Shown here piece after piece: positions 1-36,844 of a DNA stretch of 36,844 bases (positions are counted from its first letter, which is position 1; each line of letters begins with the position of its first letter). The stretch is from Bacteroidales bacterium (GTDB lineage Bacteria > Bacteroidota > Bacteroidia > Bacteroidales > UBA932). The notes under the pieces are model-generated. The model was not told the origin of the DNA. It worked only from the letters and a program-made list of their open reading frames with translations, and made no database searches. The position numbers and the translations under genes are program-made. Location: positions 1-36,844 of the forward strand of contig JAFUJQ010000030.1 in NCBI GenBank assembly GCA_017473705.1, given 5' to 3'.

Positions 1-75
1 TATGTCGCATCGTATCTCCAGATGTCACTGGAGACGCTCAGCCGTGTCAGATCGTCCATTTCTACACTACAATGA
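1..75 (+). CDS. C-terminal end of a Crp/Fnr-family regulator (partial, host)
   Basis: Frame 1 is open from the window edge to TGA at 73-75. Its last 24 residues include SYLQMSLETLSRVRS, which matches the recognition helix that ends Crp/Fnr-type winged-helix regulators (usual form SYLGISPETLSRIR). The gene starts outside the window. It is host DNA flanking the prophage and gives the left boundary context. Confidence rests on one short motif. Confidence 0.6.
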   Translation, partial: YVASYLQMSLETLSRVRSSISTLQ

Positions 76-241
76 CCTTGTCCTTGTGTCTGATGTAGAT
101 GATAGGAGTAGGACAAGGAAGGCAGATAAGTACCATCCTATATGGGGGATAAAACATAATGTGTCATATAGGGCAAGGTGTTCGAGTGGTGTAATGTGTT
201 GAAAGTGTTTGAGTTGAGTGGTAAATTGGGCGGTGCGGGAA
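76..241. other. Host intergenic DNA up to the left prophage end
   Basis: No convincing gene is seen. An open frame from 2 to 202 overlaps the Crp-like end and looks composition-driven. The exact prophage boundary is not fixed by a target duplication. The best guess is near 242, where the inverted end-site motif begins. Confidence 0.4.
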
Positions 242-255
242 TAAAAACGAAATGT
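242..255. repeat. Left-end transposase-binding-type site (inverted copy)
   Basis: AAAACGAAATGT at 244-255 is the exact reverse complement of the motif found three times at the right end. In Mu, MuA binds multiple sites at each end (L1-L3, R1-R3) with left and right sites in opposite orientation. The match in motif, orientation and location suggests this is an L1-like site. Only one clear left copy was found. Confidence 0.55.
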
Positions 256-283
256 AACATTCATATAACATTAGGTTAACATT
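255..283. repeat. Three TAACATT repeats at exactly 11-bp spacing
   Basis: TAACATT occurs at 255-261, 266-272 and 277-283, directly next to the left-end site. The 11-bp period places all copies on roughly the same DNA face. This suggests a protein-binding array (transposase, host bending protein or regulator). The function is inferred only from phasing and position. Confidence 0.45.
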
Positions 284-368
284 TTGAGGGCGCGTTCGAA
301 GAGTGTTAGAATGATATTTAACATCTGGGCCTGAAATAGTATTGAAATAGGGGTTAAAACGGCAAAAT

Positions 369-408
369 AGACCGCTGTGTGGCTTTTTAGAGGGCGTCAC
401 AGCGGTCT
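369..408 (+). terminator. Hairpin, possible rho-independent terminator
   Basis: A perfect 11-bp inverted repeat, agaccgctgtg (369-379) and cacagcggtct (398-408), encloses an 18-nt loop and is followed by a T-rich stretch on the + strand. No rightward gene lies upstream within the prophage, so it might stop host transcription entering the left end. The loop also contains a TTTAGAGGGCG copy resembling the repeats at 489-578. Confidence 0.45.
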
Positions 409-488
409 TCTTTTATACTGTTAGAACGGCAGATCCAGGGCTGCTCATGAAGGGAAAATTACATGCCAATTTATCGGATGAAATTTAG

Positions 489-578
489 TTTAGAGGGTCA
501 TTTAGAGGGTCGTTTAGAGGGTCAAAGATAGGCGGCAAAAAAACGAAAAGTATTTAATAGAGGGTCGTTTAGAGGGTC
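489..578. repeat. Iteron-like array: five (TTT/AAT)AGAGGGTC repeats
   Basis: TTTAGAGGGTC lies at 489-499, 501-511 and 513-523 (12-bp period), then AATAGAGGGTC at 556-566 and TTTAGAGGGTC at 568-578 (again 12 bp apart). The two groups are separated by an AT-rich spacer. Their place between the left end and the repressor gene suggests a transposition-enhancer or regulatory protein array. No gene is present in 243-774; the remainder is AT-rich DNA without recognised function. Confidence 0.55.
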
Positions 579-774
579 AAAAACAAAACATTGAATATGG
601 TTACATAGTAGTGTTATGTAGGATAACGTTCAAAAAAAGAATGATTGAAATGCATGTATATAACCCTTTATTACATGATTGTTGACAAAAGAAAATACCA
701 CATAAATCGCTAATATAAAGCAACTTACATGGTATTAATATGCGAAAATAGCATTAAAAAATGCATATGGATGT

Positions 775-1476
775 TTAATCCATAGAAATAGAACCAACTA
801 CAAGTGCCACTCTTGCAATTTCATCCAAAGGAACAATCCATTCAGGATAATCAGGATTAATGGGCTTTACGGTTATTAAAATGGTGTTCTGGCGATGTTC
901 ATACACTCTTCCTATTATAAGCCCCTGGTGACATGTAAGAAGTGCATATATTCTTCCCCATTGGTAAAAGTTGCTAAACTTTACATTACGACATGCTATA
1001 AGGTCGCCAGATCTATATTTGGGAGCCATGTAGTCTCCTTGCATTTTCATCAGGAAGTCGGCGTTACGAAATTCTTTTATATAGTAAAATTCATCTGCTT
1101 CAATCGTTGAAGGGTCTTCCGGATCTATTGCTGCAAATGCCAATTCATGAACTACAGGAATCTTTCCTCCGTTATCATTGTTGACATAATCAAATTCATC
1201 TGTATGCGGTAAATCGTTTTCGCCGGGTTTCAGATTTTCTGAACTAATCATATCACCTTCTCCGGTTAACAACCATTGTGATGATATATTGTATTCGGAT
1301 GATAGTCCCGCAAGCATTTCTGTGCCAGCCTTCATGCGACCTCCCAGAATTTCTGAAAGTTTAGATGCCGAAATTCCTAAATCGCTCGCAATGCTGGATT
1401 TTGTATGTAACTGCCCATTACTCAATAAGTAGCCTATCGCGTCAAGTGCGCGGTTGTTGATGCTTTCACGTGTCAT
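775..1476 (-). CDS. Lysogeny repressor: HTH plus S24/LexA-like domain lacking catalytic Ser and Lys
   Basis: A 233-residue protein facing the left end, as the Mu c repressor does. Residues about 10-70 form an XRE-like helix-turn-helix region (SIASDLGISASKLSEIL). Residues about 105-233 form an S24 peptidase/LexA C-terminal domain. The usual GDSM motif reads G147-D-Y149-M, so the nucleophilic serine is tyrosine, and the region where the catalytic lysine is expected reads LIIGRVY. Self-cleavage therefore looks lost and induction would need another route. ATG at 1476 sits directly beside the operator repeats, so autoregulation is likely. Confidence 0.8.
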   Translation of the reverse strand: MTRESINNRALDAIGYLLSNGQLHTKSSIASDLGISASKLSEILGGRMKAGTEMLAGLSSEYNISSQWLLTGEGDMISSENLKPGENDLPHTDEFDYVNNDNGGKIPVVHELAFAAIDPEDPSTIEADEFYYIKEFRNADFLMKMQGDYMAPKYRSGDLIACRNVKFSNFYQWGRIYALLTCHQGLIIGRVYEHRQNTILITVKPINPDYPEWIVPLDEIARVALVVGSISMD

Positions 1477-1534
1477 ATTTCAGAAAACCATAAATTATTT
1501 CAGAAAATCTATTGACAATTCAGAAATTCTGAAT
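1477..1534. promoter_or_regulatory. Repressor operator array between repressor and early operon
   Basis: ATTTCAGAAAA occurs at 1477-1487 and 1497-1507 (20-bp spacing), and a related palindrome ATTCAGAAATTCTGAAT spans 1518-1534 (perfect apart from its central base). Each unit contains the TTCAGAAA half-site. The last site overlaps the early promoter, so bound repressor would block it. The first two lie where a leftward repressor promoter would be, suggesting autoregulation. Confidence 0.65.
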
Positions 1535-1541
1535 ATATTTG
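1511..1541 (+). promoter_or_regulatory. Early promoter, Bacteroidota consensus
   Basis: ATTG (1511-1514), then 19 bp, then TATATTTG (1534-1541) matches the TTTG-N19-TAnnTTTG promoter of Bacteroidota. The operator palindrome lies inside the spacer and touches the -7 box. A small hairpin (gcggt/accgc, 1541-1555) lies at the likely transcript start. The first early gene begins at 1607. Confidence 0.65.
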
Positions 1542-1606
1542 CGGTGCTTTACCGCGTAATGTGCGGCAAAGTTAGAGAAATTTAGGAACAAATCAACACT
1601 AATAAT

Positions 1607-1993
1607 ATGAAGAAGGTTATCAGAGTAAGTGTTACTGTCCGTGATAAGATCATGGAGAAGTACAATGTGACAAGGCAGGCCGTATGGTTGGCCCTCAATT
1701 TCGTAACCCGCGGTGCGCGTCCAGACGCTATCAGGAAAGACGCTCTCGATATGGGAGGACGCTACTATGAGGAGAACTTCACTCCGAACTGTACCTGTCA
1801 GCATACTGAGAATGGAATCATTCAGACGTTTGCTGCCGGAGTTGTGCTCACGATCACACAAGGAGACGCAGTGATCACCAAGCATGACAAGGTGATTGCC
1901 AGGGCTGATCAGATCGACTGCTCAGGATGGGGCGCTCTTTGCGAGCAGGCTCAGAAACTGGCCGAGACAGGAATGTTGGATATGGCGGTATAG
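1607..1993 (+). CDS. Early HTH protein, Ner/Cro-like position
   Basis: A 128-residue protein, first gene of the early operon and divergent from the repressor, the place Ner occupies in Mu. The N-terminal half contains a likely helix-turn-helix (KYNVTRQAVWLALNF, about 18-32) followed by a basic segment, RPDAIRKDAL. The C-terminal half (about 60-128) has no recognised motif and contains a CTC pair. A role in shutting down the repressor or early promoter is inferred from position and the HTH; the family was not identified. Confidence 0.6.
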   Translation: MKKVIRVSVTVRDKIMEKYNVTRQAVWLALNFVTRGARPDAIRKDALDMGGRYYEENFTPNCTCQHTENGIIQTFAAGVVLTITQGDAVITKHDKVIARADQIDCSGWGALCEQAQKLAETGMLDMAV

Positions 1994-2004
1994 GAGGAAT
2001 GGCT

Positions 2005-2226
2005 ATGACACTGGAACAGTTTAACGAGGCTATACAGATTATTTCTGTACATCATTCTTCGACAGTCAAGATCAACACGCCTAAGGGCAATTTCGTGGGT
2101 GATATGGGTGAGAAGACTTTCCGTCTGCATATTGTCAACTGCGTGCCGTCGGTGGTAAACCGCCTCATATCGGCCGGATTCTCATTGAATATGACAAATG
2201 ATGGGCTTCAAGTCGATAAGATCTGA
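2005..2226 (+). CDS. Small early hypothetical protein
   Basis: A 73-residue protein beginning MTLEQFNEAIQII. The start at 2005 was chosen because AGGAGG (1992-1997) lies 7 nt upstream; ATG at 1999 is too close to it. It follows the Ner-like gene by 11 nt and presumably shares its transcript. The sequence looks like a small mixed alpha/beta domain with no known catalytic motif. Function unknown. Confidence 0.6.
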   Translation: MTLEQFNEAIQIISVHHSSTVKINTPKGNFVGDMGEKTFRLHIVNCVPSVVNRLISAGFSLNMTNDGLQVDKI

Positions 2227-2244
2227 CGCCTATATAAAATAATT

Positions 2245-2277
2245 TTTGAGAAAAACAATAGTTTGGGCATAAATTTG
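2245..2277 (+). promoter_or_regulatory. Promoter upstream of the tRNA-like RNA and transposase
   Basis: TTTG (2245-2248), a 21-bp spacer, then TAAATTTG (2270-2277), a full match to the Bacteroidota TTTG/TAnnTTTG promoter. Transcription would start at about 2283-2286, giving a leader of about 30 nt before the cloverleaf at 2314. It could drive a separate RNA, the A-B operon, or both. Confidence 0.65.
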
Positions 2278-2313
2278 ATTTATGCGAAAAAACAAAGGCT
2301 CTGGACATGGCCA

Positions 2314-2395
2314 GCCGACTTGGTTCAGTGGTAGAACATCGGGGAGGAAGGAGGTGGTATCCCGAAGGTCAGCGGTTCGAATCCGCTAGTCGGTT
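2314..2395 (+). ncRNA. tRNA-like RNA with a 17-nt anticodon loop containing a Shine-Dalgarno sequence
   Basis: A full cloverleaf can be drawn. The acceptor stem is 2314-2320/2388-2394 (7 bp, first pair G-U). The D-arm is GTTC-AGTGGTA-GAAC (2323-2337). The anticodon stem is TCGGG/CCCGA (2339-2343/2361-2365). The variable loop is 5 nt, the T-stem AGCGG/CCGCT and the T-loop TTCGAAT (2376-2382). The anticodon loop (2344-2360) has 17 nt instead of 7, is almost all purine, and contains AAGGAGGTG (2348-2356), which can pair with the 3' end of 16S rRNA. CCA is not encoded. It should not decode normally. It lies 33 nt before the transposase start, so RNase P/Z processing would also trim that mRNA. Confidence 0.7.
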
Positions 2396-2428
2396 CAAGA
2401 TATTATAAAGTATTAGAACAGTGTTATA

Positions 2429-4501
2429 ATGGAATTCTTAGGTAAAGCGATAGCGGTGACAGTGGCAGAACTGACGAGGTCAGACGACGGGGCGGCGGTA
2501 ATAGCGTACGAGGCATACAGAAGCCTTGCCCGCAGGAACAGCCTGGTTGTCCTCCGTCCGGGTAAGGGCCTTGCTCACCCTGCGCTTATCGACTGGAATT
2601 CTCTTCCGGTGAGATTCAAGGAGGCTTGGATAGACAAGTACGGAGATCCTAACGACCAGAGGAAGGAACAGATGGAGGAACTCCGCTACGATGTGGACGC
2701 CATGGCGTTCTTTGCCGGTTATCAGTTGGCTGACGGTACATACCTCAAGTCTGCTCATCAGAGCGAGTATGTGCTGAACGCCACAGTGCTCAACAGACTT
2801 GTAGAGATGGCCGGAGACCAGAAGGAAGTCAGATCGCGCTGTAACATGACTTCAAGAATCAACTGGGAAGGCATATATAATGAATGCGAGTTCCTGAGAC
2901 TTCAATATGGTCACACTTTGCCTAAGAATGAGGCAAGACTTCGTGACAAGATCCGTCAGTACAAGGCTGAAGGCTACGAATGCCTCATCAGCGGAAAACT
3001 GTGCAACAGCAGTGCAGTCAAGATCACCCCTGAGGCGGGCCGTCAGATCATCGCTCTCAAGCGCAGCAGGTTCCCTCGTCGCACGAATGCACAGATATTC
3101 GAAGAATTCAACAGGATAGCGGAGACCAAGGGCTGGAAACCGCTGAAGTCCCTTTCTAGCCTGGTGCAGTTCCTGAGCCGTCCGGAGGTGGAAGTGATGT
3201 GGAAGGATGTCGAGATCGGCGAATATGCCCTCAATATGAGGACAAGGCGTCAGAACAAGACAGTCATGCCTTCGCTCCGCGACAGTATATGGTACGGTGA
3301 CGGTACGAAACTCAACCTGTATTACAGGGTGCTCGACTCCAGCCGGGGGGGGTGGAAACTAGCCACTACATCAGTATTTGAGGTTGTAGACGCAGCCACT
3401 GAGTGCCTCATCGGCTATCACATCTCGCCTAACGAGAACTTTGAGGCCATGTACGAGGCTTATCGCCAGGCAATAGAGTTTTCCGGCCATCTTCCTTACG
3501 AACTCGTGTTTGACCAGCAGGGAGGATCCAAGAGGTGCGACGCACAGGACTGGTTCTCAAGGATCGCGACACTGTCACGCCATACTGCACCGGGAAACGC
3601 GCCTTCAAAGTCTATAGAACTTCTCTTCAATCATTTCCAGAGCCAGGTGCTTTTCCAGAACGTGAACTTCACCGGCATGAACATCACCTCAAGGATGGAA
3701 AAGTCTCATGTGGACATGGAATTTCTCCTTGCCAATGTCGACAAACTGCCTACCTATCAGGAGGTATGTCAGATATATGCGGAATGCCGCAGGACATGGA
3801 ATGCCATGCCTCACTCCAAGACCAAGGAGGCAAGAATGGAGATGTACATGTCGCAGGTCAATGACGCGACAGTGGTGGTGACAGAGGGAATGAAGAAGAA
3901 TCTCTACATGGTGAAGTCCAACAAGCCTGTCAAGGTTACCAATCACGGCATCGTCATCCAGATCAGGAATGAGAAGTTCACCTATGAGGTCGTGGACGCT
4001 GCCGGCATGCCGGATCTGAACTGGCTGCACAGGAATCTCGGCAGAGGTGTATTCGTGGAGTATGACCCTCATGATCCTACCGCAGACGTCCGTCTCTACA
4101 CCAAGGACGACTATGGTTTCAAGTACCTCTGCGATGCGAAGGAATACACAGTCATTCACAGATCCATGCTGGAGCAGACTCATGAGGAGCGTGTCTTCAT
4201 GCGGCAGATGGAGTGGGAGAACAAGGTGATGAGGGTTACGGAATGGCTTGAGAAGCGAGACCTTGAGTTTGAGCATGGTGTGGCTCCGGAGCAGCATGGA
4301 TTTGTGACGCCGAACATCAAGGGCGTATCCAACAAGGAATTTGAGCAGATTCTAGAACAGATACTGACAGAACGTGCAGCGGCTAACACTAAAGAACTTC
4401 CTGATGAAGCGGCACATGTATATCCGGACAGTATCGGCAAGATTCAGAAGGAGATCAGCAACACCACCATGGACAGGGCGTCATTCATGAGCCTTCTTTA
4501 A
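2429..4501 (+). CDS. MuA-type DDE transposase
   Basis: A 690-residue protein close to the length of MuA (663). It catalyses donor cleavage and strand transfer for integration and replicative transposition. Visible acidic residues are D291 (WYGDGTK), D362 (VFDQQGG) and E397 (PSKSIELLF), giving a D-71-D-35-E pattern; the E motif resembles MuA KPIERAF. The N-terminal 250 residues are helical and basic, as expected for the end- and enhancer-binding domains, and a beta-rich domain (about 480-570) follows the core. The C-terminus (about 590-690) would contact the B ATPase. Gene B follows after 28 nt. Confidence 0.9.
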   Translation: MEFLGKAIAVTVAELTRSDDGAAVIAYEAYRSLARRNSLVVLRPGKGLAHPALIDWNSLPVRFKEAWIDKYGDPNDQRKEQMEELRYDVDAMAFFAGYQLADGTYLKSAHQSEYVLNATVLNRLVEMAGDQKEVRSRCNMTSRINWEGIYNECEFLRLQYGHTLPKNEARLRDKIRQYKAEGYECLISGKLCNSSAVKITPEAGRQIIALKRSRFPRRTNAQIFEEFNRIAETKGWKPLKSLSSLVQFLSRPEVEVMWKDVEIGEYALNMRTRRQNKTVMPSLRDSIWYGDGTKLNLYYRVLDSSRGGWKLATTSVFEVVDAATECLIGYHISPNENFEAMYEAYRQAIEFSGHLPYELVFDQQGGSKRCDAQDWFSRIATLSRHTAPGNAPSKSIELLFNHFQSQVLFQNVNFTGMNITSRMEKSHVDMEFLLANVDKLPTYQEVCQIYAECRRTWNAMPHSKTKEARMEMYMSQVNDATVVVTEGMKKNLYMVKSNKPVKVTNHGIVIQIRNEKFTYEVVDAAGMPDLNWLHRNLGRGVFVEYDPHDPTADVRLYTKDDYGFKYLCDAKEYTVIHRSMLEQTHEERVFMRQMEWENKVMRVTEWLEKRDLEFEHGVAPEQHGFVTPNIKGVSNKEFEQILEQILTERAAANTKELPDEAAHVYPDSIGKIQKEISNTTMDRASFMSLL

Positions 4502-4529
4502 GAAAACAACAACATCAAACTAATATATT

Positions 4530-5393
4530 ATGATTACCAAAGAACAGAAGAGCAGAATCCAGCATCAGTTAGATGCTCACTGCGCACGGTACAGCAGTCA
4601 GAACAAGGCTGCGAATGCACTGAAAGGCGTGTCTGTTGCCGTCATCAGCGACATCCGCAACGGCAAATGGGACAGGATCTCGGATGACATGTGGCGCAAA
4701 CTGGAGAGCCAGTTGGTGGCCTCAGGTGAATGGAAGGTCTACGGTACCACCGCCTACAATCAGATGATGTGCTATCTCGACAGTTGCAAGAACGACGGTC
4801 TCGTGATGTGGGTCGTGGCTCCTGCAGGTACGGGCAAGAGCACTGCTGCAATGGCCTTCCGCAACGAGAACAGGAACGTCTTCGTGCTGACATGCAGCGA
4901 GGATATGAACAAGACCTCATTCGTGAGGGAACTTGCGGCCGTCATCGGAGTCAAGGCCGACTGTCTGCCGGTCCGTGAGACCCTGGCCGCGATAGTCAAG
5001 GAACTTGTCAGGATGGATCATCCGGTGCTTATCTTCGACGAGGCCGACAAGTTGACCGACAGGGTTCTGTATTTCTATGTGTCACTCTACAATGCACTCG
5101 AAGGCAAGTGCGGCATGATGCTTCTCTCGACGCACAGTATCCGTCGCCGCATGGAGCAGGGTATCCTCAAGCAGAAGAAGGGCTATGACGAACTCGACAG
5201 CCGCATCGGACGCCAGTTCGTGCCTCTCAAGGCGGTGACTACCGATGAGGTCGCAGAGATATGCCGTGCCAATGGTCTGCAGAAGCAGGAGGCCATCAGC
5301 AAGGTGACGAAGGAAGCCGCAGAGGTGTCGAACGACCTCAGAAGAGTCAAGAGATCAGTTTACAAGGAACTTCAGCAGTTGGTGCTGTTTTAA
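4530..5393 (+). CDS. MuB-type AAA+ transposition ATPase
   Basis: A 287-residue protein. In Mu, B binds target DNA as an ATP-dependent filament, stimulates A and gives target immunity. Residues about 20-60 form an HTH-type region (ANALKGVSVAVISDIRNGKW), as in MuB. Walker A is APAGTGKST (about 97-105) and Walker B is VLIFDEAD (D170, E171). A sensor-like LLSTHS motif follows, and the C-terminus is basic and helical. It lies directly downstream of the transposase in the same operon. Confidence 0.88.
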   Translation: MITKEQKSRIQHQLDAHCARYSSQNKAANALKGVSVAVISDIRNGKWDRISDDMWRKLESQLVASGEWKVYGTTAYNQMMCYLDSCKNDGLVMWVVAPAGTGKSTAAMAFRNENRNVFVLTCSEDMNKTSFVRELAAVIGVKADCLPVRETLAAIVKELVRMDHPVLIFDEADKLTDRVLYFYVSLYNALEGKCGMMLLSTHSIRRRMEQGILKQKKGYDELDSRIGRQFVPLKAVTTDEVAEICRANGLQKQEAISKVTKEAAEVSNDLRRVKRSVYKELQQLVLF

Positions 5394-5410
5394 TCAAGGA
5401 GGACACAATC

Positions 5411-5764
5411 ATGAAGAAGAACATAGCAACATGGCTGAGAAAGATCGCTCAGCGTCTTGACCCTCAGAAGGGCACCATACCAGGCATCGCCAGAAAGGTC
5501 GTGGGATATATACCTTACTTCGGCATAGACAACTACCGTGACCTTCTGATGGCAGGTGAAGAGGATAAGGCTAGAACAGTGAAGATGAGGATGAGGCATA
5601 TCGCGGAGATCTCCGCTCTTGCCAATCTTGAGGAGAATCTTAGCAGCAAGGGCATCCTGAGGCTCGAACATAACTTCGGCACCACAGTCAAGGAGATTGA
5701 CGGTGTGAGATGTCCGGCAGAAGGAGTGACAGTCATCGTGGAACTTCAAGGCACCTGGTCATGA
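5411..5764 (+). CDS. Hypothetical early protein
   Basis: A 117-residue protein starting MKKNIATWLRK. ATG 5411 is chosen because AAGGAGG lies at 5396-5402, 8 nt upstream. Its stop overlaps the next start as ATGA (5761-5764), implying translational coupling to the downstream ATPase. It is basic, with a helical N-terminus and a beta-rich C-terminus; no motif is recognised. It may work with the ATPase, but this is only positional inference. Confidence 0.6.
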   Translation: MKKNIATWLRKIAQRLDPQKGTIPGIARKVVGYIPYFGIDNYRDLLMAGEEDKARTVKMRMRHIAEISALANLEENLSSKGILRLEHNFGTTVKEIDGVRCPAEGVTVIVELQGTWS

Positions 5765-6414
5765 AACGGACTATATCAGGCAAGCAACTGATGACGATCA
5801 AGCCGGACCTCATCTCTCTGGGTGAAGGCTGGGACAAATGTCTCGGTGACATCCCTCGCCACTGTGTTGTCTGTGTATGGGGACAGTCCGGAAACGGCAA
5901 GACCGGCGCGATGATGAGTTTCGCCAAGGCATTGACACAATACGGCAGAGTCCTGTACAACTCATGCGAGGAAGAGTTCGGCTTCTCGATGCAGAACAAC
6001 GTGAGAATCGCAGGCCTGCATGAGGTGGGAAAGAGGTTCCAGTTGACAGTCGACTCCATCGAGGAACTGACAGAAAGGCTTGAGAAGCCGAGGTCTCCGG
6101 AGTTCGTCTTCATCGATTCCATTCAGGCGATGGGACTCAAGAAGTCGCAGGTCAAGGAGTTCTGCAGCCGGTTCAGAAACAAGATGCTCGTGTTCATCAG
6201 TTGGGCTGACGGCAAGGTGCCGAAGGGCAAGGTGGCTCAGGACCTGAAGTTTGACGCCAACATCAAGATATGGGTATCCGGATTCAAGGCGTTCAGTCAC
6301 GGCCGATTCTACGGCGAGACAGGTGAGAAGATCATATGGGAGGAGGGAGCACGAAGGGCTTATGGAAGAGAAAAAATGGAGGTGGAAAATGAAGACAGCA
6401 GAACAGATCAGTGA
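5761..6414 (+). CDS. P-loop ATPase (RecA-like fold), early gene
   Basis: A 217-residue protein from ATG 5761, which overlaps the previous stop (ATGA). Walker A is GQSGNGKTG (41-49). Walker B is EFVFIDS (about 113-119). A later strand (KMLVFISWADGK) resembles the sensor strand of RecA/DnaB-type ATPases. Length and single-domain layout resemble the compact AAA/RecA NTPases of phage recombination or helicase-loading modules. Its substrate is unknown; a role in post-transposition replication or recombination is inferred from its place beside A and B. Confidence 0.65.
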   Translation: MKRTISGKQLMTIKPDLISLGEGWDKCLGDIPRHCVVCVWGQSGNGKTGAMMSFAKALTQYGRVLYNSCEEEFGFSMQNNVRIAGLHEVGKRFQLTVDSIEELTERLEKPRSPEFVFIDSIQAMGLKKSQVKEFCSRFRNKMLVFISWADGKVPKGKVAQDLKFDANIKIWVSGFKAFSHGRFYGETGEKIIWEEGARRAYGREKMEVENEDSRTDQ

Positions 6415-6622
6415 TTGGCTGAAGAAACAGAAATGGACCAAGAAGTTTGTCCACAACATGAGGAAAGTCGGAAGACATTCGAAACAGACGGCGGTGAGAG
6501 TACTTCAGGGAGAGTTTGCCGAAATGACGATAGCAGGAGGTTTCGACTGGAACGCGACTCCTCAAGGAAAAGACTACTGGTATGGCATTCACAAAAAATT
6601 TATCGACTGGTATCATGGGTAA
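6389..6622 (+). CDS. Small basic hypothetical protein
   Basis: A 77-residue protein, MKTAEQISDWLKKQK. Start 6389 is supported by GGAGGTGG at 6378-6385; an in-frame ATG at 6362 lacks such a site. It overlaps the ATPase gene by 26 nt. The first half is rich in Lys and Trp and may bind nucleic acid. No family recognised. Confidence 0.5.
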   Translation: MKTAEQISDWLKKQKWTKKFVHNMRKVGRHSKQTAVRVLQGEFAEMTIAGGFDWNATPQGKDYWYGIHKKFIDWYHG

Positions 6623-7115
6623 GGAAGGTAAGACACACGGCAGGTTCGGCCGCTTTTTCGGCCTCATCAAGGGGCGCGAAAATATGATTGACAAGGATGA
6701 GATGGTGCTTCAGTTCACCGACGGACGCACGACATCCCTGCGCGAGATGAAGCAGTCGGAGTTCGATGAGATGTGCGACGCGCTTGCGGCTCGCAAACTT
6801 TCGGAGCAGAACTACCACCAGGAGCAGATCAGGAAGGCAAGGGCTTCCGTTCTTGTGAGAATCGGCCGTCTCGGCATCAACACCCTCGACAACTGGGATG
6901 AGGTCAACGCCTTTCTCCTGTCGCCTAAGATCGCCGGAAAAATGCTGTATGAGATGACTCTTGGCGAACTCAAGGCCCTGGTGAAGAAACTGGAAGCGAT
7001 CCTCCACAACGGAGGACTGAAGGCCCGCACCGAAGAGAAGGAGGAAGTGAACCTTCCGAAGGTCCAGATGGTAAGGGTGCCGAGCACAGGAAAACAATCG
7101 AAATATTTATCATAA
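6615..7115 (+). CDS. Hypothetical protein in GemA-like position
   Basis: A 166-residue protein from ATG 6615, overlapping the previous stop by 8 nt; ATG 6684 is an alternative. The C-terminal half (about 90-145) is a compact helical region with ARASVLVRIGRLGINTL and a later LGELKALVKKLEAIL. That layout is faintly like Mu Gp16/GemA proteins, which also sit between B and the DUF3164 gene. The resemblance is weak, so the family is left open. The basic N-terminus could bind DNA. Confidence 0.5.
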   Translation: MGKEGKTHGRFGRFFGLIKGRENMIDKDEMVLQFTDGRTTSLREMKQSEFDEMCDALAARKLSEQNYHQEQIRKARASVLVRIGRLGINTLDNWDEVNAFLLSPKIAGKMLYEMTLGELKALVKKLEAILHNGGLKARTEEKEEVNLPKVQMVRVPSTGKQSKYLS

Positions 7116-7128
7116 AAACATTTTTACC

Positions 7129-7806
7129 ATGGAAGAAAACAGACAGACAGCCGTCATGATGACGGAAGACCAGGCAGCCAAGTTCGCGGCATTCCTGGAG
7201 CAGGAGAAGGCCGAGGAGGCCAAGGCAGCAGCAAAGAAGATGAGGAATGACTACAGGGAGATGGTTGACGACGCCATCGAGATATGCATTCCGAAACTCA
7301 AGGCAGTGTCCAAGGACCTTGAGAACAACAAGAGAACAGTCTTCGAAGAGTTTTCTACGATCCTTGAGATGAAGGCTGAGATGTTCAAGATGGAGAAGGA
7401 GCAGGATCTGGACAACCAGTCGCACACTTTCACCAACAGCAAGGGCAACATGCGCATTGTTCTCGGACACTACGTCACCGACAACTATCTCGACACTGTT
7501 GACGAAGGAATCGCCAAGGTGCAGCAGTACATCACCTCTCTTGCCTCGGATGAGAAGTCAAAGTCGCTTGTGGATATGGTGATGAGGTTGCTTGCCAAGG
7601 ATGCGAAAGGCACGCTCAAGGCATCAAGGATCATCCAGTTGCGCAAGATGGCCGAGAAGTCAGGTGCACCGGAGTTCATCGAGGGCGTGAAGATCATCGA
7701 GGAGGCCTACCAGCCTATCAAGTCGCGCACCTTCCTCAAGGCTTATGTGAAGAACGAGGAGACGGGGGCATGGGAGCAGATACCTCTGGGAATGACTGAA
7801 GCATAG
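7129..7806 (+). CDS. DUF3164 family protein
   Basis: A 225-residue protein with a helical, charged N-terminus (coiled-coil prone, about 15-110), then a core with KGNMRIVLGHYVTDNYLD and RIIQLRKMAEKSGAPEF, ending in an IKSRTFLKAYVKNE strand. This order is typical of DUF3164, common in the early regions of Mu-like phages next to the transposition genes. Its biochemical role is not established. It lies 13 nt downstream of the preceding gene. Confidence 0.75.
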   Translation: MEENRQTAVMMTEDQAAKFAAFLEQEKAEEAKAAAKKMRNDYREMVDDAIEICIPKLKAVSKDLENNKRTVFEEFSTILEMKAEMFKMEKEQDLDNQSHTFTNSKGNMRIVLGHYVTDNYLDTVDEGIAKVQQYITSLASDEKSKSLVDMVMRLLAKDAKGTLKASRIIQLRKMAEKSGAPEFIEGVKIIEEAYQPIKSRTFLKAYVKNEETGAWEQIPLGMTEA

Positions 7807-7816
7807 GAGGTCCTTC

Positions 7817-8083
7817 ATGAAGAGATATACCAAGGAAGAGATCGAGCGCGAGGCGCTCTCTCTTGCAAAAAAGATAAAGAGAAATGAGGAGGCGAAGCCT
7901 GATGATCAGGTTGACCACTCCGTGACTGTACTGATCGAGAAGGATAAGGCCGTGATGGTCTGCGGATCGGCCGGACTTCTTGAGGATATGTTTGTCGAGA
8001 TTCTCAACAGAAGACCTGAAATGCGGCAGGTTCTTGAGAATGCTATCTATAGGTATGGACAGAGAAACACCTGGAAAATTTAG
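7817..8083 (+). CDS. Small hypothetical protein
   Basis: An 88-residue protein, MKRYTKEEIEREALSL, with AGGAGG at 7805-7810, 6 nt before ATG. The N-terminus is a charged helix. The second half (VTVLIEKDKAVMVCGSAG, then LEDMFVEILNRRPEM) looks like a small alpha/beta domain. It follows the DUF3164 gene by 10 nt and is part of the same transcript. Function unknown. Confidence 0.55.
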   Translation: MKRYTKEEIEREALSLAKKIKRNEEAKPDDQVDHSVTVLIEKDKAVMVCGSAGLLEDMFVEILNRRPEMRQVLENAIYRYGQRNTWKI

Positions 8084-8091
8084 TTAGTAGT

Positions 8092-8367
8092 ATGGCAAAA
8101 AAAGGAAGAAGTGCAGAACTTATCAAGCGGCGTAACGCCAAGGTGGCCGCTAGATTCGTCTACTGGACCGAAGTGCAGCGTCTGAGAAGTGACGATGCTA
8201 TCAAGTACATGGCACAGAATGAGTTCTTCTTGAGCGAATTCATGATCATGGACATCATCAAGAAGGCAGCGAGGGACAACGGGGATGACCGCAAGATTGT
8301 ATTCCCACATCCGAGACTGCCGAAGTTCAACACTCACGACATGGAGTTATTCAAAGGAGAGAAGTAG
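8092..8367 (+). CDS. Small HTH-like protein
   Basis: A 91-residue basic protein. Residues about 12-60 (ELIKRRNAKVAARFVYWTEV, then LRSDDAIKYMAQNEFFLSEF) look like an atypical helix-turn-helix in which FFLSEFMIMDIIKKA is the second helix pair. Similar small proteins occur in Bacteroidales Mu-like prophages. A DNA-binding or regulatory role is plausible but not shown. It starts 8 nt after the previous stop. Confidence 0.5.
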   Translation: MAKKGRSAELIKRRNAKVAARFVYWTEVQRLRSDDAIKYMAQNEFFLSEFMIMDIIKKAARDNGDDRKIVFPHPRLPKFNTHDMELFKGEK

Positions 8368-8368
8368 T

Positions 8369-8605
8369 ATGGAAAAGGATAAGATCATTAAGGCGGCACA
8401 GTTAGCCGATGACCTCAAGAAGGTGAACAGGGCGCTTGAGGTGTTTGACCAATCGACAACAGGACAGGTTGCGGTCAGAGTCAGTTCCAGAGTCACAGAC
8501 GGGGAAATGATGTTCGCCTACCTTCCGAAATGCATAGCACCGGCAATATGCCAGGTGCTTGCAGAAGCAAAGAATTATATCATTAAAGAAATGGAGGAAC
8601 TGTAA
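8369..8605 (+). CDS. Small helical protein, member 1 of a local family
   Basis: A 78-residue protein, MEKDKIIKAAQLADDLKKVN. ATG 8369 directly follows the previous stop. The pattern is an N-terminal amphipathic helix, a beta-rich middle (GQVAVRVSSRVTDG) and a C-terminal helix ending IIKEMEEL. The same plan recurs in the proteins at 8728, 8984 and 9913, suggesting duplication. Function unknown. Confidence 0.5.
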   Translation: MEKDKIIKAAQLADDLKKVNRALEVFDQSTTGQVAVRVSSRVTDGEMMFAYLPKCIAPAICQVLAEAKNYIIKEMEEL

Positions 8606-8606
8606 C

Positions 8607-8726
8607 ATGAGAAAACATGTCACAAAATCTTATCGCAAGGGCCGCATGTGGCGCGTCCAGACTGTCACAACATGGGAGAATGACAGACCGAAGGTAAAGC
8701 AGATCATTCACTATATGCCGCAGTAA
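8607..8726 (+). CDS. Very small basic protein (39 aa)
   Basis: Starts MRKHVTKSYRKGRMWRV and ends QIIHYMPQ. It begins 1 nt after the preceding stop and ends 1 nt before the next start, which supports translation as part of a tightly packed set. Strongly basic with aromatic residues; a nucleic-acid-binding role is possible. No family recognised. Confidence 0.45.
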   Translation: MRKHVTKSYRKGRMWRVQTVTTWENDRPKVKQIIHYMPQ

Positions 8727-8727
8727 T

Positions 8728-8982
8728 ATGGATCTGGAAAATATCAAAAGAGTCAAGACCCTAATTGCAGAGTCCGAGGAAATCAAGGCCACATTAGATG
8801 CTCTGCAAAAAGAATCTATAGATAATATAGAGATTACTACATGGCGTAAGAACAATTTAGCAATAGGTCCGGGAGCCTCAGCAATGATTACGACCATAAA
8901 GCAAAGGGATTTTGTTATACACTTTATTCGACTTCTAGAAACAAGACTTGGTTCTATCGGAGAAGAACTACAAAGACTATAA
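8728..8982 (+). CDS. Small helical protein, member 2 of a local family
   Basis: An 84-residue protein, MDLENIKRVKTLIAESEEIK, with the same plan as 8369 and 8984: N-terminal coiled-coil-like helix, central strand region, C-terminal helix ending IGEELQRL. The gene is visibly more AT-rich than its neighbours, which suggests separate acquisition or relaxed codon use. Function unknown. Confidence 0.45.
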   Translation: MDLENIKRVKTLIAESEEIKATLDALQKESIDNIEITTWRKNNLAIGPGASAMITTIKQRDFVIHFIRLLETRLGSIGEELQRL

Positions 8983-8983
8983 T

Positions 8984-9220
8984 ATGGATCCTAAGAATCT
9001 GAACAGAGCGAATGAACTGTTTGAGGAGAAACGTCAACTTCTTGAGATGCGACAGTTCATCAGCAGCAAGAAGCCGGGAGATGTCGGAGTTTCTGTCTAT
9101 GACGCTCGCTCCTCCGGCACAGAGTCAAAAGAGATCGAGTCCGACAAATTGGTGCCTTACCTAGAGAAGGCTCTATACGAAAGGCTTACAGACATAACCA
9201 AAGAGGTAGCAGCCCTTTGA
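8984..9220 (+). CDS. Small helical protein, member 3 of a local family
   Basis: A 78-residue protein, MDPKNLNRANELFEEKRQLL. ATG 8984 lies 1 nt after the preceding stop; an upstream TTG at 8948 would run inside the previous gene and is rejected. It contains a polar middle (VSVYDARSSGTESKE) and a C-terminal helix ending DITKEVAAL. It shares the architecture of the 8369, 8728 and 9913 products. A strong terminator follows. Confidence 0.45.
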   Translation: MDPKNLNRANELFEEKRQLLEMRQFISSKKPGDVGVSVYDARSSGTESKEIESDKLVPYLEKALYERLTDITKEVAAL

Positions 9221-9240
9221 GTATATTCAAAATGCACCAG

Positions 9241-9274
9241 CGGCCGCTCCACATTCAAGGGAGCGGCCGTTTTT
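9241..9274 (+). terminator. Rho-independent terminator
   Basis: cggccgctcc (9241-9250) pairs perfectly with ggagcggccg (9260-9269) across a 9-nt loop, followed by TTTTT (9270-9274). It ends the early transcript in the middle of the small-gene array, so downstream genes either depend on read-through or have their own unseen promoter. Confidence 0.85.
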
Positions 9275-9290
9275 ATAACAAAACTAAAAA

Positions 9291-9671
9291 ATGATGAATG
9301 TGAAAGAATACAAAGTATGTCCTGGAACACTAGGAGTCTCCACTACTGTTGCTGAAGACGTAGTCAAGCCTCTCAGGAGGCTGACAAAGGGGCTTATCAA
9401 GGCTGAGATCACTTGTGGTAATGTGATTCTTCCGGATTTTCTCAGAATGATTGCTCCAACCGAGGAGGTGATCAAACGCCTGTATTTCTTAAAAAGGTTT
9501 GGATTCCCGTTGGGCTGCATCGAGAATGCATATGATCCTTGGAGTTCGCCAGTTCGAGATTATTACACTCAAGATGGCCTCGACACTATTTGGAAGTACG
9601 ATGGCGTAAAATTCATGCATAAGATCATAAAGCCGACAAAAAAAGGCTGGCAAGTGGAATTTATCTATTAA
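9291..9671 (+). CDS. Hypothetical protein
   Basis: A 126-residue protein, MMNVKEYKVCPGTLGV; ATG at 9294 is an equally good start. The N-terminus (PGTLGVSTTVAEDVVKPLRR) and an aromatic C-terminal half give no known motif. It begins just after a terminator, has no clear upstream promoter and is more AT-rich than the core genes. Probably an accessory gene. Confidence 0.5.
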   Translation: MMNVKEYKVCPGTLGVSTTVAEDVVKPLRRLTKGLIKAEITCGNVILPDFLRMIAPTEEVIKRLYFLKRFGFPLGCIENAYDPWSSPVRDYYTQDGLDTIWKYDGVKFMHKIIKPTKKGWQVEFIY

Positions 9672-9688
9672 TCATTGGAGGAATTATC

Positions 9689-9895
9689 ATGAAGATAAAT
9701 GAAGGTGGCAAGACCATAAACTTGGAGGGGCCGATCGATGAGATCAGAATCGGAATAGCATGTCATGGTGCCCTTGAATTGTGGATTGTCGACAAAGAGG
9801 GAAATGAGAGTCTGACATATCTGACGCTTGATGAAGCCATGAGACTTGCTTCTGAACTGAAGGCAGCCCTTTATGAGAGGATTAAACAGATTTAA
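9689..9895 (+). CDS. Small hypothetical protein
   Basis: A 68-residue protein, MKINEGGKTINLEGP. GGAGG (9677-9681) lies 7 nt upstream of ATG. Beta-strands are followed by a helix (LDEAMRLASELKAALYERIK). The C-terminal segment resembles that of the 8984 product (ALYERL), hinting at a shared origin. Function unknown. Confidence 0.5.
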   Translation: MKINEGGKTINLEGPIDEIRIGIACHGALELWIVDKEGNESLTYLTLDEAMRLASELKAALYERIKQI

Positions 9896-9912
9896 CAACA
9901 GGAGGAATTCAT

Positions 9913-10173
9913 ATGGAATTATCAACATTTAAGATAGCCGAGCAGATCAATAGCAAGAAAGATTATCTTAAGGAACAGTTGAAGCATATCGATGCCGGAG
10001 CCTGGAGGCTCGGATGTAAGTTGGAACTAAAAACCGGCTATGCAGAGATGGGGCGAGACTTGACTACTACTGCAGAGTTTAAGGAAGATGTGACTGAGGA
10101 AATATGCAAGGCTGTAAAAGATGTTATCATCAGGCGTATAGAAGCCCTTGAGGCAGAATTTAAGGAGTTGTAA
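9913..10173 (+). CDS. Small helical protein, member 4 of a local family
   Basis: An 86-residue protein, MELSTFKIAEQINSKKDYLK, with GGAGG at 9901-9905, 7 nt before ATG. An N-terminal helix, a polar middle and a C-terminal helix ending IEALEAEFKEL repeat the plan of the 8369, 8728 and 8984 proteins. Function unknown. Confidence 0.5.
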   Translation: MELSTFKIAEQINSKKDYLKEQLKHIDAGAWRLGCKLELKTGYAEMGRDLTTTAEFKEDVTEEICKAVKDVIIRRIEALEAEFKEL

Positions 10174-10174
10174 T

Positions 10175-10439
10175 ATGGATATAGCAGAAGCCAAAGGCTT
10201 CAAGTGTTACGTTTACGGTTCAGGCAGATCTTGGTACAGACATAAACGAAGGTAGACAGTTTGCTGAAAAAATTGCGACTGTAATTTATGATTCGGCAGA
10301 ACCATCAAAGGCTCAACAGTTTGTCAAAGATAACTATAATACAGATAATGCTTCAATTATAATAGGTGATGCTCAATTTACAATGAGAGCGCCTTCGGCC
10401 TTTGTTCGAATTCTAGAGATACAAAAATACAAGGAATAG
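10175..10439 (+). pseudogene. Small gene interrupted by a frameshift
   Basis: ATG 10175 follows the previous stop by 1 nt and reads MDIAEAKGFK, but the frame stops early, near 10255. The +1 frame is open from 10185 to TAG at 10437-10439 and encodes a protein-like sequence (ADLGTDINEGRQFAEKIA, then AEPSKAQQFVKDNYN). Switching frame near 10190-10200 gives about 88 codons, the size of its neighbours. It is either a decayed gene, a sequencing error or a recoded gene; no classic slippery site is seen. Confidence 0.5.
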
Positions 10440-10445
10440 TTTTGC

Positions 10446-10477
10446 AAAAAGAGCAGCGGATGTCCGCTGCTCTTTTT
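10446..10477. terminator. Bidirectional terminator between convergent operons
   Basis: AAAAAGAGCAGCGGA (10446-10460) and TCCGCTGCTCTTTTT (10463-10477) form a perfect 15-bp inverted repeat with A-tract and T-tract arms. It can stop both the rightward early transcript and the leftward late transcript. The leftward gene ends exactly at its right edge. Confidence 0.85.
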
Positions 10478-10974
10478 CATTGTAAGACCTGGGCTACGAT
10501 CTTCGGTTTTGCTTGAGTCATCACTGTCTGAGGCTCCAGCATTTCCGTGACTGTGGCCGTATAGGTAGATTCATAGACCTTGATTCCGTGGTTCGCTGTG
10601 TAGAACCTTGAATTTGTGCGAATAAGGGCCGAATCTTCGCCTATCCGGTGGCCTTGAAGGAGTTTGTGCAGTTCGTGTCTTTTCTCCTTTCTACGGGCTA
10701 TTAAATGCGTAGTGGTGGAATGATGGTGCGTGTCATCATAACAGTCGATGATAAGCCGGACGCGGATTGTCGCCGTGCCTTTCTGATTCAAACCTCCGAT
10801 GTTGCTCCACTCTGCAGACGGAGCGTCGATGAGTACGGCCGGAAAGGTCAGCGGATAGATGTCGCGGCTTTCCTGGTCTAGCATCTCCAACTGACCATAA
10901 TCTTCATCCACGACCTCAAGGTCGGGCATGGCGTTGCCTATGAGGTCAACGAGTTCTTCTAGTAGACATTCCAT
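10477..10974 (-). CDS. Head-tail completion protein, gp37-like (tentative)
   Basis: A 165-residue protein, last gene of the leftward late operon, overlapping the G-like gene by 29 nt. Beta-rich middle segments (GTATIRVRLIIDCYDD) and a C-terminal strand pair (YESTYTATVTEML) match the layout of phage tail-terminator/gp37-type proteins. A cluster DDTHHHSTTTH may bind metal. Assignment rests on order and fold impression, not a signature motif. Confidence 0.5.
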   Translation of the reverse strand: MECLLEELVDLIGNAMPDLEVVDEDYGQLEMLDQESRDIYPLTFPAVLIDAPSAEWSNIGGLNQKGTATIRVRLIIDCYDDTHHHSTTTHLIARRKEKRHELHKLLQGHRIGEDSALIRTNSRFYTANHGIKVYESTYTATVTEMLEPQTVMTQAKPKIVAQVLQ

Positions 10975-11566
10975 TCTGTATGAAATTAGTAAGTTCTGAA
11001 TTGATGATTTCCCGGATAATGCGGTCGACTTCCGGGTGTTCTCCCATGAACCGGCGCTGAGGTATCTTGATTTTGCTGCCGACCTTCTTCAGTGCCATGG
11101 CACGCCAGAACTCGGCTTCCTTGCTCAGGGTTTCTGCCTTCTGCCGGTTCCTTTTTCCCGTGGCTCGGCCATACATGCCGCTGACAAGCCCTTTCTTGTA
11201 GTACTGGCTCCAGAAGAAACTCTTCATCCTTCTGGTGACAGTGATCTCACCGCCTTCGTTGTGGATTTCCGCATAGATGAGGGTGTTCTGAATGGTGACT
11301 CTGCCTGGTTCCGGGATGTAGTCTGTCGACATCATGAGATGATTGGTGCCTGAGAGCAGGGTGCCATATCCGGGGCCACTATCAAAACCCTGTTCAATCC
11401 TCAAAGGCGGTGACCATGCAGCACCGTAGAAACCTCCCTTGCGGAAGTTCTGCCGGATGCTGTCACGCACGGCACGTCCGACCTTGACGGGCAGGACTCT
11501 GTCCTTCAGTCTCATCAGTTCTCTGACGGCTCGGTTGATTTCTCCCTGTAAATCCGGTACTGGCAT
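10946..11566 (-). CDS. Phage virion morphogenesis protein (Mu G-like)
   Basis: A 206-residue protein. The segment RDSIRQNFRKGGFYGAAWSP followed by a GTLLSGTNHLMMS motif and a YAEIHNEGGEI motif is characteristic of the phage virion morphogenesis family (Mu gpG, head-tail joining). A basic C-terminal region with IPQRRFMGEHPEVD is also typical. It is separated from the F-like gene by a 243-bp gap holding an opposite-strand gene. Confidence 0.8.
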   Translation of the reverse strand: MPVPDLQGEINRAVRELMRLKDRVLPVKVGRAVRDSIRQNFRKGGFYGAAWSPPLRIEQGFDSGPGYGTLLSGTNHLMMSTDYIPEPGRVTIQNTLIYAEIHNEGGEITVTRRMKSFFWSQYYKKGLVSGMYGRATGKRNRQKAETLSKEAEFWRAMALKKVGSKIKIPQRRFMGEHPEVDRIIREIINSELTNFIQNGMSTRRTR

Positions 11567-11597
11567 GTTGTTTATTAATTATTTAATGTTAAATTTG
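11567..11597 (+). promoter_or_regulatory. Private promoter for the small gene at 11611
   Basis: TTG (11567-11569), a 20-bp spacer, then TAAATTTG (11590-11597), a good match to the Bacteroidota promoter. Transcription would begin near 11603, a few bases before ATG 11611. It points against the surrounding leftward late operon, which suggests expression in the lysogen. Confidence 0.55.
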
Positions 11598-11610
11598 CCG
11601 AAAATTGTCA

Positions 11611-11826
11611 ATGTTATACGTTAAGTCTCATAATCTGGCATCGAATCTTGCCAAGTCAGAAGGCTTCTCTGCTGTTGAATTTCTCAAGGAATGGCAGGGA
11701 TATGATCTTTTTGTCGCCGTTGCCGATGAGCCTTCTTTCACTGGTTATCCTGATTATGTCCTTGCGAACGATAATAATGCCCGCTGGGCTAATCCAGAAG
11801 AGACCGAGTCTATTCTTTTTGCTTGA
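11611..11826 (+). CDS. Small opposite-strand gene (moron); candidate immunity protein
   Basis: A 71-residue protein, MLYVKSHNLASNLAKSEGFS, inserted on the + strand between two leftward head genes. Its end overlaps the 3' end of the toxin-domain head gene by 17 nt. It is acidic, with an aromatic strand pair (WQGYDLFVAVADEPSFTGYP) and a C-terminus ARWANPEETESILF. Its own promoter and orientation fit a lysogenic accessory gene. Neutralising the adjacent papain-like toxin domain is a plausible role, inferred purely from position. The family was not recognised. Confidence 0.55.
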   Translation: MLYVKSHNLASNLAKSEGFSAVEFLKEWQGYDLFVAVADEPSFTGYPDYVLANDNNARWANPEETESILFA

Positions 11827-13897
11827 CGACCGCACCGTCAATCATCGAGGTGTCTACCCTCAAGTTGTCAACTCTGTAGAATCTTAAAGAGTTCAGTTTG
11901 ATTCTGTCATAATAGAATTCGTCTTCTTTCATCTTTTTACCCGTTTGAGGATCATAGAATAGTCCTTTACCGTCAGCACTTCTTTCGAAGGTGATGATAT
12001 GTCCACCGCCGGATTTCCAGTAGAACCTTAAATGATACCTTCCTGATTCGGAAGTACGTCTTGCCCAATCTACGGCTGCGGCCTTATCTGTCATGGCATA
12101 TATCTCCTGAAGTTTAGGAAGTTGTCCTGTGCTAGGGTCAATCCATATCAACTCGGTCTGATACGAAAGACGGTATGGCACGCTTCCACGTTTCTTGGTA
12201 TTGGCACGTGCTGATACAGTCAAGCCTCTTCTTCTCATCTCATTGGCTACGACGCAACTCTGACAGTTGATTCTATATGATTTACTGCTGAGGTATTTTG
12301 GATTTCCGCGTAATTCATTAGCCTCATCAAAGTTCATATGCTTAGCAGGTGCTTTCATCTTCAGCGTTTTCGCCACTTCAGCCATGTTTTCTCTGAACAG
12401 ACGTCTTTCATTCCATCTCCTACGGATGTCTTCTTTTTCAGCATCGGTCTTCTGGCGTTTCTTGATGACTTTTTTAGGTTCTGCAACCTTAGCAACGGAG
12501 TCAAAGAATTCCTGAAGATTCTTGGCAATTCTTTTCTCGTTTTTAATCCATGAGGCAAACGACTCCGCGATGTATTCACCCTTTGTTGCTCCGGCATATC
12601 CCGAAATTTTGACGGAATTGGCAGCAATGTCCTTAAGGCTGTTGATCAGATCTGCTGGCATCTTTGTCCACTGAACATGATGTCCCATCTCATGTATGAT
12701 GCAGCCCTTAAGGCTAGGGTCGACTAATGAACGGCCGGCCTTCTTGTATCTCTCGGCTATTTCTCGCTGAGCGGGGGACAACTTGTCAAGATTGGCCATG
12801 ACTTTGTCCCATGCTTCTTGAGATTTTTTCTGATATTCAGCAAAGGCTTTAGCACTCTTCAACACATCGGTATTGAGATATATGCCTTTTGACACCGGAT
12901 CATAAGCCGCGACGGCATCAGCACCATCCTTGAAGATCTTCTGTCCTGCTTTTGATGATCCGGAAACAGTCTTGATTCCGGCCAGTTTGGGCACATCGAC
13001 AGAGTCCATGACTTGCTTGAGAGCCTTGTTGATTTCATTTGCATTATCGAGAGATATTCCCTTGAATGAAACCCTTCCTCCAAACGTGCGGTCGATTCCA
13101 AGTTTCTGACAGTACTGCTCGGCAAACTTTTCTGCTTCTTCTATAGTTTTTGTAGGCACAAAGTCTACCACAGTGCCGACTGTCTTTGCCACTGCCTGGC
13201 CTGCGCCAGGAAATGCCTTGGTAATGTACGGGTGAGTGTTTGAGAACAGTTTCCCGTCTTTACCCGGATTGTTGTCGAGACCTGGCTGCTGCGGTACCGG
13301 ATAGAAGTCACGTATCACTTCGTCATTGACGGGTTCATCGGTCTGCTGGAGTGTACACTTGCAGTTCCATCTGTCACCCGGACGGTGCTTCTCCCAGAAC
13401 GGATGGTTCACAGGCAGGGTCAGTTTCTTCTCCCAGTACTGACGGTGGAGAGGATCCTGCTGTGGGCTCGTGGTCGGCATCCATCGGACGTTAGGAAAGA
13501 TGTCGGCCTCTTGTTCGAAGTGCTTCCAGTCCGCTGCCTGATGAGCCCTGAGGACTGCGGTGTTGTACTCCGTCCGGAGCCATGGACCGACATAGTGGTC
13601 GGTCATGCCCTTGATGTCCTCGATCCATCTGTCGAACTTCTTGAGGCGGCCGTTTTCGTCCAGCAGTTGAGAGGCGATGTCGTTCTGCATACGGTGTACC
13701 CTGAAGGCGCTCCATATGGCATTGTTGGTGCGGATCTGACTGACGAACTCATCAGGCACATCCGGCCATTCCGACTGCGTCAGTCCCTTCGCTGCAGCCT
13801 CGTTGAACAGACGCAGAGTCTCACGGAAGATGTGGTCCTCGATGTCATCGCGGACGTTCAGCCCCTTGTAGATGGCCTCAAGACCCTTGGCAAGCAT
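11810..13897 (-). CDS. Mu F-like head morphogenesis protein fused to zincin and papain-like (Tox-PL-like) domains
   Basis: A 695-residue protein. Residues 1-190 are Mu F/SPP1 gp7-like, ending in the family motif with HRPGDRWNCKC (about 171-181). Residues about 230-460 hold a metallopeptidase with HEMGHH (402-407) and a downstream GEYIAESFA that could supply the third zinc ligand. Residues about 520-695 look like a papain-fold toxin: NCQSC (C545, C548), GGGHII (H633) and YDPQTG (D649) supply a Cys-His-Asp set. The same frame is open upstream to the portal stop and encodes YYGHTCECC, so translation may begin at a non-AUG codon near 13984-13987. Such fusions (polyvalent proteins) are thought to be injected with phage DNA. 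Confidence 0.8.
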   Translation of the reverse strand: MLAKGLEAIYKGLNVRDDIEDHIFRETLRLFNEAAAKGLTQSEWPDVPDEFVSQIRTNNAIWSAFRVHRMQNDIASQLLDENGRLKKFDRWIEDIKGMTDHYVGPWLRTEYNTAVLRAHQAADWKHFEQEADIFPNVRWMPTTSPQQDPLHRQYWEKKLTLPVNHPFWEKHRPGDRWNCKCTLQQTDEPVNDEVIRDFYPVPQQPGLDNNPGKDGKLFSNTHPYITKAFPGAGQAVAKTVGTVVDFVPTKTIEEAEKFAEQYCQKLGIDRTFGGRVSFKGISLDNANEINKALKQVMDSVDVPKLAGIKTVSGSSKAGQKIFKDGADAVAAYDPVSKGIYLNTDVLKSAKAFAEYQKKSQEAWDKVMANLDKLSPAQREIAERYKKAGRSLVDPSLKGCIIHEMGHHVQWTKMPADLINSLKDIAANSVKISGYAGATKGEYIAESFASWIKNEKRIAKNLQEFFDSVAKVAEPKKVIKKRQKTDAEKEDIRRRWNERRLFRENMAEVAKTLKMKAPAKHMNFDEANELRGNPKYLSSKSYRINCQSCVVANEMRRRGLTVSARANTKKRGSVPYRLSYQTELIWIDPSTGQLPKLQEIYAMTDKAAAVDWARRTSESGRYHLRFYWKSGGGHIITFERSADGKGLFYDPQTGKKMKEDEFYYDRIKLNSLRFYRVDNLRVDTSMIDGAVVKQKE

Positions 13898-13983
13898 CTC
13901 GGCACTGAACTCTATCTTCTGCCTAGCCGCAGCCTCGAATCCTTCGCAGCACTCGCATGTATGGCCGTAGTACAGGTCATCTA

Positions 13984-15366
13984 TCAGAACGGAAAGCCGG
14001 CCCCGTCCTGCGGGGCTTCCGAGAAAAAACTTCTCACCCTGTTCCAGAATGTATCCTCGGACTCGTCCTTTGGCTCCGGCACAGCAGGCTTTTTGCCCTT
14101 GCTTTCATCTTCCTGAAGCCTCTTCATCATGGCCTGCTGCTGTGCCTCCTTCTCTTCAGCCTTCCTCTGCGCCTCGGCCTTCAGCCGGTCGTAGTCCTCA
14201 GGCTTGTCGATGTCGAAGGTGTCATAGAGATAGTCGTCAGACACCGGAAGCCCTCTGTCCATGAGGTCCTTGACGGCCTGCAACTGTACCGTCTTGTCAG
14301 TGGTCTTGGCCTTGATGAACTGGAAGAGACCTCCGTTCACGTCGATTCCTAGCGATTCGAAGATGCGTCTCATCTTGGGACTGTTGAGAACATCAAGGAT
14401 GTTGTTCTCGTCCTCCTCCTTGATCTCGTCCTCCTCTTCCTGATGCACGGTGCCGAGGGCCTGAGTGCCCGTCGCCTTGGCGTCTGTGGTCAGGGTGTTG
14501 CCGAGCATGGCGATGGACATCTGCGCGTCGCACCTGCTGTCGAGGTTCTTGTACAGGTCGGATGATCCTGTCTTGTTGCCGCTTTCCAGCAGGGTGAGGG
14601 CGCTGTCCTTCGGATGGATGTACACGGCGTTTGCTCCCTGTCTTCTGGCGTCCTCCATGAGCCTCTTCCTGGCTTCCTCGTCTCCGGCGTCATAGGTGTA
14701 CTCGCGGATTGGCATGCCGAAGATCTGACAGAACTGTGCCCAGTCTCCGATGTTGCCGCGCTTGTAGAGCACGCACGGCATGATGGCCGACATGATGCCG
14801 AGCCCGCGGGGATCGTCTCCGATGACGATGGTGTTGCTGAAGGACTCCAGAGGTGCTCCTTCGGTGTCGGACTGGTGGCGTAACACCTGCTGACGGACAG
14901 GGTCGTAGTGCTTGCGGTCGATGAGGTCGTAGGCTATCTGACCGTCATCGTCAAGGTAGAACTGCACCAGGGTGAATCCCCAGAGTTCAGCCTGCACGAT
15001 GTCTTTGCGGAACTTCCTGAACCATGGCTGTCCGAGGACCTCGGCCACCTTGTCGTCCGGCTTGCCGTTGCGCACGAATTCGATGGACTTCCTGCAGGCA
15101 CCGACAAGACGCTTGCGGCGTATTCCGATGAGGTGGGTGTCGGTGAGGAAGGCCGACTGGTACATGTCGTACAGCCTTGCCCTGTTGTACATGTCGATGG
15201 CGGTCGCGCTGGTCAGGGACTGCATGTACGACGCCATGTCGAAGTGGAAGAGTTCTGGAGCCTGGAGAAGGATGTCCAGACGTCTTCTGTCCTCCATTAT
15301 CTGATTGAATCCTCCGGCGATGATCCTTCTGTTCTTGGCCGGTCTTCCCTTGAGTCTGTTTGCCAT
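13984..15366 (-). CDS. Portal protein, DUF935 (Mu gp29-like)
   Basis: A 460-residue protein. The N-terminal half has features of the DUF935 portal family (RKRLVGACRKSIEFV, then WGFTLVQFYLDDDGQIAYDL, and a GDDPRGLGIMSAIMPCVLYK segment). The C-terminal 60 residues are Lys/Glu/Gln-rich and coiled-coil prone. Portals form the DNA entry ring at the head vertex and recruit terminase. The stop abuts the possible non-AUG start of the F-like gene, implying coupled translation. Confidence 0.85.
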   Translation of the reverse strand: MANRLKGRPAKNRRIIAGGFNQIMEDRRRLDILLQAPELFHFDMASYMQSLTSATAIDMYNRARLYDMYQSAFLTDTHLIGIRRKRLVGACRKSIEFVRNGKPDDKVAEVLGQPWFRKFRKDIVQAELWGFTLVQFYLDDDGQIAYDLIDRKHYDPVRQQVLRHQSDTEGAPLESFSNTIVIGDDPRGLGIMSAIMPCVLYKRGNIGDWAQFCQIFGMPIREYTYDAGDEEARKRLMEDARRQGANAVYIHPKDSALTLLESGNKTGSSDLYKNLDSRCDAQMSIAMLGNTLTTDAKATGTQALGTVHQEEEDEIKEEDENNILDVLNSPKMRRIFESLGIDVNGGLFQFIKAKTTDKTVQLQAVKDLMDRGLPVSDDYLYDTFDIDKPEDYDRLKAEAQRKAEEKEAQQQAMMKRLQEDESKGKKPAVPEPKDESEDTFWNRVRSFFSEAPQDGAGFPF

Positions 15367-15389
15367 ATTCGAATAGTTCTAGAATGCTG

Positions 15390-15827
15390 TTAGAAATGTG
15401 TCTCCCTGAATGTGTTGTTCTCGATCTGCCACGGGCTGTTCTCCGCAGCCTCGTCCTCCGGCAGCCTTGGTGCTCCGTGGATGGTCAGTTCTCCTTTCGC
15501 CACTCCCTTGAGCCATTCCACGGCCCTGTCGTAGCGGTCCTTGCGTATCTGCGACATCTTGTACGGGTTGTGGATGCAGAAGATGTGGTAGACCGCGATG
15601 TCCTTTGCCATGGAGAGGACCAGCGGGTGTCTCTCGCTTCCCTCTGCGCCGAAGATCTTCTCGACATCGTATGACTTGTCAAGATATGACTTCATCTCGG
15701 CGATGGCGGTCATCTCGCAGTCCTCGATGATTGTCTGCCCATCCTCCGCATCGCCTCTGAGAAGGCTGTCGAGGATGTCTCTGTGTATGGTGCTGTCGTA
15801 GTCCGACAGTTGGATGAATGTGCTCAT
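15390..15827 (-). CDS. Mu gp36-like (DUF1320-type) head-tail connector
   Basis: A 145-residue helical protein. SLLRGDAEDGQTIIEDCEMT and the later MAKDIAVYHIFCIHNPYKM segment resemble the gp36/DUF1320 family, where a D-x-x-I acidic helix is followed by a core helix bundle and DRYDRAVEWLKGVAKGE. It starts 1 nt after the terminase gene stop. It is placed between terminase and portal, unlike Mu. Confidence 0.65.
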   Translation of the reverse strand: MSTFIQLSDYDSTIHRDILDSLLRGDAEDGQTIIEDCEMTAIAEMKSYLDKSYDVEKIFGAEGSERHPLVLSMAKDIAVYHIFCIHNPYKMSQIRKDRYDRAVEWLKGVAKGELTIHGAPRLPEDEAAENSPWQIENNTFRETHF

Positions 15828-15828
15828 G

Positions 15829-17361
15829 TTACAGTCGTTTGCTATGGTCTATGAGTTCATATGCTGATATGGTGTCCACCTGTGCGGTGGTCTCCCTGAT
15901 CTTGGAGTCGACGATGAACTTCGCTCCCTCTACACAGTCCGGACCGTCGGCGCAGTAAGGAAGGGTGAGTTCGAACATCTTGAACTGGTCTATGAGTTCG
16001 AGCATGTGCGGGTTGCTCTTCTCATCCTCGTTGAAGACAAGGCGTCCCTCCCTGTCCACCGGTTCCAGATTGGCCTCGATGCGTGTGGCCTTGTCTCCTT
16101 TCTTCCTGTCGTCTCCCTTCAGGTGCAGGGATTCTCCCTTCAGGGTGTTCTTGTCACGGACCAGCGGCATGAACACCTGCTCGAAGAATGGATTCTGCAG
16201 GGTGTTGTTCTCCTGGATGAAGTAGACCGGCACCTCGCTTCCGAGGTATTCCTTGAGGGTGTAGAACCATTCGATGTAGTTGTCGTTGCTTTCGCTGGCA
16301 CAGAAGGCCTTGATGACATAGTAGGTGCCCTTGTACCATCCGACCGCGCAGACGGCCTTCTTGGAGTTCTTCTTCTCGGTCTTGTTGTTCGAATAGGCGG
16401 GGTCACCATATACCACGATGAACTTGAACTTGTTCAGCGCAGGCACCTTGCCGAACGGGAGGTTCTTGAAGATCTTGCCCTCGGATATAGGGTTGTTCAT
16501 GTACTCCTGCTGGAATGCCTTCGTGGAGATCTGCTGGCGGATCCTGGCGATGTGCTCAGGCTTGTTCTTCTCCGGCCAACTGCTGTTCCCGTTCTTGTCG
16601 ACGATGTTGATGACGTCCCAGTGGTCAGCCTTCGCTCCTGCTCTTGCGACGCAGGTGTCCTTGGCGATGATGTTTCCGCAGAAGATGATGAGGGTCGGTT
16701 CGGACACCGACTTCGTCGGATAGAGAGCCTCTTCCCACCATTCCCACTTCTTGTCGAGGACGGTCTTGTTCCTGCAGTCCGCGTCTGTGTCGAAGTCGTC
16801 AAGCAGGAGGATGTCCGGACGGACGGCCTCGGCTCTGGATCCTCGCGGTGCGTTGCCCGCACCTATGCCAAGGAAGGAGGCTCCGCACTTGAGGATGAAT
16901 TCGCTGTCGGTCCACTGGCCCATATTGACCTGGTCTCCGTAGAATGCCTTGAGTCTTCCGTTTGCTTCCAGATTGGCCTTGTACGGCCTAAGGAGTCTGA
17001 TGGCGGCGTCCTGTGTCGCGGCGGCAAGGATGACGTTCCTGTTGCGTCCTGTAAGCACTCTGTAGAGCACCACGAACATCACGACAGTGGACTTGGCCAG
17101 TTCTCGGCTCCATGAGAGCACCTCGAACCAGTCGTCGTTGTTGATGAGCCTGTTGATGGCCTTGACATGGAACCGGGCGAAGTCATACTTGGCGTAGTTC
17201 GGAAAGAAGTACCTGATCCATTCGACGGGGTGCTTCTCCAGTTGCGCCTTCTTGCGCATCTTCTCCGATTCGGTCATGCTGACCTCTACGGGCGTGGCGT
17301 TGGCTATATCCTTCAGATATTCCTTCCACTCCTTGAGTCTCTGCTTCTCTTCCTGTGTCAT
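15829..17361 (-). CDS. Terminase large subunit (Mu gp28-like)
   Basis: A 510-residue DNA-packaging motor. A deviant Walker A, SWSRELAKST (83-92), and Walker B, ILLLDDFD (D188/D189), form the ATPase. The nuclease domain begins at VVYGDPAYSN (D320) with further acidic residues in the C-terminal third (CADGPDCVEGAKF). It follows the small-subunit gene by 1 nt. No large missing region is seen. Confidence 0.88.
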   Translation of the reverse strand: MTQEEKQRLKEWKEYLKDIANATPVEVSMTESEKMRKKAQLEKHPVEWIRYFFPNYAKYDFARFHVKAINRLINNDDWFEVLSWSRELAKSTVVMFVVLYRVLTGRNRNVILAAATQDAAIRLLRPYKANLEANGRLKAFYGDQVNMGQWTDSEFILKCGASFLGIGAGNAPRGSRAEAVRPDILLLDDFDTDADCRNKTVLDKKWEWWEEALYPTKSVSEPTLIIFCGNIIAKDTCVARAGAKADHWDVINIVDKNGNSSWPEKNKPEHIARIRQQISTKAFQQEYMNNPISEGKIFKNLPFGKVPALNKFKFIVVYGDPAYSNNKTEKKNSKKAVCAVGWYKGTYYVIKAFCASESNDNYIEWFYTLKEYLGSEVPVYFIQENNTLQNPFFEQVFMPLVRDKNTLKGESLHLKGDDRKKGDKATRIEANLEPVDREGRLVFNEDEKSNPHMLELIDQFKMFELTLPYCADGPDCVEGAKFIVDSKIRETTAQVDTISAYELIDHSKRL

Positions 17362-17362
17362 G

Positions 17363-17866
17363 TCACTTCATCTGTTCTGTGAGGAAAACGTCCCATAACT
17401 TCATGAACTCCCTTGCCTTCTCAAGGTCAGTCCTGCGGAGGAATTCTCCGAACCTGATGCCGGCGTCGATAAGAGACGATATACAGATGTCGTTCTCCAT
17501 CTTCCTGATGGCGTTGGCCAGTTTGACAAGTTTGTCCGCCTCCTGCGGCGTAGGACCTGCCTGCACGGCTTTGTTCGGGTCGTACTTCTTGCTGTTCGGA
17601 TCCAGCCTGTCAAGATCCACCAGCCTTCCTCGCTCGATGACTGTCTGATTGATCATGTCCATCTGCTCGTACAGTCCTCTCAGGATGCTTTCCCTGCCGG
17701 CTGTCATGTATGTCTTCAGTTCATCCCACTTTCCGTCGGCGGCCCAGCGTGAGACGGTCTGCCGGGTGCTGCCGATCTTCTCGGCAATCTCGGCATAGGT
17801 GTATGTGCCCTGGATGTAGAGTTCCTTTGCCAGGCTTCTCTTCTGCTCTGTTGACAGTGTTCCCAT
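17363..17866 (-). CDS. Terminase small subunit (HTH, DUF1804/gp27-like)
   Basis: A 167-residue protein and first gene of the leftward late operon. Residues 18-50 form a clear helix-turn-helix (YTYAEIAEKIGSTRQTVSRW) used for DNA recognition, followed by a long helical oligomerisation region. Adjacent to the large subunit, as usual for a terminase pair. ATG at 17866 follows the mirrored late leader. Confidence 0.8.
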   Translation of the reverse strand: MGTLSTEQKRSLAKELYIQGTYTYAEIAEKIGSTRQTVSRWAADGKWDELKTYMTAGRESILRGLYEQMDMINQTVIERGRLVDLDRLDPNSKKYDPNKAVQAGPTPQEADKLVKLANAIRKMENDICISSLIDAGIRFGEFLRRTDLEKAREFMKLWDVFLTEQMK

Positions 17867-18029
17867 ATATCTCTTTTCAGCAAAGTTGGTAAGACTCTGC
17901 TAAATTGGAAAATATATAATTTATGATACTCTGTGCAATTCACTGTTTTAACTTAATAGATTGAGTATCATAATTTTACGATTTTGCAGAATGCGGAGCA
18001 ATATGCAACTTTGCGGAAAAGAGGTTTTG
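17867..18029. promoter_or_regulatory. Divergent, mirror-image late control region
   Basis: TTATGATACTC (17921-17931) and GAGTATCATAA (17963-17973) are a perfect 11-bp inverted pair. Exactly 32 bp outward from each box lies a second shared element: CAACTTTGC(T/G)GAAAAGAG, at 17871-17888 on the minus strand and 18006-18023 on the plus strand (17 of 18 identical). It lies just before each first start codon. The outer copies look like transcript leaders, the inner boxes like activator sites. Both late operons therefore appear to be switched on together. Confidence 0.7.
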
Positions 18030-19142
18030 ATGAAGAAAGGATTTTTCAATGTGATTCTCCCTGAAACGGCTGACGGTACCGTCGCTGTCCTTCTCTACGG
18101 CTACATCGGCCGTGAGGAGAAGGCCGACGCGGACAGGGTCGTCAGCGAACTGATGTCCCTGTCGTCGACATACAGGAACATCGATGTCAGGATCAACAGT
18201 CTCGGAGGTGAGGTCTTCTCAGGCATGGCGATATTCAACGCTCTGAAGAACTCCACCGCCAATGTCAATATATATGTCGACGGAGTGGCGGCCAGCATGG
18301 CGGGCATCATCGCCTTGTGCGGACGTCCGCTTCACATGTCCAGGTATTCGAGGCTGATGCTTCATCAGGTCACAGGAGGCGTTCACGGGACTTCGGAAGA
18401 GATACGTGCGTATGCCGACGTGGTCGAGCAGTTGACCGACACCCTCGTGACCATGGTCGCGGACAGGTCAGGTCTTGAGGCTGAAGAGGTCCGCAGCCGC
18501 TGGTTCTCCGGCGGTGACCACTGGATGACGGCGCAGGAGGTTCTGGACCTCGGACTTGCAGAGAGCATCTACGACATGAAGGACGGTGCTTCACCTGCTG
18601 CTGACGCGACAGCCGAGGCGATCTATGAATTTACTAACAGGCAGAACTCTCTGCCACTAACAGATACAAACATGGCAATACTCGATGAACTGAAGAAGAA
18701 ATCTTCTTTCCAGAACGCCACAACTGAAGAGCAGGTGCTGGCGAAAATCAATGAACTGGAGAATGACGCGGCGAAGGTGCCGGCACTCCAGGCAAAGGTA
18801 ACGGCATTAGAGAACGAGAAGAAGGAGGCGATGAAGGCGGCACGCACCGCATACCTCGACCAGGCTGTCGCTGACGGACGCATCCAGGCGGCGCAGAAGC
18901 AGCATTTTCTCGCTCTGATGGAACACGATGAGGCCGGTGTCAAGGCTGTGATCGACAGCATGCCGAAGAACTCCGGACGCATCAGTTCGTTCATCGGCTC
19001 AGGCAAGACGGCCAGCACTTCTGCACGTCAGGAACTTGAGGCGATGACATGGGACCAGATCGACAAGGAGGAGCGTCTGGCCGAACTCAAGAACAACTAC
19101 CCTGACCTCTACGAGTTGAAGTTCAACGAACAGTTTAAATAG
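18030..19142 (+). CDS. Head maturation protease (ClpP-like) with scaffold domain
   Basis: A 370-residue protein; ATG 18030 is chosen because it follows the conserved leader, while the longer TTG start would run through the control region. Residues 1-190 are ClpP/S14-like: INSLGGEVFSG, nucleophile S89 (GVAASMAG) and H112 (MLHQ). Residues about 210-370 form a charged coiled-coil region resembling a scaffold, as in Mu gpI, where protease and scaffold share one gene. Followed by the capsid gene after 8 nt. Confidence 0.85.
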   Translation: MKKGFFNVILPETADGTVAVLLYGYIGREEKADADRVVSELMSLSSTYRNIDVRINSLGGEVFSGMAIFNALKNSTANVNIYVDGVAASMAGIIALCGRPLHMSRYSRLMLHQVTGGVHGTSEEIRAYADVVEQLTDTLVTMVADRSGLEAEEVRSRWFSGGDHWMTAQEVLDLGLAESIYDMKDGASPAADATAEAIYEFTNRQNSLPLTDTNMAILDELKKKSSFQNATTEEQVLAKINELENDAAKVPALQAKVTALENEKKEAMKAARTAYLDQAVADGRIQAAQKQHFLALMEHDEAGVKAVIDSMPKNSGRISSFIGSGKTASTSARQELEAMTWDQIDKEERLAELKNNYPDLYELKFNEQFK

Positions 19143-19150
19143 AAGTACAT

Positions 19151-20053
19151 ATGGCACTACAGACAGAAATTTGGATCAAATCCATCGTCGATGGCTTATG
19201 GCCAGAAGATTCGTTCATGAGCAAGGCTGTGAACGACGACCAGTACGTGTCTAACAAGACAGTACACATCCCTAATGCCGGCTCTGCTTCAAAGGTTGAA
19301 ATGGACAGGTCACAACTCCCTGCAGCCTATAAGAAGAGAACCGATTCGGAGATCACATACAGTCTCCACGAGTTCACTACCGATCCGGTGGTCATCCAGT
19401 TCACCGAGAAACTCCAACTCTCGTACTCGAAGAGGGAAAGCGTGCTCAAGGAAGACCGCGCGAACCTCGTGAACCATGTCGCGGAGTATCTGCTTGGCGC
19501 ATGGGCCGAGGGTGTGACGAAGGTCTACGAGACTACAGGTGAGGCTGTGAAGGCTCATACCGCAAGTGCGACCGGCCAGAGAAAGGCGACTACCAAGGAC
19601 GACATCCTCGGACTCATGGCCGAGTTCAATGCCGAGGACATCCCGCAGGAGGGCCGCTATCTCCTTCTTGATGCATTCATGTATCAGGAACTCATCACTA
19701 GTCTGAGCAACAACGAGATGGCCGCATTCCAGGCATGCGCAGACCTCAAGAGAGGCATTCTCGGCAAGTTCGCATCGTTCAACATCATGATGCGTTCGTC
19801 AGTGCTCCGCTATTCGTCAGAAGGAGCGCTCAAGGCCAAGACTGCAGCCGGAGCAGCAGCGGACAACGCGGCAGGCCTCGCATGGTACGAGGGTGCAGTC
19901 AGCCGCTCCAAGGGAGAGGTCAAGATGTTCGCGAGCGAGGGCGATCCTGGCTACTACGGTGACGCATACAGTTTCCTCGTGAATGCCGGTGGTGCTAGAC
20001 GCCGCACCGACAAGAAGGGTGTGTGGGTGCTCCGTCAGGCGGCAGCGGCCTAA
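19151..20053 (+). CDS. Major capsid protein
   Basis: A 300-residue protein, MALQTEIWIKSIVDGLWPED, located directly after the protease/scaffold gene, as capsid genes are. The middle is an alpha/beta region (VVIQFTEKLQLSYSKRESVL) and the C-terminus ends GGARRRTDKKGVWVLR. Size and order fit an HK97-fold capsid in Bacteroidales Mu-like phages. A hairpin after the gene may stabilise this mRNA. Confidence 0.8.
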   Translation: MALQTEIWIKSIVDGLWPEDSFMSKAVNDDQYVSNKTVHIPNAGSASKVEMDRSQLPAAYKKRTDSEITYSLHEFTTDPVVIQFTEKLQLSYSKRESVLKEDRANLVNHVAEYLLGAWAEGVTKVYETTGEAVKAHTASATGQRKATTKDDILGLMAEFNAEDIPQEGRYLLLDAFMYQELITSLSNNEMAAFQACADLKRGILGKFASFNIMMRSSVLRYSSEGALKAKTAAGAAADNAAGLAWYEGAVSRSKGEVKMFASEGDPGYYGDAYSFLVNAGGARRRTDKKGVWVLRQAAAA

Positions 20054-20061
20054 CCTATAAC

Positions 20062-20083
20062 GGTCCCGTCGAAGGGCGGGACC
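20062..20083 (+). other. RNA hairpin after the capsid gene
   Basis: ggtcccg (20062-20068) pairs with cgggacc (20077-20083); the following bases are A-rich rather than T-rich. It is thus not a standard terminator on the + strand. It may protect the capsid mRNA 3' end or lower downstream expression. Confidence 0.5.
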
Positions 20084-20102
20084 ATTAAAAAAATCTTAAG
20101 AC

Positions 20103-21278
20103 ATGCTACCAAAAGTTACAATCAAATATCTGAACGGCCTTCTGGGTACCGTGCCTGACTCTCAGGACGGTCTTCTCGCTCTCGTGCTTCTCGGTGCTTC
20201 TCCTGTCGGAGAGACATTCGTCGAGGGAGTGCCTTACAGGATCTACGGCGTATCGTCGCTGGAAGATCTGGGAGTCACTGAGGAGAACAATGCCCGTCTG
20301 GTGAAGATCGTGCAGGAGTTCTATGCCGAGGCTTCTGAAGGCACGCCTCTGTATGTGGTCGGTTACGCATCGGCTGTCTCGATGACGGCCTTCTGCAACA
20401 AGGATACAGGCAAGATCGTGGAACTCGTGGAGTCTCTCAAGGGTGCTGTCCGCGGCATCGTGGTCGCAGGCACTGCCGAGACCGCAGCCACAGAAGGCGT
20501 CGCTGCCGATGTGCTTACCGCGGTACCTCTTGCTCAGGCTGCAGCGGAACACTGCGCGGAGTCACTGTATGCTCCGGTGTTCGTCATCCTTGAAGGACGA
20601 GCCTTCGCCGACGCCGCCAAACTGCCGGACATGACCGAGCAGGGATACAACCGTGTGGCCGTCGTGCTTGGTGACACCGCAGAAGGAAGCAAGGATGCGG
20701 CCGTGGGTCTTCTTGCAGGACGCATCGCGTCAGTACCTATCCAGAGGAATATCGGAGCGGTGCTGTCAGGACCTCTCAACGCCTCGCAGATGTACATAGG
20801 CTCAGTGCCTGTAGACCGTGCCATGGATGCCGTCAGAACGGCTCATGACAAGGGCTATATCGTGCCGAGAATCCACATCGGACGTCCCGGCTATTACTAT
20901 GCCGATGACGTGATGTGCTGCGACCAGACAGATGACTACGCACACCTGACGGCCCGCAGGACCATCGACAAGGCTGCACGCATCGCATATGACACCCTCA
21001 TCGACTACCTTCTTTCGGAGATCGAGGTCAACGAGGACGGCACCATGCAGCAGCCGGTCGTGAAAGGATGGCAGGCTTCCGTCGAGTCGGCTATAGATGC
21101 GCAGATGACCGCGGCGGGCGAACTGAGCGCGGTGAACGGAAGCGGATGCAGATGTCTCATCGATGCTTCGCAGAATGTCCTGGCCACCGGCGTCATCGAG
21201 GTGACCGTCAAGGTCCTTCCGTACGGATATGCACGTGAGATCGTAGCCAAGATCGGTTTCCTAACCAATAACGCATAG
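20103..21278 (+). CDS. Tail sheath protein (DUF2586-type)
   Basis: A 391-residue protein. It carries the DUF2586 layout: an N-terminal GLLALVLLGASPVGE region, a central alternating strand/helix domain (VAVVLGDTAEGSKDAAVGLL) and a C-terminal domain with RTIDKAARIAYDTLIDYLL and VKVLPYGYAREIVAKIGF. It shows that the phage has a contractile tail. The tube gene follows after 11 nt. Confidence 0.85.
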   Translation: MLPKVTIKYLNGLLGTVPDSQDGLLALVLLGASPVGETFVEGVPYRIYGVSSLEDLGVTEENNARLVKIVQEFYAEASEGTPLYVVGYASAVSMTAFCNKDTGKIVELVESLKGAVRGIVVAGTAETAATEGVAADVLTAVPLAQAAAEHCAESLYAPVFVILEGRAFADAAKLPDMTEQGYNRVAVVLGDTAEGSKDAAVGLLAGRIASVPIQRNIGAVLSGPLNASQMYIGSVPVDRAMDAVRTAHDKGYIVPRIHIGRPGYYYADDVMCCDQTDDYAHLTARRTIDKAARIAYDTLIDYLLSEIEVNEDGTMQQPVVKGWQASVESAIDAQMTAAGELSAVNGSGCRCLIDASQNVLATGVIEVTVKVLPYGYAREIVAKIGFLTNNA

Positions 21279-21289
21279 GAGGACAGAAT

Positions 21290-21706
21290 ATGCCATTTAA
21301 CACAAGAGAATACGAATGGTCTGACGTGAACATCGTCGTGGCCGGAAGGCTGGTCACAGGCATCCGAGGCGTCTCGTACACCTCATCCCAGGAAAAGGAG
21401 GCGCTCTATGCCAAGGGCAACAAGCCGCACGCCATCCAGCGAGGAAACAAGAGTTACTCCGGAAACATCAGACTGCTTCAGAGCGAACTTGAGGCGCTTG
21501 AACTGGCTGCTGGCGGTGATGCCCTCAATGCCTCATTCAACATCATCGTCGCATACGGCAATCCTTCACGGGGTGACATGGTGTCGACTGACCTGCTCAA
21601 GGGATGCGAGATCACTGAGATCCCGAAGACACTCAACCAGAACGACAAGTTCATGGAGGTGGAACTTCCATTCATCATGCTCGATGTCGTTCGCGGATAC
21701 GAATAA
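21290..21706 (+). CDS. Tail tube protein
   Basis: A 138-residue protein with AGGAGG at 21277-21282, 7 nt before ATG. Strand-rich with the segments VAGRLVTGIRGVSYTSSQEK and GNKSYSGNIRLLQSELEAL; the C-terminus has CEITEIPKTLNQNDKFMEVE. Size, fold impression and place right after the sheath fit a Mu gpM-type tube protein. Confidence 0.8.
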   Translation: MPFNTREYEWSDVNIVVAGRLVTGIRGVSYTSSQEKEALYAKGNKPHAIQRGNKSYSGNIRLLQSELEALELAAGGDALNASFNIIVAYGNPSRGDMVSTDLLKGCEITEIPKTLNQNDKFMEVELPFIMLDVVRGYE

Positions 21707-21712
21707 TACCTG

Positions 21713-21737
21713 CGCCTCCGGCAGGTGTCCGGGGGCG
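21713..21737 (+). other. GC-rich hairpin after the tail tube gene
   Basis: cgcctccgg (21713-21721) pairs with ccgggggcg (21729-21737), 9 bp with one G-U pair. The following TTATAAT is not a proper T-tract. Like the hairpin after the capsid gene, it follows a high-copy structural gene and may act as an attenuator or mRNA stabiliser. Confidence 0.5.
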
Positions 21738-21767
21738 TTATAATAACATTCTAACGACAATAGAACT

Positions 21768-22228
21768 ATGGCAGAACAGATTACTCAGGAACAGATCAAC
21801 GACTGGAAGAAGAAGCACGGTGAGGTGATTCTATACACTGTCGATGACAAGGTCGGATACTTCCGCAAGCCTACAAGACAGGAGATCTCCTACGCATCAG
21901 TGGCAAGCAGTCAGATGAAGGACGTCATCAAGTACTCCGAGACCCTGATGAACTCATGCTGGCTCGGAGGTGACAGGGAGATCCTCGACAAGGATGAGTA
22001 CTTCATCGGAGCGATGGGCGTCATCGAGGCTCTTGCAGAAGTCAAGGTCGGAGAAATAAAAAAGTTATAGCGCTGGCAGACGGCCGACCGGACGCGGATT
22101 TCATCGGCTACTTCAACACCATGCTCCGATATTATCTGCATGTAGATCCGGATACGCTGTCTGACCAGCAGTGGGCTACGATGATAGCCCAGTTGACTGA
22201 CATAAGGAAACGGGAATCAGGAAAATGA
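21768..22228 (+). CDS. Tail assembly chaperones with -1 programmed frameshift
   Basis: The zero frame encodes 100 residues and stops at TAG 22068-22070. Just before the stop lies the slippery heptamer A AAA AAG (22058-22064). A -1 slip continues as VIALADGRPDADFIGYF for 54 more codons, ending at 22226-22228, for a product of about 153 residues. This is the conserved arrangement of tail chaperone genes upstream of the tape measure (lambda G/GT, Mu gp41/42). The -1 stop overlaps the tape-measure start (ATGA at 22225-22228). Confidence 0.8.
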
Positions 22229-23829
22229 ATGTCCTTCAGTTCATAATCGACATCGCCGCACGTGGTGACCAGGCAGTCATCCGCAGAGTAGGCGCCATCC
22301 AGGACCGACTGGGTGGTGCTGAGGCTGCGGCTGAACGGCTGGCCAGCGCCACAGGAGGCAGACTGAAGCAGGCATTCATGTCGCTTCCTGGTGCATCCTT
22401 CTTCTCGAATCCCATCGTGGCACTGTCGACCGGCATTGGCGTCGTGACACGTCTGGGAATGGAGACGGAGAAGACTGCCACCGCATTCCGCGTGCTCGCG
22501 GGCTCGGAAGAGACTTCCACGAAACTCCTTGGCGAACTGAACAGGTATGCCGATGACACCGTCTGGAACCGTCCTGAGATACAGGAGGCGGCAAAGACCA
22601 TGATGGGCTTCGGTATCTCGACCGAGACGGTCTATCAGGACCTCAAGATGCTGGGAGACGTGGCCATGGGAGACAAGAACAAACTGCAGAGTCTCGCTCT
22701 TGTCTTCGGTCAGATCTCATCTGCCGGCAAACTGCAGGGAAATGACCTTCTCCAACTCATCAACGCCGGATACAACCCTCTTCTCGACATCTCCGAACTC
22801 ACCGGCAAGTCGGTGGCCACTCTCAAGGAGGAGATGAGCAAGGGAGCGATCTCGATGGACCTCGTGAGAAAGGCCTTCGAGAAGGCTACCGGTCCGGGTG
22901 GAAGGTTTAACGGCATGATCGACGAACTGGCTGACACCGCTCCCGGTGCATTCGACCAGATGAAGGGCAAGGCTTCGGCAGGTCTTCTCAGGATCTATGA
23001 CATCATCCAGCCTCTGCTGATACCGGCCTTCCAGACGATGGGTAAGGTCCTCGACAAGGTCTTTGCCGTACTCGAAGCCGTCATCAAGTTCCTCATCGAC
23101 TACGGGAAATGGCTGTTGCCTGTAGTGGCGGCCATTACGGCATATAACGTTGCGGTGAACACTACCGTGCTGGCGCTCAAGGCATGGGTGGCCATCCAGA
23201 AGATCCTGAACGTCGTGATGAGCCTGAACCCGGTGGGTCTTGTCGTGGCAGGCATAGCGGCACTTGTGGCGATAGTTGCGGTGTGCTACAACAAGTTTGC
23301 AGGCTTCAGGGCGGTAGTTCTGACCGTATGGGATGTCCTCAAGAAGTTTGCCGACGTGATCAAGGATTTTGTTCTCGACCGCCTGGAAAAGATGCTCGGA
23401 ATGCTGAACGCCGTCGGTGAGGTGATTGCAAAGATCTTCGGCAAGCCGTGGGAGGCAGTCAAGACAGGCGTCGGCAATGCGGTGTCTTCGCTCGGTGAAA
23501 GGATGAAGGGTACACGTATAGGCCGGAGATACCAGGAGCATCTTGCCGAACAGACGAAGCAGGAACTGTCGGCCCCTAAGGGCGCGGCAGGAGCCGAGGA
23601 AGGCATTTCCGCAGGAACTCTCGGCCTTGGCAGCGTCGACACCTCCAAGGTGGCGAATGACATCACTACCGGAGGCACGAGAAACACTTCAATAACGCTC
23701 AACATAGCCAAGTTCTGGGAGGACGTCAACGTGTTCCCGGCAGAGGATATGGACATGAACATGCTTACAAGGAAGGTCCTTGAAGCGATAAACAGGTCTC
23801 TTGAGGCCGCAACAAGCGCAGCACGATGA
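22225..23829 (+). CDS. Tail tape measure protein
   Basis: A 534-residue protein located after the chaperones. The N-terminus is helical, then a tape-measure domain with RVLAGSEETSTKLLGELNRY and AKTMMGFGISTETVYQDLK, the usual tape_meas_nterm pattern. Hydrophobic stretches (about 298-355) may be membrane-active. The short length suggests a fairly short tail. The stop overlaps the next start. Confidence 0.85.
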   Translation: MNVLQFIIDIAARGDQAVIRRVGAIQDRLGGAEAAAERLASATGGRLKQAFMSLPGASFFSNPIVALSTGIGVVTRLGMETEKTATAFRVLAGSEETSTKLLGELNRYADDTVWNRPEIQEAAKTMMGFGISTETVYQDLKMLGDVAMGDKNKLQSLALVFGQISSAGKLQGNDLLQLINAGYNPLLDISELTGKSVATLKEEMSKGAISMDLVRKAFEKATGPGGRFNGMIDELADTAPGAFDQMKGKASAGLLRIYDIIQPLLIPAFQTMGKVLDKVFAVLEAVIKFLIDYGKWLLPVVAAITAYNVAVNTTVLALKAWVAIQKILNVVMSLNPVGLVVAGIAALVAIVAVCYNKFAGFRAVVLTVWDVLKKFADVIKDFVLDRLEKMLGMLNAVGEVIAKIFGKPWEAVKTGVGNAVSSLGERMKGTRIGRRYQEHLAEQTKQELSAPKGAAGAEEGISAGTLGLGSVDTSKVANDITTGGTRNTSITLNIAKFWEDVNVFPAEDMDMNMLTRKVLEAINRSLEAATSAAR

Positions 23830-24431
23830 TCACTTATCAGATAGACAGCGAGACCGGCAATGTCAAGGCGCTGATCAAGACACCGCCGTACCTCAGTTTT
23901 CTCCAGTCTGCAGTCATGCGTCCGGACGGAAGCGGATATGACCTGTCCATGCTGACGGAGCAGCAGATGGCTGAGGCAGTGGCCAATGCCAACGGCGTGC
24001 CGATGAAGTGCCCGCTCTGGATGAGGCTTGAGGGTGAGGAGTGGTGGCTGCTTCCGTATGAACCGATCGTGTCGGTCAACGGCAAGAATGTCATCGTCAA
24101 GAAGCAGGTCTCCAAGGGCAAGGTCAGAGGATCCATCAAGGAGAGATGGTCACAGGATGACTACCAGATAAGCATCAGCGGAATCCTCATCAACCCTTCC
24201 GGCACCGGATTTCCTGATGAGGACGTGAAGAGGCTGAGACGTCTCTGCGAGGCGGGAAAGGTGCAGGTGATGAGCCCGCTTATGGAAGTCTTCTCCATCG
24301 ATCAGATCGTGATTGAGGGTTATGACTTTCCGTTCACTTCAGGCCCGAACAACCAGGCATACACTATCAGCGCATCTAGCGACGACATATACAAACTGCT
24401 GCTCCGCAGCGAGGACTTGAAGATACAGTAG
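23826..24431 (+). CDS. DUF6046-like tail protein
   Basis: A 201-residue protein, MITYQIDSETGNVKALIKTP, overlapping the tape-measure stop by 4 nt. KRRWSQ-type basic patches and a GSIKERWSQDDYQISISGIL segment lead to a C-terminal FSSG-like region (YDFPFTSGPNNQAYTISAS). Proteins of this kind lie between tape measure and hub in Bacteroidales contractile phages; the DUF6046 name is from memory. Likely a baseplate hub-associated or DNA-circularisation-like protein. Confidence 0.6.
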   Translation: MITYQIDSETGNVKALIKTPPYLSFLQSAVMRPDGSGYDLSMLTEQQMAEAVANANGVPMKCPLWMRLEGEEWWLLPYEPIVSVNGKNVIVKKQVSKGKVRGSIKERWSQDDYQISISGILINPSGTGFPDEDVKRLRRLCEAGKVQVMSPLMEVFSIDQIVIEGYDFPFTSGPNNQAYTISASSDDIYKLLLRSEDLKIQ

Positions 24432-24432
24432 C

Positions 24433-25386
24433 ATGTTCACGATGGCTTATGACATACAGGTCGGAGACTACAGGCTCGGAATGCTGGAGAAGGTCGAGAT
24501 AAACAGGTCGGTGGAACTGCTGGCCGACACGGCCGTCATCACTCTGCCTGCGGCCGAATACAATGCCGCGCTGGATGTGGAGTCGAAGATAAGGAGAGGC
24601 GACAGGGTCGTCATCTCGCTCGGCTACGAGGAGACCGGACTGGTCGAGGAGTTCCGCGGATGGGTGCAGCGTGTCGGTACCGACAACGGCACCGTCACCC
24701 TCGAATGCGAGGATGACCTGTTCAAGTTCCGCGTCGGTCTCGATGACCAGCAGAAGAGCAATATAACGCTTGCAGATCTTCTCAGGCTGGTGGTGGCCGG
24801 AATCGGCGGGGGCTACGGGATAGATTGCAGTTACAGTTGGACATACGAGAAGTTCACCATCAACAGCGCGACCGGCTTCGATGTGCTGAAGAAGGTGCAG
24901 GAGGAAAGCGGTGCGGACATCTACATTCAGGACGGAGTGCTGCATGTCCATGCTCCGGGCGAGAAGGTCGGCAAAGACATCATCTATGACTTCTCTCAGA
25001 ACGTGCAGTCATGCGACCTTAACTACAGGCGTGCGGATGAAAGGAGGGTGCAGGTGGTGGTGAAGGCGGTGATGCCAGACGGAAAGGTCAAGGAAAGGCA
25101 CTACGGCAGCACCGGAGGAGACAAGGTCGAGGTGAAATGCGCCACTTCTGACGACGAGTCGATGAGGCTCAGGGGCGAATCGGAGCACAAGAGGCTGTCA
25201 TTCGACGGATACGACGGAAGCATCACTACATGGCTGGTGCCGTTCATAATGCCGGGAGACTGCGCCGATCTGCATGATGCGGATTATGACTACAAGGACG
25301 GAAGATATTACGTGCGGGCTGTCAAGACCGAGTTCGGCAGTTCCGGAGGCACGAGGACGATAGAACTCGGATTCAGACTGACATGA
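24433..25386 (+). CDS. Baseplate hub protein (late control D/Mu gp44-like)
   Basis: A 317-residue beta-rich protein, opening YDIQVGDYRLGMLEKVEINR, with a fold-typical ATGFDVLKKVQEESGADIYI segment and a C-terminal domain containing HKRLSFDGYDGSITTWLVP. This resembles the gpD/gp27-type hub that closes the tube. Start is ATG 24433, 1 nt after the previous stop; ATG at 24442 is also possible. Confidence 0.75.
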   Translation: MFTMAYDIQVGDYRLGMLEKVEINRSVELLADTAVITLPAAEYNAALDVESKIRRGDRVVISLGYEETGLVEEFRGWVQRVGTDNGTVTLECEDDLFKFRVGLDDQQKSNITLADLLRLVVAGIGGGYGIDCSYSWTYEKFTINSATGFDVLKKVQEESGADIYIQDGVLHVHAPGEKVGKDIIYDFSQNVQSCDLNYRRADERRVQVVVKAVMPDGKVKERHYGSTGGDKVEVKCATSDDESMRLRGESEHKRLSFDGYDGSITTWLVPFIMPGDCADLHDADYDYKDGRYYVRAVKTEFGSSGGTRTIELGFRLT

Positions 25387-25895
25387 CACCGGAAAAGAGA
25401 CTGGCAGACAACATAAGGAGGATAAGCCCTGTCGCGCTGTGGATCACTCAGGGAGTGGTGGAATCGGTGGACGGTCAGACATGCACGGTCAGCATAGGTG
25501 AGGCCACCTTCTCAGGCATCAGGCTGAGGGCTTCGCTGACGGACAGGGAGAGACAGATCCTGCTGGTGCCGAAGGTCGGAAGCGCCGTGACCCTGGCTTC
25601 TCTGTCCGGAGACTTCAACGACATGGTCGTGGTGCAGGTGGATGAGGTGGAGACAGTGACTGTCAACGGAGGTAAACTCGGAGGACTGGTCAATATCGAG
25701 ACGCTCACGGAGAAGATCAACGAACTTGTGGAGGCTTTCAACAGCCACACGCATACGATCACTCCCGGAACCATCAACACGACCGGAAGCGCAGCGGCAC
25801 AGTCCAATCCATCACCGGTGACAGTGCCGGCAGTCGGCCGGAAGGCAAGAAAACTGAACCGTAAGGATTACGAAGACGATAAGATAACGCACTGA
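25383..25895 (+). CDS. Baseplate spike protein (gpV/Mu gp45-like)
   Basis: A 170-residue protein overlapping the hub gene by 4 nt. The N-terminal OB-like domain (WITQGVVESVDGQTCTVSIG) is followed by a beta-strand region and AFNSHTHTITPG, a histidine motif like the HxH iron-binding tips of P2/phi92 spikes. It would form the membrane-piercing needle under the hub. Confidence 0.75.
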   Translation: MTPEKRLADNIRRISPVALWITQGVVESVDGQTCTVSIGEATFSGIRLRASLTDRERQILLVPKVGSAVTLASLSGDFNDMVVVQVDEVETVTVNGGKLGGLVNIETLTEKINELVEAFNSHTHTITPGTINTTGSAAAQSNPSPVTVPAVGRKARKLNRKDYEDDKITH

Positions 25896-25896
25896 C

Positions 25897-26202
25897 ATGA
25901 AAGGCATACAACTGACAGATTATGACCTTGCCGTCAAGGTCGAGAGGGACAGCAGCGGGAAGATCCTGAACGGGATGGTCGTGGGAGACGTGCTCCATCA
26001 GAACCAGGCTGTCATCCTCAGCATCAGGAAGGGCGAACTGAAGGAGAATCCTTCCGTCGGTGTGGGGCTGGCCGACATGCTGCTTGAGCATGACCTGGCT
26101 GCTATACAGAACGAGATACGTCAGCAACTGGAGATGGACGGACAGAAGGTCTCCATGGTGCGGGTGACTCATCAGGAGGTAATCATAAACGCTAAATATT
26201 GA
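25897..26202 (+). CDS. gp25/gpW-like baseplate wedge protein (tentative)
   Basis: A 101-residue protein. An acidic N-terminus is followed by LKENPSVGVGLADMLLEHD and AAIQNEIRQQLEMDG, a pattern resembling the gp25/W family core. It sits between spike and lysis genes; Mu has gp46 after gp45. Assignment is by order and weak similarity. Confidence 0.55.
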   Translation: MKGIQLTDYDLAVKVERDSSGKILNGMVVGDVLHQNQAVILSIRKGELKENPSVGVGLADMLLEHDLAAIQNEIRQQLEMDGQKVSMVRVTHQEVIINAKY

Positions 26203-26208
26203 AGAATT

Positions 26209-26838
26209 ATGGAAAATCTGTTTACGCCGCTCAAGTCGGTACTGGTCACAGCCTTGTGCGCTGTCCTGGCGTTCTTTGCGCCTATCGCGAATCTGATATT
26301 CGCTGTGTTCATCATCTTCCTTCTCAACTGCATCGCGGGAATTATCGCGGATGTGGTGACCGACAGGAAGCAGTTCGATCTGAAGAAGTTCTTCCACTGT
26401 CTGCTGGAGACGATGGTTTTCTACATGATCATCATGGCAGTCTACGTCATCGGTGACAAGTTGCTGAACATCGCAGGAGCCATACAGTGCAGCACGGTGA
26501 TAGTCTATGCGATTCTGTATTTCTACGGCACGAACATCCTGAGGAACTGCATCAAACTGTTTCCGGACTCGAAGACGCTCAAGTTCCTCTACTACGTCCT
26601 GTCATTCGAGATCATCAAGAACCTGCCGTATATGGAGCGTTTCAAGGAGAAGGAGGCCGAAGTGACCGAGGAACTCAAGGAAGAGGAAGAAACCGAAACC
26701 GCTGCGGAACCGGCAGATAGGAAGCCTACTCTGGGCGACACATGCACATGTGAGGTCTGCGCATACAGGCCGTGCAAGATTCCGGTGGATGAGTTCTGTC
26801 CGATGTATTACGGAGGAGAGAAGGAAGAAAATGGCTGA
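26209..26838 (+). CDS. Holin (phage holin family), Cys-rich C-terminal tail
   Basis: A 209-residue membrane protein. Hydrophobic segments lie at about 10-30, 30-50, 62-85 and 90-110, typical of the Phage_holin_4-type proteins of Bacteroidales. The tail is Glu-rich and ends with [11 protein letters not shown] and EFCPMYYGG, a possible metal-binding knuckle that is unusual for a holin. The endolysin gene overlaps it by 8 nt. Confidence 0.7.
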
Positions 26839-27346
26839 CGTGGATAAACTGCTGCCTTTCATTCTTGCATGGGAAGGCAGGTTCGTCAATGACCCGACAG
26901 ACAAGGGAGGAGCGACGAACATGGGCGTGACCCTCAAGACATGGAGGGCCGTCGGATACGACAAGGACGGTGACGGAGACATCGATGTTGACGATCTTAA
27001 ACTCCTGAGCAGAGAAGACGTACGTGACAGGGTCCTGAAGCCTCACTACTGGGATAGATGGAAGGCTGACAGCCTGAAGTCGCAGAGAGTGGCAGACATC
27101 CTCGTGGACTGGACATGGTGCTCCGGCAAGTGGGGAATCGTCATCCCTCAGAGGATTCTCTGCGTTCCTGATGACGGAATAGTCGGACCGCTGACACTGA
27201 GCGCGGCAAACAGCATAGATCCGGAAAGGTTCGTGGCACAGGTCTACGAAGCAAGAAAAAACTTCATCCGCCGGATAGTTCAAAGGGATGAGACACAGGA
27301 GAAGTATTACAGAGGCTGGATGAACCGCCTCGCAGAGTTACGATGA
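26831..27346 (+). CDS. Endolysin, GH108-type lysozyme
   Basis: A 171-residue protein; ATG 26831 is chosen over the upstream TTG start within the holin gene. [20 protein letters not shown] contains the catalytic Glu of glycosyl hydrolase family 108 (usual form EGGYVNDPxDPGGATKYGIT). The second half matches the GH108/peptidoglycan-binding layout (NRLAELR at the end). It cleaves host peptidoglycan after holin action. No signal peptide is visible. Confidence 0.85.
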
Positions 27347-27347
27347 C

Positions 27348-27857
27348 ATGAAAAACCATCTGGTAATCATATTCTTAGTTTTGTTGTTAGGTCTGACATC
27401 CTGCGGCATGCAGAAGACGGTGATGTCGCAGGAGGTTCAGGCTGATGCCAGAGCAGAAATGGCCGACAGCACAGTACTGTCGAGCGCCATAGAAAAGATC
27501 GTCCGCGCAAAAGTGGATGAGATCCTTGACAAGTCGATAGCAAACAATCTGTGGGTAGAGCGAAAGGTATGGAGTCCTCCGGATACAGCCGGCAATCAGT
27601 ATATTGTATCGGAGGAGCGGGTAAGGTCAGAGACCCGCGTGACGGAGACCAGGGAATCGACCATTACGGATGTCGAGCAGGTCACCGAGAAGACTGACAG
27701 CACATCGGTGTCGGCAAGCATAGAGGATCTTGTGGTGGACACTAAAACAGATATAACAGAAAAGAATGGGCTGCCCTGGTGGCAGAAGACACTGATGGTC
27801 ATCGGGGCGGCATTTCTGATATTCTTGGTCATTAGAATAGTGCTGAAGTTCATATGA
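27348..27857 (+). CDS. Candidate unimolecular spanin (lipoprotein with C-terminal TM)
   Basis: A 169-residue protein next to holin and endolysin. The N-terminus is a lipoprotein signal with lipobox LTSC (C19), so it could be anchored in the outer membrane. The middle is charged and Thr/Ser/Glu-rich (about 30-138), and the C-terminal 25 residues form a TM helix (VIGAAFLIFLVIRIVLKF). An outer-membrane lipid anchor joined to an inner-membrane helix is the architecture of u-spanins, which fuse the two membranes in lysis. Confidence 0.65.
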   Translation: MKNHLVIIFLVLLLGLTSCGMQKTVMSQEVQADARAEMADSTVLSSAIEKIVRAKVDEILDKSIANNLWVERKVWSPPDTAGNQYIVSEERVRSETRVTETRESTITDVEQVTEKTDSTSVSASIEDLVVDTKTDITEKNGLPWWQKTLMVIGAAFLIFLVIRIVLKFI

Positions 27858-28132
27858 AGATAACGGTAGAACGGAGACAGACACTGTCAGATATAGCAAT
27901 ACAGGTATATGGGGATGTGAGAGCGGTGGGAATACTCATGGTCGAGAACGGAGTGAGCCTCACCGATGATCTGGAACCGGGGACGGTGCTGGAATGCCCT
28001 GAAGCCGAGTATGACAGGTATCTGCAGATGTATGTCGTCAGACGCGGCATCAGGCCGGCGACAGCCTTGGATCCGGACGGAGAGATAAGGGCAAAAGTAT
28101 TCACACAAGAGTTCACAGAAGAGTTCAAGTAA
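27854..28132 (+). CDS. LysM-like tail protein (gpX-type)
   Basis: A 92-residue protein overlapping the spanin stop by 4 nt. TLSDIAIQVYGDVRAVGIL leads to LEPGTVLECPEAE, a LysM-like repeat as in P2 gpX, which attaches to baseplates. The remaining C-terminal part is charged. Starts after the lysis cassette, indicating baseplate genes flank the lysis genes. Confidence 0.65.
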   Translation: MKITVERRQTLSDIAIQVYGDVRAVGILMVENGVSLTDDLEPGTVLECPEAEYDRYLQMYVVRRGIRPATALDPDGEIRAKVFTQEFTEEFK

Positions 28133-28992
28133 TGGCAAGGACAATCAAGCAGATTAAGAAGAGCATGACGGATCAGTTCATGGCTGATCAGGTCATCAGG
28201 GACAGATATGGCCTTACAGGGCGTGAGTCGTTTGAGTCGGCATTCAGCGCCGTGTCGGTCGAGAGCATCATCTTCGGCATCGTGGCGGCTGCGGTCTATG
28301 TCCTTGAGACGATGTTCGAGGCATTCCGCACAGAGATAGAAAGGAAGATCACATCTGCAGTGGTGGCTTCCATACCATGGTACCATAAGGTCTGTCTGGA
28401 GTACCAGCATGGCGACAGCCTGATCCTCGACGAATCGACGTATGAATATGTCTATCCAGCGGTCGACGCATCCAAGAGAAAGGTCAAGTTCGCTTCATGC
28501 AGAGACAGAGGTGGCGGTATTTACATACTGGTGGCCGGAGAAGATGCGGAAGGTAATCCTACAGCCCTTTCGAATGATGTTATAACGGCGTTCAGAGAGT
28601 ATGTCAACAGACGCAAGCCGGCCGGTGTGATAGCCGAGGTGTACTCGTATGATCCGGACACCGTCAGGATACGGATGACCGTGCAGTATGACCCTATCGT
28701 GATGAACTCTGACGGCTCGCTCATCTCGGATCCGTCAGTCTTTCCTGTCGAGGATGCGGTCAACGGCTATCTGTCTGGCATTATCTACGGAGGAACCTTC
28801 AACAAGAACAGGATGATCGATGCCGTTCAGGCTGCAGAGGGTGTGAAGGACCTGGTGCTTGACGAAGTCCTCGCCAAGCCGGTAGACGCACAGTCATATG
28901 CTGCGGTAGTCGGCAACAACTATAAATCAGTCGGAGGATCATTCAGATCGTCTGACCTTAAAGCCACCATCAGTTATGTACTGGAGATTTGA
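28132..28992 (+). CDS. Baseplate protein J-like (Mu gp47-like)
   Basis: A 286-residue protein. ARTIKQIKKSMTDQFM begins the chain; the middle contains EYVNRRKPAGVIAEVYSYDP, matching the region of baseplate J proteins (usually RxPAG). The C-terminal third shows alternating strands and an AVQAAEGVKDLVL segment. It would form the wedge ring at the tail end. Overlaps the next gene by 17 nt. Confidence 0.75.
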   Translation: MARTIKQIKKSMTDQFMADQVIRDRYGLTGRESFESAFSAVSVESIIFGIVAAAVYVLETMFEAFRTEIERKITSAVVASIPWYHKVCLEYQHGDSLILDESTYEYVYPAVDASKRKVKFASCRDRGGGIYILVAGEDAEGNPTALSNDVITAFREYVNRRKPAGVIAEVYSYDPDTVRIRMTVQYDPIVMNSDGSLISDPSVFPVEDAVNGYLSGIIYGGTFNKNRMIDAVQAAEGVKDLVLDEVLAKPVDAQSYAAVVGNNYKSVGGSFRSSDLKATISYVLEI

Positions 28993-29458
28993 CCCTAACA
29001 AATTCGCGCTGCACATGCTTCCACCGCTCTTGCGGAAAAAAGGCATCTATGCGCTGCTGAAGTGCCTGATGATTGGCATCAGTGCGGTTCACCGGATGTT
29101 TGTGGACTTCAGGGCGGTCATAATGCGTCAACTGAACTACAACGGCTTCACCATATCGCTTGAGAGGTTCCTGAACGAGCAGTTCAGCCTTGAGAATGAA
29201 ATCTTCATCAAGGACTACGCGACCGACAATGTATATCTCCACATGAAGGGCGAGACACCGGAAGAGGTCTATGCGGGATACCAGAATGAAGGAGACGTGC
29301 TGGTGCTTTCATCTACCGGACCGGACAAGGTTTCAGGAGGATTCACGATCATGATACCGGTAGGACTCGCGACAGAAGAAAACCTCCTTGTCATCAGGAA
29401 GTGGGTCGACTATTACCACATGGCAGGCACAACATATAAAATAGATACTTATGAATAA
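28976..29458 (+). CDS. gpI/Mu gp48-like tail protein
   Basis: A 160-residue protein located directly downstream of the J-like gene, where gpI lies in P2 and gp48 in Mu. The N-terminus (MYWRFDPNKFALHMLPPLLR) is aromatic and basic and the remainder mixed alpha/beta. The order supports a baseplate wedge role bridging to the fibre. No signature motif. Confidence 0.55.
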   Translation: MYWRFDPNKFALHMLPPLLRKKGIYALLKCLMIGISAVHRMFVDFRAVIMRQLNYNGFTISLERFLNEQFSLENEIFIKDYATDNVYLHMKGETPEEVYAGYQNEGDVLVLSSTGPDKVSGGFTIMIPVGLATEENLLVIRKWVDYYHMAGTTYKIDTYE

Positions 29459-30203
29459 ATTGCTAACATTCCCTGGCTTGCAGCCAATATATCTGGGAGA
29501 CATCGATTTTCTCCAGGAGTCGGTCAGAGACTCATTCGTTCAACTTCTCCGCGGACTTACGGGCGATGAGAAGCCGAACTGCATCCTGCAGAAGGCTACG
29601 GTAGACAAGGATGGTGTCGCCTGCGTCGACGGAGAGATCTTGCCGTACAAGGCCTATTCCGGCACAGACATAGGCACTCCGAGCATCAGGGTCGTGACAG
29701 TGCTTGAGGGAGAGCGCACCTTCAAGAACGGAGATGTGCATGCCTGTCATGAAAGACGTTATGGTGAAGAATACGTGACTGTTGGAGGCGTGAGATTCCC
29801 GCTGTTGACGGATCTTCTGTTCTCGCGTTTCAGCGTGAAAAGAGGTACATCGAACTTCACCAATAATGACATATTGTCGGCTGAACGACATGTCTCATAC
29901 AGTAAGATCACCTCGTCCTGCATTCAGATCGAGATCAAGGTAAAGTTCACTGCTGCAGCGGATGTATCCACAATCTTCGACGATGAGGTTGTCACTGTGC
30001 CGAGCGCTGTCGTATCTCAGGGAAACAGATATTACACTATGGTCGCAGAGATAGCCGGAAGTCTTGTCAGTCTGCCGGCGAAGGTGTCCTTCCGGGCAGA
30101 TGAAAATGTCAACTCCGCTCGTATGACAGTTACCATTCCTCCGACCTCTTTTAGCGAGGATGCTGAAGCAATGTTGAGTTTTATGTTAGTAATCAATCAG
30201 TAA
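29451..30203 (+). CDS. Tail-fibre-proximal protein, unknown
   Basis: A 250-residue beta-rich protein, NKLLTFPGLQPIYLGDIDFL, between gpI-like and tail fibre genes. It resembles a baseplate-fibre adapter in order only. An internal segment (KRGTSNFTNNDILSAERHVS) and beta-strand C-terminus (NSARMTVTIPPTSFSED) show no enzyme motif. It overlaps the previous gene by 8 nt. Confidence 0.55.
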   Translation: MNKLLTFPGLQPIYLGDIDFLQESVRDSFVQLLRGLTGDEKPNCILQKATVDKDGVACVDGEILPYKAYSGTDIGTPSIRVVTVLEGERTFKNGDVHACHERRYGEEYVTVGGVRFPLLTDLLFSRFSVKRGTSNFTNNDILSAERHVSYSKITSSCIQIEIKVKFTAAADVSTIFDDEVVTVPSAVVSQGNRYYTMVAEIAGSLVSLPAKVSFRADENVNSARMTVTIPPTSFSEDAEAMLSFMLVINQ

Positions 30204-30206
30204 ACC

Positions 30207-33200
30207 ATGAATATCTATGATCTTATAAGGAGAGCTCAGGAGCTGCGTGACACAACGCAGATAGACTCCGTGTCTCCAGAACTTGTCGGAAAGTTGCATG
30301 AGGACACTCTGAAATACATCAATGAATACCAGTTGCTGGCGTCTTCTCCGGCAATACATAAGACATATGCGTCGGTTTCTGCCATGCAGGGTGATGCTTC
30401 TCCTAAATCAGATCTGACCGGCCGTGCCCTGCTCAAAGGTCAGTTAGTCATCATCGTGCCTGCATCATCCACTGATGCGACTGCCGGTGATGTCTACCGC
30501 TACAACGGCCCATCCGGCAACACCTCCGGCTGGACATATGTTGCCAAGATCGGGAAATTGGAGTTGATGGCTAATGTCACAGTTATAACATCTACAAACG
30601 ATGCTATTCCTAATATCGATACAAAATCAAAAATATTAGACTTGGGGGCAGACCCGATACTATTAGTAGGAAAAAAATCATACGCTCTAAAAACAATACA
30701 TACCGACACTTCAGTATACAGATCTATATCATTAATGGATATAGAAGAGTCTGAAACCTCGGCAGTTAGAGTGGTTTTTAATACATCAAGTCAAACCTTG
30801 TATTCAAGAAAGTGGGCTGATGATTTAACATCTGATGAAGTACTTGTTGGAGGTATTAGAAAGAATACAAGTAAAGAGTGGGATTATAACTTTCCGTTTG
30901 ACTACACTATTGATGGGCATGGAGGTATTAGGCAAATAATTGCGAATCAAAAAAACATTGCAGATCATGGCAATGCTATACAAGATCTTAAACAATCTAT
31001 ATTTCAATATACTACTCAAACTTATAAGCCAGAATATACTATCGCATACCAAGACTATCAGATACTCAATGGCTTATTATCTTCACAGGCAGGTTATGTG
31101 GTGACTGCTCCGATTCCGCTGAAGAAAGGTGATATACTCAACCTTAAATGCTATGTCGGAGGCACTGCACAGGCCATATCACTTACAGATGCAGAAGGCT
31201 CATATTATGCGGCTATCAGTTCCGGCAATGGATATACAGAAAGGGCATACACTGCGACAGAAGACTGCTATGTCGCTTTGTCATGGCTTGTATTAAATGA
31301 ATATCCTGTCATCTTGAGTGTTAATGGCTCATCGTATATACCGCTTATCAAGGAAAGGGTTGATGAGTTGGAAAATGTTACTATTCCTTCGATATTGGAA
31401 GATATTGAGGATCTTAAGAATCCAACATCCGGGGCATCCGGTAATGGTGTCAATGTGTCACTTATATCTTCCTTGGATTCTGCGATTCCGAACATTGACA
31501 CATCTGCAAAAACTTTGGACTTGGGCGTTGATTCCATCCTGTTAGTAGGAGGTCAATATTACCTTATGAAGAGCATCCACTCTGACACTTCCGCATACAG
31601 AGCCATCTCTCTTGATGACATTGAGGGTACAGATACATCTGCAGTCAAGTTGGTCTTCAACACCACATCAAAGAAGATGTATGCAAGGATATGGGATGCA
31701 GAACTGTCATCAGATGAGGTCCTTGTTGGAGGAATAAGGAAGAACTATACATCAGAATGGGAGTGTAACTTGCCTTTTGACTTTACCATTGACGGAAAGA
31801 GAAACACTCCATCCGTATCTGTCGCAGGGGGAAAGGATAACATCTCCCTTATCACTTCATTGAATGATGCTATTCCGAATATTGACACCAAGTCCAAGAT
31901 TTTGGATTTAGGCTCCGATCCAATAGTCTTGGCCGGAGGACTGGCATATGCATTGAAAGGCATTCATCCCGATGCATCTGTATACCGGGCTATTCCATTT
32001 GATGACATTGACGGCACAGGCACATCAGCAATCATGATGGTTTTCAACACCACATCAAAAAAGATGTATGCAAGAGCATGGACTGCAACCTTGGCAGATG
32101 ATGAGATGCTTGTCGGAGGAATCAGGAAGAACACGACTATGGACTTTGAATATAACTTCCCATTCAAATATACAATCAACGGTGTTCTTCCAGGGCAGCA
32201 GGAGGATGAATATAAAGAGGGGCAGTTAGGTAGCAAGACATCATTGAAGTTTATTGCACACCGAGGTCTTCACTTGCAAGGTATCCCGGAGAATAGCCTA
32301 ATGGCTTACCATTATGCTGGAAGATGCGGATTTGACTTTGCAGAAACCGACTTCTGTCCAACATCAGATGGTGTGCTTGTGCTGATGCACGATGACACGA
32401 TAAACAGAACGATGGCGAATGCCGATAATACCGACATTGTGGGAGATGTGTCTGTATCAGAGCATACCTTCGCCGACCTCCGTAATCACTATCGTTTCAA
32501 GTCGAGTGATCCGAGGTTCCGAATGCCAATACCAACATTGGAAGAGTTCTTCATTCAATGCAGGAAGAGTGGCATCTTTCCTTTGCCGGAAATCAAGTCA
32601 TTCGGCATGACACAGGAGTATGTCAAGGATGCTCATGACCTTGGATGCAAGATCATGGGAGAGGGCAACTTTGGATTTTGCTCATTCTCCACAGACTTCC
32701 TGGATTATGCGAGAAGCCTGTCAGAGAAGACTCTGCTGCTATACATTGTAAAAGATGGCATTCTGAATACCGTAAATGCAGTAACAGGGCAGTCAAGAGT
32801 CGCTCCAAACACATGGTGGTATCCGACATGGGATGCTGCTAGTTATGGAGATTATGGACTAACTGTGGAGAATGTGAGGTCGCACAAGGAAGCCGGTATT
32901 CCGGTAGCGGTGTGGACTACTCCGGTTGAAGAATTCGATAATATGCTGAATCTTGAGGTGGATGCTTTGGCAGGAGATTATCTGTCACCGAATCTTGCGG
33001 GAAGAACTGCAAGAATCGCAGTCGCAGATGATTCATTCAAACAATTCCGCACAGATGGATCAGAAGTCAACTTGTCACTCTATCTATCCGCAGGACAGAC
33101 TTGCTCTTTCAATGCCGGCAACATGTGGTTGGGAGGATACTATCTGAATGTGATGGCTCAAGGTCATTATACCATCCTATCTCCGAGATTATATATAGAG

Positions 33201-33329
33201 AATGATGACGATACAATGACAAGACATATCTATCAAGGCATAGGCGAGGGAGAAGATGCCATCTTCATGATCACAGCAATAGAAGATACAAGGATCGACT
33301 CTATTGAATGGTGTAGCGTTTCGTTATAA
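30207..33329 (+). CDS. Tail fibre with three internal repeats and a GDPD enzymatic domain
   Basis: A 1040-residue protein, first after the adapter. Three homologous repeats of about 115 residues lie at about 124-237, 417-530 and 545-659; each carries NDAIPNIDT-like, VLVGGIRKN-like and FPFxYTI-like motifs. Residues about 682-925 form a glycerophosphodiester phosphodiesterase domain: HRG (H685, R686), PENS (E695), AETD (E713, D715) and LVLMHDD (H728). It may cleave teichoic-acid-like or phospholipid-like surface decoration. DNA of the first repeat is much more AT-rich than repeats 2 and 3, indicating mosaic assembly. Confidence 0.85.
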   Translation: MNIYDLIRRAQELRDTTQIDSVSPELVGKLHEDTLKYINEYQLLASSPAIHKTYASVSAMQGDASPKSDLTGRALLKGQLVIIVPASSTDATAGDVYRYNGPSGNTSGWTYVAKIGKLELMANVTVITSTNDAIPNIDTKSKILDLGADPILLVGKKSYALKTIHTDTSVYRSISLMDIEESETSAVRVVFNTSSQTLYSRKWADDLTSDEVLVGGIRKNTSKEWDYNFPFDYTIDGHGGIRQIIANQKNIADHGNAIQDLKQSIFQYTTQTYKPEYTIAYQDYQILNGLLSSQAGYVVTAPIPLKKGDILNLKCYVGGTAQAISLTDAEGSYYAAISSGNGYTERAYTATEDCYVALSWLVLNEYPVILSVNGSSYIPLIKERVDELENVTIPSILEDIEDLKNPTSGASGNGVNVSLISSLDSAIPNIDTSAKTLDLGVDSILLVGGQYYLMKSIHSDTSAYRAISLDDIEGTDTSAVKLVFNTTSKKMYARIWDAELSSDEVLVGGIRKNYTSEWECNLPFDFTIDGKRNTPSVSVAGGKDNISLITSLNDAIPNIDTKSKILDLGSDPIVLAGGLAYALKGIHPDASVYRAIPFDDIDGTGTSAIMMVFNTTSKKMYARAWTATLADDEMLVGGIRKNTTMDFEYNFPFKYTINGVLPGQQEDEYKEGQLGSKTSLKFIAHRGLHLQGIPENSLMAYHYAGRCGFDFAETDFCPTSDGVLVLMHDDTINRTMANADNTDIVGDVSVSEHTFADLRNHYRFKSSDPRFRMPIPTLEEFFIQCRKSGIFPLPEIKSFGMTQEYVKDAHDLGCKIMGEGNFGFCSFSTDFLDYARSLSEKTLLLYIVKDGILNTVNAVTGQSRVAPNTWWYPTWDAASYGDYGLTVENVRSHKEAGIPVAVWTTPVEEFDNMLNLEVDALAGDYLSPNLAGRTARIAVADDSFKQFRTDGSEVNLSLYLSAGQTCSFNAGNMWLGGYYLNVMAQGHYTILSPRLYIENDDDTMTRHIYQGIGEGEDAIFMITAIEDTRIDSIEWCSVSL

Positions 33330-33344
33330 CGAGGAAAACCCTCG
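33330..33344 (+). other. Small hairpin after the tail fibre gene
   Basis: cgagg (33330-33334) pairs with cctcg (33340-33344) around a 5-nt loop, immediately after the TAA stop. No T-tract follows. Minor element. Confidence 0.35.
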
Positions 33345-33368
33345 ACCCTGCAAGCAACTTCCACATTA

Positions 33369-33441
33369 CATACAGATTAGGCCATAGGCCGGTCAAGGGA
33401 TTTTTAAAGAAGTCCTTGCCGATCTATGGCCTAATTGTATG
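33369..33441 (+). other. Long imperfect RNA hairpin before the DnaA-like gene
   Basis: The outer stem is catacaGattaggccata (33369-33386) with tatggcctaattgtatg (33425-33441), one bulged G. An inner stem cggTcaagg/ccttgccg follows, with a small interior loop and a loop rich in T and A. The total is about 73 nt. It is too long and lacks the T-tract of a plain terminator. It might be a termination/anti-termination or processing signal. Confidence 0.55.
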
Positions 33442-33480
33442 CCCTGGTGTCAAGGACGACAGTAATGGAGGAAGCAAAAT

Positions 33481-33771
33481 ATGTGCAAAAAGGATCTATG
33501 CGAGCAAATAATTGCTCTTGTCGCTGATGTTACTGACATATCTGCTGTAGAGATCATGTCTTCCAATAAGAGACCGGACGTCGTGGATGCCAGGTATCTT
33601 GCGATATTCATAATGCTGCAGAAGGGTGTTAAGATCTATCGTGTGGCCGAGTTCATGACCATGACTGAACGTAATGTCTATCATGTCCAGGAAAGATTCG
33701 ACGATCGAAAAGATTATGGTGATCCAATGCTGGAAAACTATTATAACAGTGTTCTAAAGGCGTTGAAATAA
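33481..33771 (+). CDS. Stand-alone DnaA domain-IV-like protein
   Basis: A 96-residue protein with GGAGG at 33467-33471, 9 nt before ATG. VADVTDISAVEIMSSNKRPD followed by VDARYLAIFIMLQKGVKIY and a helix NVYHVQERFDD matches the DNA-binding C-terminal domain of DnaA (usual VDARYL and DHSTVxHAVKRF). The DHST motif is TERN here. Without the ATPase, it probably binds DnaA-box-like sites or acts as a regulator of late genes or the right end. Confidence 0.75.
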   Translation: MCKKDLCEQIIALVADVTDISAVEIMSSNKRPDVVDARYLAIFIMLQKGVKIYRVAEFMTMTERNVYHVQERFDDRKDYGDPMLENYYNSVLKALK

Positions 33772-33791
33772 GTCTGAAACAAGTCTGAAAC
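33770..33791. repeat. Tandem 11-bp repeat (2 copies)
   Basis: AAGTCTGAAAC at 33770-33780 and 33781-33791, directly abutting. It lies over the stop region of the DnaA-like gene and in the gap before the next gene. The period equals one helix turn. Could be a binding site pair or slippage product. Confidence 0.5.
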
Positions 33792-33873
33792 AACCACTTC
33801 CTAAGCCTTGACACTATGCTCATCTTTGCACTGTCAAATCGGTTGGTTTGGTGCCAATCCCTGAAGGCGTAAG

Positions 33874-34356
33874 ATGGGAGAAATATTAAGTATTATGGCA
33901 GAATTCCTTACATCAGGTGACCTTGCTCTGTATGAGCAGCGCAAGTACGGTTACGATGGCTACGGCTATCACGACAGAAAGAGGGCTAGCGGTGCGGCTA
34001 TTACCGCGGTGGCTCTTGGCGGTGCAGCAGTTGCGGCTGTGATTGCCGTGGCAGCAGGTATGAATGCTGCATCGAAGGCTCGTTCAAAGGGTAATGCAAA
34101 GGCGATCGACATTCTCGCTCAGCAGGCTATCCAGGACCGTCAGTCTCGTGAGACTTGGCAGAACATCCATGCTCCATCTACAGTTCAGTATGTGGATGTG
34201 CAGACAGGTGCAGGTGCCTTCTCGAATGCTAATGCTGCAGCGGCAGCATACGCTTTCCAGCAGAACAACGGAATCAACTCCGCTATCGGCGGCTGCAACT
34301 TCCTGAGAGTTGCGCGCTATTCGGCTCCACAGCCTTGTGGTTGTGACAACGAGTAA
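33874..34356 (+). CDS. Ala-rich membrane protein with CGC tail
   Basis: A 160-residue protein; ATG 33895 is an alternative start. Residues about 42-65 form an Ala/Val/Gly-rich hydrophobic segment (AVALGGAAVAAVIAVAAG). The N-terminal part is Tyr/Gly-rich (KYGYDGYGYHD) and the C-terminal half Ala/Gln/Asn-rich, ending PQPCGCDNE. Such composition suggests a membrane-spanning or virion-associated protein. No family recognised. First gene of the right-arm small-gene cluster. Confidence 0.55.
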   Translation: MGEILSIMAEFLTSGDLALYEQRKYGYDGYGYHDRKRASGAAITAVALGGAAVAAVIAVAAGMNAASKARSKGNAKAIDILAQQAIQDRQSRETWQNIHAPSTVQYVDVQTGAGAFSNANAAAAAYAFQQNNGINSAIGGCNFLRVARYSAPQPCGCDNE

Positions 34357-34404
34357 AGTTTATGGAGGGGCGGCGATGCCGCTCCTCTCTTAAAAATCAA
34401 GACA

Positions 34405-34746
34405 ATGTTTGGCAAGAATGACATAGACATCAACATGATTGTTACGACCTCTAAAATGGCCCTTAAAGCCAGTTGTATCAGGGCTTGTAACAATGACGTA
34501 GAGAAGGCTGAGAAGTTATATGATTTCTTCATCAAAGACATCAAAGAACTTCCGGACTTTGACGTCCAGCCTCCTTCTGCATTTGAGCAGATCAAGACAG
34601 TAGCAGGAGATGTTTTTGGCTGGATCGAGCAGAATCAGGATAAGTTGGTCGGGGCTTATAATATATTTCAGAGTGTCCGAGGCGGCCAGCCGATAAATGT
34701 TCCGACCGGCAGTCCTATCGATGGCATACCTCCAATACCAGAATAG
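34405..34746 (+). CDS. Hypothetical right-arm protein
   Basis: A 113-residue protein, MFGKNDIDINMIVTTSKMAL. An N-terminal helical domain with two cysteines (SCIRAC) is followed by a second helix, then a Pro/Gly-rich tail PINVPTGSPIDGIPPIPE. The latter half resembles a linker or short collagen-like surface tail. Function unknown. Confidence 0.5.
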   Translation: MFGKNDIDINMIVTTSKMALKASCIRACNNDVEKAEKLYDFFIKDIKELPDFDVQPPSAFEQIKTVAGDVFGWIEQNQDKLVGAYNIFQSVRGGQPINVPTGSPIDGIPPIPE

Positions 34747-34753
34747 TCAAGTC

Positions 34754-34942
34754 ATGAAGCCATATAAGATAGAAATATATGTGTATGCCGAATCTGAGGA
34801 CAAAGCCCTTGAGGTTCAGTCTGCGGCTAAGAATTTTGTCCGTCAGCAGTATCAGAAGGGTACGCTTGTAACGGCAGATAAGATCTTGAATGCACTGACT
34901 AGATTCGGGAATAGCATCATCGTTAATCAATTTTTGAAGTAA
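34754..34942 (+). CDS. Small hypothetical protein
   Basis: A 62-residue protein, MKPYKIEIYVYAESEDKALE, starting 7 nt after the previous stop. A strand-helix-helix layout (IEIYVYAESEDKA, KILNALTRFGNSIIV) suggests a compact domain. Its stop lies inside the first of three 11-bp repeats. Function unknown. Confidence 0.5.
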   Translation: MKPYKIEIYVYAESEDKALEVQSAAKNFVRQQYQKGTLVTADKILNALTRFGNSIIVNQFLK

Positions 34943-34966
34943 AATTGAAGTAAAATTGAAGTAAAA
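34934..34966. repeat. Three tandem 11-bp repeats TTGAAGTAAAA
   Basis: Copies at 34934-34944, 34945-34955 and 34956-34966 are identical and abut. Repeat 1 contains the stop of the upstream gene and the last base of repeat 3 is the A of the downstream ATG. Each copy brings both TAA and TGA stops. Copy number may vary by slippage. Confidence 0.7.
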
Positions 34967-35157
34967 TGGACAATGTCGTAAAACAACCGAGAACAATCTT
35001 TGAGCAGATAGTGTTGGCACAGGAAGTCACCAACGACAATGTAGTTGCATTGGGAGATAACCTGGCAGTACTCAATGCCAAACTCGACAGATTGCTAGAA
35101 ATATTCGCTCCGACTTCCGAGCCTGTTGCTTCCGGCGCGGATACAATGGAACAGTAG
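34966..35157 (+). CDS. Small hypothetical protein
   Basis: A 63-residue acidic protein, MDNVVKQPRTIFEQI, with a coiled-coil-like helix (VALGDNLAVLNAKLDRLLEI). Its ATG forms the last base of the repeat array plus two. No family recognised. Confidence 0.5.
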   Translation: MDNVVKQPRTIFEQIVLAQEVTNDNVVALGDNLAVLNAKLDRLLEIFAPTSEPVASGADTMEQ

Positions 35158-35182
35158 GAAGCAGAAACTAAATCATTACATT

Positions 35183-35623
35183 ATGAGTTGTGGTTGTACC
35201 AATTCTAAAAAAGTCCACGCGGCAGTCATCACGCCTGTCTTGGCTGCCGGATCAGTGGCATCACCGTACTTTGTACAGGTAAACATCTCGCAGAGGTTGT
35301 GCAAGAAGGCATGTGTCAACAATCCTCCAGTATTTAATCCTGTGTTCAGTCTTGTAGGCTTCGATCAGGTAGGAACAGGTCAGTATGTTGCGACCGTCAA
35401 GGTCGAGGGCGTAATCGCATATACGCCATGCGACAGTAACGGATGTTGCGACAAGACTCAGGTTATCTCTCAGGAGTTCACCATCCCGTTCTCATCGACA
35501 GCAGTGCCTACTACTGTGACAATCACTCAAGGTGTGGCTGTCAATGCCATCTCTGTGACTGGATGTCAGGTTTGTAGCAGAGCCTTCGTCAGCGAGACTC
35601 CGGTAATCCTTACAGTAGCATAA
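35183..35623 (+). CDS. Cys-rich hypothetical protein
   Basis: A 146-residue protein; start 35183 gives MSCGCTNSKKVHAAV, while the longer frame begins inside the previous gene. Cysteine pairs occur at CGC (3-5), CKKAC, CDSNGCC and CQVC. The remaining residues are beta-strand- and Thr/Val-rich (FTIPFSSTAVPTTVTITQG), like a single-domain Ig-like or decoration protein stabilised by metal or disulfides. No family recognised. Confidence 0.55.
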   Translation: MSCGCTNSKKVHAAVITPVLAAGSVASPYFVQVNISQRLCKKACVNNPPVFNPVFSLVGFDQVGTGQYVATVKVEGVIAYTPCDSNGCCDKTQVISQEFTIPFSSTAVPTTVTITQGVAVNAISVTGCQVCSRAFVSETPVILTVA

Positions 35624-35625
35624 GT

Positions 35626-35901
35626 ATGGTGTGGATAGCATTAGCAATAATGATGACTGTATGCCTGGCTCATCATCTCGGACTTCCTCAGGCAATCGCC
35701 TCTGTTGTGCTGAAGGTCGCCAAGTGCCCTAAATGTACAACTTTCTGGATTACTCTATTTGTCCTGCTGATGCTCGGTTATAGCCTGTTTTTGGCGCTAA
35801 TGCTATCCATAGTTATGTCATATGTCTCTCACTACTTTGGCCTTCTTTTAATGGGATTAAACCGAATTTACGAATGGATATGGCAAAGGTTAAACAAATA
35901 G
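35626..35901 (+). CDS. Two-TM protein with CPKC motif
   Basis: A 91-residue membrane protein, 2 nt after the Cys-rich gene. Two to three hydrophobic segments (about 2-25, 38-62, 64-80) surround AKCPKCTTFW, a CxxC-FW motif seen in small integral membrane proteins near Cys-rich partners. A membrane anchor or redox/metal partner for the adjacent Cys-rich protein is possible but inferred. Confidence 0.55.
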   Translation: MVWIALAIMMTVCLAHHLGLPQAIASVVLKVAKCPKCTTFWITLFVLLMLGYSLFLALMLSIVMSYVSHYFGLLLMGLNRIYEWIWQRLNK

Positions 35902-36023
35902 CAAAAGCGGAAGAATCTCAGAAGGAGATAAGCACATCTGGAAAATCTGAGACATCTTCTATGCGTAAACGTAGAATGTATCATCCTATCCCAAAGTTCA
36001 AGAGTGGGTGTAAAAATTGTTAA
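35874..36023 (+). CDS. Small Cys-tailed basic protein (49 aa)
   Basis: ATG 35874 (or 35880) overlaps the TM gene by 28 nt. The product begins MDMAKVKQIAKAEESQ and ends HPIPKFKSGCKNC, a basic tail with a terminal CxxC. The stop is 2 nt before the next start. The terminal cysteine pair repeats the theme of its neighbours. Function unknown. Confidence 0.45.
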   Translation: MDMAKVKQIAKAEESQKEISTSGKSETSSMRKRRMYHPIPKFKSGCKNC

Positions 36024-36025
36024 TT

Positions 36026-36547
36026 ATGAATACAGATGAAATGAAAGACAGGTTCAAACACCTGTATGACGTCATGAAAGACTCCAATGATGTCGATAAA
36101 ATGAAGATCTTCGGATGTGCCAGTCACAAAATGTTCAACAAGATGGCCATGGCTAATCCGGCGATTGCTAAGGAATGGATCGATATGCTTGAGCCAATAG
36201 TCTGGAACAACTATCTTACAGAGGAAATGGCCGAGCAAATCGCGCAGAAGTTGGTCAATCAAGACCAGTCAAAAGGTCCTCTCTGGAGTATGGATACCTT
36301 CTTCAGTGTCGTTCCTAAGTTAGGAGGCAAGATTGAAGATGAGCCATACTACAACAAGTATGCACTGTGGCTTGTCGCTAATGCTCACTATTCAGACTTT
36401 GCTCAGTCAACATCAGAAGATATGGGCTACACAACTATCAGCGAAGTTCCTGGCGAAAAAATGGCTCTCTCGATGTACAAAAAGGCTGTTGAAAGCCTCA
36501 AAGACATCGATAGGTCTCATTACATTGCAGACTACTATCATGTCTGA
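36026..36547 (+). CDS. Hypothetical helical protein, last phage gene
   Basis: A 173-residue protein; ATG 36026 is preferred over TTG 36017. Largely helical (KDRFKHLYDVMKDSNDVDKM, then EEMAEQIAQKLVNQD), with a Trp-rich middle (GPLWSMDTFF) and YYNKYALWLVANAH. A terminator follows. No family recognised. Possibly part of the right-arm cluster's function or an end-associated protein. Confidence 0.55.
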   Translation: MNTDEMKDRFKHLYDVMKDSNDVDKMKIFGCASHKMFNKMAMANPAIAKEWIDMLEPIVWNNYLTEEMAEQIAQKLVNQDQSKGPLWSMDTFFSVVPKLGGKIEDEPYYNKYALWLVANAHYSDFAQSTSEDMGYTTISEVPGEKMALSMYKKAVESLKDIDRSHYIADYYHV

Positions 36548-36569
36548 CTGCTGTTCAAATGCTGTTTGA

Positions 36570-36600
36570 AAAGCCTTCGAAATCGAGGGCTTTCTTTCTG
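36570..36600 (+). terminator. Rho-independent terminator at the end of the right arm
   Basis: aaagccttcg (36570-36579) pairs with cgagggcttt (36584-36593) around a 4-nt loop, one G-U pair, followed by CTTTCTG. It closes the rightward late transcript just before the right-end sites. Confidence 0.75.
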
Positions 36601-36633
36601 TCTGTAAACAAAAAAACGCATCTCAAAAGACGC

Positions 36634-36695
36634 GCATTTCGTTTTGGTATCTTGACGACGCATTTCGTTTTATTCAGACGAACATTTCGTTTTGA
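36634..36695. repeat. Right-end transposase-binding-type sites (three copies)
   Basis: GCATTTCGTTTT(G) begins at 36634, GCATTTCGTTTT(A) at 36660, and ACATTTCGTTTTG at 36682. Spacings are 26 and 22 bp, similar to MuA R sites. The left end carries the inverse. The phage boundary is probably at 36694-36705, just outside the last site. Confidence 0.65.
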
Positions 36696-36696
36696 C

Positions 36697-36844
36697 GATT
36701 ATACAAAGACACGCTTTGCCGACTGGACTTCTGACAAACTCAGCGAATTTGTCGCCTATGAAGGTGCCGAACTCGATATGAAGGACGTCTCTATTCAGAA
36801 AGACCTGAAGATGCTCAAATGGTTCTTACGTCGTGCAATGGAGA
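36697..36844 (+). pseudogene. Host tyrosine recombinase, N-terminally truncated at the prophage end (partial)
   Basis: From about 36697 to the window edge one frame encodes DDYTKTRFADWTSDKL, then SEFVAYEGAE and VSIQKDLKMLKWFLRRAME. This is the SAM-like N-terminal core-binding region of Bacteroides-type phage/ICE integrases. The proper start is missing, and the left flank does not contain it. The host gene therefore appears broken, by insertion plus deletion or rearrangement. The gene continues beyond the window. Confidence 0.65.

Follow-up and report, generated by a model that had tools for sequence, protein, structure and literature searches.

tRNA mimics in front of MuA-like transposase genes in transposable phages of Bacteroidota

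The window (the whole stretch of DNA analysed, 36,844 nucleotides) is part of a 2.35-Mb assembly and holds a Mu-like prophage. Small early ORFs lie between its repressor and transposase genes, and a tRNA-like element sits between the ORF at 1927-2226 and the transposase ORF, which starts at 2429; the element thus stands just before the transposase gene, as the earlier note had placed it. The features of the locus are as follows.

775-1476, minus strand: S24-type repressor gene
1927-2226: ORF on the upstream side of the tRNA-like element
2245..2277, plus strand: Bacteroidota-type promoter match (TTTG at 2245-2248, 21 nt, then TAAATTTG at 2270-2277)
2314..2395, plus strand: tRNA-like element, a cloverleaf with a 17-nt anticodon loop (Rfam RF00005; related elements at the same site in other phages)
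2314..2320, plus strand: 5' strand of the acceptor stem (pairs with 2388-2394, one G-U)
2323..2337, plus strand: D arm with GGTA in its loop (sequence, Rfam)
2339-2343/2361-2365, plus strand: anticodon stem (read from the sequence)
2344..2360, plus strand: 17-nt anticodon loop (sequence, Rfam)
2345..2356, plus strand: 12-nt stretch complementary to the 3' tail of host 16S rRNA (two G-U, -18.2 kcal/mol)
2371..2387, plus strand: T arm with loop TTCGAAT (motif and stem kept across the class)
2388..2398, plus strand: 3' strand of the acceptor stem, then N73 (T) and CAA (resembles the 3' end of host tRNA genes)
2399..2428, plus strand: A/T-rich linker (34 nt from the acceptor end to the ATG)
2429..4501, plus strand: MuA-like transposase gene, the presumed target of the element
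4530-5393: AAA protein gene, at the place expected for MuB

At 489-577, near the prophage's left end, (TTT)AGAGGGTC occurs five times; these copies likely represent transposase-binding end repeats.

The Rfam tRNA model RF00005 spans the full length of 2314-2395 (56.8 bits, gathering threshold 29, E = 7.9e-10); the insert in this match falls at the anticodon loop. The acceptor, D and T arms are all present, conserved loops included, so the tRNA fold with intact arms and a 17-nt loop described in the earlier note is borne out, with the stems as it gave them. That note also held that the RNA could not act as a normal tRNA, and indeed a 7-nt anticodon loop with a readable anticodon is absent and ARAGORN called no tRNA for 2314-2395. 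The minimum-energy fold of the 82-nt piece is the cloverleaf, its folding energy being ordinary relative to shuffles (z = -0.38); in the 145-nt leader 2284-2428 the lowest-energy fold differs, and the centroid retains the D, anticodon and T arms. Folding energy, ordinary for the single elements folded, was discarded as evidence. The nearest host tRNA is tRNA-Thr(CGT), identical at 52 of 72 aligned positions, a match that is only suggestive of descent from a host tRNA gene. The exact D-arm pattern of the element was found in no viral contig, and blastn against phages gave short matches only, some of them inside tRNA genes.

The window element is one of a class of tRNA mimics that precede MuA-like transposase genes in transposable phages of Bacteroidota. 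We gathered transposase homologues from whole genomes, IMG/VR, GTDB contigs and phage records, taking the best 80 loci from each of two large homologue scans, and searched the region before the presumed start codon in 211 loci, 184 of which have distinct 200-nt upstream regions. T-loop elements were found in 52 of the 184 distinct regions, compared with 13 of 3680 shuffles, by a detector that required a T stem, a T-type loop of 7 nt and an acceptor helix stacked on the stem. A first detector, which also rewarded a tRNA-like 3' tail, gave 52/184 at a threshold of 16, with 1/920 shuffles and 0/184 reverse complements as controls. When every form is counted and three loci added by hand are included, 74 regions carry an element; the other 110 have no recognised element, which indicates that the transposase gene can do without one.

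The T loop also comes with its stem when stems play no part in the search. Of 47 TTCRANY motifs located 25-75 nt before the start codon without any stem criterion, 41 are flanked by a perfect 5-bp T stem; in coding sequence the corresponding figure is 9 of 296, and further upstream it is 13 of 77. The untuned Rfam tRNA model matched 4 of 18, 10 of 20 and 8 of 20 loci in three sets that were partly chosen for having elements and in which a few loci are one phage twice; every match was upstream of the transposase gene, and four phages in the third set that were expected to lack an element gave no match. A model built from 16 minihelices matched elements outside its training set (for example L172, L140 and L232), and with it we found the element of Elizabethkingia phage TCUEAP3 (L268). 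All six of the Porphyromonas gingivalis phages examined, from ten listed, carry the same kind of cloverleaf. Within the literature searched, from which the source survey of the DUF2693-FD family (see below) stood apart, we found no description of such a class, and the available portions of the hankyphage paper (PMC12135933) and of the P. gingivalis phage paper (PMC10367356) do not mention the element.

The mimics come in four forms. In the first, a cloverleaf has an odd anticodon domain (the window, L009, L074, the group L011/L012/L032/L077/L089, L010 and L034); in L010 and L034 an H-type pseudoknot, with changes that compensate one another, can be read by eye in this domain. The second is a minihelix of acceptor, short loop with GG, and T arm. 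The third is a hairpin with a CTGACC-type loop and an N-C-(C/A)-A tail, found at 15 loci, four of which also have the first form, and measuring 12-13 bp in 12 of the 15. The fourth, at eight loci, has an AGCGATA-type loop. These forms interchange among phages whose transposases are 81-85% identical (L083/L084, L108/L109, L169/L173). Tandem mimics occur at L102, L103, L105 and L107, where a T-loop element lies about 90-105 nt upstream and is followed by a CTGACC-type hairpin; at these four loci the 12-13-bp hairpin ends in CCCAG and the start codon follows directly.

The earlier note had proposed looking for stem covariation in related elements, and this is present. Thirty different T stems occur in 41 loci with their pairs kept. 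In a MAFFT alignment of the 16 minihelices, 96.2% of cells pair, compared with 73.8% after shuffling, and 8 of 10 pairs show changes on both sides. The covariation score is 0.563 (shuffled 0.145, with 0 of 500 shuffles reaching 0.563; at most 0.142 for slid partners). These alignment figures are overstated, since the rows were partly picked for pairing; the motif-only TTCRANY test is free of that. These data bear on whether the elements are merely decaying, functionless tRNA genes tolerated before the transposase gene. The range of forms from near-canonical cloverleaves (L063 and L084, with CAU loops) to bare hairpins, together with the tRNA-Thr(CGT) match of the window element, would suit such decay; the strong covariation, the many T stems with pairs kept and the conserved position nevertheless make it highly improbable.

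We found that the acceptor/T-arm half and the tRNA-like 3' end are kept and that the anticodon domain is freely replaced. The transposases of L265 and L266 are 99.0% identical, and the anticodon domain is short in L265 and large, with further hairpins, in L266. Likewise, the window and its nearest relative, L009 (transposase 87% identical), have dissimilar elements between similar flanks, and the L009 element contains no Shine-Dalgarno (SD) match. According to the earlier note, homologues with a standard 7-nt anticodon loop would point to a local insertion or an assembly error in the window. Such loops do occur, in the more distant L063 and L084; even so, the number and variety of the odd anticodon domains are too great for assembly errors.

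The place of the elements is narrowly set: 46 of the 52 T-loop elements end 14-34 nt before the start codon and the remaining six at 91-115. An ORF of at least 50 codons ends no more than 45 nt from the start codon in 79 of the 110 regions without an element and in 8 of the 74 with one, a contrast that is partly trivial because the element needs room. Scanning 247 genomes of the order with the minihelix model gave eight matches in seven genomes. Six of them precede a transposase-type gene, one at a distance of about 0.33 kb and one (L254) with the gene type judged by eye from a cut N-terminus; of the other two, one lies before a DnaA-C-domain gene adjoining a DUF3164 gene and one beside a DUF3164 gene. 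Mimics also stand before non-transposase phage genes at L260 (1501-1546), L232 (4959-5001, before an ORF) and L015 (468-517, before a small early ORF). From these placements we conclude that the element travels with early phage genes, mostly the transposase gene.

The earlier note assigned the element a promoter of its own at 2245-2277. The match is there, and it is not conserved: a forward TAnnTTTG within 70 nt upstream was present for 1 of the 52 elements, that of the window, which rules out a conserved forward promoter as a feature of the class. The reverse of the Bacteroidota -7 box, CAAAnnTA, was observed at 15 of the 52 elements (for example L012, L044, the L072 region and L224), in 14 of these 15 at a nearly constant distance of 5-8 nt upstream of the element, an arrangement that resembles a leftward promoter abutting it. 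The leftward ORFs at these loci are small and differ between phages.

Constancy of place beside variability of sequence also bears on a possible operator function, in which the transposase or a host tRNA-binding protein would bind the mimic and repress or tune translation. tRNA mimicry in an mRNA leader has a precedent in thrS of E. coli, and the element stays adjacent to the gene in phages of many hosts. A protein that reads sequence is nevertheless hard to fit, since from one close relative to the next both the acceptor and the anticodon sequences are replaced, and other genes are preceded by elements too; we therefore hold an operator to be quite unlikely.

The conserved parts of the elements are those of an RNase P substrate. 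C74 is present in 43 and A76 in 44 of the 52 elements; the T-C-A-A tail of the window element includes C74. In 27 host tRNA genes recovered from 20 stretches, C74 is invariant (27/27) and CCA is encoded in 7/27. Host RNase P RNA contains GGGGGUAGGC, in which, by our reading of the sequence, GGU pairs with the tRNA 3' end. The window element thus combines stacked acceptor and T stems, a T-type loop and C74 with a GGU partner in the host. RNase P cuts acceptor/T-arm hairpins, the phage M3 and C4 RNAs and mRNAs (PMC11143913), and it can dispense with the D-loop while requiring a T-loop or something similar (PMC4919913). The acceptor, with a possible -1:73 pair counted, measures 7-8 bp in 32 of the 52 elements, 6 in 10, 5 in 3 and 9-10 in 7, and the first C-N-A falls at the tRNA position in 27 of the 52 only.

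Because the parts that RNase P reads are kept and those that it ignores are lost, we regard a cis-acting leader of the RNase P type as the best explanation, with a probability of roughly 0.5. In this reading RNase P, perhaps with RNase Z, would define where the transposase mRNA begins; the cleavage itself is what we infer. Host RNase P would recognise the mimic and cut at its 5' edge; in elements that do not encode CCA, a cut at the 3' edge may be made by RNase Z. Cleavage would free the transposase message from the variable upstream region, so that the AUG would be preceded by a short leader with a defined shape. Since this does not need the anticodon domain, that domain could drift or be swapped. 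Processing by RNase P/Z was one of the options named in the earlier note, and the kept parts agree with it. Several observations sit less easily with an RNase P leader: varied acceptor lengths contradict a strict 12-bp ruler, single-element fold energies are ordinary, the longer window leader folds better in another way, and 110 of the 184 regions have no recognised element. A plain processing signal would also leave the closeness to the AUG and the strength of the SD match in the window unexplained.

That SD match lies in the anticodon loop. The window has a single copy of AAGGAGGTG, at 2348-2356 (0.41 copies expected; at least one copy in 37 of 100 shuffles). The earlier note understated the complementarity: AGGAAGGAGGTG at 2345-2356 forms 12 bp with the 16S tail of the host itself (GGAACACCTCCTTTTT, as read from the genome, where the mature end may differ), at -18.2 kcal/mol. 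Pairing as good was reached by 61 of 20000 loop shuffles, by 0 of 36827 other plus-strand 17-mers and by five on the minus strand; when the tail was shortened in two ways, the loop was equalled by 86 and 65 shuffles and by 4 and 5 other plus-strand 17-mers. The start of host rpsU (L392) carries AAAAAGGAGGTG, an extended SD of the kind described for Bacteroidota, and the rpsU leader pairs with the 16S tail at -17.9 kcal/mol. In Bacteroidia, bS21, bS18 and bS6 normally sequester the anti-SD, and ribosomes without bS21 translate rpsU by means of an extended SD that forms 9-13 bp at -14 to -21 kcal/mol (PMC9976891). Judged by its 12 bp, by the host rpsU value and by the published range, the window loop has the strength of rpsU. 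It differs from the rpsU SD in lying within a tRNA-like loop and 72 nt from the start codon (2356 to 2429), against a usual SD spacing of about 5-10 nt.

Before the window ORFs starting at 7817, 9913, 5710, 21290, 9689 and 33481 we observed SD-like matches of about -9 to -12 kcal/mol, calculated with a tail ending in UUUCU where that of the host is UUUUU. AGGAGG occurs 46 times in the window and 20.5 times in shuffles, twice as frequently.

Pairing with the 16S tail does not extend to the class. Among 33 elements with inserts of at least 22 nt, the inserts showed no pairing trend with the host 16S tail (mean z = -0.12) or with a consensus tail (mean z = -0.02), 2 of 33 reaching p <= 0.05 in either case; the window insert gave z = -3.9 or -4.2, depending on the tail used. 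This result ruled out SD action as the function of the class. AGGAGG is overrepresented in the inserts (8 of 33, with 0.675 expected), the eight representing about three lineages. AAGGAGGT was also found in apparently ordinary tRNA genes, many of them tRNA-Ser-like, and a pattern of SD plus T-loop occurred in at least 120 stretches of viral contigs; among the 80 of these made into loci, 20 structured matches resemble tRNA genes. The idea that the element stands in for a normal SD was likewise rejected, SD-like 4-mers preceding the start codon in 12 of 74 regions with an element and 19 of 110 without.

The observation reported in the earlier note was therefore confirmed, and its interpretation held in part. 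The fold, the 16S match and the tie to the transposase gene were supported. The SD as the essence of the element was not, given the 33 inserts, the minihelices without an anticodon domain and L009, in which the motif, whose conservation in relatives the note had proposed to check, is absent at 87% transposase identity. We read the SD match as a feature of the window phage laid on the class, with a possible role, and not as the reason for the element.

Two further alternatives were considered. In the first, a tRNA-shaped leader would dock on the 30S subunit near the mRNA exit and aid initiation 15-30 nt downstream, the window loop serving as a standby site for the 16S tail. The spacing of 14-34 nt in 46 of 52 elements, the mimics before other early genes (L015, L232, L260) and the rpsU-strength match of the window are consistent with such recruitment. 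An SD so far from the AUG and absent as a class feature, the similar incidence of SD-like 4-mers with and without an element, and the normal sequestration of the Bacteroidia anti-SD (PMC9976891) all weigh against it, and we consider it rather unlikely. In the second, the excised element would act in trans as a small RNA, either titrating or unmasking a target, which would be the 16S tail or some other factor that handles tRNA. An excised tRNA fold would be stable, and the window loop has the pairing energy for this; the fixed place before the start codon, L009, the 33 inserts and the minihelix forms, which have no loop to display, make it very unlikely. The decoy and the displacement of the occlusion suggested in the earlier note belong here; a place before the start codon that is kept while the sequence is replaced favours a cis-acting leader over a free decoy RNA. 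Under the RNase P reading, the anticodon domain of the window phage would have acquired an extended SD of rpsU strength, and ribosomes whose anti-SD is free, for example those without bS21, may in addition be preferred. A lineage-specific tie of the window element to such ribosomes is possible.

Some known systems resemble the class. Plant RNA viruses have tRNA-like structures and tmRNA has a tRNA-like domain, all of them acceptor/T-arm mimics without a decoding anticodon. Those mimics are at RNA 3' ends or form a separate RNA, whereas the class elements lie before a start codon of a DNA phage. Plant viral tRNA-like structures and tmRNA are listed as RNase P substrates in PMC11143913. The phage M3 RNA, the C4 antisense RNA and the mRNA substrates treated there share with the class a tRNA-like or hairpin RNA, acceptor/T-arm geometry and a tRNA-like 3' end; the present class differs in being tied to the start of the transposase gene or a few early genes and in its very variable sequence, and its cleavage is putative. 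Mu and D3112, the sole phages of another phylum examined, have the same order of repressor, small early genes, A and B, but their gene A abuts or overlaps the preceding gene and no Rfam match was found there. The transposase genes of hankyphage p00 and Winogradskyella phage Peternella_1 are also of the abutting kind.

An orphan Rfam family, the DUF2693-FD RNA (RF02926), reportedly stems from a 2017 survey. It has two stacked stems, of 7 and 5 bp, and a loop of 7 nt, dimensions that match the top half of a tRNA. L169 (2928-2978), which has the AGCGATA-type form, was the sole scanned locus above its cut-off (56.3 versus 44.5 bits); L028 and L024 match weakly, and the window matched RF00005 only. 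In the 247 genomes, the single match to RF02926 scored below the cut-off; it lay within a same-strand ORF and was judged false. The L169 match at the site of the class elements, together with the likeness of stem and loop sizes, suggests that DUF2693-FD may be a mimic of the tRNA top half.

Taken together, these data point to an overlooked class of tRNA mimics that DNA phages carry in their mRNA leaders. Such elements readily escape notice, since their sequences cannot be aligned and a tRNA finder passes over them. The class offers a meaning for the orphan family DUF2693-FD and presents a tRNA scaffold that is kept while its anticodon domain is exchanged. It occurs in a phylum whose ribosomes largely ignore SD sequences. 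A further reading, which we regard as unlikely, treats the tRNA-shaped leaders as translation-start modules, the window loop reading the anti-SD at rpsU strength so that transposase would be made when bS21-lacking ribosomes appear; if this is true, transposition would be coupled to the state of the host ribosomes. The finding allows a direct test of whether transposase is expressed by way of RNase P or by way of specialised ribosomes.
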